Of a stretch of DNA of 64,000 bases, positions 1 through 64,000 are shown piece by piece. Origin of the DNA: Caldithrix abyssi DSM 13497 (GTDB lineage: Bacteria; Calditrichota; Calditrichia; Calditrichales; Calditrichaceae); the NCBI RefSeq assembly GCF_001886815.1, contig NZ_CP018099.1:3284501-3348500 (forward strand). Reading direction: 5' to 3'. The position numbers and the translations under genes were made by a program. The notes below the pieces were generated by a model. The model made no database searches and was not told where the DNA came from. It was given only the letters and a program-made list of their open reading frames with translations. Every line of letters starts with the position of its first letter. The first letter of the stretch is position 1.

Positions 1-180
1 ACTTCATAATATCTTAAGGCGTTTTTTAAAAATCGGAATTCGCTTTTTTATTGTCAAAGATGAAAAAAAATCACATTATTGCCCCTTCCTGCAGGCAGCC
101 TTTAAAAAAATTGTTAAATTGCAAAAATGTGGACTTGATAGCGCCGCCACAAAAAAAAAGACAGACGCACTCATTAAAAA
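1..180. other. gene-free edge downstream of the first surface-protein gene
   Basis: AT-rich non-coding DNA after the stop codon of the FN3-type surface protein. Read on the minus strand it has a run of nine T (plus-strand A run near 151-159) shortly after the stop, but I find no convincing GC-rich hairpin before it, so a factor-independent terminator cannot be claimed. No gene is visible. Confidence 0.5.
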
Positions 181-2355
181 CTAACGAATAATCACAAATT
201 TACGTACCACTGAATCGCCAGCCCGGTACAAAAGCTCTCCCGTTTGAGGATCGTAATAATCTTTGGTTACTTCGATGTGAGCGATATAAATGCCGCTAAC
301 CACGGTTTGCCTGGTCTTTGTTACCATGTTCCAGGACTCGTCTCCACTGCCATCGGTATGCTCTAATATTTGAATCAGATCCCCACGCTCAGTATAAATA
401 GAAATACGGCAATACGCTGGTATGTTCATAAACACAATTTTATTGGGCTCAAGCGTAAAATTAAGCTCTCTCGCTTTGATATTATATGGATTTGGCACAA
501 TGCGCACATCATTAATAGAACGTCCCGCCTGCCGTTGGAGATAGGCCGGTTCGGTAGCCCATGTGTAATACTTGCTGCTGCTCAACGGGCCGGGCGGATT
601 GAGCGTTCCATCGTTATTTGAACCGTCGTTAAAGGCGGTAATATAATAATAATAGGCATGGTTTCTTTGGGGGGTAGTGTCATCAAATTGATAGACGATT
701 TGTGGATGATCCGTCCCTTTTCCACAGGCAAAAATTTCGGTATAAAAAGTATCAGGTTTACCGATAGCCCTGAAGATCCGATAGCCTCCAAAATCGGCTT
801 GATCTTCCGAAGGGCTTGGCTCCCATTTCAGCGAAATGCGATCGCCGCCAGAAAGCACTTCGAATTTTGTTGGCGGTTGCGGCGGTTGCGGAATATCAAA
901 TCCAGAATCGTAATTCATTTTTGCCCTGGCAAAAACTTTCATAATAGAATCCCAGCCGGTATAAACCCAACTATTTTTAAAATAATCGGCCACGCCGTCA
1001 TTGTATGTACCGCTAATGGAGCTGCCATCGGGTAATTCAAATTCAAAAGACCTGCTGGGATAGGTTTTAGCTTCTTTCCATCTGGCGCCAATTAGCTCGC
1101 ACATCTGGCGGTTCAGTCCATGAACGCCTTCCGCTTCAACTATTACAATACTATCTCCCGGGGCAAGGTCAAAAGGCCCATAATTTACCCACAGGTTTGT
1201 TCCGCCGCCATCGTTATGGATGGTTGAAGGGTCAACGCGATCCGTAATAGAGCTGGTGTTATCTTCAAAAAAACGATTGGTTCCTCCTAGGCCCTGGTAG
1301 GGCACGCCGCTCAACATGGTGTATTGTTTAATCATCTGTCCTTCGTCAATCATGTCGCCCAGTTTGGGATAGGTGTCGCCAGCGTGCCAGCCCAGCGTAA
1401 CCGGTTGCTCCGGATCGTCGGAACGATCCTGTGGGCTTTTATCCACATGCAAAATAACAATACCCGCCATTTGCGGCGCAGTAAGCCTGCCTGTTTTCAA
1501 AATATCCGGCGCACCGATATTGTCAAAACTGTTCGACGCTTTCTGGCCTGCCCAGCTAAAACCGCAACGCAACCAATCAAGCTGTGAAATTGGAGTGTTT
1601 TCTGTAATAATTTGTTGATAATGATCTTCATAAGTCTCTCCTCTACGCGTTACCCATGATTGCTGTCCCCAGCTTTGGGTTCCCCCGATGTAAAAAGAGC
1701 CTTCCCGACACACGCTATAGCGAACGCCCCAACCGATTCTTAATCCTTTGATTGGCGTATTTAATTCAATTTCATCGTCATAATCGGTATTGCCGGTATT
1801 AATGAAGACAAATTTTTTTATAAAATAATCGTCATGGTACTGCTGCGAAAATGCGTAAATAATCCGTTTAATGGTTAGCCCCATCGACGTGTTGACCACA
1901 TTAACCACAATGCGATCTGGGATTTGATCGGGATTAATGTCATCCACGTCGCCTTGATAAGGAGCGGAAATATCATTACCGTCAACATAAACATGAGGCA
2001 TAGGAAATTTTGCAATTTGTTTTAACTCCATCGGGAAGAGACTTTTGCCAACATAATCGGCGGCAAAATAGATGCCATATTTAGACCAGTATCGGCCTTC
2101 GGCATCGGTAAAATCTGAGCAGCCGAGCCAAAAGCGTTTAATAACCGCGTTATCGGTATATGAATAATCGGCCGGCCAACGGAGCCCCTCGTAATATTTG
2201 TTGTTCCAGGCGCGTTCGGAACCATACGAAGAAAAGTGGCTTTGTAATTGGCCAATACGCACATATTTTTTTTCTGTGCCAAGCAATTGGGCGTGTAAAG
2301 GAACGCTCTGTATTCCTAACAGTAAAATTAAAGCCGTTAACATTCTTGTTTTCAT
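181..2355 (-). CDS. secreted FN3/FlgD-like surface protein, copy B
   Basis: Product of 724 aa with a Sec signal peptide (about residues 1-22, cleavage after PLHA) and no lipobox. A large beta-rich N-terminal region of unrecognised family is followed by a fibronectin-III-like domain (roughly 500-605, containing ISLKWEPSP and YYYYITAFNDG) and a C-terminal FlgD-Ig-like domain (RIVPNPYN ... ERGDLIQ ... SGIYIAHIEV ... RKFVIIR). The start is the ATG preceded by AGGG at 5 nt; a GTG two codons upstream lies inside that ribosome site. It begins 10 nt after the TonB receptor stop, so the two are co-transcribed. It is a clear paralogue of the gene at 9881-12025, with the same partner order. By analogy with SusC/SusD it may be the extracellular partner of the receptor; that is inference. 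There is no SusD-like helical domain. Confidence 0.8.
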   Translation of the reverse strand: MKTRMLTALILLLGIQSVPLHAQLLGTEKKYVRIGQLQSHFSSYGSERAWNNKYYEGLRWPADYSYTDNAVIKRFWLGCSDFTDAEGRYWSKYGIYFAADYVGKSLFPMELKQIAKFPMPHVYVDGNDISAPYQGDVDDINPDQIPDRIVVNVVNTSMGLTIKRIIYAFSQQYHDDYFIKKFVFINTGNTDYDDEIELNTPIKGLRIGWGVRYSVCREGSFYIGGTQSWGQQSWVTRRGETYEDHYQQIITENTPISQLDWLRCGFSWAGQKASNSFDNIGAPDILKTGRLTAPQMAGIVILHVDKSPQDRSDDPEQPVTLGWHAGDTYPKLGDMIDEGQMIKQYTMLSGVPYQGLGGTNRFFEDNTSSITDRVDPSTIHNDGGGTNLWVNYGPFDLAPGDSIVIVEAEGVHGLNRQMCELIGARWKEAKTYPSRSFEFELPDGSSISGTYNDGVADYFKNSWVYTGWDSIMKVFARAKMNYDSGFDIPQPPQPPTKFEVLSGGDRISLKWEPSPSEDQADFGGYRIFRAIGKPDTFYTEIFACGKGTDHPQIVYQFDDTTPQRNHAYYYYITAFNDGSNNDGTLNPPGPLSSSKYYTWATEPAYLQRQAGRSINDVRIVPNPYNIKARELNFTLEPNKIVFMNIPAYCRISIYTERGDLIQILEHTDGSGDESWNMVTKTRQTVVSGIYIAHIEVTKDYYDPQTGELLYRAGDSVVRKFVIIR

Positions 2356-2365
2356 AAGCACCCTT

Positions 2366-5300
2366 TTAAAAGCTAATTCTTACACCAAATCTAAAGTCGC
2401 GCGGATTTAAAAACGTAAACGATTGGATATTGGGCATATCAATGTACGACTTTGTTTCTTTACGCCTTTGATTGCGCGCTGCAATTTGAGGATCGTTATC
2501 AGGATTAGGTTCCAGTGGATCATAGGCAACGCCTACAGGACGATAATCTCCTATTTTGTCGTTGCCCTTTTCTACGCCTTCTTCCCATGAAAAATTCAAA
2601 GATTCCAGGTAATCTAAATAGTCGTAACGATCGGCAAAACCGGCCATATTTAAATATTTAAAGTTCAATAAATTGCTAATATCCACATAAATCTGAACTT
2701 GCGCTTTACGCAGATTAAGAGTTTTTGAAATACGCAAATCGATATTGTGCCAATCTCGCCACCTTACGTTGTCAACCACTCCCGGAATATTGTTGGGGTT
2801 GTATGTATCAAACGCCCCCGCCTTCCAATTAAAAATAATGTTAAGGTTCCAATTAGCCAGAGGATACCCCCCTAACCATTTTTTACCATATTGCCCGGGC
2901 GTATGAAAATTAATATTAGCGCGCGCATAAGGTCTGGGATGAGGTTTTTCTACATAAGGGTTTTGACGCAAATATTCTCTTTGCTTGTTTGGATCTTCCC
3001 AGTATTGGGTTAAGCCAAAATAGCCCGAAGTTTTTACATCGTATGTGTAATTGATAAAGCCTGAAATCCAGCGGCCGACTCTTTTGTAAAGAGTTACCTC
3101 AAAACCTCGAATATCCTGATAATTGTTGTTGGCCGCCTTGTAATATTGAACAGAGTTATCCAGGTTCTGGTAAAAAACCCATCCTACCTGATTGGTCACA
3201 TCTTTATAATAGGCGGCCAGCTTTAAAAGCAGGCCATAAGGGAGGCTGTGTTCATAGCCTAATTCATAGGCTATGGTTTTTTCGAGGGTTAAATTCGGAT
3301 CGCCCATATAGGTAACCAAGCCATTGGATTCTCGCTGAATGCGGAATCTGTAAGACGAAGGAGGTTCGGAACGGAAGTGCCCGTAATTAAAATAGAGCTT
3401 TGAGTTTTCGGTAATGGGGTGGGCAATTCCCAACCGCGGACTAAGGGTAAAGGCGGCGCGCGCTTTTTGAGTCGGCGCTTCGCTTTCTATCAAATTCCCA
3501 TATCCGGCCTTGTAAAAGTCGTCGTAGTCCGATAATACATAACGCTCGGTATTGGCGTTTGAATAGTCTAACCGCAGGCCAAAATTTCCAATAAATCCCA
3601 TATATTCCATTTTATCCTGTACATAAAAAGAAAAACGATAGGGGAAAATGGTATATTTTAAACTCCGCGTCCAGGTGCTCATGGAGGGGCTAAACGTGCC
3701 TGAATTTATCCGGAAATCGTTGTAAACAAATTCAAAACCGCTTTTAACCTGATGGCGTGGATGAACCTGACTGGTGATATCAAATTTTAAAGTGGTGGTG
3801 GCGATTTTGCTTTTGTCTCTGCCCAGATTCATCCAACCGCCCATACTCATACCGTCAATACCGGTAACGCCATATCCCCAGTAGCCATAGGGGGCTTCAT
3901 CCACTTTTAGGCCGGGCAAAATTTCAAAACGCCGTGTGGTATCTCGTTCCGCCATTTGGTAGGTATGGTAACGGCTTTGTTTGTACTGTAAATTCACTTC
4001 GTAAAACGTTTTAGGCGTTAACGCGTTTATCAGTTTAATTCCAAACATATTTCGGTAAATGGAAGTAGGGCTAAAATAACCGGGCATGTACAAAATGCTG
4101 CTTCCAGAAGAACTGTTTAACAGATCGGCTATCTCCGATTGATTTTTCAGGACGCGTCCGGTTGGCGTTGTTTTCCATTGATATGGCGAAACAGAAAATT
4201 CTTCCTGATACCAGTTGCTAACAATTAATTTTAAAGTATTGGAAAGATCGGAAGTAATTTTGGTTTGAATGGCGTTTTGCCCGTAATGATCGCGAGAAAG
4301 CGGGAAGATAAACATATTTTGTTCTTTAAATAAAGAAACGTAAAAGCGCAAATTTCCCAGTGGTTTGCTAAAAACAGGCACAGGGCCGCCAAAGCCAATA
4401 TCGACGATATAATCGGGCTTTTTAATATCTCCCTGTCGTCGATGCTGCCAGCGATATAAAAGCTGGGCTGCTTCAGGAGTTAGGTCGTTTGTAGGATCGT
4501 CATCGTTTAAAAGCGCTTCAGATATAGCCTCCCAACCTTCAAAATTTGGATATTGGCGACGCGTGTATTCATCCCAGGCGCCATTATCGGTACCGGTCCA
4601 ACAAACCGCAGGGTCTAAATAAGGACGATTAAAATAGGAATAAGGATCGTAAATAGAAGGGCCAAAGTGTTTGGGCGCGGGGGGACGTATTTGCAGGGCA
4701 ATTACTCCAGAATAGTGGTCACGCGGGCCTTCACGCGTAATAACATTTACAATGCCCGAACGCGCCTGCCCATACTCGGCGTTAAAGCCGCCGGTTTGTA
4801 CCTGCAATTCTTTTAAAGCGCTAAAACTGAATGTTGTGGGTGGAACGTTTCCGCGTTCGTCATTTAGCGCCTGGCCATCTAACATAAACACCGTCTGGTT
4901 GGCGCTGCCTCCTCTAATTAAAATGCCTTCGCTTCCCAGTTCGATGCCGGCTTGCAACGTTAAAACCTCTTCCACCGTTTTAACGGGCATTATTTCTATG
5001 CTCTGAATTTCCATATTCAGCTGGCTATTGGAAACATCCGGGGTGACTACCGGCCGCTCCGAAACAACCACAACGGTTTCTCCCTCCAAAATGGCTTCTT
5101 GGAGTTTGATATGCAAAGTGGTGGTCAGATCGATATCTATTTTAACGTTGTGAGCTTTAAAAACTTTATAACCGACATAGGTTGCGACAACCGTGTAACG
5201 ACCTGGCGGAATATTTAAAATAGAATAGAAGCCGTCGCCATCTGTAGAAGCGCCAAGCGATGTTCCATCTAAATACACGTTAACTCCCGCCAGCGCTTGC

Positions 5301-5407
5301 CCTGTTTGGGCATCGGTAACAACACCCGCCAGCTTTCCGGTAGTGCCGGAAAATACCGTAAACCATAAAATATGTACAATGGCCAGAGCGGTAATCAGGT
5401 TTTTCAT
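2366..5407 (-). CDS. TonB-dependent outer-membrane receptor, copy B
   Basis: Product of 1013 aa. Signal peptide 1-21, then a carboxypeptidase-regulatory-like domain (about 22-105, GVNVYLDGTSLGAST), a plug domain (about 125-225, FMLDGQALNDERG, QARSGIVNVITREG) and a long 22-strand-type barrel ending in the aromatic ...FRFGVRISF typical of BAM substrates. This is a TonB-powered importer of a large or scarce ligand across the outer membrane; the ligand cannot be read from sequence. It is a paralogue of the receptor at 12052-15285, sharing RPYLDPAV, RRQYP, DLTPEAA, PYxEKPxPRPxA and SYIDMPN. It has a ribosome site AGGT, lies downstream of a strong terminator and is followed within 10 nt by its FN3-type partner. 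Confidence 0.92.
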   Translation of the reverse strand: MKNLITALAIVHILWFTVFSGTTGKLAGVVTDAQTGQALAGVNVYLDGTSLGASTDGDGFYSILNIPPGRYTVVATYVGYKVFKAHNVKIDIDLTTTLHIKLQEAILEGETVVVVSERPVVTPDVSNSQLNMEIQSIEIMPVKTVEEVLTLQAGIELGSEGILIRGGSANQTVFMLDGQALNDERGNVPPTTFSFSALKELQVQTGGFNAEYGQARSGIVNVITREGPRDHYSGVIALQIRPPAPKHFGPSIYDPYSYFNRPYLDPAVCWTGTDNGAWDEYTRRQYPNFEGWEAISEALLNDDDPTNDLTPEAAQLLYRWQHRRQGDIKKPDYIVDIGFGGPVPVFSKPLGNLRFYVSLFKEQNMFIFPLSRDHYGQNAIQTKITSDLSNTLKLIVSNWYQEEFSVSPYQWKTTPTGRVLKNQSEIADLLNSSSGSSILYMPGYFSPTSIYRNMFGIKLINALTPKTFYEVNLQYKQSRYHTYQMAERDTTRRFEILPGLKVDEAPYGYWGYGVTGIDGMSMGGWMNLGRDKSKIATTTLKFDITSQVHPRHQVKSGFEFVYNDFRINSGTFSPSMSTWTRSLKYTIFPYRFSFYVQDKMEYMGFIGNFGLRLDYSNANTERYVLSDYDDFYKAGYGNLIESEAPTQKARAAFTLSPRLGIAHPITENSKLYFNYGHFRSEPPSSYRFRIQRESNGLVTYMGDPNLTLEKTIAYELGYEHSLPYGLLLKLAAYYKDVTNQVGWVFYQNLDNSVQYYKAANNNYQDIRGFEVTLYKRVGRWISGFINYTYDVKTSGYFGLTQYWEDPNKQREYLRQNPYVEKPHPRPYARANINFHTPGQYGKKWLGGYPLANWNLNIIFNWKAGAFDTYNPNNIPGVVDNVRWRDWHNIDLRISKTLNLRKAQVQIYVDISNLLNFKYLNMAGFADRYDYLDYLESLNFSWEEGVEKGNDKIGDYRPVGVAYDPLEPNPDNDPQIAARNQRRKETKSYIDMPNIQSFTFLNPRDFRFGVRISF

Positions 5408-5480
5408 AAGTTTACCTAATTTTTCATATTTGTTGCTTTAAAATTGCCAGAGAACAACACGCAGTATCTTTAAATAAATT

Positions 5481-5511
5481 AAAGGTACTGGCATAAATTG
5501 CCAGTACCTTT
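5481..5511 (-). terminator. factor-independent terminator after the propeller gene
   Basis: A perfect 13-bp stem (AAAGGTACTGGCA / TGCCAGTACCTTT) with a 5-nt loop lies 17 nt past the stop of the T9SS propeller gene. On the minus strand it is followed by AATTTATTT. It separates the propeller gene from TonB receptor B. Confidence 0.85.
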
Positions 5512-5527
5512 ATAGTCAAGAAGTGCG

Positions 5528-6883
5528 TTATTTTACAAGAATCATCTGACGAGTCAGAGTCATTCCGTCCACTCTCAACTGGTAAAAATAGATACCAGAT
5601 GAAAGGTTCGAAGCGTTGTATTCAAATTTGTGAACGCCCATATCCATTGTCTGATTGACCAGAGTAGCAATTTCGCGGCCCTGCACATCGAACACTTTCA
5701 GTTCCACATGGGCGCGTTTTTTCAGTTCAAACGGAATTGTTGTAGTCGGGTTAAATGGATTGGGATAATTAGCATACAAATTGAATACACGAGCAACGAT
5801 TTGTCCGCCTTCTTTAATAGCTGTGGGTTGTTTTTCCCAGACGGTTACACAGTTGTAATCATAGTCGGCCAGATACATGGTTTTGCCATCCGGGCTCCAT
5901 GCCGCACCGCGGGGCGAATAGATTCCACCTTCATTGGCAGGGGTTGGATAAGGATTGCCAACCGTGTACACAATGTCTCCGGTATTTACATCAAAGGCAT
6001 ACCATTTCGATCCTGTCCCAGCGCCGCCAGAAGACCAGTCGTCGCGCAAATTACCGGCCCACAAAAGGCTATCCGGGCCCCAATCAAGAGAGCTGGCCCA
6101 CAGTTTTACATCATAATAGGTGGTATCCGTTTCTGGCACATAAACGGAATCCCAGTTGCCAATTGTATCTACCGGTTCAAATTTCAATACGCCTGGCAAA
6201 TCGCTATGGTATTTCACAATACCAAAACCCAGCCAGGTGGAGCCGGTGTACAAATCTTTACCATCGGCCGATACTTCCATCGTACGATTGATGTATCCAA
6301 GGGTGTCGATGGCATCGCCCAGGTAGTTAAAATCGGGATCCAGGATATGTACCGGTTTATCTCCGCCTAACACATAGCCAAAATAGATGTAACCGTTTTT
6401 ATCACAGGCGGCTTCGGTTATAGAGGAACTAATGGGAGCCAGAAACTTGTTCATCCCTTCGCCGGTCTTGTAATTGATGCGATAAAGAGCATACGCGCCG
6501 GCCGAATATAAGATGTTTCCGTTATTATCTAAATGTAATCCTTTACATTTTAAATCACTGTTCAGAGTATCAACATCGCCGTTAACCGTAATAAATTTGA
6601 TAGGCGAAAAAGAGACCTGATTACCGTCGGGGGAATACACATAAATGGGGTTTAACGGAATCGTATCGGTGCCGGTAAATAGAGTATCGGTCATAATCCC
6701 GTGTAAACCAACCCAAATATTTCCATCCGGATCCACAACTACGCCGTGAATTCCATAGCCATTGCTCTGAGGAAGATTGTAGTCAACCAGAACATTCTTG
6801 AAGACCCACTGATATTCCTGAGCAAAACCAAAACTGAGCATTAATGTTAATGCTACGACCACAATGAGTAATTTACGACTCAT
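5528..6883 (-). CDS. secreted beta-propeller protein with T9SS type A sorting domain
   Basis: Product of 451 aa with signal peptide 1-21 (AFA-like cleavage at GFAQ). Residues 25-350 form repeated propeller-like blades of the NHL or SMP-30 sort (DPDGNIWVGL, DNNGNILYSAG, SPDGKTMYLAD). Residues 367-451 are a classic C-terminal sorting/FlgD-Ig domain: NYPNPFNPTT at 372-381, then VFDVQGREI, LSSGIYFYQL and a short basic tail. The family is exported by the type 9 system and attached to or released from the surface, often with PorV as shuttle; a PorV-like gene lies three genes upstream. Strong ribosome site AAGGAG. No catalytic residues of a known enzyme were recognised, so it is probably a binding or scaffold protein. 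Confidence 0.85.
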   Translation of the reverse strand: MSRKLLIVVVALTLMLSFGFAQEYQWVFKNVLVDYNLPQSNGYGIHGVVVDPDGNIWVGLHGIMTDTLFTGTDTIPLNPIYVYSPDGNQVSFSPIKFITVNGDVDTLNSDLKCKGLHLDNNGNILYSAGAYALYRINYKTGEGMNKFLAPISSSITEAACDKNGYIYFGYVLGGDKPVHILDPDFNYLGDAIDTLGYINRTMEVSADGKDLYTGSTWLGFGIVKYHSDLPGVLKFEPVDTIGNWDSVYVPETDTTYYDVKLWASSLDWGPDSLLWAGNLRDDWSSGGAGTGSKWYAFDVNTGDIVYTVGNPYPTPANEGGIYSPRGAAWSPDGKTMYLADYDYNCVTVWEKQPTAIKEGGQIVARVFNLYANYPNPFNPTTTIPFELKKRAHVELKVFDVQGREIATLVNQTMDMGVHKFEYNASNLSSGIYFYQLRVDGMTLTRQMILVK

Positions 6884-6998
6884 AGGCCACTCCTTTCTGT
6901 TAAAGGTTAATGAAACATAAGTTGATTAAAAATAACAATTCGAAAAGGTTTAACTGAATATCACCTCCTCTCTTAATATTTTTTTTAATATTTTCGCT

Positions 6999-8207
6999 TT
7001 ATTGTCGTCCAAAATAAGGCGCGCTTTTTCTTAGCATATTAACGCGCAATATACGTTTTTTAGAAGCTTCGCTACTACGACGGTTAATGTATAAATAATC
7101 GCCGTTACCCCACACCATCGAGGAGGCCGGCGGTTCGATTACGCCAGGATAAACAGGCTCAAAACGGCCATCCGGATGAATCGCAATCAACGGATCGGGG
7201 GTATCGCTTCCAATGATGATGTCGCCATCTTCAGCAATAACCATCGAAAGTAAGTTGTTTTGCGGAAAATGACTATGCCAGTCAAACACCAATTCATTTG
7301 GACCCAAATCGCCTTCGGCATTTAAAATTTCATTACGCCAGACGCCTTCCTGCACCTGCGTGGTGTCTGCTCCGGTGTAACTTCCGGCCAGATAAACATA
7401 GTTATTAAATACGCGTACGGCGTTAAAAGATATTTTATCATATTGTGCCACAATTTTTGCGGTTTTATCGGGTTGCAACACAAATACCTTGGAAGCATTG
7501 CCGGCTAAAAAGATGTTGCCGTTAGCGTCAAAGTCGAGATCAAATACACCGCCGGTAAGCACTTTATAAATCTGATCCTGACCGCCTCCGGCTGGAACTC
7601 GAAAAACAGCCTGCAAGATATTCACATAAAAAAGGTCTCCGCCTGGGCCAACGCGCATCCCCGAAGCTTTATCCACGGTGGTCGAAGCGTAATCGTAGCG
7701 CGTACCGTCGGGCGTAACCTTTACAATTTTTTTCTTTTTACCTTTATTGTCCTGCGCCAGAGAAACATACAAGTTTTCGTCTGCATCTACCGCCATGGCA
7801 AACGCATCGTCGTATTCGTTAAAATCGCTATATTCCGTCCAGACGCGCATTAATTTGTAGGGCGCAAATTCTGCGAACATCAATGCGCCTTCCACCCGAA
7901 CTTTAATCACGACGTCGTCGCCATAAAGATTGGGCACCCTAACCTTCAACTGTGTGGCGCTGGCTTCTAAAACCTCTCCCTTTTCGCCATTAAAGTAAAC
8001 GTGATTTTTGCGAGGATCCGCCGAAAAATTTTCACCCAAAATGGTAATAATGCCGATACCGCCAAAAGCGGAATCGGGCTGAATAGCCGTAATTACCGGA
8101 TCGGGTTCAGCTTCGAAATTCGGATCCCACAGGCTGGGTGGGTAATCATTTTTGCAGCCGCTAATATGTAAAAAGATCAGCGCAAATATAATTATCAATT
8201 TTTTCAT
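6999..8207 (-). CDS. IPT/TIG-domain lipoprotein with NHL-like propeller
   Basis: Product of 402 aa counted from the ATG that has GGAG 7 nt upstream; a TTG two codons earlier is disfavoured. The signal peptide ends in the lipobox ISGC, with the lipidated Cys at residue 18. Residues about 35-105 form an IPT/TIG immunoglobulin-like domain (AIQPDSAFGG ... ITILGENF ... VYFNGEKG). The rest has propeller blades (VDADENLYVSL, GPGGDLFYV, DANGNIFLAG, AEDGDIIIGSD). Surface glycan-binding proteins of Bacteroidetes utilisation loci commonly pair IPT/TIG with NHL blades next to a TonB receptor, so a ligand-binding role on the cell surface is likely by context. It lies 42 nt after the PorV-like gene. Confidence 0.82.
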   Translation of the reverse strand: MKKLIIIFALIFLHISGCKNDYPPSLWDPNFEAEPDPVITAIQPDSAFGGIGIITILGENFSADPRKNHVYFNGEKGEVLEASATQLKVRVPNLYGDDVVIKVRVEGALMFAEFAPYKLMRVWTEYSDFNEYDDAFAMAVDADENLYVSLAQDNKGKKKKIVKVTPDGTRYDYASTTVDKASGMRVGPGGDLFYVNILQAVFRVPAGGGQDQIYKVLTGGVFDLDFDANGNIFLAGNASKVFVLQPDKTAKIVAQYDKISFNAVRVFNNYVYLAGSYTGADTTQVQEGVWRNEILNAEGDLGPNELVFDWHSHFPQNNLLSMVIAEDGDIIIGSDTPDPLIAIHPDGRFEPVYPGVIEPPASSMVWGNGDYLYINRRSSEASKKRILRVNMLRKSAPYFGRQ

Positions 8208-8249
8208 GGACAAACTCCTGCTTTTTTGCGTTATTTGTGCCCTCTGCTA

Positions 8250-9239
8250 TTAATAATGAAAGCGCACGCTAAATCGATGAACCTGATTAAAAACGCCAAA
8301 TGGCGTAAATGCATAATCAACCCCGAAATGGAGCGCCTTAACGCCAAAACCATACGTCATTCCGTATTCGTCATGGTTTGAAATATAACCGCAGCGCAAC
8401 GCCAAAAAGCGTTTATATTCGTATTCCATTCCAACGTTGATATACTCGGGATATGAACGCGGATGCACGGCATTTACGCTTAATAAAAGCGTTTGTTCTT
8501 TCGCGTCTGTTAAAATGAAATCAAATAGATTAGCCGAAAAGCCAATATTAAAGGTTAACGGCAATTGAAAGCTTTCTTTTTCAAATTTAATTTCTTGAGA
8601 AAAATTGCGGACCATCATACCAAAAGTAAAGCTTTTAAATCCAGTACGGTAAATAGTTCCAAAATCGAAAGCCATGGTCGAGGCGATATTATCTTTAACC
8701 CCTTCATCCGGGATAACGCTTCTGCCCAGGGATTGAGCCACATATTTGACCTGACCGCCCACGGCAAACTTATTGGTAAGGTATTTAGAATATCCCACAC
8801 CTATTGCAATCGCATGCGGATTAAATTCCTCTGTGTCAATAAAACCCTGGTGGTTCGCCCAGACCATTGTACCCTGTAAGGTTCCATAATCAACGTTCAT
8901 CACGCTCAAACCAATAACCCCGAACTGGCCATTACGAGGCCGAAATCCAACGCTAAACGAGGTGTAATTGATATCGGCAATCCACTCAAAATAATTGGCT
9001 GTTACTTCTATGGTCGTTTCTAAACGGGACAAACTGGCGGGGTTGTAGAACAAACCGCTGGAATTTCCTTCCACAGTGGTGTAGGCTTCGCCCATGGCAA
9101 CGGCACGAGCGTCTTGCCCCACACTTAAAAATTGAAAACCGGTTTGAGCCAGTTTATCTTGTGCCTGCAGGGGGATGGTTTGCCATGTAAACGTTAATAT
9201 TCCAAGTATTATTAAAAAAATCTGGCTTGGATATTTCAT
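8250..9239 (-). CDS. PorV/PorQ-family outer-membrane barrel protein
   Basis: Product of 329 aa when started at the ATG with GGAGG 10 nt upstream; an in-frame start 13 codons earlier has no ribosome site and would bury the signal peptide. Signal peptide about 1-26 (PLQAQ). The family hallmark follows: FLSVGQDARAVAMGEAY ... GLFYNPASLSRLE, then alternating beta strands and an aromatic C-terminus (RFSVRFHY). PorV proteins are 14-strand FadL-like barrels that collect T9SS cargo; other members are simple channels. The T9SS-tagged propeller two genes downstream makes a shuttle role plausible. It sits 40 nt after the small lipoprotein gene. Confidence 0.85.
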   Translation of the reverse strand: MKYPSQIFLIILGILTFTWQTIPLQAQDKLAQTGFQFLSVGQDARAVAMGEAYTTVEGNSSGLFYNPASLSRLETTIEVTANYFEWIADINYTSFSVGFRPRNGQFGVIGLSVMNVDYGTLQGTMVWANHQGFIDTEEFNPHAIAIGVGYSKYLTNKFAVGGQVKYVAQSLGRSVIPDEGVKDNIASTMAFDFGTIYRTGFKSFTFGMMVRNFSQEIKFEKESFQLPLTFNIGFSANLFDFILTDAKEQTLLLSVNAVHPRSYPEYINVGMEYEYKRFLALRCGYISNHDEYGMTYGFGVKALHFGVDYAFTPFGVFNQVHRFSVRFHY

Positions 9240-9278
9240 AACGCTGAATCCTCCATAACAAAAATATATTGATATCAT

Positions 9279-9860
9279 TTATTTTTTTAGAATCACCAAA
9301 TGAAACACATCTTTTTTCGTTTGATCATTTCTTCTGACTTGCAATAACGTTTCCCCCTTAACGCCAGAAAATTCCGCACGCGTAATGATTGTAGGACATG
9401 AGGCAATGGTTTCTAAAGGGATGCTGGTTTGGTCCGGGAAAAGCTGCGTACCGTCGTTTTTCCAGACTTGAATATCCACGCTATTATCGACAAACAGAAC
9501 CACCTGATCGGCGGAAGAGTTAAAGGTAAAATAAACATCATTAAATGTTGAATACGGCACAATAAGATAGGCTGTCTCTTGATCAACCACTGATTGGCCC
9601 CGGATGGTCAGTGAATCGCGCAAGGCATTTATCAGTGTGGGGGTTACCAGAGTGTCGCTCCAGACCGGATTGATCTCTTCCAGATTGGCCGTAAATAGCG
9701 AATCCACGGTATTTTCGGTAATTGCCTGACATGCTTTTTGGTCAAAAGCAGAAATGGTGTACGATTGATGCTGATAAACATCGCATGCGCCGGCCAGCAG
9801 AACGACCAGCATTAAAGGGAAGACTTTTCGGATTTTTTGGATTAATGGTAATGTATTCAT
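9279..9860 (-). CDS. small lipoprotein of unknown function
   Basis: Product of 193 aa counted from the ATG with GGGAG 8 nt upstream; a start five codons earlier overlaps that ribosome site. Signal peptide with lipobox LAGAC places the lipidated Cys at residue 26. The mature part is predicted mostly beta (AYLIVPYSTFNDVYFTF, VVLFVDNSVDIQVWKNDG) with a tail ending in Lys residues. I do not recognise a family. It lies 20 nt after FN3-type partner A and 39 nt before the PorV-like gene start, so it is an accessory part of the receptor operon, possibly anchored at the outer membrane. Confidence 0.75.
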   Translation of the reverse strand: MNTLPLIQKIRKVFPLMLVVLLAGACDVYQHQSYTISAFDQKACQAITENTVDSLFTANLEEINPVWSDTLVTPTLINALRDSLTIRGQSVVDQETAYLIVPYSTFNDVYFTFNSSADQVVLFVDNSVDIQVWKNDGTQLFPDQTSIPLETIASCPTIITRAEFSGVKGETLLQVRRNDQTKKDVFHLVILKK

Positions 9861-9880
9861 TCGCGAATCTCCCATTCATT

Positions 9881-12025
9881 TTAACGAATAATAACAAATT
9901 TACGAATGGCGGTTTCACCTTTGCGAAAGATGATTTCACCTGTTTCCGGATCGAAATAATCCTGGGTAACTTCAATAACGGCGATGTAAAGGCCGCTAAC
10001 CACTACCTGGCGCGAAGAGGTGATGGAATTCCAGGCTTCGTCGCCGCTACCATCGGTGTGTTCAATGGTTTCTATCAAATCGCCGCGTTCGGTATAAATT
10101 TTAATACGGCAAACAGGCGGTATGTTTAAAAATTTGATGCGGTCTGGAGCGCTGTAGCCAAACTGCATGTCTATAGCCCTAATATTAAAGGGATTGGGGA
10201 CAATCCGAATGTCCTTTAATGAACGTCCCGCAGCCCGTTTTAAAACAGCAGGTTGGTTGGTCATGCAATAAAAGCGGCCGCTTTCCAGCGGAACGCCAAA
10301 GTGGACGTCGTTGGTTGACCCGTCGTCAAAGGCGACCACATAATAATAGTAATCAAATCCACGTTGAGCCGTTTGATCTTCAAAACTATTAACTATCTCG
10401 GGATGGTCGGTGCCGGCCCCGCATTCAAAGATCAGGTCGTAGGTGGTATCGGGCACATGAATGGCCCGATAGACGCGATAGCCGGCGAAGTTGGGCCAGT
10501 TTTCCGCGTTGTTAGCCCATTCTAAAATGATGCGATCGCCCCCGCCAATGACTTTAAGTTGTTCCGGAGGCGGAGGATTTAAAGGAATATCCAGGGAGCG
10601 ATTATAGGTATCGATAGCCCGGCGGAAAGTTTTAAAAAGAGAATCTTTTCCGGTATAAACCCAGGCGTTTTTGTAAGCGTCGGCCGTGCCATCGCTATAC
10701 GTACCTTCCGACACCTGCCCATTGGGAAATCGGAATTTGATTTGTCTGGAAGGATTTGAATAGGCCTCGAACCAGCGCGCGCCGATGGTGTAACAGGAAT
10801 CCCGTCGTAAACCGGCAACTGCCTCAGCTAAGACGATGCGAATGCTGTCGCCAGGAGCCAGATCATAAGGCCCAAATCCCTGTGCCTGCGTAAAGCCGCC
10901 GGGCGTATTGCCGTATTCATCGGCATTGCCGTCGCCAACCAGTTCGGCGTGCGATTGCGCCGGACGTCCGGCGGTCATGGCAGCATATTCTTTGGCCATT
11001 TTAGCCGGATTAAAAGGGTCGTTATTATAGGTAATGTCAGCGTCCGATTCTACTACCTGGGTTGATGTGGGTTGATTGGGATCGTTGGTTTTATCGTTTG
11101 GGCCTTTATCGGCATGAATCGTGACCACGCCGCAATATTGAGCGGCGCCCAACCTTCCGTCGCCGCCATAGGTGTTTGTGCCAATATTTGGCCCGCCAAT
11201 CAAATCGTAATCGGCCTTAGAGTGACGGCCAAGCCAGGTAAACAGGGCTCGAAACAGTGGGTTGCCGTTTAATGGATCGGCATAAACCGCATCGTTCATT
11301 GTGCTGTGCCCCCACGAGGTGGATTGCGGAGCCCAATAATAGCCATAGGGCCCAATTTCGCGCGTTGGCGCATAACGATATTGTAAAAAGAAAACCACGT
11401 CGGTCAGAGTCTTTTCGACCTTTGTGCCCTTTTTGTCAATAATGCCCGTATTTTTAAATATGTACTCATGAATCAAATAGTTGTCGTGGTTTTGTTGCGA
11501 AAAGGCATAAATGCGCCGTGTCACGGTAATGCCAATTTGCGTATTAACCACATTGTAAATCATCCGGTCTGCCGGAAGGTCAGGATCAATCTCATCCACT
11601 TCATCCATATAGTCTAAAGGAGACGCCGGAAAACCGTCCACAAATACCTGAGGATGATCAAATCGCGCAACGAGCTTAAATTCTACCGGCATAAATTCGT
11701 TTTCTTCATCCAGTACACGGGGCCCCACATGAACAACCTTGTATTCATAAGTCTGCCCACTAATAGGGTCCTGGTAATTGGTGGTGCCAATCCACAGCGC
11801 TTTAGCCGCCTTTGTATCCTGATAGCGAAACTGAGCCGGCCAGCGCAAACCGTCTTGCTGGTCTGAAATTAAGTGACGGCGCCCCACTTCTATTTCTGCC
11901 CCTGCGCTGGAAAACCAATCGTGTAACATCCCCACGGCCAGCCATTTCGATTCGTCGGCAAAGACGGATGTTACCAGCATGATTAAACCGAGCAGTGTGT
12001 AAACAGTGTATTTTTTCATCATCAT
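9881..12025 (-). CDS. secreted FN3/FlgD-like surface protein, copy A
   Basis: Product of 714 aa with signal peptide about 1-23 (SVFAD) and no lipobox. It has the same architecture as the gene at 181-2355: a unique beta-rich N-terminal region (shared words include YGPFDLAPGDSI, RIYAFSQQ.HD, GLRWPA), an FN3-like domain (about 495-605, RIILEWANNAEN, YYYYVVAFDDGS) and a C-terminal FlgD-Ig-like domain (IRIVPNPFNIRAI ... YTERGDLIETIEHTDG ... AIRKFVIIR). The first of three consecutive ATG codons has GAAGGG 5 nt upstream. It starts 26 nt after TonB receptor A. The repeated receptor-partner pairing suggests a physical complex at the outer membrane; this is inferred from order and paralogy only. Confidence 0.8.
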   Translation of the reverse strand: MMMKKYTVYTLLGLIMLVTSVFADESKWLAVGMLHDWFSSAGAEIEVGRRHLISDQQDGLRWPAQFRYQDTKAAKALWIGTTNYQDPISGQTYEYKVVHVGPRVLDEENEFMPVEFKLVARFDHPQVFVDGFPASPLDYMDEVDEIDPDLPADRMIYNVVNTQIGITVTRRIYAFSQQNHDNYLIHEYIFKNTGIIDKKGTKVEKTLTDVVFFLQYRYAPTREIGPYGYYWAPQSTSWGHSTMNDAVYADPLNGNPLFRALFTWLGRHSKADYDLIGGPNIGTNTYGGDGRLGAAQYCGVVTIHADKGPNDKTNDPNQPTSTQVVESDADITYNNDPFNPAKMAKEYAAMTAGRPAQSHAELVGDGNADEYGNTPGGFTQAQGFGPYDLAPGDSIRIVLAEAVAGLRRDSCYTIGARWFEAYSNPSRQIKFRFPNGQVSEGTYSDGTADAYKNAWVYTGKDSLFKTFRRAIDTYNRSLDIPLNPPPPEQLKVIGGGDRIILEWANNAENWPNFAGYRVYRAIHVPDTTYDLIFECGAGTDHPEIVNSFEDQTAQRGFDYYYYVVAFDDGSTNDVHFGVPLESGRFYCMTNQPAVLKRAAGRSLKDIRIVPNPFNIRAIDMQFGYSAPDRIKFLNIPPVCRIKIYTERGDLIETIEHTDGSGDEAWNSITSSRQVVVSGLYIAVIEVTQDYFDPETGEIIFRKGETAIRKFVIIR

Positions 12026-12051
12026 TTTTACCCTTCAATTTCTCAGTTATT

Positions 12052-15000
12052 CTATAATTTGTAATTAATCGAAAAGCCAATATAATAGCTCCTCGGATTT
12101 AAAAAGGTAAAAAACGTCTGGTTCGGCATATCGATATAGGCTTTGTTGTCCAAAATATATTGGAGTCGACTTCCGCCCACTTCACTCCAGTCGCCATCGG
12201 TAAATTGGTAATATTTACGAGTTTTAGCGTCCCAATAAATCACCTGCGGATTAGGATGATCGAGGGTGGTGTAATCTTCTACGCGTTGCATGGGCTGAAA
12301 AGGCACGCCCGTTTTGCGGTAATCGCCGGGTTGATCGTTGCCCGGAATATTGGGGTAGCCCAGGTTGCCGGCAATGCTCTCTGGCAGATGAAGCGATTTA
12401 AAATAGTCGTCGCGGTCAAACTGATCACGAAAAGAGACGCCCGAAAAATGTTTAAAATTAAATAAATTACTGATGTCAACAAAAAATTTAAGGTCTAAAT
12501 TCTTAAATGGAAACACTTTGGAAATTCGCAAATCCACATTAAAGTAATCACGCCATTGGACGTTGTATTGAATGCCGCGGATGCGATTGGGATTCCAGGT
12601 AAACCATTCGCCAGCGGTCCAATAGGTGATAAAGTTAAAATGCCAATCGCCGGCTGGATATTGATTTAAAATTTTAGGCCCAAAAGCGAGCGGGGTATGA
12701 AAATCAATGGTCGATTTAACGCGCGGTCTGGGACGCGGCTTCTCCTGATAGGGATTTTGGCGCAGGTATTCTAACTGTTCAGCCGGATTTTCAAAATACT
12801 GGTCTAATCCAAAATACCCGGATGTACCAACCCGATATTCGTAATTAATGTTTCCGGTTATCCATTTACCACGCATTTTCGTCAGGTCAAATTCAAAACC
12901 GCGGATGTCTTCGTATGCATTGGTTGTAATTTTAAAGTAGTTGACCTTTCCGTCATAACTTATGTAGCGCACCCACAGCTCATCATTTTTAACATCTTTA
13001 TAATAGCCTGCCAGATGCAACAAATAGTCGTTAAAAATAGCTTGATCAAACCCTAACTCGTAAGAGATGGTTTTTTTAAGATCCAGGTTAGGATCGCCAA
13101 TACGATCGACTTTGTCATTAAGCGCGCGCTGAACTCGAAACCAGCGTTCAGAAGTAGGCACCTGCTGATAATGCCCGTAATTGAAATACAACTTTGAATT
13201 GGCTGTAATAGGATGAGAAATGGCAATCCGCGGGCTAATGGTTAGCTGCGCTTTGGTATCTTTAGTTTTGAATTGGTCTTCCAGCTCCGGATCATAATCC
13301 TGCGAATAAAAAGCGCGGTCATAAGGACCAACGTTATACCACTTACCATTGGGGTTTGAATAGTCCAAAATAAGACCTACTGTCGAAATCCATCCTTCAA
13401 ATTCGATTTTATCTTGCAAGTATAAAGAGGCGCGATACGGTTTTTGTTTAATAATGGTCCAGGTATTGCCTTCAGGCAGAAACTTGTTGACCATTCCAAA
13501 TTGCATGTCGAAATCGTTTAGCACAAATTCGGCGCCGCCTTTTAACTGGTTATAATTATTAATCTGGCTAACCAAATCGAAGCGTGTGGAATAGGTATTA
13601 ATGCGGCTATAATCGCGAGAGGTGCTAACCGCGCCGCCAAAAGCCAGCGAACCTTCTATGGAAAACTGCGCCTCTTCATAAAAACCAAACGGCGCTTCAT
13701 CAACGTAATAATCATCAAAAAGGCGATATTTTTTGGTTAAATCACGCGGACGTCCGGGAGCAGTATGGTAGGTTTTGCCCAGTTTCCGCAATTGAAATTC
13801 GAAATAGGTACTGGGATTGATCACATGCGTTAGCTTCGCAGAAATGGTATGACTATAACGCGCAGTAGGCGAATAGTACAAATTGGTGTAAATGCGCCAG
13901 GGAACGGTAAAACTGGAGGTGTTAATGACATTGGCTACATCGTAAACCGTGCGGAAATACTCGGTGCCTCCCGTTCGCGAAGAGGTGGTGGCAAACAGTT
14001 CGCTGTAGAGGCCAATGATGGAGAACTTGGTGTTTTTACTGATGTCCGAAGTAATTTTTAACATATAGCTTTGATCGGTAACCCCATCGCGCGAAAGTTG
14101 CATAAGATACATATTCTGCTCTCGTTTATAAGAGGCGTAAAAACGAAGGTTACCCAATTTTTTAGAGATAAAAGGAACCGGTCCACCAAAACCAAAATCA
14201 AGATAATAATCCGGTTTTTTAATATCGCCCTGCTTACGATGCTCCCAACGAAAAATCTGGTAAGCCGCCTCGGGCGTTAAATCGTTGTCCGGATTATTAT
14301 CTTTTAAGGTAGCTTCAGAAAAGGCAATCCATCCATCCCATTTGGGATATTGGCGACGCATAAACTCGTCCCAGTAAGTACGTTCGCCATCGCCATTATA
14401 ATCGGTAAACGGTTCACCCGCGTCATACTGCCCATTTCCATTCTGGTCTTCAAACGGCTCGCCCACTTCGGTGCCGGTCCAGGCCACGGCAGGGTCCAAG
14501 TAAGGACGCAACCAGTACGAATTCGGATCGTAAGGCGATATCCCAAAATGTTTTTTATGCGGAGGGCTAATTTTGTAAGTGAAGGTTGCGCTGTAACGAT
14601 GCGGATCGCCTTCTTTAGTTACAACATTAACCACGCCCGAACGAACGTTATTATATTCGGCGCCAAACCCGCCCGACTGAACGGAGATTTGTTCTACCGC
14701 ACTAAGAGGAATATCGCTCATGGGTTCGTTGGAACGCTCATCTCGCAGCGTTACGCCATCTACCATAAACATTACCTGATCGGCGCCGCTACCGCGGATT
14801 TCGAAATTGGAAGATACGCCAGCCTGAAGCCCCACCATTTCGTTTATGTTTGTTACCGGTAAGGCGCTGATCTCATCCGACCCCATGCTTTTTACGCTGG
14901 CGGCCACGTCTTTTTGAACAACAGGTTGGGTCGCAACCACTTCAATAACCTCATCGGAAGTCAAAATCGATGGCTTCATGCTGACATTGAGACGAGTGGT

Positions 15001-15285
15001 AAGATCAATTTTAACTTTGACATTGGAAATACGTACCTGCTGATAGCCCACAAATGAAAATATAACGGTATAAGTTCCAGGCGGCACTTTAAGAATATAA
15101 TAATTGCCGCTAACATCCGTAGCAGCGCCCAGGGATGTACCTTCGATGTAAACATTAACGCCAGGAAGCGGAGTGTCGTTTTCTGCATCAACAACAATTC
15201 CAGCGATTTTACCAGTGGTGCCGGCCAAAAGCCATCCGCTTAATAACATTAATATTAAAAATAATTTAATGGTAGAAAACCTCAT
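12052..15285 (-). CDS. TonB-dependent outer-membrane receptor, copy A
   Basis: Product of 1077 aa. Signal peptide 1-21, carboxypeptidase-regulatory-like domain 23-103 (GVNVYIEGTSLGAATD), plug about 125-225 (FMVDGVTLRDERS, NNVRSGVVNVVTKEG) and a barrel ending ...YYIGFSINYKL. The lead gene of the surface operon, with ribosome site GGAGT and a long leader. Compared with the paralogue at 2366-5407 it carries an extra acidic segment at residues about 275-302 (D280-Q-N-G-N-G and D295-Y-N-G-D-G), which looks like paired calcium-binding loops, and a longer C-terminal insert before YIDMPNQTFFTFLNPR. The transported ligand is unknown. Role and localisation are well supported; specificity is not. Confidence 0.92.
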   Translation of the reverse strand: MRFSTIKLFLILMLLSGWLLAGTTGKIAGIVVDAENDTPLPGVNVYIEGTSLGAATDVSGNYYILKVPPGTYTVIFSFVGYQQVRISNVKVKIDLTTRLNVSMKPSILTSDEVIEVVATQPVVQKDVAASVKSMGSDEISALPVTNINEMVGLQAGVSSNFEIRGSGADQVMFMVDGVTLRDERSNEPMSDIPLSAVEQISVQSGGFGAEYNNVRSGVVNVVTKEGDPHRYSATFTYKISPPHKKHFGISPYDPNSYWLRPYLDPAVAWTGTEVGEPFEDQNGNGQYDAGEPFTDYNGDGERTYWDEFMRRQYPKWDGWIAFSEATLKDNNPDNDLTPEAAYQIFRWEHRKQGDIKKPDYYLDFGFGGPVPFISKKLGNLRFYASYKREQNMYLMQLSRDGVTDQSYMLKITSDISKNTKFSIIGLYSELFATTSSRTGGTEYFRTVYDVANVINTSSFTVPWRIYTNLYYSPTARYSHTISAKLTHVINPSTYFEFQLRKLGKTYHTAPGRPRDLTKKYRLFDDYYVDEAPFGFYEEAQFSIEGSLAFGGAVSTSRDYSRINTYSTRFDLVSQINNYNQLKGGAEFVLNDFDMQFGMVNKFLPEGNTWTIIKQKPYRASLYLQDKIEFEGWISTVGLILDYSNPNGKWYNVGPYDRAFYSQDYDPELEDQFKTKDTKAQLTISPRIAISHPITANSKLYFNYGHYQQVPTSERWFRVQRALNDKVDRIGDPNLDLKKTISYELGFDQAIFNDYLLHLAGYYKDVKNDELWVRYISYDGKVNYFKITTNAYEDIRGFEFDLTKMRGKWITGNINYEYRVGTSGYFGLDQYFENPAEQLEYLRQNPYQEKPRPRPRVKSTIDFHTPLAFGPKILNQYPAGDWHFNFITYWTAGEWFTWNPNRIRGIQYNVQWRDYFNVDLRISKVFPFKNLDLKFFVDISNLFNFKHFSGVSFRDQFDRDDYFKSLHLPESIAGNLGYPNIPGNDQPGDYRKTGVPFQPMQRVEDYTTLDHPNPQVIYWDAKTRKYYQFTDGDWSEVGGSRLQYILDNKAYIDMPNQTFFTFLNPRSYYIGFSINYKL

Positions 15286-15530
15286 AAAAATGACTCCTAC
15301 ATAGAATAATTTTTTATGATTTTTACTATATTAATATTTATACGCATAGCTTATGCAGCTACAACATCGAAAATGCACAGAATGTAAAATAGAAAGTAGA
15401 TAGAATTTCAAGAAAAGGATGAAGATAAACCGTAAAATAAAGCTGCTTGGATTAAACATTAGGCGCATGGCCGCCTACCCCTTAGTTTGTTCTGCCTCTT
15501 TACTAACTGCTTTTTGTTTCTAATATTTCA

Positions 15531-15559
15531 AAGATACGTAAATCATTTTGGTTTGTCAA
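15531..15559 (-). promoter_or_regulatory. promoter of the receptor A operon
   Basis: On the minus strand TTGACA (15554-15559) is followed after 17 nt by TATCTTTG (hexamer at 15531-15536). This fits sigma-70 spacing, and the -10 also matches the Bacteroidetes-type TAnnTTTG. The predicted start near 15524 gives a leader of about 240 nt. Confidence 0.6.
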
Positions 15560-15691
15560 CTACAAAAAAGTTTTTTTCTTTTATGCATATTTCCGCGTCA
15601 TTACGTAAAAAAAATACTCGGCGTTTATTGGTCAGAATGGTAAATTTTAAATCAGCTGTGACAGTTTGGTAGCAACTATCCATGTTTGGCG

Positions 15692-15747
15692 TCCCCCTTT
15701 CCCAGATTTCTATTCTGAGAGAACGGGCGCAAGGGGTGAGGGCTACT
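15692..15747. repeat. CCCAGA-hairpin repeat, copy 1
   Basis: Contains CCCAGA (15701-15706) facing TCTGAG (15714-15719), followed by a G-rich tail with AAGGGGTGAGGGCTACT. The same order occurs at 24142-24199 and, inverted, at 27611-27677. A unit of the GGTTGAAT repeat follows directly. Confidence 0.6.
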
Positions 15748-15797
15748 CCATGGTTGAATGGTCGTCCCTTTTTAGGGCAGACTTGTCAGCGCGTTGT

Positions 15798-16637
15798 TTA
15801 TTCAATCAAACCGGGTAGTTCATCGAATAAATACGTTCGGGTCTTTTCCGCAAAGCCACGCCCCGTCCAGATTTTAAACGCTTCTTCTGCCTGATAAATT
15901 AGCATGGGCAGGCCGTTAATGGTTGTCAGGCCGCGCTCCTCTGCCCTTTTTAACAAGATGGTTTTCAACGGATTGTAGATCAGGTCGTACACAACGGTCT
16001 TGCTGTGCGCCACCCTTTCCGGCTCCAGCAGAATGGTTTGATTGTGTCCGCTCATGCCCACCGATGTGGTGTTCACTATTAAATCGAATCGCTCATTCAT
16101 GTTTAACAGACTTTCAAAATCTGAAACGCAAATCGTTTTTTGCCCGAACGGCCGAAATTGATTCGCCAGCTCTTCTGCCCGCTTTAGCGTGCGATTGCTT
16201 AACACGATGCGCTGCAGCTCAGGCAGGTGCAATAAGGCAAAAAACACACCGCGCGCCGCACCGCCGGCTCCTAACAACAGGCAACGTTTAATGGACGACG
16301 AAAATTTTTCAAGCGGTTTGAGAAAGCCAATCCAGTCTGTGTTGAATCCATGCCATTCTTTGCCTATCTTTTTCACCGTATTTAGCGCGCCGATCTTTAC
16401 CGCTTCAGCGGATAATTGATCGACAAAGGGGATAATGCGTTCTTTGTAAGGAATGGTGACATTAAAACCCACAAAATCGGAATTCTTTAACCTTTCCACT
16501 TCACGCTCAAATTCTTCAGGCGCAATTTCAATTTTTTCATAATGCGCATCCATATTTAAATCGGCAAAAGCGCGGTTATGGATCAAAGGCGAAAAAGAAT
16601 GCTTTAGCGGATAGCCGATAATGGCAAAGCGCTGCAC
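15798..16637 (-). CDS. aroE: shikimate dehydrogenase (NADP+)
   Basis: Product of 279 aa, normal length. Reduces 3-dehydroshikimate to shikimate with NADPH in the cytoplasm. Substrate site: SFSPLIHN, the catalytic Lys65 in VTIPYKE, and Asp101 in NTDWIGF. The Rossmann part has GAGGAARG at 123-130 and the NADP-favouring NRTLKRAEEL; NTTSVGM and GLPMLIYQAEEAF complete the family signature. The start is GTG with GGAGGGAG 5 nt upstream. It lies 12 nt after aroA, its partner in the chorismate pathway, and the ribosome site overlaps the aroA stop. Confidence 0.95.
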   Translation of the reverse strand: MQRFAIIGYPLKHSFSPLIHNRAFADLNMDAHYEKIEIAPEEFEREVERLKNSDFVGFNVTIPYKERIIPFVDQLSAEAVKIGALNTVKKIGKEWHGFNTDWIGFLKPLEKFSSSIKRCLLLGAGGAARGVFFALLHLPELQRIVLSNRTLKRAEELANQFRPFGQKTICVSDFESLLNMNERFDLIVNTTSVGMSGHNQTILLEPERVAHSKTVVYDLIYNPLKTILLKRAEERGLTTINGLPMLIYQAEEAFKIWTGRGFAEKTRTYLFDELPGLIE

Positions 16638-16649
16638 TTACGCTCCCTC

Positions 16650-17912
16650 CTACGCCTGAACAACAGATTTCAGGATGTGGTAGAAATCAGGAAAAGAAAC
16701 CGCCGCGCAGTCAGGGTCATCCGGCTCTATGGGCTCATCGCTCAGTAGGTCGGCGATGGCAAAAGACATGGCAATGCGGTGATCGCCAAATGTTGTAATC
16801 TTCCCTCCTTTAAAAGACTGCGGGCCGCAAACCTGAAAACCATCCTCAAATTCTTCCACTTCAACGCCGATTTGCCGCAGATTTTGCACAATGGCTTTAA
16901 TGCGATCGGATTCTTTAAAACGCAGCTCGGAAGCGTGCCGCAAAACCAGCGTTCCTTCAGAGCGCGCGGCCAGAATGCTTAAGATCGGAATTTCATCAAT
17001 AATGTTAGGAATCAGTTCTTCCGGTATCTCAATATTGTGCAGTTTTTGCGGACGGATCACAATCTCTCCCGCAGGCTCAGGCTCTTGCTGAGTAAGATTA
17101 ATTTCCAGTTGCGCCCCCATCTGCTTTAACACCTCTAAAAAACCGGTACGCGTGGGATTGAGCGAAACATTTTTAATCATTAATTCCGAGCCGGGTAAAA
17201 GAAGCGCGCCGGTAATAAAAAAAGCGGCTGAAGAAAAATCGCCGGGAATCTTCATTGAAATATCGGGGATGGGCAGCCCTCTCCGGCTGCGAATAATTTT
17301 CCTGCCTCTGGCGTCGATCTCCACCGGCAAATTAAGCAAACGTTCCGTATGATCTCTGGAAGGAATGGTCTCGATGACACGTGTGGCGCCTTCGGCAAAT
17401 AAACCGGCCATCAACACGGCGGATTTAACCTGTGCGCTGGCCACGGGCAGTTCGTAATCGATCCCTTTTAAACCTGAAACCGGAAAAAATTCCAGCGGTA
17501 AGTAGCCGTTGTTTGAACGAATGTCCGCCCCCATTTGAGTAAGGGGTTCAATAATGCGCTTCATGGGCCGTCTGGAAAGCGAGGCATCGCCGATTAAAGT
17601 GGTCGGAAACGGCAGATTGGCCAGCAAGGCGCTGAGCAGTCGGGCGGTGGTGCCGGAGTTTTCGGCGTTTAACGGATGGTCGGGCTTTTGCCAGCGTCCC
17701 GGATCCTTTCCGTTTATTCGCACGGACGTGTCTTCCTTTGTCTCTATTTCAACGCCCACAGCGCGCAAACAGGCAAGCGTGGCCAGGCAGTCGCGGTTAA
17801 AGTTAAAATTTTCAAAATAAGACGTCCCTTCTCTAATCGCTGAAAAGAGGGCCGCGCGATGGGAAATCGATTTATCTCCCGGCAGTAAAACCGTACCTTT
17901 TAGTTTTGGCAT
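16650..17912 (-). CDS. aroA: 3-phosphoshikimate 1-carboxyvinyltransferase (EPSP synthase)
   Basis: Product of 420 aa, usual length. Transfers the enolpyruvyl group of PEP to shikimate 3-phosphate. Motifs in order: PGDKSISHRA (11-20), NSGTTARLL, GDASLSRRPM, PVASAQVKSA, KESDRIKAI and FGDHRIAMSF, all present, so it should be active. The start ATG has AGAGGAAAGG 9 nt upstream and its own candidate promoter at 17956-17983. First gene of the aroA-aroE pair. Confidence 0.96.
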   Translation of the reverse strand: MPKLKGTVLLPGDKSISHRAALFSAIREGTSYFENFNFNRDCLATLACLRAVGVEIETKEDTSVRINGKDPGRWQKPDHPLNAENSGTTARLLSALLANLPFPTTLIGDASLSRRPMKRIIEPLTQMGADIRSNNGYLPLEFFPVSGLKGIDYELPVASAQVKSAVLMAGLFAEGATRVIETIPSRDHTERLLNLPVEIDARGRKIIRSRRGLPIPDISMKIPGDFSSAAFFITGALLLPGSELMIKNVSLNPTRTGFLEVLKQMGAQLEINLTQQEPEPAGEIVIRPQKLHNIEIPEELIPNIIDEIPILSILAARSEGTLVLRHASELRFKESDRIKAIVQNLRQIGVEVEEFEDGFQVCGPQSFKGGKITTFGDHRIAMSFAIADLLSDEPIEPDDPDCAAVSFPDFYHILKSVVQA

Positions 17913-17955
17913 TCAATGAGACCTTTCCTCTGAAGCAACTCTCCGTATTTCGAGG

Positions 17956-17983
17956 AAAATATGAAAAAAAGGGGAATAGTCAA
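17956..17983 (-). promoter_or_regulatory. candidate promoter of aroA-aroE
   Basis: Minus-strand TTGACT (17978-17983), 16-nt spacer, TATTTT (17956-17961). The predicted start lies about 37 nt before the aroA ATG. A small hairpin, TGACC/GGTCA at 17992-18007, separates it from the gene upstream. Confidence 0.4.
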
Positions 17984-18008
17984 AATCGAATTGACCTGAT
18001 GCGGTCAT

Positions 18009-18566
18009 TTAAACTGATTCTCTTTCCTGCCCTTCAGGTTCCATTTGGTCTTCCTGGATCCGTTTCTTTTTCTGGAGCGCGCTATCGACCAGGATCGCAA
18101 GTCCCAGTGCAACAAGGATCAGCGGCCAGTAAGTTGACACCACCTCTTCGAACTGCCACACATCGAACACACCAAAATAGACCATTAGAATAGAGCCGCC
18201 AATAGCGCCAAAGAAGAAGAACATAAACAGGTTAAAAGTACGCTGCATTCCATTTGCGAAAAAATAGGTTAGATTGGCCGCGGCCAGCGACACAAATAGG
18301 GCGCCAACTAACAATGCGCGCCCCAGAGGGCCATGCCATGAACTAAAGATCAGAAGAGCAAGGCCAAATAAAGTAAAAAAAGTGCCGCCTAAAACGCCCT
18401 TGTGATCGGGACGCAGTAACGCCTTTCTCAGGAAAGACAGGCCAATTAAAACAGACAGGATACCAATAAAAGCTGACCCGTCCAGGTCAAGCCATCCCAA
18501 CTGGTGAACCAGCAGCATGCCACCGGCCAGGATCAGGATGATTCCAACAAAACGTTGATGACTCAT
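18009..18566 (-). CDS. LiaF/LiaI-like membrane protein
   Basis: Product of 185 aa counted from the ATG that has GAGG 6 nt upstream and follows the PspC gene stop by one base. It has about six short hydrophobic segments in pairs: GIILILAGGMLLVHQLGWL, AFIGILSVLIGLSFL, GGTFFTLFGLALLIF, ALLVGALFVSLAAANL, LFMFFFFGAIGGSIL and YWPLILVALGLAILV. This is the repeated pattern of the LiaI-LiaF transmembrane region, and the tail is charged. Such proteins sit beside PspC domain proteins and envelope-stress systems in many bacteria. Its translational coupling to a twin-PspC gene supports a shared membrane role. The biochemical function is unknown. Confidence 0.75.
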   Translation of the reverse strand: MSHQRFVGIILILAGGMLLVHQLGWLDLDGSAFIGILSVLIGLSFLRKALLRPDHKGVLGGTFFTLFGLALLIFSSWHGPLGRALLVGALFVSLAAANLTYFFANGMQRTFNLFMFFFFGAIGGSILMVYFGVFDVWQFEEVVSTYWPLILVALGLAILVDSALQKKKRIQEDQMEPEGQERESV

Positions 18567-18567
18567 G

Positions 18568-19257
18568 CTACACCTCATTTTCTTTTTCTTCTGGCACGGC
18601 TAAAATTAAAATGATGTAGGCCAGAATTCCCAGCCCATTGGAAAATAATGTTAAAATAACGTACAACAGACGTACAATGGTTGGATCCATGTTAAAATAC
18701 TCTGCCAGACCGCCGCACACGCCGGCAATCATGCGATTTTTTCTGGAGCGATAAAGAGTTTTAGGTTCAGGGGGGATCGTTGTACTGTCCTGCTTTTCTC
18801 CCTCGCCATTTATTTCTTCTTTCGGCGCTTCAACCGTATCTTTTTTGTTTCCGGGAGCAAGCAGCAAATACATACCCAGAGCAATCAGCAAAATAGCCCA
18901 CAACAGGTGCCAGGGTAAAGCCCATAGATGGATGGGGGGAAACAAACTCATTTGACTGAGTAATAAAACAACGCCAAGAATGATGAGCAAAGCGCCCCAA
19001 AAAATAGCATGATCTTTTTTATCTTTTATGGCAGTCTTCTGCCAGGGATTTTCCGGGATGATGATGATTCCCACAATGTAAAGCACCAGTCCCAAACCGC
19101 CCATCAATCCCATAACAACAAATAAAATCCGTACCAGAACGGAATCAATATTGGAATACTCGGCAATCCCCCCACAAACGCCGGCAATCATCCGATCGTT
19201 GCGCGAGCGGTACAGGCGTTTTTGCGGCTCTTTAGGCGTGTAATTTGAATTTTGCAT
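18568..19257 (-). CDS. twin PspC-domain membrane protein
   Basis: Product of 229 aa from the ATG with GGAGG 5 nt upstream. Two PspC domains flank a central LiaF-like membrane region. The N-terminal copy (about 14-75) has LYRSRNDRMIAGVCGG and AEYSNIDSVLVR; the C-terminal copy (about 165-225) has LYRSRKNRMIAGVCGG and AEYFNMDPTIVR. The middle has HAIFWGALLIILGVVLLL and LLWAILLIALGMYLLL. PspC proteins take part in the phage-shock or envelope-stress response; two copies in one chain suggest an internal duplication. Its ribosome site is buried in a 14-bp inverted repeat (19259-19314), so translation may be controlled by RNA folding. It follows greA by 69 nt. Confidence 0.85.
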   Translation of the reverse strand: MQNSNYTPKEPQKRLYRSRNDRMIAGVCGGIAEYSNIDSVLVRILFVVMGLMGGLGLVLYIVGIIIIPENPWQKTAIKDKKDHAIFWGALLIILGVVLLLSQMSLFPPIHLWALPWHLLWAILLIALGMYLLLAPGNKKDTVEAPKEEINGEGEKQDSTTIPPEPKTLYRSRKNRMIAGVCGGLAEYFNMDPTIVRLLYVILTLFSNGLGILAYIILILAVPEEKENEV

Positions 19258-19258
19258 C

Positions 19259-19314
19259 GAAACCTCCAGGTTAATCTCTTGATTATTTGGACGAAAAATC
19301 AACCTGAAGGTTTC
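19259..19314 (-). promoter_or_regulatory. RNA hairpin masking the PspC ribosome site
   Basis: A 14-nt inverted repeat pairs 19259-19272 (contains the complement of GGAGG) with 19301-19314; 13 of 14 positions match, with 28 nt between. In the minus-strand transcript the arms read GAAACCTTCAGGTT and AACCTGGAGGTTTC, so the Shine-Dalgarno GGAGG is paired and the ATG follows two bases later. Confidence 0.6.
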
Positions 19315-19326
19315 ACTATCTGCCCA

Positions 19327-19797
19327 TTAAATTTCGATGGACAGGATTTTGTACTTTAACGTGCCGGCTGGAACGGTAATTTCAACTTCTTCGCCTGCCT
19401 TTTTCCCTAAAAGGGCTTTCCCCACAGGCGAGGCGACGGATATCTTATTCTGCCTGAAGTCGGCCTCTTCTGCCGAAACCAGGGTGTAAGTTATTTCGCG
19501 GTTCTTTTTTAAATCCAACAATTTAACGGTATTTAAAATTGAAACCGTTTCCGTGCCCACTTCTTCCTCGCTAATCACCTGAGCGCGCGATAGTTTGCTC
19601 TCCAGCTCCTGTACGCGGCTTTCCACCATGGCCAGTTCTTCCCGGGCGGCATGATATTCTGCATTTTCTTTCAGATCGCCGTGTTCACGGGCAGTTGCCA
19701 CTTTTTGAGAAATTTGAGGCCGTATTTTATATTTTAACTCGTGCAATTCCTTTTTTAGTTTTTCCAGGCCCTCTTTTGTCAAATAGATGTAACTCAA
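19327..19797 (-). CDS. greA: transcription elongation factor GreA
   Basis: Product of 156 aa from a TTG start with GGAG 5 nt upstream; an in-frame GTG five codons earlier overlaps that site, and family members begin at YLTxEG. Binds the RNA polymerase secondary channel and stimulates cleavage of backtracked RNA. N-terminal coiled coil with the tip acidic pair (EHGDLKENAEYHAAREE), then the C-terminal FKBP-like domain (SPVGKALLGKKAGEEVEI). It lies just after a terminator-like hairpin following rel. Confidence 0.94.
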   Translation of the reverse strand: MSYIYLTKEGLEKLKKELHELKYKIRPQISQKVATAREHGDLKENAEYHAAREELAMVESRVQELESKLSRAQVISEEEVGTETVSILNTVKLLDLKKNREITYTLVSAEEADFRQNKISVASPVGKALLGKKAGEEVEITVPAGTLKYKILSIEI

Positions 19798-19835
19798 AGC
19801 CACTCCTTTCACGTTATTTCAATTTCAGAAAAAGA

Positions 19836-19863
19836 AAGGGAAACCGTCGTGTCAGTTTCCCTT
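19836..19863 (-). terminator. terminator between rel and greA
   Basis: A 9-bp perfect stem AAGGGAAAC / GTTTCCCTT with a 10-nt loop; on the minus strand it is followed by TCTTTTTCTG. It lies 121 nt past the rel stop and about 40 nt before the greA start. Confidence 0.7.
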
Positions 19864-19891
19864 AAAAATGATTGCGGATGTCACCTGTCAA
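19863..19891 (-). promoter_or_regulatory. candidate greA promoter
   Basis: Minus-strand TTGACA (19886-19891), 17-nt spacer, TTTTTA (19863-19868). The -35 is perfect but the -10 is weak, and it abuts the terminator hairpin, so the predicted transcript would begin inside the hairpin. Confidence 0.3.
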
Positions 19892-19984
19892 ACCTAATAA
19901 AGAGACAGGCTCATTTCAAATCTTTTTAACACAAAACTCAAACAATGCTCCAAAATTGTTACGAAATATTAAAAGCTCTTTTCT

Positions 19985-22183
19985 TTAAAATGGTTCCGTT
20001 TCAATGGAAGAAGAGATATCTTCCACGCGTTCCACAGAAAATACGCCGTTAATTTTGCGAATGGCGTTAATAATTTTGGTTAAATGTTGCAGATTTTTTA
20101 CTTCAATATCCAGAATACCCCTGGCGTACATCTCTTCCACGTGGAAGCTGGCATTAAAAATATTAATATCCAGTTTGGCAATAACGGTGGTAATATCTTT
20201 CAACAAATTTTTACGGTCTTCGCCGACAATCGAAAGTTGTACCTGAAACTTCTGATCGCCTTCGGTGTCCCATTCCACGTCAATAATTCGTTCTTTTTCT
20301 TTGTACAATTCGACCATATTTTTACAATCGGTGCGGTGAATGGTAATGCCTCGTCCCCGAGTTAAGTAGCCAATAATTCGATCGCCTGGCACGGGCTGAC
20401 AGCAACGGGCAAAGTTAATAAGCATATCATCCATGCCGTGCACTTTAATGCCAGAATCCCCGCGCGCCCTTTTAAGAAATTTGACAAAGAAACTCTCTTT
20501 TTTCGGCGGTGGCGGCTGCTCCGGAAAGAGTTTGCGTTCCAGGTTTTCGATCATAAACTCACCGCGTCCAATGGCCACCTTCAGGTTTTCCAGATTCTGA
20601 AAACCGATTTTAGGCAATGCCTGCTTAACGATTTCTGAATCTTCTGTCAATCGGTGTTTTTTCAGAAAACGGTTTAAGATTTCCTCGCCCATTTTCAGGG
20701 TTTGAGCCATCTGCTCCTCGCGCAATACCTTGCGGATGCAGTGCCGCGCCTTGCTGGTTTTAACGAACGACAGCCAGTCCTGATTCGGCTTTTGATTTTG
20801 CGAGGTAATAATCTCTACCTGCTGCCCGCTTTTAAGTTCGGTTTTTAAAGGCACTATTTTGCCATTGATTTTGGCGGCAATACAGTGGTTGCCGACGCTG
20901 GTGTGCACCGCATAGGCAAAATCAACCGCCGTTGCCCCGCGCGGTAGTTTAAACAGATCGCCCCGCGGAGAAAAGACAAATACCTCGTCCTGGAATAAAT
21001 CGATCTTTAAATCTTCTAAAAAATCGCCAGGATCCGAGCTGGAAATCTGACGTTCGAGCAAATCTTTGATCCAGTTCAAATGTTCGTCAAAACGCGTACG
21101 TTCCAGGATGCCATGTTTATAACGCCAGTGGGCGGCAATGCCGTCTTCGGCCATGTAATGCATCTCTTCGGTGCGGATTTGAATTTCGACCATTTTTCCA
21201 TCCGGCCCAACGATCGTGGTGTGCAGCGATTGGTAACCGTTTATTTTGGGCGTGGCAATATAATCTTTAAAACGATCGGAAACGGGCATGTAAAGACTGT
21301 GCACAATACCTAACACATAATAGCACTCTTCGATTCTCTTAACGATGATGCGAATGGCAAACAGATCGTAAATTTCTTCAAACGGTTTATTGCGCACCTT
21401 CATTTTATTGTAAATGCTGAAAAAGGACTTTGGCCGGCCGACAATCCTGGCTTCAATATTGTGCGCTTTTAACTCCTTTTCAATGGGCTCCTTAACGCGT
21501 TGAATGTAATTTTCGCGTTCTTTCTTGGTCGCTTTTACTTTTTTTCTGATGTCTTTATAAACCTTGGGGTCGAGATATTTCAACGAAAGGTCTTCCAGCT
21601 CTGTTTTAATACGGGCAATGCCCAGTCGATGCGCCAGGGGAGCATAAACGTCGCGCGTTTCAATGGCAATCCGCTCTTTTTTGGCATCCGGAACAGAATC
21701 CAGGGTGCGCATGTTGTGCAAACGGTCGGCGAATTTAATGATGATGACGCGAATATCATCGACCATGGAAAGCAACATTTTACGAAAGGTCTCGGCCTGA
21801 CGCATTTCCTTGCTCTGGAAGCGCAAGCCGCCTATTTTGGTAACGCCATCCACCAGCCAGGCAATGCGCTCACCAAAATGCTCTTCGATATATTTGAGGG
21901 TAATGTAGGTGTCTTCTACCGTGTCGTGCAACAGGGCGGCAATAATAGTCGGCGCATCCATGTGTAATTCGACCAAAATGCGCGCCACCTGCAAACAATG
22001 CTCAAAATAGGGCTCGCCCGATTGCCGCCGCTGCCGGGCGTGCGCTTCTAAAGCGACCCGGTAGGCCAGTCGTATCTGTTCTTCATCCACATCAGGATCG
22101 TAGGCTTTTATATCCCTGATCAGATCCTCAACCTGAGAATCATAAGTTTTCCGCAATCTTTGAATTAACGTTTTATCATTCAT
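19985..22183 (-). CDS. rel: bifunctional (p)ppGpp synthetase/hydrolase
   Basis: Product of 732 aa, typical long RSH enzyme. HD hydrolase domain intact: H62, H86-D87, E90-D91 (LLHDTVEDT) and D153 (FADRLHNMRT). Synthetase domain about 240-355 with RFKD at 304-307 (the RxKD form of bifunctional enzymes, not ExDD), GYQSLHTT and EIQIRT. The regulatory half has TGS (about 390-455, VFVFSPRGDLFKLPRGATA), a zinc-finger-like region with INFARCCQPVPGD and a C-terminal ACT domain. Makes and degrades the stringent-response alarmone. It starts 6 nt after dnaB and has a weak ribosome site, so it is probably coupled to dnaB. The sequence does not tell whether it should be named spoT or rel. Confidence 0.95.
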   Translation of the reverse strand: MNDKTLIQRLRKTYDSQVEDLIRDIKAYDPDVDEEQIRLAYRVALEAHARQRRQSGEPYFEHCLQVARILVELHMDAPTIIAALLHDTVEDTYITLKYIEEHFGERIAWLVDGVTKIGGLRFQSKEMRQAETFRKMLLSMVDDIRVIIIKFADRLHNMRTLDSVPDAKKERIAIETRDVYAPLAHRLGIARIKTELEDLSLKYLDPKVYKDIRKKVKATKKERENYIQRVKEPIEKELKAHNIEARIVGRPKSFFSIYNKMKVRNKPFEEIYDLFAIRIIVKRIEECYYVLGIVHSLYMPVSDRFKDYIATPKINGYQSLHTTIVGPDGKMVEIQIRTEEMHYMAEDGIAAHWRYKHGILERTRFDEHLNWIKDLLERQISSSDPGDFLEDLKIDLFQDEVFVFSPRGDLFKLPRGATAVDFAYAVHTSVGNHCIAAKINGKIVPLKTELKSGQQVEIITSQNQKPNQDWLSFVKTSKARHCIRKVLREEQMAQTLKMGEEILNRFLKKHRLTEDSEIVKQALPKIGFQNLENLKVAIGRGEFMIENLERKLFPEQPPPPKKESFFVKFLKRARGDSGIKVHGMDDMLINFARCCQPVPGDRIIGYLTRGRGITIHRTDCKNMVELYKEKERIIDVEWDTEGDQKFQVQLSIVGEDRKNLLKDITTVIAKLDINIFNASFHVEEMYARGILDIEVKNLQHLTKIINAIRKINGVFSVERVEDISSSIETEPF

Positions 22184-22189
22184 ACCAAA

Positions 22190-23623
22190 CTAAAAATCAG
22201 AAAGCGGCAAGGTTCCTTCATGAAAAATATCCGGGTCCGCAAACTTACCGTATTCTTTTAAAAAGGATAAACGAACGGTGCCCGTAGGGCCATTCCTTTG
22301 TTTTCCAATAATAATTTCACACATATTGTGCGTGGACTGCCCGGTATCTTCAAATTCCATGATCCCGTAGTACTCCGGCCGATAGACGAACATTACAACG
22401 TCGGCGTCCTGCTCAATGGAACCAGATTCACGCAAGTCCGACAATTGCGGTTTTTTACTTTTATCACGCGTTTCAACCGCACGGCTTAACTGAGAAAGGG
22501 CAAGCACCGGCACATCAAGTTCCTTGGCAATCCCTTTTAATGATCGGGAGATATGGGTAATTTCCTGCTGGCGGTTATCACCCTTTCCTTCCATCAACTG
22601 CAAATAGTCGATCACTAAAAGTTGAATATTGTGTTCAGCTTTTAAACGCCGGGCCTTGGCTCTAAGTTCAAGAACATTCATGGCCGGCGAATCGTCAATA
22701 AAGATGGGCGCCGTCATTAGTTTACTGGCATGCTCGGTCAGGCGATCCATTTCTTCTTTGGTAAATTTGCCGGTACGCACGCTCATGATATTTACTTTGG
22801 CTTCCGTACACAACAAACGCATGGCCAGCGAGTCCGAAGACATTTCCAGACTAAAAATGCCGACGGGAATGCCATGTTCGATGGCGGCATTGCGGGCGAG
22901 ATTCAGCGCAAAGGCCGTCTTCCCCATACTGGGTCGCCCGGCAAGGATCACCAGATCCGATGGTTGCAAGCCGGCCGTTAATTGATCCAGCTTGGTATAA
23001 CCGGAAGGCACGCCCGTAACGCCAGAAACACTGGAATGGTACAGCTTATCAATGCGTTCAAACGTACGATTGACAATGGGCTTGATGGAGTCGAAGCCTT
23101 TTTTCAAACGTTTTTCCGATATTTCAAAAATATTTTGTTCGGCAAAGTCCAGTAGCTTGTCGATTTCTTTTTCTTCCGAATAGGCTTCGTCGATGATTAC
23201 GTTACAGGTTTTAATTAATAAACGCGTCAGAGCCTTGTTTTTAACTATTTCCAGATGGTATTGAATATTGGCCGAAGTAGGCGTACTATTTATGATCTCC
23301 GCCAGATAGACGTGGCCGCCGATTTCATCCAGGCTGCCCCATTGCTTAAGAATATCTGCCACGCCAAGCAGATCGATTTCTGCATCCTGTTCAAAAAGTT
23401 TGACCATGGCCTTAAAAATTAAACCGTGACTCTTTTTGTAAAAATATTCCGGCTGAAGATTCTCAACGGCCAGATTAACGGCCTCTCTATCTAAAAACAT
23501 GGCGCCCAAAACCGCCTGCTCTACTTCAATGTTGTGAGGCATGGTACGCACCGCGTCAAGCGCGGTCATTTGTTCCGCTCGCGACTTTTGATTGGTTTGT
23601 TTGCTTCCGTTGTCTTTCAACAT
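22190..23623 (-). CDS. dnaB: replicative DNA helicase
   Basis: Product of 477 aa. N-terminal DnaB domain (about 29-130, PHNIEVEQAVLGAMF), linker, then RecA-type ATPase with Walker A GRPSMGKTA at 229-237, Walker B LLVIDYLQLM, and SDLRESGSIEQDADVVMF. Hexameric 5'-3' helicase at the replication fork. The annotated ATG has GAGG only 3 nt upstream; an internal ATG at codon 19 is possible but no better. No intein. Lead gene of dnaB-rel, with a structured leader. Confidence 0.96.
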   Translation of the reverse strand: MLKDNGSKQTNQKSRAEQMTALDAVRTMPHNIEVEQAVLGAMFLDREAVNLAVENLQPEYFYKKSHGLIFKAMVKLFEQDAEIDLLGVADILKQWGSLDEIGGHVYLAEIINSTPTSANIQYHLEIVKNKALTRLLIKTCNVIIDEAYSEEKEIDKLLDFAEQNIFEISEKRLKKGFDSIKPIVNRTFERIDKLYHSSVSGVTGVPSGYTKLDQLTAGLQPSDLVILAGRPSMGKTAFALNLARNAAIEHGIPVGIFSLEMSSDSLAMRLLCTEAKVNIMSVRTGKFTKEEMDRLTEHASKLMTAPIFIDDSPAMNVLELRAKARRLKAEHNIQLLVIDYLQLMEGKGDNRQQEITHISRSLKGIAKELDVPVLALSQLSRAVETRDKSKKPQLSDLRESGSIEQDADVVMFVYRPEYYGIMEFEDTGQSTHNMCEIIIGKQRNGPTGTVRLSFLKEYGKFADPDIFHEGTLPLSDF

Positions 23624-23713
23624 GCACCTCTTTTTCTAACCATTTGCCTTTGGGTCTAAAAATGATCTTTACTGCGAATTGTGAATGATTTAAGGATAAA
23701 CAAAAAAGTACAA

Positions 23714-23745
23714 GACTTCAAAATTTTTTTTCGCTTTTTGAAGTC
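23714..23745 (-). promoter_or_regulatory. leader hairpin of dnaB
   Basis: A perfect 10-bp stem GACTTCAAAA / TTTTGAAGTC with a 12-nt loop, just downstream of the dnaB promoter. On the minus strand it is followed by TTGTACTTTTTTG, so it could attenuate transcription. The core GACTTCAAA recurs upstream of dnaE at 37957-37965. Confidence 0.45.
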
Positions 23746-23753
23746 TCTGATTG

Positions 23754-23782
23754 TTTAAACTTTGCCGTGCTTTTAATGTCAA
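23754..23782 (-). promoter_or_regulatory. candidate dnaB promoter
   Basis: Minus-strand TTGACA (23777-23782), 17-nt spacer, TTTAAA (23754-23759). The predicted leader is about 120 nt. Confidence 0.45.
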
Positions 23783-23955
23783 TATATTTTCAAAATACCC
23801 AAAAGCAAATATTTTTATTTCGAGTTCGAATGCCATTCAACCTTCTAAAAGAGACAGGGTAAAGAGTGTAAAAGCTGATTAGTTGAATGGTTGAATGGTC
23901 GTCGGCCTGTTATTCCAAATCCCAACCCTGTCAGGATGAAGGCCAGCCCGTCGGA

Positions 23956-24062
23956 GTAGGGACGTAGGATTTCCATCCGTATTTTTTGACTAACCATGCT
24001 TTCTTAGGTCAACAGTACCTTCTGTCCAACGTTGCATTGGCCAGGAAATCCTTCGCCCTTAC
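23956..24062. repeat. 107-bp inverted-repeat element, copy 1
   Basis: Ends 23956-23975 (contains AGGATTTCCA) and 24043-24062 (contains GGAAATCCTTCGCCCTTAC) are near-complementary 20-mers with 67 bp between. An element with the same ends and a 68-bp middle lies at 38369-38476; the middles differ. Confidence 0.6.
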
Positions 24063-24141
24063 CGTTACATATTCACCGGCCTGTCACCAAGCAGCGATGA
24101 GCATACCTTACATCGTAGCGATTAATGGAGCACGGGGTGGA

Positions 24142-24199
24142 CCTCCCTCTCTCCCAGACTTTTATTCTGGGACAGGGGAAATGAGGGGGTGAGGGCTAT
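24142..24199. repeat. CCCAGA-hairpin repeat, copy 2
   Basis: CCCAGA (24153-24158) faces TCTGGG (24166-24171), followed by a G-rich tail ending GGTGAGGGCTA. The stop codon of the uracil-DNA glycosylase gene (24162-24164) lies in the hairpin loop. Confidence 0.65.
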
Positions 24200-24962
24200 C
24201 CGATTCCCCTGTCCGGGCGTCTAAAAAACGTTTAATCTTTTTCAGGTCTTGCCAGGCTTTTTGTTTTAAAGCGGGATTGCGCAGCAAAGCCGCCGGATGG
24301 TAGGTCACAATAACCGGAATATTTTGATACTGATGGTCGCCCTCTCGCATCACGCCTAAGGGCTGTTCAAGTCTTAGTAATGACTGAGCGGCAAACCTGC
24401 CCAGCGCCACAATCAATTTCGGTTTGATCATCTGGATTTGTTTAATCAAATACGGTTCGCAACGGGCAATTTCTTCCGGCCTCGGATCGCGGTTATCCGG
24501 AGGCCGACACTTTAACACATTGGCGATGTACACGTTGTCGCGGCTCAGCCCAATGGAAGCGAACATCTTATCTAACAATTTGCCCGCCGCGCCCACAAAA
24601 GGCAGGCCCTGCTCGTCTTCTTCTCTGCCGGGCGCCTCGCCCACAAACATCACCTCGGCCTGCGCGTTTCCGTAACCAAACACAAAGTTCTTGCGCGTTT
24701 TGTGCAGTTCACATTGCTGGCAGTCTCTGATCTCTTCGTAAAAGGCCTGTAACTCCGGACTGGTTTGTCTGTATTGCACCGCGCGTCGGGAAATGTTTTG
24801 TGTTTGCGCATGTCCCTGCCGCCCCTTTTGCACGGCAGGACCGGAAGGTTCCGCAATGCTCACCCTTGCCACGGGATGGTCTAAAATGAGTTCGGAATCG
24901 TAAACCTGCCGATACCACCTAAAAAATTGTTCGATGTTTTCGATCAGCTCTTTTTCGTTCAT
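24162..24962 (-). CDS. udg: family 4 uracil-DNA glycosylase (4Fe-4S)
   Basis: Product of 266 aa. Excises uracil from DNA, the usual enzyme type in thermophiles. Iron-sulfur ligands Cys81, Cys84, Cys152 and Cys168 (CQQCELHKTR; LKCRPPDNRDPRPEE ... RC). Active-site motif GEAPGREEDEQGLPFVGAAG (108-127) and the C-terminal HPAALLRNP. An N-terminal extension of about 70 aa precedes the core, as in phage SPO1-polymerase-related members. The last 11 or so residues are read from a dispersed hairpin repeat and are probably not functional. The start overlaps the coaB stop by 4 nt (ATGA). Confidence 0.93.
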   Translation of the reverse strand: MNEKELIENIEQFFRWYRQVYDSELILDHPVARVSIAEPSGPAVQKGRQGHAQTQNISRRAVQYRQTSPELQAFYEEIRDCQQCELHKTRKNFVFGYGNAQAEVMFVGEAPGREEDEQGLPFVGAAGKLLDKMFASIGLSRDNVYIANVLKCRPPDNRDPRPEEIARCEPYLIKQIQMIKPKLIVALGRFAAQSLLRLEQPLGVMREGDHQYQNIPVIVTYHPAALLRNPALKQKAWQDLKKIKRFLDARTGESDSPHPLISPVPE

Positions 24963-26020
24963 ACATCCTCTTTTAAGCGGGCAATGGTTTCCATTATTCT
25001 CAAACTTAATTGAAATTTATTCATTAACGGCCAATCCTGTATCTCCCCGCTTCTGCTCAACAGCTGCACTTTATTCGTTTCCTGACCAAAAGCCGCGCCT
25101 TTGTGTTTCGGATTGTTGATAATGATACAATCCAGCCCTTTACGTTGCAACTTTTCTTTTGAGTGTTCGATCTCTTTCTCCGTTTCCACGGAAAAGCCAA
25201 TTAACAATTGCTGTTTCTTCCTGCGGTTGAGCTCAGTCAGGATATCTGTGGTTCTGGTTAACGACAGTTGCAGGCCTGGTTTTTCGCTCTTCTTTTTTAT
25301 TTTTTGCGGACTGAAGGTAAGCGGCTTAAAGTCGGCAATGGCTGCCGCGCCAATGTAAACATCGCTTTGATCAAAATGTTTAAACACTGCTTCGGCCATT
25401 TGCTGCGCGGAACGCACATGAATGCATGATAAATATTTAGGTACGTTTAAGGCCGATGGCCCCAGAATCAAAGTAACTTCGGCCCCGCAAACAAAGGCCG
25501 CTCTGGCCAGAGCCAGGCCCATTTTTCCGGACGAGCGATTGGTGATAAATCGAACCGGATCGATGTCTTCGGCAGTGGGGCCGCCGGTGATTAACACGCG
25601 TTTGCCCGTTAAAGGCCTGGCGTGATTCAAATAGTAAACAAAATCGATCAAAGAAGGCACATCGCCCATGCGATAACCCAGCACGCTATGATCGCTGAGC
25701 GGCGTCCACAGTACGTCGTTTACGGCGCGAGGATACTCTACCGCCCTTTCTGCCGGAATAATAGGAAAAACGATATTTCCTTGCAAAGCATCGGCGGCAA
25801 AATCCAGAACGTTCCAGAGCAAAACCGTTGTCCATTCTTCATCAACGGGCGTGTCCGAATTCTGCAAGCGTATTTTACCGTGCAGGCGATTGAATATCCC
25901 GGCAACATGCGCATCTTTTGAGGAAAGCCGCACTTCCCATCCCTGTTTTAGCAGCGCGTCCAGCATAGGAAGGGCGAAAACGAGCTGTTGATCGGTTAAA
26001 TCTTTTACAAAAACTTTCAT
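24959..26020 (-). CDS. coaB: phosphopantothenate-cysteine ligase (CoaB) with degenerate CoaC-like N-terminus
   Basis: Product of 353 aa. The C-terminal CoaB domain (about 139-353) is complete: ITGGPTAEDIDPVRFITN, RSSGKMG, AAAIADFKP (225-233), KIKKKSEKPGL (240-250), IGFSVETE and IINNPKHKGAAFG. It ligates cysteine to 4'-phosphopantothenate with nucleotide. Residues 1-135 occupy the place of the CoaC flavoprotein decarboxylase but lack its PASANT and PAMN motifs and its N-terminal flavin loop. The boundary (VLGYRMGDVPSLIDF) still resembles the CoaC-CoaB linker. So decarboxylation should need another protein. It follows gmk by one base and overlaps udg. Confidence 0.85.
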   Translation of the reverse strand: MKVFVKDLTDQQLVFALPMLDALLKQGWEVRLSSKDAHVAGIFNRLHGKIRLQNSDTPVDEEWTTVLLWNVLDFAADALQGNIVFPIIPAERAVEYPRAVNDVLWTPLSDHSVLGYRMGDVPSLIDFVYYLNHARPLTGKRVLITGGPTAEDIDPVRFITNRSSGKMGLALARAAFVCGAEVTLILGPSALNVPKYLSCIHVRSAQQMAEAVFKHFDQSDVYIGAAAIADFKPLTFSPQKIKKKSEKPGLQLSLTRTTDILTELNRRKKQQLLIGFSVETEKEIEHSKEKLQRKGLDCIIINNPKHKGAAFGQETNKVQLLSRSGEIQDWPLMNKFQLSLRIMETIARLKEDV

Positions 26021-26021
26021 G

Positions 26022-26582
26022 CTATTTTTCAGCCAGAATGATCGTTTCTATCTCTTTGATGGTTTTCTCTAAATCATCGTTGATCACAATGTAATCGAAT
26101 TTTTCGGCCTGTTGATACTCGTACGGCAGGCGTGCCAGTCGTTTACGAATGGTTTCTTCGGTTTCTGTTTTTCGCTTTTTCAGGCGCTCGATCAGGACCT
26201 GTTCGGATGGCGGTTTTAAAAAGATCAAAATGGCCTGCGGATAATGTTTCTTAATGGACAATGCGCCATTCACATCAATATCAAACAAAACGGTTTTGCC
26301 TTCCGCCGTATGGCGTTCGACCACCTCTTTTAAGGTCCCGTAGTAATTTCCGTGCACCTGTTCGTATTCCAGAAATTTGCCCTGCTCAATATACTTTTCA
26401 AATGTCTCTTTGTCTAAAAAGTAATAATCCACACCATCCTTTTCATTGGGGCGGATGGGCCGCGTTGTGGCCGAAACGGAAATCACCGTTTCCGGATGTC
26501 TGGCGTTCAATGTTTTTACAATGGTCGTTTTACCGCCGCCCGATGGCGCTGAAAAAACAATGTACGGCGACTTAAACTTCAT
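26022..26582 (-). CDS. gmk: guanylate kinase
   Basis: Product of 186 aa, normal length. Phosphorylates GMP to GDP with ATP. P-loop SAPSGGGKTT at 11-20, GMP-binding VSATTRPIRPNEKDGVDYYF, DIDVNGALSIK and lid RLKKRKTETEETIRKRL. Ribosome site AAGGAG 6 nt before the ATG. It lies between yicC and coaB, the standard gene neighbourhood, but the usual rpoZ is missing between gmk and coaB. Confidence 0.97.
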   Translation of the reverse strand: MKFKSPYIVFSAPSGGGKTTIVKTLNARHPETVISVSATTRPIRPNEKDGVDYYFLDKETFEKYIEQGKFLEYEQVHGNYYGTLKEVVERHTAEGKTVLFDIDVNGALSIKKHYPQAILIFLKPPSEQVLIERLKKRKTETEETIRKRLARLPYEYQQAEKFDYIVINDDLEKTIKEIETIILAEK

Positions 26583-26591
26583 CTCTGCTCC

Positions 26592-27467
26592 TTATTCGAT
26601 GTTCTGAACCTGTTCGCGTAATTTTTCGATCTCTTCTTTAATGGTTATTACTTTGTGCGAAATTTCCAGCATGGTGGTTTTGGAGTTAATGGTGTTAGCC
26701 TCGCGGTGCATCTCCTGCAAAATAAAATTCAGCCGCTTGCCAATGTCTCCATCATTTTCAACGGTCTGGTTGAACAATCCGATATGGCTTTTTAATCGTA
26801 CGCACTCTTCGGTAATATCCACGCGATCGGACAGGATGGCCAGCTCCTGTTCCATTCTGCTGCGGTCAATGTTTTGTTCTTCGATTAACGACTGCACATT
26901 GCGATACAGGCGTTCAAATTCGGCCTTTACATTTTGCGGGGCGATTTCTTTTATTTCATCCACCAGCTCTTCAATTTTACGCATCCGCTGCCGCATGTCC
27001 CGCAGCAGATTGGCGCCCTCCTGTTCGCGCATGTGTATAAATTCTTGCGCCGCTTTTTCCAGCGCGCCTAAAAGCAGCGGCCGAATCTGGGTTTCGACTA
27101 CCGATTCCAGATCCATGGCAAAAAGCTCCGGAAACATCAGCAAATGGGTTAATTTCAATTCATCGGCCAGCTTAAACCGTTCGCGCAGGGCGTTGAGTTG
27201 TTTTACCTTTTTTTCGGCTGCCTGCCAGTCCACAAACAGTTCGCTGCCGTTTTGCTGGCTTTGCTCCACATTAACATAAACGAATATTTTACCGCGAATT
27301 ACCTTATTTTTTAGAAATTCACGCACCTGAATTTCCTCGGAGCTCAATTCTTTAGGCAAACGAACCGACAAATCCAGGAAGCGGTTGTTCACGCCTTTGA
27401 TTTCCACTGAAACCATAAAGTATTCGTTGCTGAGCACGGCCTTGCCGTATCCGGTCATACTACGCAT
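26592..27467 (-). CDS. yicC: YicC-family endoribonuclease
   Basis: Product of 291 aa. It begins with the family signature RSMTGYGKAV and ends with MLEISHKVITIKEEIEKLREQVQNIE; the middle contains SVEIKGVNNRFLDLSVRLP and a long helical region. YicC/YloC proteins are RNases affecting sRNA and mRNA turnover; the activity here is assigned by family. It leads the yicC-gmk-coaB-udg operon. GGAG lies about 14 nt before the ATG. Confidence 0.92.
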   Translation of the reverse strand: MRSMTGYGKAVLSNEYFMVSVEIKGVNNRFLDLSVRLPKELSSEEIQVREFLKNKVIRGKIFVYVNVEQSQQNGSELFVDWQAAEKKVKQLNALRERFKLADELKLTHLLMFPELFAMDLESVVETQIRPLLLGALEKAAQEFIHMREQEGANLLRDMRQRMRKIEELVDEIKEIAPQNVKAEFERLYRNVQSLIEEQNIDRSRMEQELAILSDRVDITEECVRLKSHIGLFNQTVENDGDIGKRLNFILQEMHREANTINSKTTMLEISHKVITIKEEIEKLREQVQNIE

Positions 27468-27610
27468 TCTTTTTTCTCTCTCCAGTTGTTGTGCGTTTGT
27501 TTTTAGTTTAAAGGATTACTTTCCCCACGGCACGGAAATGACACGGGCTGTGGGGTCGGTCGGGGCTGTCCCAAAAGTCAAAGACAATGTATTTTTTTTA
27601 CATTTTTTCT

Positions 27611-27677
27611 TTCCCTCACCCCCATTAATTTCCCCTATCCCGAAAATCGGGAGGGGGGCAGGGGGTGAGGACTACTG
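27611..27677. repeat. CCCAGA-type hairpin repeat, copy 3 (inverted)
   Basis: In reverse orientation to the other two copies: CCCTCACCCCC, then AATTTCCCCT, then the hairpin CCCGA/TCGGG at 27639-27651, then GGGGTGAGGAC. The layout matches the copies at 15692 and 24142, but the stem sequence has changed on both sides, which keeps the pairing. Confidence 0.55.
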
Positions 27678-27799
27678 TAAGCTTTTTCCTATCTTTGTAT
27701 AATAATTCATTAGATGTCGCTTTTAAGACACCCTCTGACCCGAGGGGTGGCTACCCGCCCCTTCGAGCCGCGTAAATTTTTTTTACTATCGATTTATTC

Positions 27800-27885
27800 G
27801 TAAATTGTTCAGAACGCTTCACCGATCAACGGTCATTTACGCAAAACGCCGCATTGATTTGGTGAAACGCAAATAAGTAATTTAC
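27800..27885 (+). promoter_or_regulatory. 86-nt imperfect palindrome upstream of the NFACT gene
   Basis: Outer arms GTAAATT (27800-27806) and AATTTAC (27879-27885), and inner arms CGCTTCACCGATCAA (27815-27829) and TTGATTTGGTGAAACG (27854-27869), pair with one bulge. It overlaps the only promoter-like sequence before the gene. Confidence 0.4.
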
Positions 27886-27915
27886 CGTGTTTGACCATTA
27901 AAAGCAAAAAGCTTA

Positions 27916-29583
27916 ATGTTTAAAAATTATTACCTGTTTTCCGAATTGCTGAAGGAAATACAACCGGCAATTTCCGGGCAAAAAATCACAAGCGCGTTTA
28001 CCTACCGTAAAGATGAGGTGGTTCTTGAGCTCGGCAACGACCAATTTATTTTAATCGGAATCGCTGCAAACGAGCCATATCTCCTTTTAAAAGCCGCGCA
28101 CAACATCTCTCAGGCGCGCTATGCCCTGTTCGAAAAACTTTACGGACAAACCATCCGCAACGCCGGGCTGTTGAATTTTGACAAACATTTATTCATCGAA
28201 ACGGAGAGTTATCGCCTGGAAGCAATTTTTTTCCCGCCGCATAACAACGTTTTTCTCCTTTCGGCTGACCGCCAAATCTTAAAAGCGTTCAAAGACAAAA
28301 CAGAGTATCCTGCAAAGCTGCCGGAAACTCAGGAAAAACTCGATTTGCGCGCCATCGAGGCTTCTCTTTTAAACGATTTAATCGTAAAAAATCCGACGCT
28401 TAAGGTTCGCGGTTTTCTCCAAAACCACTTCGCCGCATTAAATAAAGTGATGCTGAATGAAATTCTCTTTCGCACGCAATTGGATCCGGAGCGACCGCTT
28501 TCCGAACTAAATGAAGAACAAAAAGAGCGCTTAATAACCGTTCTTCTTAAAATTAAAGAAGAGCTAACCGCCGGGAAGGCCTATCTTTATTTTGACAAAA
28601 ATGCCGACCTCATCCGCTGGATTTCTTTAATCCGCCTGGAGCAGTTCCAAGAATCCTACGACTTTAAGGAATACGATTCGATTAATCAGGCGTTGGGCGT
28701 TTTTTATTATGAAAAGCGCGTACGGCAAGAATTCGAAAAGCTGAAAGCGCTTTGTAAAACGGCTCTGCAAAAACGGCTTCGCTTTTTAAACAGTTCGCTT
28801 GAACGTTTGAAGGAACACGCCGATTTGCGCAAACGAAAGACTGAAGCCGAGTTAAAAGGCAACTTACTGCTGACCTTTAAGAACGACATTCCCCCGGGCG
28901 CCAGAGAGGTTGAGCTCGCCAATATCTTTTCTGAACGACAGGAAAAGATCAAAATCAAACTGAATCCTTCCAAATCCGTCGTGGAAAATGCGCAGCGTTA
29001 TTTCAACAAGTTTAAAAACGTCCAACACAATCAACAGGCGCTGCAAATTAAAATGGACACTTACCGCAGGGAAATGGAAGAGATCGACCAGCTTTTAAAA
29101 CAATTAGAACAAATCAGAACTCTGCAGCGTTTAAAAAGCTTTAGTGATCGTCTGCGAGAGATGAAGCTCATTCAGGACGGCTCTGCATCGAATAAAAAAG
29201 CTGCGCCTGAAAACCTGAAATACGTTTTTAATCGATTGATCGTTGACGGCAAGTGGGAGGTGTACATCGGCAGGGACGGTAAAACCAACGATTTGCTGAC
29301 CTTTCACTTTGCTAATAAGTGGGATATCTGGCTGCATGCCCAGGGTGTAAGCGGGGCGCATGTAATCATTCGCGTTCCTAACCGCAATCAGAACCCGCCG
29401 GCGCACATCATTGAGCAGGCCGCGAGGATCGCCGCCGCGCACAGCAAGGCCAGAACGTCCTCCACCGTGCCGGTCATCTACACGCAGGTTCGCTATGTCA
29501 GCCGCATTCGTAAAGCGCCGCCGGGTACGGTTAAATTCCAGAACGAAAAAGTCTTGTTCGTAACGCCAATGAACTTAAACTAA
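27916..29583 (+). CDS. rqcH: NFACT-family ribosome quality-control protein (RqcH-like)
   Basis: Product of 555 aa. Architecture NFACT-N (1-180), helix-hairpin-helix and coiled-coil middle (about 180-420, VENAQRYFNKFKN) and NFACT-R (about 440-535, GRDGKTNDLLTFHFANK, DIWLHAQGVSGAHVIIR). Homologues bind stalled 50S subunits with peptidyl-tRNA and add alanine tails. At the position of the conserved DR pair of NFACT-N this protein appears to read Asp89-Lys90, so tailing activity is uncertain. No clear Shine-Dalgarno; AAGC/GCTT brackets the site just before the ATG. A TPR gene follows 13 nt later. Confidence 0.85.
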   Translation: MFKNYYLFSELLKEIQPAISGQKITSAFTYRKDEVVLELGNDQFILIGIAANEPYLLLKAAHNISQARYALFEKLYGQTIRNAGLLNFDKHLFIETESYRLEAIFFPPHNNVFLLSADRQILKAFKDKTEYPAKLPETQEKLDLRAIEASLLNDLIVKNPTLKVRGFLQNHFAALNKVMLNEILFRTQLDPERPLSELNEEQKERLITVLLKIKEELTAGKAYLYFDKNADLIRWISLIRLEQFQESYDFKEYDSINQALGVFYYEKRVRQEFEKLKALCKTALQKRLRFLNSSLERLKEHADLRKRKTEAELKGNLLLTFKNDIPPGAREVELANIFSERQEKIKIKLNPSKSVVENAQRYFNKFKNVQHNQQALQIKMDTYRREMEEIDQLLKQLEQIRTLQRLKSFSDRLREMKLIQDGSASNKKAAPENLKYVFNRLIVDGKWEVYIGRDGKTNDLLTFHFANKWDIWLHAQGVSGAHVIIRVPNRNQNPPAHIIEQAARIAAAHSKARTSSTVPVIYTQVRYVSRIRKAPPGTVKFQNEKVLFVTPMNLN

Positions 29584-29596
29584 CAGGAAAGGTAAC

Positions 29597-30871
29597 ATGT
29601 ACAGAAAAATTTTTATTGTACTCGCCGCTCTGTTGTTGGTTTCCACGGCTTTAAAAGCCCAGAACAAGAATGATTTTCTCAACGAACAACTGGCTTTTTT
29701 GCAGCAAATGTACTTTGAAAACCAGGATCATGCCGACGACGATTTTCTGGTGGAACAATTCGAATTGTTTTTGAAAAAGCATCCTTTTTACCGGCAAAAT
29801 GATCAGATTTTATGGATGTACGGCAATTTGCTGGAAAATAAAAAGCAGATCGCTCGCGCCCTTTTCCAGTATCTGAAACTTGGCGTGCTCTTTCCGAACA
29901 GCGCGCTGGCTACTGAGGCCAGAAACAGAATCCATCAACTGATCGATCAAAAAACGCCCATGTGCCTTGTCGATTGCCAGGAAGCGCTGGAGACCTACAT
30001 CGATCAATCTCACTTCCATGAAAATCAGATTGAAGGTTTGTTCAGTGTTTTTAGTTTGATTTTTTCTCAGAATCTTTCCTGTTTCGATGAGCCGCTGCTC
30101 GAAGAACTAACGTTATTTGAACAGAGCTGTCACGAGTTTGATTTCTCGCAGGATTTACTGCTCTACTGGAAAGGCATACTACTCAAGCGCATGAAAAAGT
30201 ACAGCCAGGCTTACGGTCACTTTAAAAAATTACAACATCTTTTTTCCCGCTCTTCCCTGCTGCCTTCCGCTTTGTTCGAAAGCTCGTTTATCGCCTATCG
30301 ACATCTGAAGCGATTTACGCAGGCGCGCGACGGGTTCGTCCGACTCATCAATCACTTTCCGGACGACAGGCACAGTCCGCTGGCCCAATTTTATCTGGCG
30401 GAACTTTACGCCGAGAGTCTCGATTCATTAAACGCCGGCATTGACAATTATCGTCTTTTTTTAGACGCCTTTCCGCAGCATCCTTTACACGCGCAGGCCT
30501 TTAAACGCCTTACCTTTTTGTATTTAAAAGCGCAGCGATACGAAGAGGCCATCACGCTGATCGGATTAAATCTGAACCGCCATGCGGGGGATTCCAGCAT
30601 GGTTGCGCTGGTGGATTCCATGGCCAATGTTTTTGAAAATACTTTCCAGAAATACGAGATGGCCGCCCGCTGTTATGTTTTGCTGGCCTCGCAGCTGCCG
30701 CCCGGCGAAAAGACGCCGTACTATTTGTACCGCGCCGCCAGAATTTATTACAAAAAGATGAAAGATCGAGCGCGCGCCGAAGATATCTGCAATCGTCTAA
30801 CAGCAAACTTTGCGGACACGCCCTATGCAGAAAAGTGTAAGCTGCTTTTAAAACAACCGATCAAGAAATAG
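29597..30871 (+). CDS. exported TPR-repeat protein
   Basis: Product of 424 aa with signal peptide 1-21 (STALKAQ) and no lipobox. The rest is helical repeats of about 34 residues; the clearest are RALFQYLKLGVLFPNSALATEARN, AGIDNYRLFLDAFPQHPLHAQAFK and RAEDICNRLTANFADTPYAEKCK. The pattern resembles BamD/YbgF-type outer-membrane lipoprotein TPRs, but the family is not certain. Ribosome site AGGAAAGG 4 nt before the ATG. It is co-transcribed with the NFACT gene. Its last 24 nt overlap the 3' end of the convergent PorV-like gene. Confidence 0.8.
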   Translation: MYRKIFIVLAALLLVSTALKAQNKNDFLNEQLAFLQQMYFENQDHADDDFLVEQFELFLKKHPFYRQNDQILWMYGNLLENKKQIARALFQYLKLGVLFPNSALATEARNRIHQLIDQKTPMCLVDCQEALETYIDQSHFHENQIEGLFSVFSLIFSQNLSCFDEPLLEELTLFEQSCHEFDFSQDLLLYWKGILLKRMKKYSQAYGHFKKLQHLFSRSSLLPSALFESSFIAYRHLKRFTQARDGFVRLINHFPDDRHSPLAQFYLAELYAESLDSLNAGIDNYRLFLDAFPQHPLHAQAFKRLTFLYLKAQRYEEAITLIGLNLNRHAGDSSMVALVDSMANVFENTFQKYEMAARCYVLLASQLPPGEKTPYYLYRAARIYYKKMKDRARAEDICNRLTANFADTPYAEKCKLLLKQPIKK

Positions 30872-31831
30872 ATGAACGGAAATGCGATGTACGTTTCCCA
30901 GTTCAGAAGCGTAATTGGTAAAGGCATAATCAAACGAAATTTTGGGGATGTTCAAACCGACGCCCGTATTAAAACGCTGTAAATCATCCAGGCCAAGGCG
31001 CATGCTGATTAGCTTTTTGTAGTTGACTTCCAGCCCCCAAAAAGAATCCACACTTAGCGGCCCCACGTTGAATTGGGCGGCGTAATCCCGGTTCTCCAAC
31101 AGAAGCTGAAAATCGGCCGCAGGTTGCAGAATTAGCCCCAGACTCTGCCAGTCCAGCAAGTAACTCAGTCCCAGACGCAGCGAAGGCGCGATAAACTCTT
31201 TTTCGTTGGTGCTCCAGGCGATCATGGTTGTGGTGGCATCGCGCAAAATGGCGCCGATGGTTAGCCTATTGGTAAGGGCGTATTGCAAGCCCAGATCAAA
31301 GCCCAGGCCCAGCGCATTTTCGATGTTAAAATCGCGGTAAATCATTTTGGCGTTCAAGCCAATCGCCAGTCGTTCGCTGCGTTTGCGGGCAAGGGAAAGA
31401 AACAGGCTGTAGTCGCCGGTGTTAAACGTTTTGATCTTAGAATAGTCGACTTTGTTATCGGCTTCGTTAAAGGCCTGCCGACTGTCTTTGATGCCGTTGA
31501 CCGTAAAATAGACCAGCGACAGTCCAAGCGTTGTGTTTTCATCAAGAGGATGGGAAAGGCCAATGTAATCGTGCTGGATGCTGCTGATAAATTGTTTGCC
31601 GTGCGTGAATTGCATTTGAAAGCCCGCAGCATTAATCAAACCGGCGGGATTCCAATAACTGGCGGCCACATCGTTAACCATGGCCACGCCAGCCCCGCCC
31701 ATGGCAGAAATCCGACTGCCGGCGCCAATGGCCAGGAACTCTCCCGCGTACTTTTTGAATCCGCCGGCAAAACTCGTTTGAACCGTAAGTAACGCTAAAA
31801 TCAGCGCCAAAAACAATTTATTTTTGTTCAT
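30848..31831 (-). CDS. PorV/PorQ-family outer-membrane barrel protein, second gene
   Basis: Product of 327 aa with signal peptide 1-22 (SFAGG). Family hallmark: EFLAIGAGSRISAMGGAGVAMVNDVAASYWNPAGLI, followed by repeated beta strands and an aromatic end (SVHLFLDRLF). Similar in length and layout to the gene at 8250-9239 but divergent. A channel or T9SS shuttle role is possible; no T9SS cargo gene is adjacent. It is the last gene of a run that begins with dnaE and ends in convergence, with a 24-nt overlap, on the TPR gene. Confidence 0.82.
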   Translation of the reverse strand: MNKNKLFLALILALLTVQTSFAGGFKKYAGEFLAIGAGSRISAMGGAGVAMVNDVAASYWNPAGLINAAGFQMQFTHGKQFISSIQHDYIGLSHPLDENTTLGLSLVYFTVNGIKDSRQAFNEADNKVDYSKIKTFNTGDYSLFLSLARKRSERLAIGLNAKMIYRDFNIENALGLGFDLGLQYALTNRLTIGAILRDATTTMIAWSTNEKEFIAPSLRLGLSYLLDWQSLGLILQPAADFQLLLENRDYAAQFNVGPLSVDSFWGLEVNYKKLISMRLGLDDLQRFNTGVGLNIPKISFDYAFTNYASELGNVHRISVHLFLDRLF

Positions 31832-31850
31832 CTTTACATCCTTAAATTTA

Positions 31851-32429
31851 TTAGCCTAATGCCAGTAAAAATGCCGTTGCCAGAGGAATCACCAGATTAT
31901 CGTCCATGTTCATGGGCAACAATTCAACGCCGGTTACAATAATGGCCACCACCAGGCCCCACCAGCTATAACTGGTAAAGATCAAAATAATGGCCGACGC
32001 GGTGAGATAAAAGGCCGCGCTGCCTTCCAGCGTTTTTTCCCAGAAGTAGTTTTTGCCGTAAAGCTGACCGACAATGGCCGCCAGCGGATCGGCCAGGGCA
32101 ACGAACAACAAAGCCGGCACCGCCTGTTTTTCTTTAAACAAAATAACGGTAGCCGCCATTCCGACAAAGAGCATGGTTGCCCCGGTTAATCGGCGCTCTG
32201 TTTCCGCTTGTTTGAGCAGCTTACCAAATATATTTAAAAATATTTTTTTGGCAAGGGAAAATTTCAGTCGCAATAAATCCGCCGTTAAAAAACCCACCGC
32301 CAGCACAACCGTTAGCCACTTTACCGCCAGTTCATTGTGTGAATAGTGGTAATACAAGGGAATAAGGGCAGTGGCAAAATGGATGGCTTTTCGTTGCAGC
32401 AGCATCCGCAAAGAAAGCGTCTGGTTCAC
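31851..32429 (-). CDS. diacylglycerol/polyprenol kinase family membrane protein
   Basis: Product of 192 aa from a GTG start that overlaps the rpe stop by 4 nt (GTGA). About six transmembrane segments. Signature parts: LLQRKAIHFATALIPL, ADLLRLKF, ALADPLAAIVGQLYG (nucleotide-binding ADP motif), KTLEGSAAFYLTA and the final LPMNMDDNLVIPLATAFLL. CTP-dependent dolichol/phytol/diacylglycerol kinases share these. The substrate here is unknown; lipid-carrier or isoprenoid-alcohol phosphorylation is likely. Confidence 0.88.
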   Translation of the reverse strand: MNQTLSLRMLLQRKAIHFATALIPLYYHYSHNELAVKWLTVVLAVGFLTADLLRLKFSLAKKIFLNIFGKLLKQAETERRLTGATMLFVGMAATVILFKEKQAVPALLFVALADPLAAIVGQLYGKNYFWEKTLEGSAAFYLTASAIILIFTSYSWWGLVVAIIVTGVELLPMNMDDNLVIPLATAFLLALG

Positions 32430-33097
32430 GCCTCTTCCCCACTGGTAGAGATCACCGATTTCAAGGCGCGGCAGGCCCTGGCGATATCGCCGTTGTTAAA
32501 GACCGAGCTGCCGGCCACCAGCACATCGGCCCCGGCTTTAAGCGCCTGTTTTGCCGTCCGCACATCAATTCCGCCGTCCACTTCGATTAAAAAATCCGCT
32601 TTGTATTCCGAACGCCATTGGTTTAACGTCGCTATCTTTTCAACGGCGTAAGGAATAAACGCCTGTCCGCCAAAGCCGGGATTTACCGACATCACCAGTA
32701 CCAGGTCCACTTCTTTTAGCAAGTGTTGAACGGTCATTACCGGCGTGGCCGGATTAAGCGAAATACCCGCTTTACAATTTAGCGCCTTAATGCGCTTAAC
32801 GGCCCGATCCAGGTGCCAGCAGGCCTCCTGATGAATGGTTAAATAATCTGCCCCGGCTGCGGCAAACCATTCCACAAATTGCATGGGATTGCTGACCATC
32901 AGATGGACATCCAGCGGCAGACGCGTGATCTTTTTTAAGGCCTTTACCATGGAAGGGCCAAAGGTCATGTTGGGCACAAAATGGCCGTCCATCACATCCA
33001 CGTGGATTAAATCGGCGCCGTTTTTTTCGACCATTGCGATCTGCTCTTCCAGTTTCAGCAGGTCCGCAGACAGAATAGAAGGTGCCAGAAAAGCCAC
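32426..33097 (-). CDS. rpe: ribulose-phosphate 3-epimerase
   Basis: Product of 223 aa from a GTG start with GAGGAG 5 nt upstream. Interconverts ribulose 5-phosphate and xylulose 5-phosphate. TIM-barrel motifs: SILSADLLKLEEQI, HVDVMDGHFVPNMTFG (metal-binding HVDVMD), DVHLMVSNP, MSVNPGFGGQAF and EVDGGIDVRTA, all intact. The gap to the PASTA gene is two bases; the 3' end overlaps the kinase gene. Confidence 0.97.
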   Translation of the reverse strand: MAFLAPSILSADLLKLEEQIAMVEKNGADLIHVDVMDGHFVPNMTFGPSMVKALKKITRLPLDVHLMVSNPMQFVEWFAAAGADYLTIHQEACWHLDRAVKRIKALNCKAGISLNPATPVMTVQHLLKEVDLVLVMSVNPGFGGQAFIPYAVEKIATLNQWRSEYKADFLIEVDGGIDVRTAKQALKAGADVLVAGSSVFNNGDIARACRALKSVISTSGEEA

Positions 33098-33099
33098 AA

Positions 33100-33870
33100 T
33101 TACTCCTCGCGATTTTCGTTCATCGGTAGTTTACTGACCACTAATTTTACGCTCTGTATGTTTTCTATCGGCGTGCCGGATTTTACACTCTGGCTGAGTA
33201 CGGTCTCCGGCAAAACGTCATCCCGCGTCTCATATTCGATTTGAATATCTTTAATGCCCAGCAACTGTAACTGTCTCTTGGCCATATTTAAGCTCTTGCC
33301 CGCCACATCGGGCATGACCTTTTGCTGCGGGTACGGGCCCAGGCTGATGGTTAAATCGATTTTAGTGCCTTTTTTAACCGGTTGACCCTGGGGATACGAC
33401 TGGCCAATCACCACATTTTCTAAAGCCAGGTCGGAATATTCGTAATACAATGCGCCCAATTCCAGACCGTTGGCTTTTAGAATCAACTCCGCCTCGCGCG
33501 GTGATTTAAAGAACAAATTGGGCATGGTAATCGGTTTTTCGCCGATGCTGATGGTCAAATAGACGTGCCGCCCCTTTTTTACTTTACTGTATGCCGCCGG
33601 ATTTTGCTCGACAACCGTTCCCGGCTCAAAATGTTCATCGTAAACGGAATCGGCAATCACCACGCCAAAGCCCTTTTCCTGCAGAATTTTTTTCGCTTCG
33701 TCTATTTTCATGGTTACGACATCGGGCAGCTCAAACTCTTCGCCCAACCGCACATACCAGGGCATAATCAGGTTGTCAAATAACAGGACAATAAATACAA
33801 AAGCAAAAAAGGCCAGAATAAATTTGGTTATTTTAAAACGAAAAATTTTTGTTAAGAATTCGGAGTCCAT
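33100..33870 (-). CDS. membrane-anchored triple PASTA-domain protein
   Basis: Product of 256 aa. Short cytoplasmic N-terminus, one transmembrane helix (about 14-34), then three PASTA domains outside the membrane (about 46-110, 114-178 and 184-247), each ending in a GTxVxLTIS-like strand. There is no kinase or penicillin-binding domain in this gene, unlike the usual hosts of PASTA. PASTA domains bind muropeptides or lipid II, so a cell-wall-sensing or division role is inferred. Followed directly by rpe. In many bacteria of this group stand-alone PASTA genes precede rpe. Confidence 0.88.
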   Translation of the reverse strand: MDSEFLTKIFRFKITKFILAFFAFVFIVLLFDNLIMPWYVRLGEEFELPDVVTMKIDEAKKILQEKGFGVVIADSVYDEHFEPGTVVEQNPAAYSKVKKGRHVYLTISIGEKPITMPNLFFKSPREAELILKANGLELGALYYEYSDLALENVVIGQSYPQGQPVKKGTKIDLTISLGPYPQQKVMPDVAGKSLNMAKRQLQLLGIKDIQIEYETRDDVLPETVLSQSVKSGTPIENIQSVKLVVSKLPMNENREE

Positions 33871-33989
33871 TTTACCAATCCATTGTTAATTGATTTTTAA
33901 TTTAACAAGTTCAAGCCATTACCGGCAATTTTATTTGTTAGCGGCGCCTGAACGATTAAAAATCGGGCAGCGGAATTCCCTGGCGGGGC

Positions 33990-34430
33990 TTATTTGCTCT
34001 CGACAATTAACGTTACCGGGCCGTAATTCAACAATTCCACATCCATCATGGCGCCGAAAATACCAGTCTCCACTTTAACTCCGTGTTCGCGCAATCGTTC
34101 AATGAATTTCTGGTAGAAGGCATTGCCCTTTTGCGGATCGGCGGCGTTAATAAAACTGGGGCGGCGCCCCTTGCGTGTATCGCCCAATAGAGTAAATTGC
34201 GAGATGGCTAAAATTTCGCCGCCAACTTCCAGCAAAGAACGGTTCATCTTGCCCTGCTCGTCTTCAAAGATACGCAGGTTAACGCATTTATCGGCAACAA
34301 AAGCGATGTCTTCCTGGTCATCTTTTTGATCGACGCCAATCAGCAACAACAGTCCTTTACCAATTTGCCCGACCGTTTTACCATCGACTTTTACGCTGGC
34401 CTGTTTTACGCGTTGCACAACAACTTTCAC
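33990..34430 (-). CDS. dtd: D-aminoacyl-tRNA deacylase
   Basis: Product of 146 aa, normal length. Hydrolyses D-amino acids from mischarged tRNA. Both active-site motifs are present: [17 protein letters not shown] and the C-terminal [11 protein letters not shown] (NxGPxT form). The ATG overlaps the dnaE stop by 4 nt, so it is probably translationally coupled to the replicative polymerase gene. The 119 nt to the PASTA gene hold no clear terminator. Confidence 0.96.
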
Positions 34431-37400
34431 TGCTCGTTCACCTCTACTTTTAGATTTTCCAGACCCAATATCTCTTCCAGTTGCAAAAGCACGTTACGAG
34501 TAACCAGAATTTTTAGTTTATTGGAAATCAGACGGTAAGGTCGTCCGTTTTCCGAGGGAATTTCAAAGAAAACACGGGAATCGCCAGAGGTCGAATTCAA
34601 TCCCAGTTTAAGTTTGTAAATGAGCTGATCGTCTAACTTTTGCGGATCGATTTTGATGATCAATGCGCGCGTCATTTGCTCCGGAATTTTTTGAATCGGC
34701 CAGATATTTTGCCCGACAAACTTGATCATGTTTTCATCGAGATCAGAATTCAGCCGTCCTTTAATGCAAACCACATTATTTTCTTTTAACTGCGCTTCGA
34801 ACTGCGGATAGGTGGAACCAAAGACCACCACCTCGTAAATATGGTCAAAATCTTCGATTTTAACAAAGGCCATTTTTTGATTGCGCCGATCGATGATGGT
34901 GCGCATGTCCACAATTTGCCCGCCAATGTAGAAAAACTGCGGCGGCCGACCGCCCTTCTCCACGTTTTCGCGCACTCTGTTCACATCGGTGCAGTACAGT
35001 TTGATGATGGAACGGTAGGGCTCCAGCGGGTGCCCGGAAAAATAAAAGCCCAACAGTTCCTTTTCTTTTTTCAACTTCTCGGTCAAATTCCAGTCGGGCA
35101 CATCCGGCAGTTCCGGGTAAGCGATCAGTTTATTGCGCTCTTCTTCGTCATCCACCAGGTCAAACAAACTGCGCTGATTTTTATTTTTTTGTTTCTGGCT
35201 TTGCAGGCTTTGGGCAAATTCCAGGGCCGTTTCGATCATGTTAAAAAGCTGGGCGCGGTTGCCCTGCAAAGAATCCATTGCGCCGGCCTGAATCAAACTT
35301 TCCAGCACCTTTTTATTTACCGAACGCAAATCCACATGCTGTAAAAAATCAAAGATCGTTTTAAAGGGACCGTGTTTTTTGCGCGCCTCCACAATGGAGG
35401 CAATGGCGGCGCTGCCAACATTTTTAATCGCTCCCAGACCGAAGGCAATTTCATTTTGACTTAAAGCCACAAAATGAGCCTCACTGTAATTGATGTCCGG
35501 CGCTTTAATGCGAATGCCAAGATTGCGGCACTCTTCCATCAAAATTTTTACGCGATCGCTGTTGCCAATTTCACTGGAAAGGTTGGCTGCCATGTATTCC
35601 GCCGGAAAGTGCGCCTTTAAGTAGGCGGTTTGGTAGGCAATAACGGCGTAGGCCGCGGCATGCGATTTGTTAAAACCATAGGAGGCAAATTTTTCGATCA
35701 TGTCCGCAATTTCGGTGGCCACCTTTTCACTGATCTTGTTTTTAACGCAACCTTCGATGAAGAGCTTTTTCTGCTTCTTCATCTCTTCCGCTTTCTTTTT
35801 AGCCATGGCGCGGCGCATGATATCGGCCTGAGCCAGCGAAAAGCCGGCCAGCTCGGAGGTAATGCGCATCACCTGTTCCTGGTACACAATGATGCCGTAC
35901 GTCTCTTTGAGAATGGGCTCCAGTTTGGGATGGGCGTATTTAATCAGGTTTGGATTCTTTTTGCGCTGAATAAAATCATCGATCATGGACATGGGGCCCG
36001 GCCGATAGAGGGCATTCATGGCGATCAGGTCTTCGATACGCGTGGGCTGCAATTTGCGCAGGTACTCCTGCATGCCCGAACTTTCGAACTGGAACACGCC
36101 CACGGTTCGGCCTTCGCTAAACAATTTAAAAGTGAGCGGATCATCCAGTGGCGCCTCGCTTACCTTAAACGGTTTGCCCAGACGTTTGCTGACCATTTTT
36201 TCTGTTTTTTGAATAACCGTCAGGTTGCGCAGCCCTAAAAAATCCATTTTAAGCAGGCCGATTTTTTCGCTCCAGCCCATGGTCCATTGGGTGGTAATTT
36301 CACCGTCGGGCGTTTTGTAAAGCGGCGCGTAATTGGTGATCTCGTCCGGCGTAATAATAATGCCGGCGGCGTGCACCGAAGTGTGACGGGCAATACCTTC
36401 CAGCGTTTTGGAATATTTAATTAATTGTTGAATCTTTTCGTCATCGCTTTCCGAAAGTTCTTTAAGTTCCGGCACCTCGGCAAAGGCTTTTTCCAGAGGC
36501 ATGGGTTTGGCGCCGGTAGGCACCAGCTTGGCGATGGTATCCGCCTGAGAAATAGGAATTTTAAGCACGCGGGACACATCGCGAATCACATTGCGCGAGG
36601 CCATGGTTCCAAAGGTGATGATCTGCGCCACGTTTTTGCGGCCATATTTATCGCGCACGTATTCGATCACCTCATCCCTGCGCTCCATGCAAAAATCCAC
36701 GTCGATATCGGGCATGGAAACGCGCTCCGGATTCAAAAAGCGTTCGAACAGTAAATCGTAGCGCAAGGGATCGATCTGCGTAATGCCCAGGCAATAGGCC
36801 ACAATACTTCCGGCCGCCGAACCGCGTCCCAGACCAACCGGAATGTCCCGCTGGCGAGCCGCATTGATAAAATCCTGAACGATTAAAAAGTAGCCGGCAT
36901 AGCCCATTTGTTTGATCACGCCAAGCTCAAACTCGATCCGCTCGCGCACCTTGCCATCGATTCGGGGATAGAGCTTTTCTGCCCCGCGGTAGGTCAAACG
37001 GCGCAAATACTCGTCTGCGTCGATATTGCCCTCCGATTTGGGGATGGGAAAACGGGGCAACAAGCGGCGATCAAATTCGATTTCTAGATCGATCTTTTCG
37101 TTGATCTCCAGGGTGCGCTCCAACACTTCAGGGGTATCTTTAAAGACCTTAAACATTTCATCGGCCGATTTCAAATAGAGCTCTTCGGTGCCGTAACGCA
37201 TCCGATTGGGATCATCGCGATCCTTTCCGGTTTGCAGGCAAAGCAATATGTCGTGCGCTTCGTGATCGCCCTTTCGCAGGTAATGGTTGTCATTGGTGGC
37301 AATCACAGGAACGCCCATCTCTCTGGCCAGTTCATAAACTTTTGGATAGACTGCGGCTTCTTCCGGAATGTAGTGGTTTTGAATCTCCAGGTAAAAGTCT

Positions 37401-37903
37401 TCGCCAAAAATATCCTGATATTCTTCTACTAATTTGATGGCTTTTTCTCGTTCGCCCTGCCTCAGTTTGTAGGCGATTTCGCCTTTCATGCAGGCAGAGG
37501 TGGCAATTAAGCCTTCCGAGTACTGGCGCAACAATTTTTTGTCGATGCGCGGTTTGTAATACATGCCTTCTAAAAAAGCGATGGAAGAAAGTTTGAGTAA
37601 GTTTTTAAATCCGGTCTGATTTTTGGCTAACAGTACCAGATGGTATGAGGTACTCTCCCCCGATACTTGTTTGCGCAATGTATGTTCTCTGGGAGCAATG
37701 TAAGCTTCCATTCCAATGATCGGTTTAATGCCGGCCGCCTTTGCCTCCGAGTAAAATTCCAGCACGCCGAACAGGTTGCCATGATCGGTAATGGCCAACG
37801 CTTCCATCTTCAGCTCGGCAGCGCGCTTTACCATTTCTTTGATTTTAGCGGCCCCATCCAGCAGAGAATAATGCGTATGATTATGTAAGTGAACAAATGA
37901 CAA
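34427..37903 (-). CDS. dnaE: DNA polymerase III alpha subunit
   Basis: Product of 1158 aa from a TTG start, with AAAGGAG 10 nt upstream. PHP domain about 4-210; all nine metal-ligand positions known from Thermus PolC-type DnaE appear kept (H7, H9, D16, H41, E66, H88, C138, D205, H207). Polymerase palm: [10 protein letters not shown], then PDIDVDF with catalytic D401 and D403, and [11 protein letters not shown]. Helix-hairpin-helix and OB-fold ([14 protein letters not shown]) follow. No fused DnaQ exonuclease and no intein. Coupled to dtd. Confidence 0.97.
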
Positions 37904-37954
37904 GAGTCAGACGCTCCTTTCTATATTAAGCATTGTTTTTTATGAGTTTAAAAA

Positions 37955-37970
37955 ATGACTTCAAAGTCAT
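37955..37970. promoter_or_regulatory. 16-bp palindrome upstream of dnaE
   Basis: ATGACTT-CA-AAGTCAT, with 7-bp arms. It lies about 50-65 bp before the dnaE start and overlaps a weak -35 (TTGAAG on minus). Its GACTTCAAA core is shared with the dnaB leader hairpin. Confidence 0.35.
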
Positions 37971-38050
37971 AATTTACGCTTCTGCTCCTTTAATTGCAAA
38001 AGAATCTAAGAACAAAATTTAAGTAAGTTGGGAAGGGGGAAGAGTGTACA

Positions 38051-38090
38051 AGTTTAAGAGTTTAGAAGTTTAGAAGTTTAGAAGTTTAGG
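38051..38090. repeat. tandem array of AGTTTAGA (5 units)
   Basis: Five consecutive 8-bp units; units 2-4 are identical and the outer two differ by one or two bases. Confidence 0.9.
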
Positions 38091-38153
38091 ATACTTCCTC
38101 TGGAAGATCAATCCCGACCGGGCGGGATGCGAAAATTTTTGTGCCGCTGGATT

Positions 38154-38190
38154 GGTTGAATGGTTAATTGGTTGAATGGTTGAATGGTCG
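38154..38190. repeat. tandem array of GGTTGAAT (4 units) plus GGTCG
   Basis: Four 8-bp units (one is GGTTAATT), then GGTCG. The same end, GGTTGAATGGTCG, occurs at 15752 and 23889. Confidence 0.9.
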
Positions 38191-38274
38191 CCGGGCTGTC
38201 ATGCCGAATACCCGCCATGACGCTATGCGAAAATTTTTATGCCGTTTTAAAAACTCATCCCCCGTCAATGTATT

Positions 38275-38306
38275 GGTTGAATAGTTGATTAGTTGAATGG
38301 TTAAAT
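38275..38306. repeat. degenerate GGTTGAAT array (4 units)
   Basis: Four 8-bp units, each with up to two changes from GGTTGAAT, followed by AGTTAGCCTGTCAT. It lies 121 bp after the first array; both are preceded by copies of ATGCGAAAATTTTTRTGCCG. Confidence 0.85.
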
Positions 38307-38368
38307 AGTTAGCCTGTCATTTCAAAATCTGTTTCTGCGAATGTGGTGAATTCCTGCCACCGTTAATG

Positions 38369-38476
38369 TAGGGGCGAAGGATTTCCAGGAACAATTCAGC
38401 GATGGTAAGTATTAATCTTTAGTCATATAAAAAAAGCGCTCTGGATAAAGTAGGGTTGGAAATCCTTCGCCCTTAC
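38369..38476. repeat. 108-bp inverted-repeat element, copy 2
   Basis: Terminal 20-mers 38369-38388 and 38457-38476 are complementary at 19 of 20 positions (GGGCGAAGGATTTCCA / TGGAAATCCTTCGCCC core), with a 68-bp AT-rich middle. Same ends and size as the element at 23956-24062. Confidence 0.7.
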
Positions 38477-38848
38477 AAGTACGTTTACGTTCATTCCTGA
38501 TCTTTTGTCTGGGAGTGAGGATCGAGCAATTTAATTTAAAATATTCATTGCGCCCTTTGTGACTTCTCTGGTTGCTTGAAATAATTTGCTTAATCTTTTT
38601 CTGCTATTATTTTCGCAATCTGCGAGCAAATTACTTTGCGCACTTTGTGGTTTTTTTTGGTTGCAGCTTTATTGCCCTCGGATATTATCCTGAAAAGATA
38701 TCTTGCGTTTTACTGGTTGTGTTAATTCGTAAAGCGTGACTGGTAATGGATAATGAGTTACCTGGGCAAATGAAAAGGGAAATTTTAAAAAGCAGAGATG
38801 CAAAATCCTGGTAATCCCCGAATCGGGCAAATCCTAAATCAAGATGAT

Positions 38849-38876
38849 AAAATGGCCAGCCGGGGCTGGCCATTTT
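38849..38876 (-). terminator. terminator of the TolB-like gene
   Basis: A perfect 13-bp stem AAAATGGCCAGCC / GGCTGGCCATTTT, 23 nt past the stop; on the minus strand it is followed by ATCATCTT after the T-rich arm. It marks the end of the long aroQ-mltG-pcrA-TPR-TolB operon. Confidence 0.85.
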
Positions 38877-38899
38877 CAATTCAACGAGCAGTCTTTACG

Positions 38900-40261
38900 C
38901 TACTCTTCCTCTTCCTCAATTTTTTGCAAGGCCTGATCGATGCGCGAAAGCACCTCGCTGACCGAAATTTGCTCAGCAGATTGCGTAAGGTCTAAAAGGT
39001 ACAAATCAAAATTTCCCTCACGATCAGAATGGAACAGGATTTTGTTGCCATCCGGTGAGAATACAGGATTTAAATCCTCAGCCGGATTTGAAGTCAGCCG
39101 CTGTTGGGCAGAGCCGTCGTTATTCATCAGGTAAATTTCATAATTCCCATCTCGATCGGAAAAAAAGGTAATTTTATCGCCGGAAGAAGAAACATCCGGA
39201 GACACGTCATTCACATCCGGGTTGTGCGTTAACTGCGTGATCTCTTTGGTTCTGATATCCATTTTGTAAATGGCAAAAGAGCCGCTGCGATCTGAATCAA
39301 AAATAACCGTTCCTTCTTCGTCTGTGCTGCCAGGCATTAAAGCGGGGCTGCCGTCGTTAAACTCATCTCTGGTCAAAGAAAGTTGAAATCGGCCGTTATT
39401 TTGCATGATAAAAATATCGCTGTACATTTCGTAAAAGGGCACCTCCCGCAGATCATTGCGCTGTGAGACAAAAACGATGAAATCGCCGGAGAAAGAATAT
39501 TTGGGGTGCCAATCATCGGAGCCGTTTTTAGTCAGGTTTTCCGTTTCACCGGTTATTAAATCCATCACATAAATATCCCGCAATTTCTGGCTGAAATCCA
39601 CATCACGATGATCGTCCTCGGTGGAGGTGTAAACAATATGAACGCCGTCCGGAGAGAAAGAAGGGTTTTCTTCATGAGCCGGCGAATTGGTGATCTGTTT
39701 TACTTCGTTGGTGGTTAAGTCCAGGATAAACAAGTCCCAGTTGCCATTTTGATCAGACTGATAAATAATTTGATTGCCGTCCGCAGAAAAGGCGCCAAAC
39801 GCTTCGTTGGCTTCGCCCTGAACGACGGGGGTTACATTAAAAGCGTCCACAAAATAGGGCGAAATTCTGTCCAGATAGGCGTCGGCATCGGGCCCCAACA
39901 TTACGGCTTTAAAGGCAATAAAAGCCCGGCGTTTGTCGCCGCTTTTCAGAGCAAAATCACCGTATTTAAACTGCACTTCTGCGTTATGCGGATCGATTTT
40001 AAGCGCTTCTTCCAGAGTTTTCATGGCTTCCAGGGTGTGGCCGTTTTCGAAATAAAGATCGGCTAATTCTTCCCGGTAATCCATTGTATTGGGATTCTTT
40101 TTAATTTTTTCCTGCAGGTCTTTGATTTTTGCCCTTAGCTGGATGTCCTCTTCGACGGCCGTTGTAGAAAGGCCTCCGGCAACATCTTTTTTCGATCCTG
40201 TGCAGGAAATTAAGAATGCTGTTAACACTAACACACCAAGCAAAAAATTAATTCTAATCAT
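38900..40261 (-). CDS. TolB-like lipoprotein with TPR and PD40 propeller
   Basis: Product of 453 aa. Signal peptide with lipobox FLISC, lipidated Cys at residue 20. TPR-like helices about 45-120 (YREELADLYFENGHTLEAMKTLEEAL), then repeated PD40/WD40-like blades 135-430, each with the TolB pattern: SADGNQIIYQSDQNGNWDLFI, SPDGVHIVYTSTEDDH, SPDGNKILFHSDREGNFDLYL. TolB proteins act in the Tol-Pal envelope system, and PD40 lipoproteins with TPR are common in this phylum. Ribosome site GAGGAG. It begins 9 nt after the giant TPR gene, so the two probably work together at the envelope. Confidence 0.85.
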   Translation of the reverse strand: MIRINFLLGVLVLTAFLISCTGSKKDVAGGLSTTAVEEDIQLRAKIKDLQEKIKKNPNTMDYREELADLYFENGHTLEAMKTLEEALKIDPHNAEVQFKYGDFALKSGDKRRAFIAFKAVMLGPDADAYLDRISPYFVDAFNVTPVVQGEANEAFGAFSADGNQIIYQSDQNGNWDLFILDLTTNEVKQITNSPAHEENPSFSPDGVHIVYTSTEDDHRDVDFSQKLRDIYVMDLITGETENLTKNGSDDWHPKYSFSGDFIVFVSQRNDLREVPFYEMYSDIFIMQNNGRFQLSLTRDEFNDGSPALMPGSTDEEGTVIFDSDRSGSFAIYKMDIRTKEITQLTHNPDVNDVSPDVSSSGDKITFFSDRDGNYEIYLMNNDGSAQQRLTSNPAEDLNPVFSPDGNKILFHSDREGNFDLYLLDLTQSAEQISVSEVLSRIDQALQKIEEEEE

Positions 40262-40270
40262 GGCCGCTCC

Positions 40271-43200
40271 TCATTGTATCTGTTTGATACGTTTTTCGGC
40301 ATCTTTTTTCAAAACTAAATCTATTCCCGGACGTTTAATGATTTCTTTGTACATGCGAATGGCGTCATCAATCCGTCCCAGTTTTTCATAGCACTGCCCG
40401 GAATAATACAGGGCGCTTGCTTCCCATTGTAATTTAGTCTTTTTTGAAAGCAGAGGAATTTTTACAAATTCGGCGATGGCTTCTTCGTATTGTCCCGCGC
40501 GCAGCAGGGCTTCGCCGATGTAAAACTGGATTTCAGGTTCTCGTTCTGCATCCGCCTCGGCTTTGATTGATCTTAGATAATCGACCGCATTCTGGAATTG
40601 GTTTAGATTAATATAAGCGCGGGCGATAATAATTTTTTTATCCAGACGATCGTCGGCTTCCGGAAATTTTTCGAGATAGTTGCGCGCCATGGCCTGAGCC
40701 GCATCCCAGAAGCCGGTTAATGAATAAACTTTAATCAAGTTAGACATGATATTGTTTTCCAGTTCGCAATTCTGACAATGCGCCAGCGCCTTTTTGAACA
40801 TGGCTATGGCGTTGTCGTATTTTTCCGAACGGAAATAGATGGTGCCCAGGGTATTGTAAACGCCGGGCAATTGATCGCTTTCGGGATATTTTTCCGGAAA
40901 TTCCGTTAAAATTTTCAGCGCTTCTTTGTGTTTGTTTTGCGTAATCAGAATGATCCCTAAAAAATACTCGGCATCATCCACGTAATCCGAATTTTTGTAC
41001 TTCTTTTTTACGCGTTTAAAATATTGCTCTGCTTTGCTAAAATTCTTTTGCAGGCGATGGTAATTTCCTAATTCAATGTAAAATTGAGCCAGCGCATCGG
41101 GATTTGCTTTGAATTGTTTTTCATAGGTTTTGATCAAATTAAGGGCTTCGGTAATTTTACCCTGGCGAATCAACGAAAGGATGTACTTTTGCCGAACTTT
41201 CAATTTCAGATCGGGCACATCGATGTTTTTCAAAGCCTGCTGGTAAAACTGCGCCGCATTTGCATAGTCATCTTCTAAAAAATAGATATTGCCCGCCTGA
41301 ATCACCGCCTGTGTAAAAAGCCGGGGGTCCTGTTTGCTTACGGCTTTAAAGTTTTCTTTGGCTAAAAAGTATTTACCGCTATTAAAATACAACTCTCCCG
41401 CTTTAAAATGGGCCTCATCGGCAAATTGACCGTTAGGCTCTACCAGCAAATAGAGGCGGTAGAAACGAATGGCCGAATTGGCGTCGCCCTTTAAGCGAAA
41501 GGCTTCTGCCAGAAAATAGATATCTTTAAGAATTTCATTATTTTCAAATTCTCTGAGCAGGATAATATCGTTCAAAAACGGTGTGTTAATGGTTTGCGTG
41601 TAAAAGGCAATGGCCCGATCGTACTGTCCGGCCTTTAAATAGATTTCTCCCATGCGCATCTTTAACTGGTCGAGCATTTCGGAATAATAGAAATAGACCT
41701 GGAAGCGCTCGAACAGGTTAATGGCTGCGTCAAAGTTTTGTTGTGCAATGTACATATCAATCAAATCGGCAATGGCCAGCGCCGCTTCACGAGAGAACAT
41801 AAAACCATCCACAATCCGCTGGTAAATTGCCCGGGCATCCGCCGGATTGGTCTCTTGCAGCAGGCGGGCATAACTCAGCAGGTATTGAGGATATTGCTCG
41901 GACTGTTGAAACTGTTCGATTAAAATACGAAAGTATTTCAGGCTTTCCTGCACATGCGATGAATCGAAAGCCATATCAATGGCCAGGGTACGCAGCCACT
42001 CTTCTTTAAGCGCGCTGTTCGGATATTTTTGCAACAATGCTTCGATAAAGCGTTTTCCATTGCGGTTTTTTTGAGAATCGGGTTTTAAAGTGGCTCTGAC
42101 CAGCAGCCAGGCGCTCACATCTGGCGCAGAGCAGGTAGCTTCATTTTCGATTGCTTTTTTAAAATTTTCGTTGGCCAGCTGCAGCAAATTACCGACAGGC
42201 CGGTTTAAAAACTCCTGATACTCCAGCTGCTTCAGGTAGGTTTGGCCTAAATAATAGTAGATGTCGCCCGGACGGTTCGCCCCGGAATTTAAGGCGCTTT
42301 TAAAAACTTGTTCGGCTTTTGTGTAATTTTTTAAATCATGAAAATAAAATTTCCCCAGTTCAAAAAGCACGGCACCTTTGTCTTGTCCGCCTGCTTCCAG
42401 CGAGACAAGCAGCAATTCTGCCAGGTGATTGAGGGCAAAATCCTGATCAATAATTTTAAAATCATTCAAAAAACGTAAGTGTTTTTTGGCCTGTTCACTA
42501 TAAACGGATGCCTGAAATTCATGAACCAGTTTATTAAAATAATAGGCGGCCTGGTCAAACTCTTCCGATTTTTCTTTGGCCAGCGCAAAATAAAAAAGCA
42601 GGTCGTCTTTTTCAGGGAAAGGTTCGGGCGCAAGGACAAAGGGTTGAACCAGATTGATGATTTCGATCCACTGATTTTTTTGGGCAAGAATTTTTACCAG
42701 ATGAACCACCAGTTGCGCTTTTTGAACGATGGTTTTCTCGGCGGTCAGTTTGTGGTAAATAAACGAAGCGGCCTGCTGATAATAGCGATTTTGTTCTAAA
42801 AAGTCGATATAAAACGCAACGGCTTTCTGGTAAACGGCGCTCCTTTCTAAAGCCGAATTTCCCATGGTTTGCGCCATAAGTTTAGCGGCTTCAGAAATAA
42901 AATTCTGTTTCTGGTAACTTAAAGCGCGCTTTAACTGAATAATGAATTGCAGCGAGTCGTTTTGCACGGCAACGGTCTGGTAACTGGACTGCGCTTTATT
43001 ATAATTTCCGGAGAGAAAATAGACATCGGCCAGCAAATAGATCAACTGATTTTTCAGTTCCGGCTGCTCATTGCTGGCTACCTGTTTTTCCAAAAGCGAA
43101 ATAGCTGTTTTGTAATCGCCGGTCTGGATTAGAACATTGGTTAAGTCAATCGCCGCCATGGCTGCGATCTGGCTGCCAGAATCAAGGGCAATGGCCTGCT

Positions 43201-43900
43201 TAAAATCCTGCTGCGCCTGATCGATTAATCCCAGGAAATTATTGATCCTTCCCTGAATCAGGTAAGCTTCGGCCAGGGCGGCCTGGTCTTTATCCTGCAC
43301 TTCGAAGGCCCTGCGCAATAAAGAACGCGCATCATTGATTCTTCCCAATCGAAAGCTGACCGCCGCTTTTTTGACCAGCGCCGGGAAATACACTTTAGAA
43401 TCGGGATAGCGCTCAATAATAATATTGAATAGCTGCGCCGCTCTGGCCGGATCGTTCAACTGCTGCACATTGATCAGGCCCGCCTTAAAGGTAGCCGTAG
43501 CCGTGCGCGTATCCTGTGGATAAAGAACGCGTAATGATTCGTAAGCTTTTACTGCATCGGAATATTCGCCCAGTTTTTCGGCGCAATCTCCCACGTAAAA
43601 CCATGCTTCTGCGGCAAAGGGACTTTTAGGAAATTCCAGCGCCAGCGCCTGAAATTCGGCCCGCGCCTTCTGATACTCTTTAATTTTGTACAGCGCCAGC
43701 CCGGCATAGTAGCGGGCGTCGTCCACTTTGTCGCTGTTGGGATAGGTATTATAAAATTTAATGAATTGCTGTGCCGCCAGATCATAAAATTCCTGTTCGT
43801 ACAGTTTTAGCGGATACGAAAAATCATCGCTTTCCCGATTTTGTGCTCCGCTTATGGAAATCAGCAGAGCGATAATCCAGTAAATCCAGATTTTTTTCAT
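40271..43900 (-). CDS. giant exported TPR-repeat protein
   Basis: Product of 1209 aa with signal peptide about 1-19 (SISGAQ) and no lipobox. Nearly all the rest is tetratricopeptide repeats of the BamD/YbgF kind, for example PSDQLPGVYNTLGTIYFR and RIDDAIRMYKEIIKRPG, with many Tyr-Pro-(Asp/Asn)-Ser turns (FPKSPFAAEA, YPDSKVYFPA). Likely a periplasmic scaffold; no enzymatic domain is seen. It lies between pcrA (15 nt) and the TolB-like gene (9 nt). The ribosome site is weak (CGGAT). Confidence 0.85.
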   Translation of the reverse strand: MKKIWIYWIIALLISISGAQNRESDDFSYPLKLYEQEFYDLAAQQFIKFYNTYPNSDKVDDARYYAGLALYKIKEYQKARAEFQALALEFPKSPFAAEAWFYVGDCAEKLGEYSDAVKAYESLRVLYPQDTRTATATFKAGLINVQQLNDPARAAQLFNIIIERYPDSKVYFPALVKKAAVSFRLGRINDARSLLRRAFEVQDKDQAALAEAYLIQGRINNFLGLIDQAQQDFKQAIALDSGSQIAAMAAIDLTNVLIQTGDYKTAISLLEKQVASNEQPELKNQLIYLLADVYFLSGNYNKAQSSYQTVAVQNDSLQFIIQLKRALSYQKQNFISEAAKLMAQTMGNSALERSAVYQKAVAFYIDFLEQNRYYQQAASFIYHKLTAEKTIVQKAQLVVHLVKILAQKNQWIEIINLVQPFVLAPEPFPEKDDLLFYFALAKEKSEEFDQAAYYFNKLVHEFQASVYSEQAKKHLRFLNDFKIIDQDFALNHLAELLLVSLEAGGQDKGAVLFELGKFYFHDLKNYTKAEQVFKSALNSGANRPGDIYYYLGQTYLKQLEYQEFLNRPVGNLLQLANENFKKAIENEATCSAPDVSAWLLVRATLKPDSQKNRNGKRFIEALLQKYPNSALKEEWLRTLAIDMAFDSSHVQESLKYFRILIEQFQQSEQYPQYLLSYARLLQETNPADARAIYQRIVDGFMFSREAALAIADLIDMYIAQQNFDAAINLFERFQVYFYYSEMLDQLKMRMGEIYLKAGQYDRAIAFYTQTINTPFLNDIILLREFENNEILKDIYFLAEAFRLKGDANSAIRFYRLYLLVEPNGQFADEAHFKAGELYFNSGKYFLAKENFKAVSKQDPRLFTQAVIQAGNIYFLEDDYANAAQFYQQALKNIDVPDLKLKVRQKYILSLIRQGKITEALNLIKTYEKQFKANPDALAQFYIELGNYHRLQKNFSKAEQYFKRVKKKYKNSDYVDDAEYFLGIILITQNKHKEALKILTEFPEKYPESDQLPGVYNTLGTIYFRSEKYDNAIAMFKKALAHCQNCELENNIMSNLIKVYSLTGFWDAAQAMARNYLEKFPEADDRLDKKIIIARAYINLNQFQNAVDYLRSIKAEADAEREPEIQFYIGEALLRAGQYEEAIAEFVKIPLLSKKTKLQWEASALYYSGQCYEKLGRIDDAIRMYKEIIKRPGIDLVLKKDAEKRIKQIQ

Positions 43901-43915
43901 AGATCAAATCCGTTC

Positions 43916-46138
43916 TTAATTTTCTTCCAGGGGCGTAAGGTTGGCGAATTTTTTAATCAACTTTTTGGTAATTCCGTCCCGTCCAAAGTGAACGGTAATT
44001 TTCATCTTATCGCCGCTTCCTTCTAATTGAATAATTTGTCCCTTACCAAATGTTTCGTGATATACTTTTTGGCCCACAAAAAACTCGCCGCTTCTATCCT
44101 GATTTTGGTCGTCATTCTGGAAATAGGCCTCCAGCTTGGCCTTGCGTTCGGTTTTGCGTTTGCCGCGCGATGCGCCGCGTGTGCCGGCAATCCGCGTTTT
44201 AAATTCCAGTAGTTCCGTAGGAATTTCATCTAAAAACAAAGAGGGCGTATTATAAGTTCCCGCATTGTAACGCCGACGATATTTGGCATAGGTTAAATAC
44301 AAGCTTTCCATGGCGCGCGTCATTCCCACATAAAATAAACGACGTTCTTCTTCCAGCTCCTTTAAATCGGCAGAAGTTCGCTGCAGGGGCATGAGTCCCA
44401 TTTCCAGGCCGGTGATGCACACCACCGGAAACTCCAGGCCTTTGGCGGAATGCAAAGTCATTAAGGTAACGGCATTGGACGATTCGTTCCAGGTATCGAT
44501 ATCGGTCATCAAACTTACCTCTTCCAGAAAAGCGGCCAGGTCGGAATCGCGCCCTTCGCCTTCCCGTTCCCGCGTAAATTGCTCCATGGTGGCGAACAAC
44601 TCTTTAATATTTTCAATGCGACTTTCGCTTTCGTACTGATCGTACTCGGTTTGATAGTGGTGCATAATGCCGGCTTCCGAGACCAGCGTGGAGGCCAGCT
44701 CCACCGCGTTCAATTCATCTTTTAATTCCATGAATTTTTTCATCATCAGATAAAATTGTTTTACGCGGCTGCCCATGGTTGCCGAGATATTGGCCACCTC
44801 TTCCACCCTGCCCAGCGCATCGAACAGGGTAATATTCTCCATTTCTGCAAAACGTTCGATCTTATTAACCGTTGTTTCGCCGACCCCGCGCAAAGGAAAG
44901 TTAATAATTCGCCGCAAAGCAACGCTGTCGGCCGGGTTGACCAGCACTTTTAAATAGGCCAGTACATCCTTGATCTCTTTGCGATCGTAAAACTTTACGC
45001 CGCCAATGATGGTGTAAGAAATGGCGTTACGTCGCAACTGATCTTCCAGAGCCCGGCTCTGCGCATTGGTGCGATAAAGGATGGCAATGTCTTTAAAGCT
45101 TCGTTTATGGGTGTACATTTCATCGTGAATGATTTCCACCACTTTTAGCGCCTCGTCGGCCTCATCATCGGCGACCACCAGTTTGATCTTTGGGCCGTCT
45201 TGCTTGCGCGTCCATAAATTTTTACCGAGCCGCGATTTGTTGTTGCGCACCACGGCATTGGCCGCCTGCAAAATATTATTGTGTGAGCGATAGTTTTCTT
45301 CCAGCTTAAAGATGCGTGCTTCCGGAAAATCGCGGTTAAAATTCAGAATATTTTTGATATCGGCGCCGCGCCACCCGTAAATGGATTGATCTTCGTCGCC
45401 CACCACGCACAAGTTCTTGCGCTCGTTTACCAGTCTTTTCAACAGCAGATACTGGGCATGGTTGGTATCCTGATATTCATCGACCAGAATATATTGAAAT
45501 TTTTTATTGTATTTAGCTTTGATCTCAGGGAAATCATCAAACACCTGAATGGGGCGAATCAATAAATCGTCAAAATCCAGCGCCTCATTCTTTTTTAAAA
45601 AAGCCATGTACGCCTGATACACTTCGGCCACGATTTGATCATACTCATCGTCTAACTCTTGCTCGAGCAGATTTTCCGGCAGGACGAAGTGGTTTTTCAA
45701 ACGCGAAATACGGCTTTGCACAACTTTAGGATTAAACTTTTGCGGAGACAAACCTTTTGAAGAAAGAATTTTACGCAGAGCTCTTACCGAATCGTCCACA
45801 TCATATATCGTAAAATTACGCGACAATCCAATGTGTTCCGCCTCTGTTCTCAGGATGCGCGCGCAAACACTATGAAAGGTGCCCATCCATAGGGGCAGCG
45901 CCTGACTGCCCAGTAAAGTGGTCAAGCGCTCTTTCATTTCCCGCGCCGCTTTATTGGTAAAGGTAACGGCCAGAATTTCGGAAGGTTTAGCCAGTTGTTT
46001 TTTGATTAGATAGGCAATACGATAGGTCAGAGTTCTCGTTTTACCGCTACCGGCTCCGGCTATTATTAAAACCGGCCCATCCGTGGCCAACACCGCTTTT
46101 CGTTGTTCTTCATTTAATTCATTTAAAAAATCTTCCAT
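43916..46138 (-). CDS. pcrA: superfamily 1 DNA helicase PcrA/UvrD
   Basis: Product of 740 aa from the ATG with AGGA 10 nt upstream; a TTG three codons earlier abuts that site. 3'-5' helicase for repair and plasmid or fork processing. Motifs: Q-motif LNEEQRKAV, Walker A AGAGSGKT (27-34), LDFDDLL, VDEYQDTN, GDEDQSIYGWRGAD, LEENYRS, TLHSAKGLEF and VGMTRAME. The C-terminal Tudor-like fold that contacts RNA polymerase is present (VGQKVYHETFGKGQI). It follows mltG by 15 nt. Confidence 0.95.
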   Translation of the reverse strand: MEDFLNELNEEQRKAVLATDGPVLIIAGAGSGKTRTLTYRIAYLIKKQLAKPSEILAVTFTNKAAREMKERLTTLLGSQALPLWMGTFHSVCARILRTEAEHIGLSRNFTIYDVDDSVRALRKILSSKGLSPQKFNPKVVQSRISRLKNHFVLPENLLEQELDDEYDQIVAEVYQAYMAFLKKNEALDFDDLLIRPIQVFDDFPEIKAKYNKKFQYILVDEYQDTNHAQYLLLKRLVNERKNLCVVGDEDQSIYGWRGADIKNILNFNRDFPEARIFKLEENYRSHNNILQAANAVVRNNKSRLGKNLWTRKQDGPKIKLVVADDEADEALKVVEIIHDEMYTHKRSFKDIAILYRTNAQSRALEDQLRRNAISYTIIGGVKFYDRKEIKDVLAYLKVLVNPADSVALRRIINFPLRGVGETTVNKIERFAEMENITLFDALGRVEEVANISATMGSRVKQFYLMMKKFMELKDELNAVELASTLVSEAGIMHHYQTEYDQYESESRIENIKELFATMEQFTREREGEGRDSDLAAFLEEVSLMTDIDTWNESSNAVTLMTLHSAKGLEFPVVCITGLEMGLMPLQRTSADLKELEEERRLFYVGMTRAMESLYLTYAKYRRRYNAGTYNTPSLFLDEIPTELLEFKTRIAGTRGASRGKRKTERKAKLEAYFQNDDQNQDRSGEFFVGQKVYHETFGKGQIIQLEGSGDKMKITVHFGRDGITKKLIKKFANLTPLEEN

Positions 46139-46153
46139 TGATCTCAATTCCTA

Positions 46154-47173
46154 TCAAAAACCGTAAATTTTTTTTCTGATTTTATTTAATTTTTGTTTTG
46201 CTTTTAAATGCTCGCGCGCCGTCACCGTAAAAACATGGCTGCCGTCCCCTCTGGCCACAAAATATAAATATTTTGTCTTTGCTGCAAATACCGTGGCCAA
46301 AATAGATTTTTTGCCGGGATTATTTATTGGCCCGGGAGGCAGTCCGGCGTATCGATAGGTGTTGTAAGGCGAATCGATTTTAAGGTCTTTATAGGTCAAA
46401 CGCCTGGGACCGTCCGTAATAATAAACTGAATGGTGGGATCGGCCTGTAACCGCATGCCTCTTTTAAGCCGATTGAGGTAAACGGATGCAATGATCGGCC
46501 GCTCCTCGTCAATCATGGCTTCTCCTTCAACGATGGAAGCAAGCGTTACCACCTGATGGCGGTTAAATCCCATCTCCCGCATCTTTTGCTTTACGCTATC
46601 TGCTTCAAATATTTTTAGGGTCTGTTCGATTAAAAACCGGATCACCTGCTCCTCGCTCACCCCTTCGGCGAATACATAAGTATCTGGCAGCAAGTAGCCG
46701 GTTACATTTTTAGCAGGAATGCCGTACTCTTTCAGCAGCGTTGTATCTCTGGTCAGAGAGTCCAATATTTTGCGGTTCAAATTCAACGCCGAGCTGAGCT
46801 CGGCAAGAATCTTTTCCGTCGGCCATCCTTCGATGAGCGTAACCGAACGAAATTCAGGTTTGACGCGCGTTAAATAATTGGCCAGCTGCGGATAGGTTAA
46901 TCCCATCGGTATTTTGAACCTACCGGACGGAATACGTGTTTCAATACCCAGTCCTCTGGCCCAGAAAACAAAAACCGGTGCGTTTTTAATCAATCCCTTT
47001 TTAGCCAGAGTATCTGCCACGGCCTGCAAGCTTGCTCCTTTCGGGATGACGATTTCCACCTTGCCGATCGTATCTGCCGGGATGTCCGGTAATGTAAAAT
47101 ATTTAATTACATCATATACCAGCAAAGGCAGTAAAAAAACGACAACGATAAGCGCTTTGTATTTATTCTTCAT
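46154..47173 (-). CDS. mltG: endolytic murein transglycosylase MltG
   Basis: Product of 339 aa. One N-terminal transmembrane helix (about 7-24), a LysM-like region (IVIPKGASLQAVADTLAKKG) and the YceG catalytic domain with the glutamate of LASIVEGEAMIDEE and RLQADPTIQF, YNTYRYAGLPPGPINNPG. Cleaves nascent glycan strands and sets their length. It overlaps the chorismate mutase gene by 11 nt, which suggests coupled translation. Confidence 0.95.
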   Translation of the reverse strand: MKNKYKALIVVVFLLPLLVYDVIKYFTLPDIPADTIGKVEIVIPKGASLQAVADTLAKKGLIKNAPVFVFWARGLGIETRIPSGRFKIPMGLTYPQLANYLTRVKPEFRSVTLIEGWPTEKILAELSSALNLNRKILDSLTRDTTLLKEYGIPAKNVTGYLLPDTYVFAEGVSEEQVIRFLIEQTLKIFEADSVKQKMREMGFNRHQVVTLASIVEGEAMIDEERPIIASVYLNRLKRGMRLQADPTIQFIITDGPRRLTYKDLKIDSPYNTYRYAGLPPGPINNPGKKSILATVFAAKTKYLYFVARGDGSHVFTVTAREHLKAKQKLNKIRKKIYGF

Positions 47174-47468
47174 TTTTCTTTAACTTACGTTCCATTTCTT
47201 CACGTTCTAAACGCCGGGACTCATCAATGATGCGTTCGTAAATTCGACCGATTGCCTCTCCTGACAGCGGCCCCGGATTGCTTTTTTTAACGTTTTCGAT
47301 CACCTGCTCTTCACGCTCCGGCACGTAAACGGGCAATCCTAACTTGCGTTTGATCTCACCAATCTGATTGGCATGGGTTGCGCGTTGATTCAGCAACCGC
47401 ACAAGCTGTCGGTCAATAGCATCTATTTTGATCCTGAGTTCTTCAATTTCCTTGAATTGTTTTTGCAA
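47163..47468 (-). CDS. aroQ: chorismate mutase, AroQ type
   Basis: Product of 101 aa from a TTG with GGAGG 5 nt upstream; the longer frame starting seven codons earlier (also TTG) has no ribosome site. Rearranges chorismate to prephenate. All-helical AroQ pattern: LRIKIDAIDRQLVRLLNQRATHANQI, KRKLGLPVYVPEREEQVIENV and AIGRIYERIIDESRRLE. The Arg, Lys and Glu of the active site appear in place. No prephenate dehydratase or dehydrogenase is fused. The charged tail overlaps mltG. Confidence 0.9.
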   Translation of the reverse strand: MQKQFKEIEELRIKIDAIDRQLVRLLNQRATHANQIGEIKRKLGLPVYVPEREEQVIENVKKSNPGPLSGEAIGRIYERIIDESRRLEREEMERKLKKNEE

Positions 47469-47518
47469 ACAGGCCTCCAACTCAGACAACTTTTGAACTT
47501 ATTAAATTAGAAGAAAAG

Positions 47519-47546
47519 CCGATTAAAATCCAATATTTTTAATCGG
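47519..47546 (-). terminator. terminator after the metallophosphatase gene
   Basis: A perfect 10-bp stem CCGATTAAAA / TTTTAATCGG with an 8-nt loop, followed on the minus strand by CTTTTCTTCT. Confidence 0.8.
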
Positions 47547-47588
47547 AATCGAATTTTCAATCCCATTAAATTTTTTATGATTTCCTGT

Positions 47589-48539
47589 TTATTTTTGTTC
47601 TTTTGTCTTTTTGAAATGCAGAATTAACTTTTCTACAACCGGTTCCGTGGGTATTTGCAAACTTATGGGAATTTTCCGAGATTTGACGAGTGGAGGTCCG
47701 TTATTCTGAAACCTGAGGCTGAGTAGGGTCAAAAACTCTGTGTCCGATCCAGGCGCAATGATCGCTGGTTTACGATCCAGCCAATCCTTTGCGCTCTGGC
47801 TATGGCCTAAAAAAATCAGGTCAATTTCCGGAAACTTTTTTATAAACTCTGCCAGTCCGGCATCTTCACCGTGGAACAGGACCATCCGGAAATCGCTGCC
47901 TTGAACAGCCTGCCGGTAAACCCGTGCAAACTTTTCCTCGTTAAAGGAAAGACCTTTAACCGACTTTGAATACCAGAAGCTACTCTTATCGAGATAACTC
48001 AATAAAACAATTTTCTTTTTTCCGGCCGATATTTTTACCGAAGAATTTAAATTAAATCCGCTAATGTCGTAATTTGTAGCCAGAAATCTGAAAGAGGATT
48101 GTCGTAAAAGTGTAAGGGTGTATTCATTATCTTGTTGCATCTCCTGATCGGCCAGCATCAGGTAATCTGGCCGGAGCGCTTTATAAATATCTACAATCAA
48201 TTTATTTAAAGCATTATATGGGTACGTATTGGTAAAGTCGCCGCCATCGATAAAAAGGAGACGGGGATTTTTTTTACGCAGCTCTTTTAACAAAAAGGCG
48301 ATATGATCCAGACCGCCCAGCGGATTGCTGCCGCATCGACAATTTTCAAAAACGCCGCTGGCATTAGCCAGATAAACGATTTGTAAAGAGTCTTCTTCTG
48401 CTGCCGGCGCCTGCGCTAAAGATTGAGAGAAAAATAAAAAGAGCGAAAAAACAGCGATGCTTACTGTTTTACGAAAAAGTTTTAAATAAAAAAAATCTTT
48501 GAAAAAACAAGGTGGAACCTGGTGACGAAATCTATTCAT
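47589..48539 (-). CDS. UshA-like metallophosphatase homologue, exported
   Basis: Product of 316 aa. A long basic N-terminus precedes a hydrophobic stretch (about 24-42) and an SLAQA cleavage site; no later in-frame start exists. The fold follows the calcineurin-like 5'-nucleotidase plan (LLFIDGGDFTN, LATNYD, VLFHGED, LIFLGHSQS, IIAPGSDTEF), but the first metal motif DxH is replaced by YLANASG and GNHE by TNYD. A distinctive ENCRCGSNPLGGLDHI with Cys67 and Cys69 matches a family of UshA-like proteins with CxC or Cys-Sec pairs; that assignment is from memory. Activity is doubtful. It has its own terminator and a possible TATAAA -10. Confidence 0.65.
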   Translation of the reverse strand: MNRFRHQVPPCFFKDFFYLKLFRKTVSIAVFSLFLFFSQSLAQAPAAEEDSLQIVYLANASGVFENCRCGSNPLGGLDHIAFLLKELRKKNPRLLFIDGGDFTNTYPYNALNKLIVDIYKALRPDYLMLADQEMQQDNEYTLTLLRQSSFRFLATNYDISGFNLNSSVKISAGKKKIVLLSYLDKSSFWYSKSVKGLSFNEEKFARVYRQAVQGSDFRMVLFHGEDAGLAEFIKKFPEIDLIFLGHSQSAKDWLDRKPAIIAPGSDTEFLTLLSLRFQNNGPPLVKSRKIPISLQIPTEPVVEKLILHFKKTKEQK

Positions 48540-48641
48540 AATACCTTAACAATCAAAGCGTTATTTATATGGGCATTGGGTCTTTTGCGCCTTCACTGTG
48601 GTTTAAGAAATCAAAGGTTTTTGACACATCATTAAAAAACA

Positions 48642-48671
48642 TTCATCCCCTGCCCATGGACAGGGGATGAA
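48642..48671 (-). terminator. terminator of secD-secF-STAS
   Basis: An 11-bp perfect stem TTCATCCCCTG / CAGGGGATGAA with an 8-nt loop directly after the STAS gene stop; on the minus strand TGTTTTTTAATG follows. Confidence 0.9.
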
Positions 48672-48673
48672 AT

Positions 48674-49018
48674 TTAAGCAGTTTTTAAAATGTCAATAGC
48701 CTGTTCAACCGATTCAGTAATGGTAAAGATGCTGATTAATCTGGTCATTTTAAAGAGCTGCTGAATGCGTTCGGGCACATTGGCCATAACCAGCCGGCCG
48801 TTATTGCTTTTGAGCGTATTAACGGCTCCGATAAAAATCCCCAGGCCGGAACTGTTCATCAACTCCAGCGCGCTCATGTCAATTACCAGTTTCGTTTTTC
48901 CGGCTTCAATCAACTCATGGATTTTGTCATTAATCTGTCCGGCTTCGGGGCCGCCCATGATTTTACCGGAAACTTGCAGGACAATGATGCCATCGATCTC
49001 ATTGGATTGTACTTGCAT
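48674..49018 (-). CDS. STAS-domain anti-sigma factor antagonist
   Basis: Product of 114 aa, one STAS domain. The phosphorylation-site region reads VIDMSALELMNSSGLGIFIGAV, with Ser in the usual place (DxSxxxxxxSSG). SpoIIAA/RsbV-like proteins bind an anti-sigma kinase when unphosphorylated. No kinase or sigma factor is nearby, so its partner is encoded elsewhere. It lies 18 nt after secF, in front of a strong terminator, so it is the last gene of the secDF operon. Ribosome site AAAGGA. Confidence 0.9.
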   Translation of the reverse strand: MQVQSNEIDGIIVLQVSGKIMGGPEAGQINDKIHELIEAGKTKLVIDMSALELMNSSGLGIFIGAVNTLKSNNGRLVMANVPERIQQLFKMTRLISIFTITESVEQAIDILKTA

Positions 49019-49036
49019 CGATGATCCTTTTTTTAA

Positions 49037-49930
49037 TTATGCTTTATGCCATTTCCAGTCAACCAGAATGGGGCTGGCGACAAAAATAGAGGAATACGTA
49101 CCAATCCCAATTCCCACGATCAGCGCAAAAGCAAAGGTGCGCAGTACCTCGCCGCCAAAGAAATAAAGGACAACCACCACCATCAGCGTTGTACCGGAAG
49201 TTACCACGGTTCTGCTCAGCGTTTCATTGATGCTGCGATTAATAATCGTCGGCATCTCTTTACTGCCTCTTTTTATCGATTTTAAGTTTTCCCTGATTCG
49301 ATCATAAACCACAATGGTATCGTTGAGAGAATAACCTACAATGGTTAGCAGAGCGGCGATAATGGGCGCTGAGATTTCAATATCGAAAAGAGAAAACACG
49401 CCCAGCGTAATGGTGATGTCATGCGCCAGAGCGGCGATGGCGCCAATCGAATACTTAAATTCAAAGCGCCACATAATATAAATGAGGATTAAGATCATCG
49501 ACCATAGTATGGCCTTAATGGCATCCAGCACCAATTCATGACCAATTTTCGGGCCGACCTTTTCCACTCGCTCCACAATGTAGGGATTCTCAGGGATCTT
49601 TTCCGTAATTGATTTTTCAATCACCGTGGCTACTTCTTCATCGCTTTCCACAATTCCCACGCGAATTACCACTTCATTGGGGGCGCCAAAGTGTTTAATC
49701 TCAGCATCGCCAAATCCATGTTCAGCAATCGCTGAGCGAACCTTTTGAATTTCAATCGGTTTTTCAAACTTTAATTGAACCAGCGTTCCGCCTGTAAAGT
49801 CGATATTATAACGGGGACCGCCGTGTAAAATCAAGGAAACAATCGAAAGCGTAATTAAGCTTAAGCTGATGATATAAGCTATTTTCCTTACTTTAATAAA
49901 TTGAATATTTGTTTTGCCAAAAAATCGCAT
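49037..49930 (-). CDS. secF: protein-export membrane protein SecF
   Basis: Product of 297 aa. First transmembrane helix (about 15-35), FTGGTLVQLKFE, a short periplasmic domain, then five helices with the conserved SLNDTIVVYDRIREN and NRSINETLSRTVVTS. Works with SecD to use the proton or sodium gradient in late steps of Sec export. AGGAG lies 12 nt before the ATG. Follows secD by 37 nt. Confidence 0.96.
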   Translation of the reverse strand: MRFFGKTNIQFIKVRKIAYIISLSLITLSIVSLILHGGPRYNIDFTGGTLVQLKFEKPIEIQKVRSAIAEHGFGDAEIKHFGAPNEVVIRVGIVESDEEVATVIEKSITEKIPENPYIVERVEKVGPKIGHELVLDAIKAILWSMILILIYIMWRFEFKYSIGAIAALAHDITITLGVFSLFDIEISAPIIAALLTIVGYSLNDTIVVYDRIRENLKSIKRGSKEMPTIINRSINETLSRTVVTSGTTLMVVVVLYFFGGEVLRTFAFALIVGIGIGTYSSIFVASPILVDWKWHKA

Positions 49931-49967
49931 TGTTCTTTGTTCTCCTGTTAATCCAGTTCAACCATCA

Positions 49968-51854
49968 TTAAATACTTAAGCGTTTTACAGGACGCGTTTC
50001 CAGTACATAATCGAAAATCACACGCGTGACCACGATGGCTGTAAACAGACTGGAGAGAATACCGATCATTAATGTCAGGGCAAAGCCCTGAATCGGACCG
50101 GAGCCATACGTGTACAATACCAGCGCTGCGATAAAAGTGGTTACGTTGGCATCCACAATCGTAATAAACGCTTTCCCATATCCCACATCAATGGAAGCCC
50201 TGATGGTTTTTCCTTTTTCCAATTCTTCGCGAACTCTTTCAAATATTAACACGTTGGCATCTACAGCCATACCGATGGTTAAAATAATACCGGCAATGCC
50301 AGGCAGCGTTAAAGTGGCGTGGAAATAAGCCATAACCGCCATGATAAAAACGATGTTCAGGACCAGCGCCAGATCGGCAATCAGGCCTGATAATTTGTAA
50401 TAAATAATCATAAAAATCATAACAATCACAAGACCCATAAATGCCGAAAACGTACCGGCGTTAATAGAATCCTGCCCCAGCGAAGGGCCAACAGTCCGTT
50501 CTTCCATAAATTTCACCGGAGCCGGCAGAGCGCCCGCTTTAAGAACAATACTTAAATCCTGCGCTTCTTCAATATTATCCAGGCCGGTAATCACGGCGCG
50601 ACCGTTGGTAATTTTTACTCGTATTTCCGGAGCCAGATACACTTTGTTGTCAAGAACTATGGCCAGGCGTTTGCCGACATTGGCGCCTGTAACACGAGCA
50701 AAAGTGCGGGCGCCGGCATCGTTCAAAGTTAAAGATACCTCATACTGACCAAATGAAGAGGGATCATGGCTTCGTTGAGGATTGGCGTCGGTAATCGACT
50801 CGCCGGAAAGCTCAATATTTTTACGCACCAGGTATAAAGGAATGTACTGGCCGTTATAAACCGGTTTGGAACCCCATAAAAACTCGGCGCCTGTGGCCTC
50901 TTCCGCAATAATCCTTTGTACTTCCGGCATTTGAAGAATTTTCTGAAATTTAAATTGTTTGTCAGTCGGAACCAGAAACGTCTGTTTATCTCGCGGATTC
51001 AAGAAAAACAGGCCTTCTTCAAACAGGTAGGCATTCGAATCCTGTTGGGCAACCGCTTCTGTTTTCTTTTGTTCGGAATCGGCGGCAAACATCTTGTCCA
51101 AAGAAATCGCCTCATCTTTTGCCCCGGTGGTGTCTTGCTGCTCCACGCTGGCTGCGGTGGTATCGTAAGGATTAATTTTGGATTGAATGAAATTATTGAT
51201 TTTTTCGGCCACGCGGGAACTTACCATATTGTCTTCTAAAAGGCGGAATTCCAGCAGCGCCGTACGGCCAATTAGTTTACGGACACGCGTGGGATCGGTA
51301 ACGCCGGCCAGCTCCACAATAATGCGTCGATCGCCGACTTTCTGGATGGTCGGCTCGCTCACGCCAAATTCATCCACACGATTACGCAGAATCTCCAGAG
51401 CGCGGTCAACCGATTCATCAATCTGTTTACGCAAATACTTCAACACTTCGTCTCTGGTGCGATGATCCGGGCTGTAATAATAACGCGTGATGTTCCCGCC
51501 CTTTTCTTGCAGAAGCTCGTCAAAAACGGCTAAAAAATCTTCATCGCTTTTTTCAACGCGCTTTTCGGTTTCGAGAAGCGTCGTTGTAAACACGTCGTCC
51601 ACATTCTTGGCCAGACGTTTCAGCAGCTCTTTCACATCCACTTCCAGAACCACATGCATGCCGCCCTGCAAATCGAGGCCCAGATTGATGGTTTTAGACT
51701 TGAGCTCAAAATACTCTTTTTGATTTTCTATTTTAAGCTTCTCTTTTTCGGCCTCGCTCATCATACTGAATTTAAAAGTTGGATAGAGAAAATATGCGGC
51801 AAGTAATAAAACAGCTGCAACAATAATAAACCGGTTTCGTGTCTTGCTCTTCAT
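49968..51854 (-). CDS. secD: protein-export membrane protein SecD
   Basis: Product of 628 aa. N-terminal helix (about 8-26), LGLDLQGGMHVVLEVD, a large periplasmic P1 region (30-440) with EPTIQKVGDRRIIVELAGV and a Gln/Thr/Glu-rich insert near 235-275, then six helices with VGPSLGQDSI, GIILTIGMAVDANVLIFER and the C-terminal FTAIVVTRVIFD. Longer than a minimal SecD because of the insert. AGGAGG lies 13 nt before the ATG; promoter at 51916-51944. Confidence 0.96.
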   Translation of the reverse strand: MKSKTRNRFIIVAAVLLLAAYFLYPTFKFSMMSEAEKEKLKIENQKEYFELKSKTINLGLDLQGGMHVVLEVDVKELLKRLAKNVDDVFTTTLLETEKRVEKSDEDFLAVFDELLQEKGGNITRYYYSPDHRTRDEVLKYLRKQIDESVDRALEILRNRVDEFGVSEPTIQKVGDRRIIVELAGVTDPTRVRKLIGRTALLEFRLLEDNMVSSRVAEKINNFIQSKINPYDTTAASVEQQDTTGAKDEAISLDKMFAADSEQKKTEAVAQQDSNAYLFEEGLFFLNPRDKQTFLVPTDKQFKFQKILQMPEVQRIIAEEATGAEFLWGSKPVYNGQYIPLYLVRKNIELSGESITDANPQRSHDPSSFGQYEVSLTLNDAGARTFARVTGANVGKRLAIVLDNKVYLAPEIRVKITNGRAVITGLDNIEEAQDLSIVLKAGALPAPVKFMEERTVGPSLGQDSINAGTFSAFMGLVIVMIFMIIYYKLSGLIADLALVLNIVFIMAVMAYFHATLTLPGIAGIILTIGMAVDANVLIFERVREELEKGKTIRASIDVGYGKAFITIVDANVTTFIAALVLYTYGSGPIQGFALTLMIGILSSLFTAIVVTRVIFDYVLETRPVKRLSI

Positions 51855-51915
51855 TTAAGCGAACTAACCTCCTGCTTAATTGAATCCTTGTTTTTTTGAA
51901 AATTAAAAGAGACTA

Positions 51916-51944
51916 AATTTAGGTTTTAACAACAATAAAGTCAA
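51916..51944 (-). promoter_or_regulatory. candidate secD promoter
   Basis: Minus-strand TTGACT (51939-51944), 17-nt spacer, TAAATT (51916-51921). The leader would be about 55 nt. Confidence 0.5.
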
Positions 51945-51970
51945 TTAAAAATCTGTTTATCTTTCGCCAC

Positions 51971-52052
51971 CCATGAAAGTCACCTGTCCATAGACGCCCG
52001 GGGGCTTTCATGGCGCAGACAATAATAAAATCCGCGTAAAAACGGTTTACGC
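51971..52052 (-). other. structured intergenic element upstream of the secD promoter
   Basis: Two perfect inverted repeats: CCATGAAAG (51971-51979) with CTTTCATGG (52005-52013), 25 nt apart, and GCGTAAA (52034-52040) with TTTACGC (52046-52052), 5 nt apart. A third, TGTAAA/TTTACA, lies at 52086-52099. No known riboswitch signature was recognised. Confidence 0.4.
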
Positions 52053-52399
52053 CTCCAAATCCCTTACTCACAAGCTGGCTTTCCCTGTAAAAATTTACAT
52101 GGCCGCATAGCCGCAACCATGAGATTTAAGTGAATTAAGCATAAAAGACTTTAAATCAAAATCTTTCTTTTTGACGCGGAATAGCCCATACGGTCTGCAT
52201 CCTCATCATTTCTTAATAAAAGATAAGGAATGACCGTATTCGTAAGGTCGAAGCATGGCTCATTTAGATTGTACTAAAACAATGCTCACCGTCGCTTTAG
52301 TCATGGAAATCCTTCTTTCATAAACAAACGGTGGTAGGGATTTACCAGGCTGGCTTTCATCCTGACAGGTTTGAAATTCGGAACGACGCGCCTACAACC

Positions 52400-52423
52400 A
52401 TTCAACTAATCAACCAATCAACT
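52400..52423. repeat. GGTTGAAT-type array, inverted (3 units)
   Basis: On the minus strand the units read AGTTGATT, GGTTGATT and AGTTGAAT, then GGTTGT. Same 8-bp period as the arrays at 38154 and 38275. Confidence 0.8.
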
Positions 52424-52497
52424 ATTCCACTCTTATAATTTGAAACTCATCCGTCGGTTAAAATGCATTTTCAGGATAAAAATACCCTTAACATCAT

Positions 52498-52526
52498 TTG
52501 CAATAAATCATTTAATTTCTTAATAT
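52498..52526 (+). promoter_or_regulatory. candidate galK promoter
   Basis: TTGCAA (52498-52503), 17-nt spacer, TAATAT (52521-52526). The predicted start near 52533 leaves a leader of about 45 nt. Confidence 0.5.
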
Positions 52527-52577
52527 TATTTAACTTGAGTTGAATTAATGGAGTTACTCAGGAAAAAGGATTTGACC

Positions 52578-53852
52578 ATGCGAATGCTCGATTTAAAAAA
52601 GCAACTGCCGCTTCTTTATGGCAAAAACCGGGATGAACTAATATACCAGGAAACACGCTACCAGAAATTGGCTCAACTGTTCCGCAAGCAGTTTAATGAG
52701 GCGCCTCGGCACTGGTTCAGCACGCCGGGTAGAACGGAACTGGGAGGCAACCACACCGATCACAATCATGGACGGGTGCTGGCTGCCAGCGTGCACCTGG
52801 ATGCCATCGCCGCCGTCAATCCCAGCGATGATCAGCAAGTGACCCTATTTTCCGAAGGTTATGACCAACCATTCGTAATCGATTTAAACAACCTTAATAA
52901 AGTTGAAGACGAAGTCGGCACCACTTCGGCGCTTTTGCGCGGCATTGCCTTTCGCATGCGAGAGCTGGGCTATCGAATCGGCGGTTTTAAGGCCTGCGTT
53001 GCCAGCAATGTTATGCCTGGCTCCGGTCTGAGTTCCTCGGCCACCATCGAAGTTTTGATTGGCACCATTTTTAACCATCTTTACAATAACGGCCAAATCG
53101 CCGCAGAAGAGGTGGCCAAAATCGGCCAGTTTGCCGAAAATGTGTACTTTGATAAGCCCTGCGGTTTAATGGATCAAATGGCCTGCGCCACCGGCGGCAT
53201 CATCTACATCGATTTTAAGGAACCGCAGCGCCCTACCTTTCAAAAAATTGATTTCGATTTTGAACGGTACGATTATCGTTTGCTGGTGGTCAATACCGGC
53301 GGCAGTCATGCGGACCTTACTGCAGATTACGCTTCCATTCCCCACGAGATGAGACAGGTAGCCAGCGCGCTGGGCCAAAAGGTCTGCCGTGAAGTGGACG
53401 AAGACACCTTTTTCCGCGCTTTGCCCCAATTACGCAAAAAAGTCGGCGACCGTGCCGTTTTGCGCGCTTTCCATTTCATCCGCGAAAATCAACGCGTTTT
53501 AGAACAGGTAAAGGCTCTGCACGACAAAGACTTTGATCTGTTTCTGAAATTAATGAATGAATCCGGTAATTCATCTTTTAAATGGTTGCAAAATATTTTT
53601 ACGTCCCAACAAATTAACGAGCAAAATCTGACCCTGGCCCTGGCGTTGACAGAAGACTATCTGGCTAAAGTCGGGCGCGGCGCCTGTCGCGTTCATGGCG
53701 GCGGATTTGCAGGCACCATTCAGGCCCTGCTACCCGTACAGGCCCTGGATGATTATATTGATAAAATGGAATATGTCTTTGGCAAGAACAGCGTGTCGCT
53801 TTTAAAAATCCGCTCGATTGGCACCCAGTATCTCAACCTCCTGATGGAATGA
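52578..53852 (+). CDS. galK: galactokinase
   Basis: Product of 424 aa from the ATG with AAGGA 7 nt upstream; an ATG ten codons earlier lacks a ribosome site. Phosphorylates galactose at C1 with ATP. GHMP-kinase motifs: GRTELGGNHTDHNHG (substrate loop, the GG-N variant of the usual GExHTDYN), PGSGLSSSATIEVL (ATP loop) and VHGGGFAGTIQALLP. DKPCGLMDQMACATGG carries the catalytic Asp region. It has an N-terminal extension of about 40 aa. Transcribed towards the galactoside operon; galT and galE are absent nearby. Confidence 0.93.
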   Translation: MRMLDLKKQLPLLYGKNRDELIYQETRYQKLAQLFRKQFNEAPRHWFSTPGRTELGGNHTDHNHGRVLAASVHLDAIAAVNPSDDQQVTLFSEGYDQPFVIDLNNLNKVEDEVGTTSALLRGIAFRMRELGYRIGGFKACVASNVMPGSGLSSSATIEVLIGTIFNHLYNNGQIAAEEVAKIGQFAENVYFDKPCGLMDQMACATGGIIYIDFKEPQRPTFQKIDFDFERYDYRLLVVNTGGSHADLTADYASIPHEMRQVASALGQKVCREVDEDTFFRALPQLRKKVGDRAVLRAFHFIRENQRVLEQVKALHDKDFDLFLKLMNESGNSSFKWLQNIFTSQQINEQNLTLALALTEDYLAKVGRGACRVHGGGFAGTIQALLPVQALDDYIDKMEYVFGKNSVSLLKIRSIGTQYLNLLME

Positions 53853-53890
53853 ACGGCGTATTCGTCTTTCCGCGTCTCTTTAAATAAAAA

Positions 53891-53927
53891 GAGAGCCCAA
53901 AACAGCCATCTTGTGTTCCGGGCTCTC
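53891..53927 (-). terminator. terminator of the galactoside operon
   Basis: An 8-bp stem GAGAGCCC / GGGCTCTC; on the minus strand it is followed by TTTTTATTTA. The plus strand has only TT after it, so it mainly serves the minus-strand symporter operon. A second hairpin (GCACA..GCAGGAG / CTCCTGC.TGTGC) sits at 53959-53998. Confidence 0.65.
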
Positions 53928-54068
53928 TTCACCGCAAAAGTTTGCACAGCCGTTCAGCGCACAAAGCAGGAGGGAGTTTTTATTTCTCCTGCGTGTGCAG
54001 AACCTCCAAAACTCATTTACATGACTGGCTCAAAACCGGAAGCGCATCCATCTCCTTTCGACTTTATT

Positions 54069-55706
54069 TTACCAGAAAACCGTGTACAAAACGGCCAGAA
54101 TAATCATGATGGCGTAAGCGCTGATGTTAAAGGCCGAATCGGTTTTGAAGGTGGCTGCCGTCAGCGGAATGCCTTTGGGATCGTCCACATCGGGCGAGGT
54201 GGTTAAACTAACGCCCACAATGATGGCCATGGTAATAAATAAAGTATAAAACATCTGATCCATCCAGGGCAGATCCACCGCCGGCGTTTTTAAGAACAAT
54301 GCCACAACAATAGATGAAATAACGCCGATAATGGCGCCTTTATTGGTCGTTTTCTTCCAGAATAAACCCATCAAAAACACCGCTAAAATACCGGGGCTGA
54401 CCAGGCCGGTGTATTCTTGAATATACTGAAACATTTGCGGGATATTGCCCATCACCGGCGCCATAATAATGGCCACCACCAGTGCCGCAGCGGCGGTTAA
54501 TCTTCCGATAAAAACAATTTGTTTTTCCGTGGCGTTTTTATTGATATAGGGCTTATAAATATCCATGGTAAAAATGGTAGAAGTCGAATTAAGCATGGAT
54601 GCCAGCGAAGAAACAATGGCCGCCGTCAGGGCCGCCAGAACCAATCCTTTTAAACCGGTGGGGATAAACACACTGATCAACCAGGGATAGGCTTTATCAA
54701 AATTAATGGCGCCGTCGGGTTTTAAAAAGGCTTCTTTTACGCCGGGAATCAGCGCCGTACCTTCGGGCTGGGTGAACATGACATAAGCAATGATGCCAGG
54801 AATAACGACAAACAGAGGAATGATTAATTTTAAAAATCCGGCAAAGGCCAGCCCACGCTGCGCTTCTTTTAACGATTTGGCGGCCAGCGCTCTCTGGATG
54901 ATGTACTGGTTAAATCCCCAGTAGTATAAATTGGCCACCCACATGCCGCCGATTAACACGGCAATTCCCGGTAAATTAAAAAACTCGGGATTATCACGGC
55001 TGAGGATCATGTGGAATTTATCGCCGGCCGTTTCGTAAATATGGGCCAGTCCGCGAAAAACGCCGCCTTCTGGCGTTACATGGTTTAAAGCCAGAATGGT
55101 GGTGATCAAACCGCCAACGACCAGCAGCGCCACCTGCAGCACATCGGTCCAGGCCACCGCAGAAAGGCCGCCATACAGCGAATAGGCCGCGGCAATAAAG
55201 GCCAGGCCTAAAATGGCATAGATGATCAGACTGCCGTCCCCGTTTCCGAGGATGGTATCGATGGCTTTGCCGCCTAAAAACAGAACAGAAGTCAGATTAA
55301 CAAAGATGAACAGGGCGATCCAGAAAATGGCCAGGATGGTTTTGAGGTTTGTGCTGAATCGTTTTTCAATAAATTCCGGAATGGTATAGAGCTCTTTTTC
55401 AATAAAGATGGGCAGAAAAAATTTACCGACAATAATCAGCGTAATGGCCGCCATCCATTCGTAAGAGGCGATGGCCAGACCAATGGCAAACCCGGAGCCG
55501 GACATGCCGATAAATTGCTCCGCCGAAATATTGGCCGCAATCAGCGACGAACCGATGGCCCACCAGGGCAGAGCCTTACTGGCCAGAAAGTAATCTTCCG
55601 AATTCTTTTCATGCCCTTTTTTGGTTCTGGATACCCATAACCCCAGGAACACAATTCCAATAATGTACCCCAAAAAAATCACGTAATCCATTACAGCAAA
55701 TCGCAT
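54069..55706 (-). CDS. sodium:galactose/glucose symporter (SSS family)
   Basis: Product of 545 aa with about 14 transmembrane helices. SGLT-like features: SEDYFLASKALPWWAIGSSLIAANISAEQFIGMSGSG (substrate and sodium site in TM1-2), GGLSAVAWTDVLQ, NLYYWGFNQYIIQRALAAKS and SSLASMLNSTSTIFTMDIY (Na2-site serines). Imports a hexose with sodium across the inner membrane; galactose is inferred from the GH27, mutarotase and galK neighbours. GAGGAG 5 nt before the ATG; 27 nt after the alpha-galactosidase gene. Confidence 0.92.
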   Translation of the reverse strand: MRFAVMDYVIFLGYIIGIVFLGLWVSRTKKGHEKNSEDYFLASKALPWWAIGSSLIAANISAEQFIGMSGSGFAIGLAIASYEWMAAITLIIVGKFFLPIFIEKELYTIPEFIEKRFSTNLKTILAIFWIALFIFVNLTSVLFLGGKAIDTILGNGDGSLIIYAILGLAFIAAAYSLYGGLSAVAWTDVLQVALLVVGGLITTILALNHVTPEGGVFRGLAHIYETAGDKFHMILSRDNPEFFNLPGIAVLIGGMWVANLYYWGFNQYIIQRALAAKSLKEAQRGLAFAGFLKLIIPLFVVIPGIIAYVMFTQPEGTALIPGVKEAFLKPDGAINFDKAYPWLISVFIPTGLKGLVLAALTAAIVSSLASMLNSTSTIFTMDIYKPYINKNATEKQIVFIGRLTAAAALVVAIIMAPVMGNIPQMFQYIQEYTGLVSPGILAVFLMGLFWKKTTNKGAIIGVISSIVVALFLKTPAVDLPWMDQMFYTLFITMAIIVGVSLTTSPDVDDPKGIPLTAATFKTDSAFNISAYAIMIILAVLYTVFW

Positions 55707-55733
55707 GACAACTCCTCGTTAATTTTAGCCGTT

Positions 55734-58034
55734 CTATTCTTCTTTAAATATTTTTACCAGGGTTACGCCATGTTCCGGTATGATCGTGTCAAAGGTAGAT
55801 TTGAAGCTGCCAAGATCTTTTTGCCGCCACAAATCTCGTATCTTACAGGGCGGTTCAACGCCCGCTGTTCTGAGATTCAACGAATAGGTTTTAGTCTCCT
55901 TACCGAGATTAAAAATTCCAATGGCCACATTGCCATCGGCCAATTCCTTTTTGTAAACATGAATATCGCCCGCTTTGATGATGGGAACCGCCTGCTTGCC
56001 CAGCGGGTCCTGATTGACGGCCAGCACTTCGTCGTTGGTCAGCAGATTAAGCGTAAAATCATCCAGCCGCTGCAAATCGCAGCCGAGTAATAGCGGCGCA
56101 GAGAGCAGAGCCCAGAGACTGATATGCGTGTATTGTTCATCGGGCGTTAATTTTGTGTAATGCAACTGATCGCCCCAGCCAACCCAACCGACCACCAGCA
56201 TGTCCGGATCGTTCCAGTGTCCGGGCCCGGCATAGGGCGCCGCCTGCTCTTGATTAAAACCGATGGATGCCATACGTTCCCAGTCATCCCAGATATCGCC
56301 CGTTGTGCGCCACAAATTGCCGCCAACCCGGGCGCCCCACTCCCACACTTTGCCCAGACCATATTCACAGATGGAATAAACAATATCTCTGTCAACTTTC
56401 TGCAGGGCCTGATTCATCTTTTTGTAGGGAGGGATCAATTCCTCTGCGGAATGCAAATCCTTCATCATCTTGCGATAGGAACACAGATCGTATTTAAGAA
56501 AGTCCACGCCCCATCGAGCAAAGGTTTGGGCGTCCAGCTCTTCGTAACCGTAACTGGCGGTGTAGCCGCCGCAGGTCAAAGGGCCTGGCGAGGAGTAAAT
56601 GCCCAATTTTAAGCCCAGGGCATGAATATCATCAGCCAGCCTTTTGATGTCCGGAAATTTTTTATTGGTGCGGATTTCTCCATTGGGATGGCGTTTGGCT
56701 TCATCGGAACTGCCGATAATCTCCCAGCCGTCGTCAATATTGACAAACTGCCAGCCATGATTGACCAGTCCTTTTTCCACAAAGGCCCTGGCCGCGGCAT
56801 AAACGCGCTCCTGAGTTACGCTTAACCCCCACACGTTCCAGCTGTTCCAGCCCATGGGCGGGGTTAATGCAATTTGATTGCCGATTACAATCTTTAAAGT
56901 TGCCCTGTCTTCGCCAAGAGCATTACGCGCCGTAATTTTTACGTGATAAACGCCTTGTTGATCGACTTTACCCGAAATGATGCCGCTTTGCACGTCGAGT
57001 GTTAATCCGGAGGGCAGTCCCCGGGCCGTGATGCGTATGGGACGTTGGCCGCTCACAGGAATGCGAAACAAAAAGGGCTTGCCAGTGCGCTGACCGTAAA
57101 CACGAGGATAATTAATTTGCGGTTGAGGCTTTTCCGGCGGCGTTAAAATGTAAGGCGCCCCTTCCTTAAATACTAAGGGCCGGTCGCTGTTTTCAAAACG
57201 GACGACATAATGAATGGTTGTGGAGCGTTTAATTTCCGGAAAGTCAAAAGTAATTTCCATACGACCTTTGGGTTTTAAATCCAGAGAATAGCTTTTAGAA
57301 AAAAGCTCCTTGCTTGCAATATTGTCAGTCGCGGTTATTTGCAGCGTTCCCTTTATCGGATATTTTCCGGCCGTATTGTGCAGAGCAATCTTCTTGTTCA
57401 TTTTTTGATTCTGCACAGTAAAGAGCCCCTTATTCAGCTCAACACGCAGATACTGGCCGATGTACGGCATGGAAATCGACAGATTGCCTGAGTAGATTCC
57501 TCCCGGCCCGCCCCAGTTGTACACGCGGATGGCCAGCACGTTTTCCCTGTCCCACTGAATCCGCGCGTCGTCCACCGCCAAAGAATAATGCCGTTCCACA
57601 TTCCAGAAAGAATTTTCCAGATCTTTAAAAGAGTCTTGCGCTTTGACATTCGGCCCTACATTTTTGCCATTTTCGCCGATCAAAGCGCCGTTTAAAAAAA
57701 CCTGGTCAAAATCATCGATCTTTCCCAGATTAAAAATGAGGCTGTCTTTCAAAAAGGCGTTTTCTTTAAGCGAAGATGGAATGATCACTTTGATGCGATA
57801 CCAGCCAAAGCCCGCTTTGGTTTGATAGCCCTGTTTATCCCAGCTTTTATCAACACGAATATTTTTCCAGTTAGAATCATCGTAATCTGGCCTGGCAAAG
57901 GCCAGATCGTCTTTGGGAAGAAACTTCCAGCCGCTATTAATTTGAATAGCGTCCTGCGTTGGACTTTGCCCGTACGTTAATACAGGGAATAAAAAGAGAA
58001 AAACTAAACTGAATATTTTTTTAGCGTCTCTCAC
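55734..58034 (-). CDS. GH27 alpha-galactosidase with N-terminal beta domains, exported
   Basis: Product of 766 aa from a GTG start with AGGAAGG 5 nt upstream; a TTG 13 codons earlier would spoil the signal peptide (FSLVFLFLFPVLTYGQ). A galactose-binding-like jelly roll (about 25-195, WYRIKVIIP, VFLNGALIGENG), an Ig-like region and a putative-Ig domain (about 310-385) precede the GH27 barrel from about 394 (MGWNSWNVWG). The nucleophile is Asp516 in FLKYDLCS and the acid/base is Asp580 in WRTTGDIWDDW; WNDPDMLVVG binds substrate. Releases terminal alpha-galactose from oligosaccharides or galactomannan in the periplasm or outside. It lies 103 nt after galM. Confidence 0.93.
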   Translation of the reverse strand: MRDAKKIFSLVFLFLFPVLTYGQSPTQDAIQINSGWKFLPKDDLAFARPDYDDSNWKNIRVDKSWDKQGYQTKAGFGWYRIKVIIPSSLKENAFLKDSLIFNLGKIDDFDQVFLNGALIGENGKNVGPNVKAQDSFKDLENSFWNVERHYSLAVDDARIQWDRENVLAIRVYNWGGPGGIYSGNLSISMPYIGQYLRVELNKGLFTVQNQKMNKKIALHNTAGKYPIKGTLQITATDNIASKELFSKSYSLDLKPKGRMEITFDFPEIKRSTTIHYVVRFENSDRPLVFKEGAPYILTPPEKPQPQINYPRVYGQRTGKPFLFRIPVSGQRPIRITARGLPSGLTLDVQSGIISGKVDQQGVYHVKITARNALGEDRATLKIVIGNQIALTPPMGWNSWNVWGLSVTQERVYAAARAFVEKGLVNHGWQFVNIDDGWEIIGSSDEAKRHPNGEIRTNKKFPDIKRLADDIHALGLKLGIYSSPGPLTCGGYTASYGYEELDAQTFARWGVDFLKYDLCSYRKMMKDLHSAEELIPPYKKMNQALQKVDRDIVYSICEYGLGKVWEWGARVGGNLWRTTGDIWDDWERMASIGFNQEQAAPYAGPGHWNDPDMLVVGWVGWGDQLHYTKLTPDEQYTHISLWALLSAPLLLGCDLQRLDDFTLNLLTNDEVLAVNQDPLGKQAVPIIKAGDIHVYKKELADGNVAIGIFNLGKETKTYSLNLRTAGVEPPCKIRDLWRQKDLGSFKSTFDTIIPEHGVTLVKIFKEE

Positions 58035-58136
58035 GCTTGCCTTCCTAAAATTAATTGGCAGCACGTCAAACAAAATGTTTCTACCTTGTTTATTAAAAAA
58101 TCCGTTTTAATTCAACATTTTTTTTAAACGGGTAAA

Positions 58137-59291
58137 TTATTTTATCGAAAATTTGTAAATGGTTTTTGTATGATACTGTTCCCCGGGTCTTAAAATGGTA
58201 GAAGGGAACTCAGGATGGTTGGGCGAATCGGGAAAGTGCTGGGTTTCAAGACACAAGCCGTAGCGATGTTTGTACACTACCCCGCCTTTTCCCACAATAC
58301 TGCCATCCAGAAAATTGCCCGAATAAAACTGCAGGCCGGGCTGGTCGGTGTAAATTTGCATGTAACGCCCGCTTTGCGGATCGTAGAGGGCGGCCTGAAG
58401 CTTTAAGGTTCCATCTGCCTGGTTTAATACCCAGTTGTGATCGTAGCCCCGGCCGTATTTTAATTGTTCGTCGGGATCGTTAATCCGCGCGCCGATGGCC
58501 GTGGGCTGACGAAAATCGAACGGCGTTCCTTCCACCGGACGCAGCTCGCCGGTGGGAATCAACGTACTGTCCACCGGCGTAAAATAATCGGCATTAATCC
58601 ACAATTGATGTTCCAGAATGTCTCTTTTGCAATGGCCGGTTAAGTTGAAATAACCGTGGTGCGTTAAATTGACTGGCGTGGCCTTATCGGTTTGGGCGAA
58701 ATATTCGATTTCCAGTTCATTATGGTTGGTTAAAGAATAAATCACCGCAACTTTTAAATTGCCCGGGTATCCCTCTTCGCCATCCGGGCTTAAATATGTT
58801 AGTTTTAAACGCACTTTGTCTTTTTCATGAATTGGTTCGGCGTTCCAGACCACTTTATCAAATCCCTTTATTCCGCCATGTAAATGGTTGGGGCCGTTGT
58901 TGGTGGCCAGCTGGTATTGCACGCCGTCCAGGGTAAATCTGCCTCTGGCAATGCGGTTTCCGTAGCGTCCCACAATGGCTCCGAAATAGGGCGAATCTTT
59001 CAGGTAATCGTCGAGTCTGTCGTAGCCCAGCACCACATCTTCGTACTTGCCGCTTTTATCTGGTACAAATAAAGACTGTACAATGGCGCCATAGTTGATG
59101 ATTTTTATCTGCATTCCGTGAATATTTGAAAGCGTATAAAGATAAATTTCCTGTCCATCCTTTGTCCGGCCCCAATTTTCCTTTTTTACATCCAATTTGT
59201 GAATCTCCTTATCGTGTTTTTTACAACTACCTAAAGTTAAAAAGGAAACGATCAATATTATCCAACAAAGAATAGTCGTTGTATTTCTCAT
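58137..59291 (-). CDS. galM: aldose 1-epimerase (mutarotase), lipoprotein
   Basis: Product of 384 aa. Signal peptide with lipobox LTLGSC, lipidated Cys at residue 23, so it is anchored outside the cytoplasm. Interconverts alpha and beta anomers of galactose. Core motifs: GRYGNRIARGRF, NHLHGGIKGFDKV, NLTHHGYFNLTGH (catalytic His), RGYDHNWVL and LCLETQHFPDSPNHPEFPS (catalytic Glu). Ribosome site AAGGAG. It stands before the alpha-galactosidase and symporter genes, fitting a role in preparing freed galactose for uptake. Confidence 0.94.
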   Translation of the reverse strand: MRNTTTILCWIILIVSFLTLGSCKKHDKEIHKLDVKKENWGRTKDGQEIYLYTLSNIHGMQIKIINYGAIVQSLFVPDKSGKYEDVVLGYDRLDDYLKDSPYFGAIVGRYGNRIARGRFTLDGVQYQLATNNGPNHLHGGIKGFDKVVWNAEPIHEKDKVRLKLTYLSPDGEEGYPGNLKVAVIYSLTNHNELEIEYFAQTDKATPVNLTHHGYFNLTGHCKRDILEHQLWINADYFTPVDSTLIPTGELRPVEGTPFDFRQPTAIGARINDPDEQLKYGRGYDHNWVLNQADGTLKLQAALYDPQSGRYMQIYTDQPGLQFYSGNFLDGSIVGKGGVVYKHRYGLCLETQHFPDSPNHPEFPSTILRPGEQYHTKTIYKFSIK

Positions 59292-59420
59292 CGATTTTTC
59301 TCCTTCTTTATGACCCGTCGAGTTTTTTGTTGTTTTATCTGTATCGTAAAACGAACGACTTTTTTTCTGTGTTGTTGTTTTAATTCTTTCGTCTGCAAGG
59401 TAATATTCCTCCGGATTTAT

Positions 59421-62400
59421 TTACAACCTTATCACAACTCTCTTCCTCACAAATTCCTTTGACGATTTTTCAAAAGATACTTTTATGGTAACCATTCCAT
59501 CGTTATTAATATTTTCAATTTGGGCTCCATCGATTGACTTAATGGATTGATCAAATATTTTTAAAGCAAAGGTACCTGTTGAGCCGGCTTTCCCTTCAAG
59601 GTCAATAAAATAAGCTTTGTTTTTCAAAACGGCGTTGACGACCCGGTAGCCCTGTGATGTATCCCCTGGCCTGGGTTTTGGAAGGTAAGGGATAATCCCG
59701 ATCCCATTGTGATGGTTTAATATTATTTCCGTTTCATTGGTTAATAAGAAATTGACGGGTTTTAGCAGCATGCGGTGCAGAGTCGTATCCAGCGCCACTT
59801 CCTGATGATTCAGCGCGACTCGGTCAATAATCATACCGGCGGGAATTTCGGGCGTTAACCAGATTTCGACGGGCTCGCCCTGCGCTAACCTCAGCTCAAA
59901 TCGTGTTTGATTTTTCTGCCGCTCCATCTGTAATTCGACCACCGAATTCCCGATTCTTAGATTCTGTACCTTTACTTTATTCCAGTGTAATGGGAACCTG
60001 GGTTTTAAATCGGCCCGCTTTTCGGGGGCGTTGGGCCTCCAACCGACCATGCCGTGTATTGCCGGAGCAATGACATTGGTTTCAGACCAGCATTGATGAG
60101 GACAGACGCCGGCGGGTTCATAGGTCAGTCCATTCATCACCTCTTCTACGAAGCCCAGCGCCCAGTGTTTTTTAATATTCATATTGTTCATCAGGTGGCG
60201 AAATCCCTGCACCGAATTGCCATATTCATATTCAGCCAGGGCGGCCCAGCCCGTAAACAGAGGCCATACACTGCCGTAATGATAACCGCGTGGATCGAAT
60301 AACGGCGAAGATGAACTGATAATTCTGATGCCCCAGTCTGTGGAAAAATCATTGCTTGCATAGCAGGAAAGCATATTTTTTACTTTTGATTCATCGAGCA
60401 AATCATAATACATGACCACCGCAGGTAAAACCGTTTTTTCAGGATTGTATTGACACGACTTTATTTTTCCATAATAAAAGAAATCATCTTTTTCGTTCCA
60501 GAAATCACGGTTTAATATGCGAATCACCTTTTCGGCGTCCGCTGCGTATCGACGGCTTAAGTCTTGCAATTTCAATTTTTTTGCTAAATAGGCAGCGTCT
60601 TTTAAGGTTTGCGCCCACAAGCCCGCCAGATAAAAAGTTGGATTGGCGCCCCACAGTTTGCCCCCTTCTACCCAACCGTGCCCCACATTTTTATTTTCAA
60701 TGAGCATATCGCCGTCCGTGTCGGTAGAATAAAGAAAATCGATGGCCCGTTTAATATGGCTCCAGCTTTGTTGGATAAATGTCAGGTCTCCGGAAGCTTT
60801 TAAATAATGTGCGGCCAGAATAACATATAACGGCGTGGCGTCAGCGGCATCGTAATGCACCACGCCCGATGTGGAAACCTCATGAAAAATTTTACCGGAT
60901 AAATCCTGATACTTCTGGAAAAATTGTAATTGATTTTTTACAAGTTCAAAATCACCGTAATTATCAATGGCAAATGAAGCCCAGGCGGCATCGCGTCCAA
61001 AATACCAGGCGTATCCCGGCCTTCCGCTATTTTTGTGCCCGCCGTCCCATCCACGGTCTGCCGTTCCAAACCCGGCAACCAATGCTTTTCCGAGCCTCGG
61101 CGTATGAGTGTAAAAACGATCGGTTCCAACCAATGCCCATTTCCACAGCCGATTAAATTCGCTATCCGGGCTTTCTATGATCACATAGTTCTGCAATAAC
61201 TTCTGATAGTGTTCAACCATTTTTGCGTACTCGGCGCGCGGATTCTGATAGAAATCCCGGTAAGTTTGAATCGCTTCGGCACGCCCCTGGTCCGTACCAA
61301 TTAGGAAATAGTTCATACTAAAATGATTACCAGCATTCAGTTTGTAAATTGCCGCATGATAAACCTGATTAAGGTCGCCTTTTATACCCTGGAGTTGATT
61401 TTTCTGAAAGAGAATATCTGAAAAAGCGCCATTACAATATTCCTCTGGTTTTACGTCTGCGCCAAACAAACAAAAGAACCTCCCTGTTCTGTCTTTGACC
61501 TGCAGAATACCCTGTGCTTGATCATATCCGTAAAATACGTCTCCCAGGGCATTTTCATCGTAAGGCCACATCCATCGTAAGTCGCTGCGTAATTTAATGA
61601 GAATTTGTACATCCCTGTCGCCGGATGCTGTGAGATGAATAATCGCTCCCGGTTTTTCCAGTGAGGCGAAAATAGTTTCTTTGATTTTTCCATAAGGCGT
61701 TTCATAAATACGCGTCATCGATTCGGGCCGTATTTCAATCTTCGGTGCGAAATCACTTAACCAGATCACCTCATTCTTAGTAATAAGTCCCATTTGAAAA
61801 TCGCGCGCAATTCTAAAAGGATGGACCCATACTTCATCAATGCCGCCTTTTTCTTTGCCCATCACCAGGGCTCGGCGTCCTGCCAGATCGAAGAAGTTGG
61901 CGCTCGCTTTTTTTCGTACAAACTTTAAACCGCTTTCTGGCAGGTTTTGCAACGTTCTGTGCCCGACGTGAAGGCGGTCTTTTGATTTGGCATTAAATTG
62001 TTTCGCCAGGCATGCGCTAAATTCCCAGTACGTTCTCTCCCCTTTTAGCCGCCCTGACAAATACAAAAGCGTGTTTTCAATAAACTTTTCCAGCTTATAT
62101 CTTAATCGGTTCTGAGGATCAAAGTTAACCATGGCGCCCACGGTTAGCAGATGGCTGCCATCCGTTTGATATTCAGTTATCAGCCGATTGCGGCCATGGA
62201 CGGTGATATACGACTTTTCCACGGCCACCACCTTTCCTTCGGCGGGAAACTGGTCATTAAAATAGCCGATGCGCGTTAATTTCCTGTCTTCATTCAAATC
62301 CCACACAAAGGCACCGCCGAACAGGCCGCTAAAAATAGGGTGCCCCATCCAGCTCTGAAATCCCCTTTTGTCGAAATTCCAGTAATCTTTAACGTTAAGA

Positions 62401-62792
62401 ATTTTAATGGCCGGTTTATTGGATTCAATACCGCATTCAGCAGGAATTAACGCGCCAAAATTTGTGCAGAGTAAATTTGCGCCATTATCATACCATTCCC
62501 GGATTTGACGAAAATGCTTCTCTTCCCAGCGCATATAGGCCTGAGAATCGGGGATATGGATCCAATAAATATCCAGCCGTCTTTTTTGTTGGGCAAGATT
62601 ATTCAGAGTTACATGTTCTATCTGAAAGTGTGTTTTAGCTTGTAGCCAGTTCAATATTCTAATATCTTCTTCCGCTACATAATCGTCCGGCGTAACATAA
62701 CCAATAGTGATTTGATTATGTTGACAGGAAACAAGGATGAATAGAAAAACGATTTTTAAAAGCGCGCTTAATTTTAAAAATAACCGCTTCAT
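59421..62792 (-). CDS. debranching-type (alpha/alpha)6 glycoside hydrolase, lipoprotein
   Basis: Product of 1123 aa. Lipobox ILVSC, Cys at 23. N-terminal region about 25-245 looks like a flavodoxin or amidotransferase-like alpha/beta fold (ANLLCTNFGALIPAECGI, SHLLTVGAMVNF). A beta-sandwich (about 260-530) and an (alpha/alpha)6 barrel (about 560-930) follow. The barrel has YAWYFGRDAAWASFAID, GHGWVEGGKLWGANPTFYLAGLW and YHYGSVWPLFTGWAALAEYEYG, as in glycogen-debranching and related GH families. A C-terminal beta domain ends the chain. Exo- or debranching activity on an unknown glycan; the exact GH family is not certain. It lies 38 nt after the GH127 gene. Confidence 0.75.
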   Translation of the reverse strand: MKRLFLKLSALLKIVFLFILVSCQHNQITIGYVTPDDYVAEEDIRILNWLQAKTHFQIEHVTLNNLAQQKRRLDIYWIHIPDSQAYMRWEEKHFRQIREWYDNGANLLCTNFGALIPAECGIESNKPAIKILNVKDYWNFDKRGFQSWMGHPIFSGLFGGAFVWDLNEDRKLTRIGYFNDQFPAEGKVVAVEKSYITVHGRNRLITEYQTDGSHLLTVGAMVNFDPQNRLRYKLEKFIENTLLYLSGRLKGERTYWEFSACLAKQFNAKSKDRLHVGHRTLQNLPESGLKFVRKKASANFFDLAGRRALVMGKEKGGIDEVWVHPFRIARDFQMGLITKNEVIWLSDFAPKIEIRPESMTRIYETPYGKIKETIFASLEKPGAIIHLTASGDRDVQILIKLRSDLRWMWPYDENALGDVFYGYDQAQGILQVKDRTGRFFCLFGADVKPEEYCNGAFSDILFQKNQLQGIKGDLNQVYHAAIYKLNAGNHFSMNYFLIGTDQGRAEAIQTYRDFYQNPRAEYAKMVEHYQKLLQNYVIIESPDSEFNRLWKWALVGTDRFYTHTPRLGKALVAGFGTADRGWDGGHKNSGRPGYAWYFGRDAAWASFAIDNYGDFELVKNQLQFFQKYQDLSGKIFHEVSTSGVVHYDAADATPLYVILAAHYLKASGDLTFIQQSWSHIKRAIDFLYSTDTDGDMLIENKNVGHGWVEGGKLWGANPTFYLAGLWAQTLKDAAYLAKKLKLQDLSRRYAADAEKVIRILNRDFWNEKDDFFYYGKIKSCQYNPEKTVLPAVVMYYDLLDESKVKNMLSCYASNDFSTDWGIRIISSSSPLFDPRGYHYGSVWPLFTGWAALAEYEYGNSVQGFRHLMNNMNIKKHWALGFVEEVMNGLTYEPAGVCPHQCWSETNVIAPAIHGMVGWRPNAPEKRADLKPRFPLHWNKVKVQNLRIGNSVVELQMERQKNQTRFELRLAQGEPVEIWLTPEIPAGMIIDRVALNHQEVALDTTLHRMLLKPVNFLLTNETEIILNHHNGIGIIPYLPKPRPGDTSQGYRVVNAVLKNKAYFIDLEGKAGSTGTFALKIFDQSIKSIDGAQIENINNDGMVTIKVSFEKSSKEFVRKRVVIRL

Positions 62793-62830
62793 ATCAATGG
62801 CTCTCTATTTTGAATTTAGCACTATAAAAC

Positions 62831-64000
62831 TCAACGAGCTGCTGGGAAATTGGCAATTCTTAATTTCGTACAACCATAAGGCACTAACACAATTTCTTCT
62901 ACAGGTTCATCATATTTTACAGGATACCAGAACGGACTGTAAGGAATCGGGCCGGTAATTCCTCCATACAATTTCCATTCGGGAATTTTTTTGGCTTTGG
63001 CGATTATTTTAACCGGCGCATTTTTGAGAGTCCAGGGTTGGTTTTTGACAGTAAACTCTTTAACAATGAAAGTTGTGTCGGGATGATCAACATAGTTTCT
63101 CAACAATCCATAATTCCAGGGATCTTTAGGCAGTACTTCATAGTCGGCATACGGTTCTTTGCCGCCAATTTTTTTCCACTCTTCGTTTAATCCCAGAGCA
63201 AAAACCAGCGGGCCGCGCTCCACGGCCGCAGACCTTTGAAACCAGTAAGAAATTCTTATTTTCATGGGTAAATACAGTTCCAGCACATCGCCTTTTTTCC
63301 AGCGGCGGGTTACTTTTGTAATCGATCCGGCTTGCGGTTTGCCGTACACTTTTCCGTTAACGAAAACCACTGCGTTATCGCACCATTCCGGTATGCGTAA
63401 ATGAAATGGAAATGCCACGCCATTACTTTTTTTACAAATGAATTTTATCCTCTCTTTAAAAGGATAATCGGTTTCTTCCACAAACGTTACTTCCACATTG
63501 TCCGCCACTCTGGCGGTTACCTCCGACGGCGCATAAACCAGCGCCGCCAGACCATTATCCTGGGTGGCGTACCATAAATTCATTACATATTTGGGCCACC
63601 CTTGATGGTAGTTTGCGGTACAACATCCATATCCTGTTTCAAGCCCAAACAGAAGTTCGGTTTCGCCGTGTTTGGTGCTAAAATTATGCCATCCGCGGTC
63701 GCAAATAACCTGGTTGGCAAGCTGGTAATATTGTCGCGCGGTATGGCCCGGTTTAAGGAAGGCCGGAAGCGCATTTAAAGCCACACGTTCTAATATGTCG
63801 CCATATTCCGCATCGCCGGAAATTTGCAGCATTGTTTCAAGGCTGAACATATACTCAACTACCGTGCAGCTTTCGGTCCCCCTGACAGGATCTTTGCCGG
63901 CCAATAATTCATCGGCGGCCCACAGTCCATAAACCTGCCCGTGATGCTTCATTAACTTTTCGATACCGGTTTTAACCGCTTTAAGGTAGCGCTCATCTTT
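62831..64000 (-). CDS. GH127 beta-L-arabinofuranosidase-like enzyme (5' end outside the window)
   Basis: The reading frame stays open to the window edge (390 codons seen), so the N-terminal part of the barrel is missing; family members are usually 600-800 aa. The zinc-cysteine active site is visible: GTESCTVVEYM (Glu and Cys ligands) and GYGCCTANYHQGWPKY (nucleophile Cys and partner Cys), matching E338/C340/C417/C418 of HypBA1. Beta-sandwich domains follow (LRIPEWCDNAVVFVNGK, VERGPLVFALG). Hydrolyses beta-L-arabinofuranosides or related sugars. It leads the operon as far as can be seen. Confidence 0.88.
   Translation of the reverse strand, partial: KDERYLKAVKTGIEKLMKHHGQVYGLWAADELLAGKDPVRGTESCTVVEYMFSLETMLQISGDAEYGDILERVALNALPAFLKPGHTARQYYQLANQVICDRGWHNFSTKHGETELLFGLETGYGCCTANYHQGWPKYVMNLWYATQDNGLAALVYAPSEVTARVADNVEVTFVEETDYPFKERIKFICKKSNGVAFPFHLRIPEWCDNAVVFVNGKVYGKPQAGSITKVTRRWKKGDVLELYLPMKIRISYWFQRSAAVERGPLVFALGLNEEWKKIGGKEPYADYEVLPKDPWNYGLLRNYVDHPDTTFIVKEFTVKNQPWTLKNAPVKIIAKAKKIPEWKLYGGITGPIPYSPFWYPVKYDEPVEEIVLVPYGCTKLRIANFPAAR

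Follow-up and report, generated by a model that had tools for sequence, protein, structure and literature searches.

The gene of Caldithrix abyssi DSM 13497 that occupies the place of coaBC encodes an intact phosphopantothenate-cysteine ligase (CoaB) preceded by a domain that carries none of the motifs of the flavin-dependent decarboxylase CoaC. Which protein then decarboxylates 4'-phosphopantothenoylcysteine, what is this N-terminal domain and why has it been kept? The gene was studied in a window of 64,000 nucleotides (NZ_CP018099.1, positions 3,284,501 to 3,348,500, forward strand) and in the complete genome, a single contig of 4,978,541 bp (Table 1). The answer that we consider likely is that the gene is a coaBC orthologue at its original locus, the CoaC half of which was displaced by a separate eukaryote-type decarboxylase (PPCDC) and kept as a folded but dead domain. 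The pathway itself is ordinary; what is real here is the displacement of an enzyme across an entire order, with a fossil domain left in place.

Table 1 Features of the coaB locus (window coordinates) and the stand-alone CoaC gene (genome coordinates)
Feature	Coordinates	Strand	Length	Basis
coaB (phosphopantothenate-cysteine ligase; N-domain non-catalytic and probably derived from CoaC)	24959..26020	(-)	353 aa	
N-domain, residues 1-135, predicted alpha/beta fold of CoaC-like (HFCD) type, lacking CoaC motifs	25616..26020	(-)		
CoaB (DFP) domain, residues 136-353, ligase motifs conserved	24962..25615	(-)		
gmk (guanylate kinase), upstream of coaB	26022..26582	(-)		ORF and gene order
yicC-family gene, upstream of coaB	26592..27467	(-)		ORF and gene order
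Uracil-DNA glycosylase-like gene, downstream of coaB	24162..24962	(-)		ORF and gene order
Stand-alone CoaC (L002/L034)	G000:C1:918830-919372 (918.8-919.4 kb)		181-187 aa by start choice	

The ligase half and its locus

The reading frame opens with an ATG, and its stop shares four bases with the start of the downstream gene. The Pfam DFP (CoaB) domain spans residues 137-320 (E = 6.7e-68) and places the protein in the DFP family. The model of the bifunctional enzyme (TIGR00521, coaBC) scores 213.8 bits, short of its cut-off of 219.7, and its match is confined to model positions 178-391, which correspond to the CoaB half; a bifunctional CoaBC label would be a wrong annotation for this frame. The motifs GPTxExxDPVR, SSGKMG, AAxAD and KIKK are all present in the alignment with E. 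coli CoaB and fall within invariant or near-invariant columns among 20 relatives, which bears out the claim of the sequence-only reading that the ligase motifs are intact. The CoaB half matches the sequences of solved CoaB structures with E values down to 3.4e-54, and the full model aligns with the CoaB structure 1U80 at Z = 27.0 (up to 27.6 for CoaB structures overall). From these features, the protein would act as a ligase with CTP. The catalytic roles of single CoaB residues are presumed, except for that of an arginine in cysteine addition. This conserved arginine is required for that step according to the available part of a structural study (PMC7794376).

Every one of the 40 genomes that the survey covered in the phylum encodes CoaB. 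The short form occurs in 21 of the 21 genomes of the order of C. abyssi (families f1 and f2), and a fused CoaBC in the 19 genomes that represent four further families, none of which has a second CoaC (0/19). Some fused genes are damaged: contig ends truncate those of G021 and G027, some 50 residues are missing from the centre of the G035 CoaC, and in G039 a scaffold gap divides the gene and leaves the CoaC half next to yicC and gmk at 3.77 Mb. The two parts of the G039 gene (L223 and L071) lie far apart on one scaffold, where runs of N interrupt them, which probably reflects a scaffolding error. In the CoaB phylogeny, which omits L071, L072 and L073 and uses 32 of the 58 fused sequences of the wide sample, the 21 short CoaBs form one group (99/97) joined to the fused CoaBs of the Calditrichota (96/90). 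The order yicC-gmk-coaB(C)-udg, in which we take the neighbours to be gmk, a yicC-family gene and a uracil-DNA glycosylase-like gene (udg), is common to short and fused genomes wherever the contig permits. Tree and gene order thus indicate the descent of the gene from a coaBC locus and the vertical inheritance of its CoaB, and argue against the import of CoaB from elsewhere. An annotation or assembly error behind the short CoaB is ruled out by the one-contig genome and the agreement of 20 relatives. Judged by these sequences, the loss of CoaC with a kept N-domain is fixed across the whole bacterial order.

There is no rpoZ between gmk and coaB (window 26020-26022), and the sole omega/Rpb6 match of the genome is at G000:C1:775445-775669; rpoZ is kept between gmk and coaB(C) in L154, L184, L166 and L170.

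The N-terminal domain

Residues 1-135 had been described as standing at the position of CoaC without its motifs or flavin loop, and this description holds. The Flavoprotein family (PF02441) does not match the 353-residue frame even at E <= 10, so that the CoaC half expected of a CoaBC, complete with FMN-site and catalytic motifs, was not found. PASAN/PATAN, PAMN and G[SGC]IAAY are missing from 20 of the 20 N-domains aligned from the order (L070, cut by a contig end, is omitted from the 21; the corresponding fused alignments hold 15 of 19), as is the PxMNxxMW motif of HFCD proteins. The N-domain is about 45 residues shorter than CoaC, varies from 105 to 146 residues among the 20 aligned (the shortest in G019 and G020) and is 12-35 percent identical to the window's copy. 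It has no invariant column, and hence no conserved active-site histidine, vs 49 invariant columns of 218 in CoaB, and the mean fraction of the commonest residue is 0.32 vs 0.63.

Such low conservation, variable length and absence of invariant columns would suit mere debris without a role, tolerated since the deletion of a fused domain is hard. This explanation appears unlikely, given that the fold is predicted with confidence, the domain has been retained across two families and, for both of the close pairs that were usable, the dN/dS interval stays under 1: 0.48 (bootstrap 0.27-0.84) and 0.49 (0.26-0.79), the CoaB half of the same pairs giving 0.21 and 0.09. Six pairs were run, with unsaturated dS in these two and no finite value in three; a third pair (L013/L033) gives 0.29, but with a dS of 2.3. 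By this measure, the N-domain is still under selection. Furthermore, a CoaB without N-domain is possible, since, of the eight genomes searched together with G040, six (the planctomycete Pan216 and most Patescibacteria examined) have CoaB frames of 242-249 aa, too short for such a domain; the remaining two have 279 and 676 aa. A DFP domain in a 676-aa open frame (L159/L163, from the Falkowbacteria genome G047) is possibly another fusion.

AlphaFold2 predicts a confident alpha/beta fold for the N-domain alone (pLDDT 88, pTM 0.84; pLDDT 85 for the whole protein). The top five VIA-align matches of this predicted model are MrsD (Z = 10.6), EpiD (10.3 and 10.2), DpaB (10.0) and SpaF (9.8); HFCD/DpaB proteins range from 9.7 to 10.6 and unrelated Rossmann-like folds reach 9.0. 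M. smegmatis CoaBC and eukaryotic PPCDC are missing from these matches, which does not exclude them. In our mapping of the model, the beta strands and outer helices seem to be kept, with only short helices at the places of both flavin-site motifs. Given its best structural matches, the domain looks like a shrunken CoaC fold without its flavin site. A normal flavin site with shifted motifs, which would have contradicted the sequence-only reading, is not seen in the model. The sequences are less telling: residues 1-135 retrieve chance matches only from the PDB (E = 1.7 and 1.8), and the profile comparison of the N-domain with CoaC gives no usable signal (E = 0.038 and 0.027), though two real CoaC sets, the positive control, reach 3e-43. 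Since this comparison was empty despite the strong control, the probable descent of the N-domain from CoaC is argued from position, locus and predicted fold, not from sequence.

The lack of profile similarity, as well as a Foldseek search of the model that found nothing at E <= 0.001 and returned methyltransferases in its first rows, could also be explained if an unrelated alpha/beta domain had replaced CoaC and no relic were left. We hold this to be very improbable. The locus and the place in the protein are the same as those of CoaC in the sister families, the top HFCD matches cover almost the entire N-domain, and the only profile match, albeit weak, is in register with the start of CoaC. 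Moreover, the full model can be aligned along its residues 1-353 with the complete CoaBC of M. smegmatis, at Z = 26.1 with 321 aligned and an rmsd of 6.0.

Two families have kept the dead domain, and its dN/dS is about 0.5 in two pairs, so it is probably a structural scaffold for CoaB. The M. smegmatis CoaBC (PDB 6TGV) is alike in its two-domain layout, locus and CoaB motifs. The C. abyssi protein differs from it in its shorter N-domain without Flavoprotein match or PASAN/PAMN, and in having its decarboxylase elsewhere. In the M. smegmatis enzyme, the linker touches CoaB as well as CoaC, and the dodecamer is assembled from trimers of CoaC and dimers of CoaB (PMC7794376, in the part available). 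The need for CoaC to hold CoaB together varies by species: in the accessible portion of PMC7770189, the CoaB of M. smegmatis requires stabilisation by its CoaC domain, whereas E. coli CoaB works alone. Here, the scaffold and catalytic roles of CoaC would have been separated by nature and, as the catalytic motifs were lost and the fold retained, the question of CoaC as a scaffold for CoaB becomes directly testable. The role of the domain may be dimerisation, as the sequence-only reading suggested, or another. Among the titles and abstract starts of open-licence PMC articles, none was found that deals with a CoaB carrying a dead CoaC domain.

The predicted stand-alone decarboxylase

A cell with such a CoaB was predicted to have a separate decarboxylase, and the genome search revealed a gene for a stand-alone CoaC. 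Two PF02441 proteins exceed the cut-off in the whole genome, one being UbiX and the other this CoaC. The UbiX-like gene (L001) was rejected as the decarboxylase, given that its NCBIfam assignment is UbiX (204.9 bits against a cut-off of 188), and so was L003, whose match to PF02441 (E = 0.18) was taken as a chance one. The stand-alone CoaC carries the motifs PLSAN and PAMNTRMW; His70, Asn88, Asn121 and Met124, and with them the active-site histidine and PxMNxxMW, are kept in 18 of the 18 stand-alone CoaCs of the order. It matches human PPCDC (1.1e-44, 155 bits) and AtHAL3a (4.7e-37, 130-132 bits), and much more weakly M. smegmatis CoaBC (1.1e-19, 74 bits). These features suggest that it decarboxylates phosphopantothenoylcysteine. 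Homologues 62-100 percent identical to it are present in 18 of the 21 short-CoaB genomes, with a mean column identity of 74 percent across the order; it was not detected in the other three, the completeness of which is 89, 72 and 73 percent. A pantothenate kinase (PF03309, 243.7 bits) and CoaD (TIGR01510, 210.5 bits) are also encoded. According to the available part of the C. abyssi genome paper, in which the word CoaBC does not occur, the cell can make CoA (PMC5317091).

In the favored scenario, a eukaryote-type PPCDC would have been gained before the CoaC half decayed, and the latter would have shed its FMN site, its catalytic motifs and some 45 residues. The CoaB half would now produce 4'-phosphopantothenoylcysteine, the stand-alone flavoprotein would decarboxylate it and the dead half would stay folded, most likely for the stability or assembly of CoaB. 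Alternatively, the N-domain could be a docking and assembly module that forms mixed trimers, or a larger complex, with the stand-alone PPCDC and thereby keeps ligase and decarboxylase in one particle, as in the CoaBC dodecamer. HFCD proteins do build trimers or dodecamers, the M. smegmatis CoaC active site lies between protomers (PMC7794376, in part), yeast PPCDC is a heterotrimer of unequal and partly dead subunits (PMC9604783, in part) and the N-domain has been retained in all 21 genomes of the order. Nevertheless, the stand-alone enzyme has its own His70, Asn121, Met124 and flap, so that residues from a partner are unneeded, and the poor conservation of the N-domain is unlike that of a tight interface with a well-conserved partner; docking is thus a doubtful explanation. 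The yeast proteins Hal3, Vhs3 and Cab3 do provide, in the portion of PMC9604783 at hand, a precedent for HFCD subunits kept without catalytic residues, but each of them feeds a shared active site, whereas the dead domain discussed here sits on the ligase.

The CoaC phylogeny, which omits L071 and L015, takes 14 of the 58 fused sequences of the wide sample and includes two eukaryotic sequences only, groups the stand-alone CoaC with eukaryotic and Patescibacteria PPCDCs (100/100). This clade is kept (100/99) in a tree extended with planctomycetes, again with two eukaryotic sequences (L047, L049 and 12 of 17 fused Calditrichota rows omitted; for L216, 11 percent of the columns are filled). Across the two trees, the clade also takes in one or two planctomycete enzymes, and most of the stand-alone CoaCs sampled from planctomycetes fall outside it. 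The planctomycete CoaCs (L207-L221) form several separate clades, L214 and L220 being of the eukaryote type. A long branch (100/100) divides the stand-alone enzyme from all the fused CoaC domains sampled and excludes that it is the lost CoaC half relocated in the genome. Among planctomycetes, 140 of 149 genomes have a CoaC match, mostly in open frames near 180-260 aa; since stand-alone CoaCs are common there, the separation of the CoaB and CoaC genes is not new in itself. The eukaryote-type PPCDC clade thereby gains additional bacterial members. Searches of the literature on PPCDC in planctomycetes or its horizontal transfer found nothing to the point.

The stand-alone enzyme shares its clade, the histidine and PxMNxxMW with eukaryotic PPCDC and plant HAL3a (PDB 1QZU and 1E20), from which it differs in being bacterial and in its flap, where the Cys of HAL3 enzymes is replaced by Asp, Asp155 in the C. 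abyssi protein, in 18 of 18 Calditrichales sequences. We therefore class it as a HAL3-type PPCDC on the basis of its clade, its active site being altered. AtHAL3a needs its Cys175 for the second half-reaction (PMC9604783, in part), so that activity without it is not self-evident; no paper linking Cys158 to phosphopantothenoylcysteine was found. Speculatively, Asp might substitute for Cys, perhaps as a proton donor, and the change offers a natural test of the Cys requirement in the reductive half-reaction. The 12 stand-alone sequences of the wide sample have Asp in 4 (L084-L087, three of them Calditrichales again) and Cys in 8. At the same position, 15 of the 17 fused CoaCs counted from the Calditrichota (L071 and L015 omitted from 19) have Glu and the other 2 Cys; among the 58 fused sequences of the wide sample, 49 carry Cys and 9 Ser. 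As Glu, Ser, Thr and Asn all occur there in fused CoaCs, Cys is far from universal among them, and its loss is not a peculiarity of the stand-alone enzyme. The sequences with the flap Asp include L002/L034, L035-L051, L084 and L195, and the CoaC of Bacteroidota mostly has Ser.

A second lineage and other split systems

In S. pneumoniae and Mycoplasma iowae, the two steps are also carried by two genes; in M. iowae, four nucleotides separate them, and the available part of the study reports no dead CoaC domain on CoaB (PMC8721197). In C. abyssi, by contrast, the CoaC gene lies far off on the chromosome and is not of the same clade as the phylum's fused CoaCs.

The same pairing of CoaB and a stand-alone CoaC is found in a Neomarinimicrobiota-labelled MAG (G040, L084) and in G055. 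Their CoaB frames (389 and 385 aa) are devoid of CoaC motifs, and their stand-alone CoaCs are close to those of the Calditrichales. In the phylum of G040, a DFP match was found in 75 and a CoaC match in 71 of the 149 genomes examined; 69 of these 71 CoaC matches sit in long frames (394-491 aa). The PATAN-type motif is kept in 28 of the 28 fused loci read, and the flap position of these is Ser in 14, Thr in 12, Cys in 1 and Asn in 1, the column after the flap being partly misaligned. When G040 and G055 are added to the CoaB tree, from which 11 of the 28 fused loci are omitted since the cut motif is missing, both join a group (89/94) made up of the short forms plus four fused CoaBs, a topology equally compatible with one or two origins. 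A more elaborate scenario, in which the eukaryote-type PPCDC entered two lineages, the dead half docks the newcomer in a dodecamer-like CoaB/PPCDC particle and the flap Asp replaces Cys, seems to us distinctly improbable. In both L084 and L195, the gene after the HAL3-type CoaC is presumably a purine nucleoside phosphorylase-like one.
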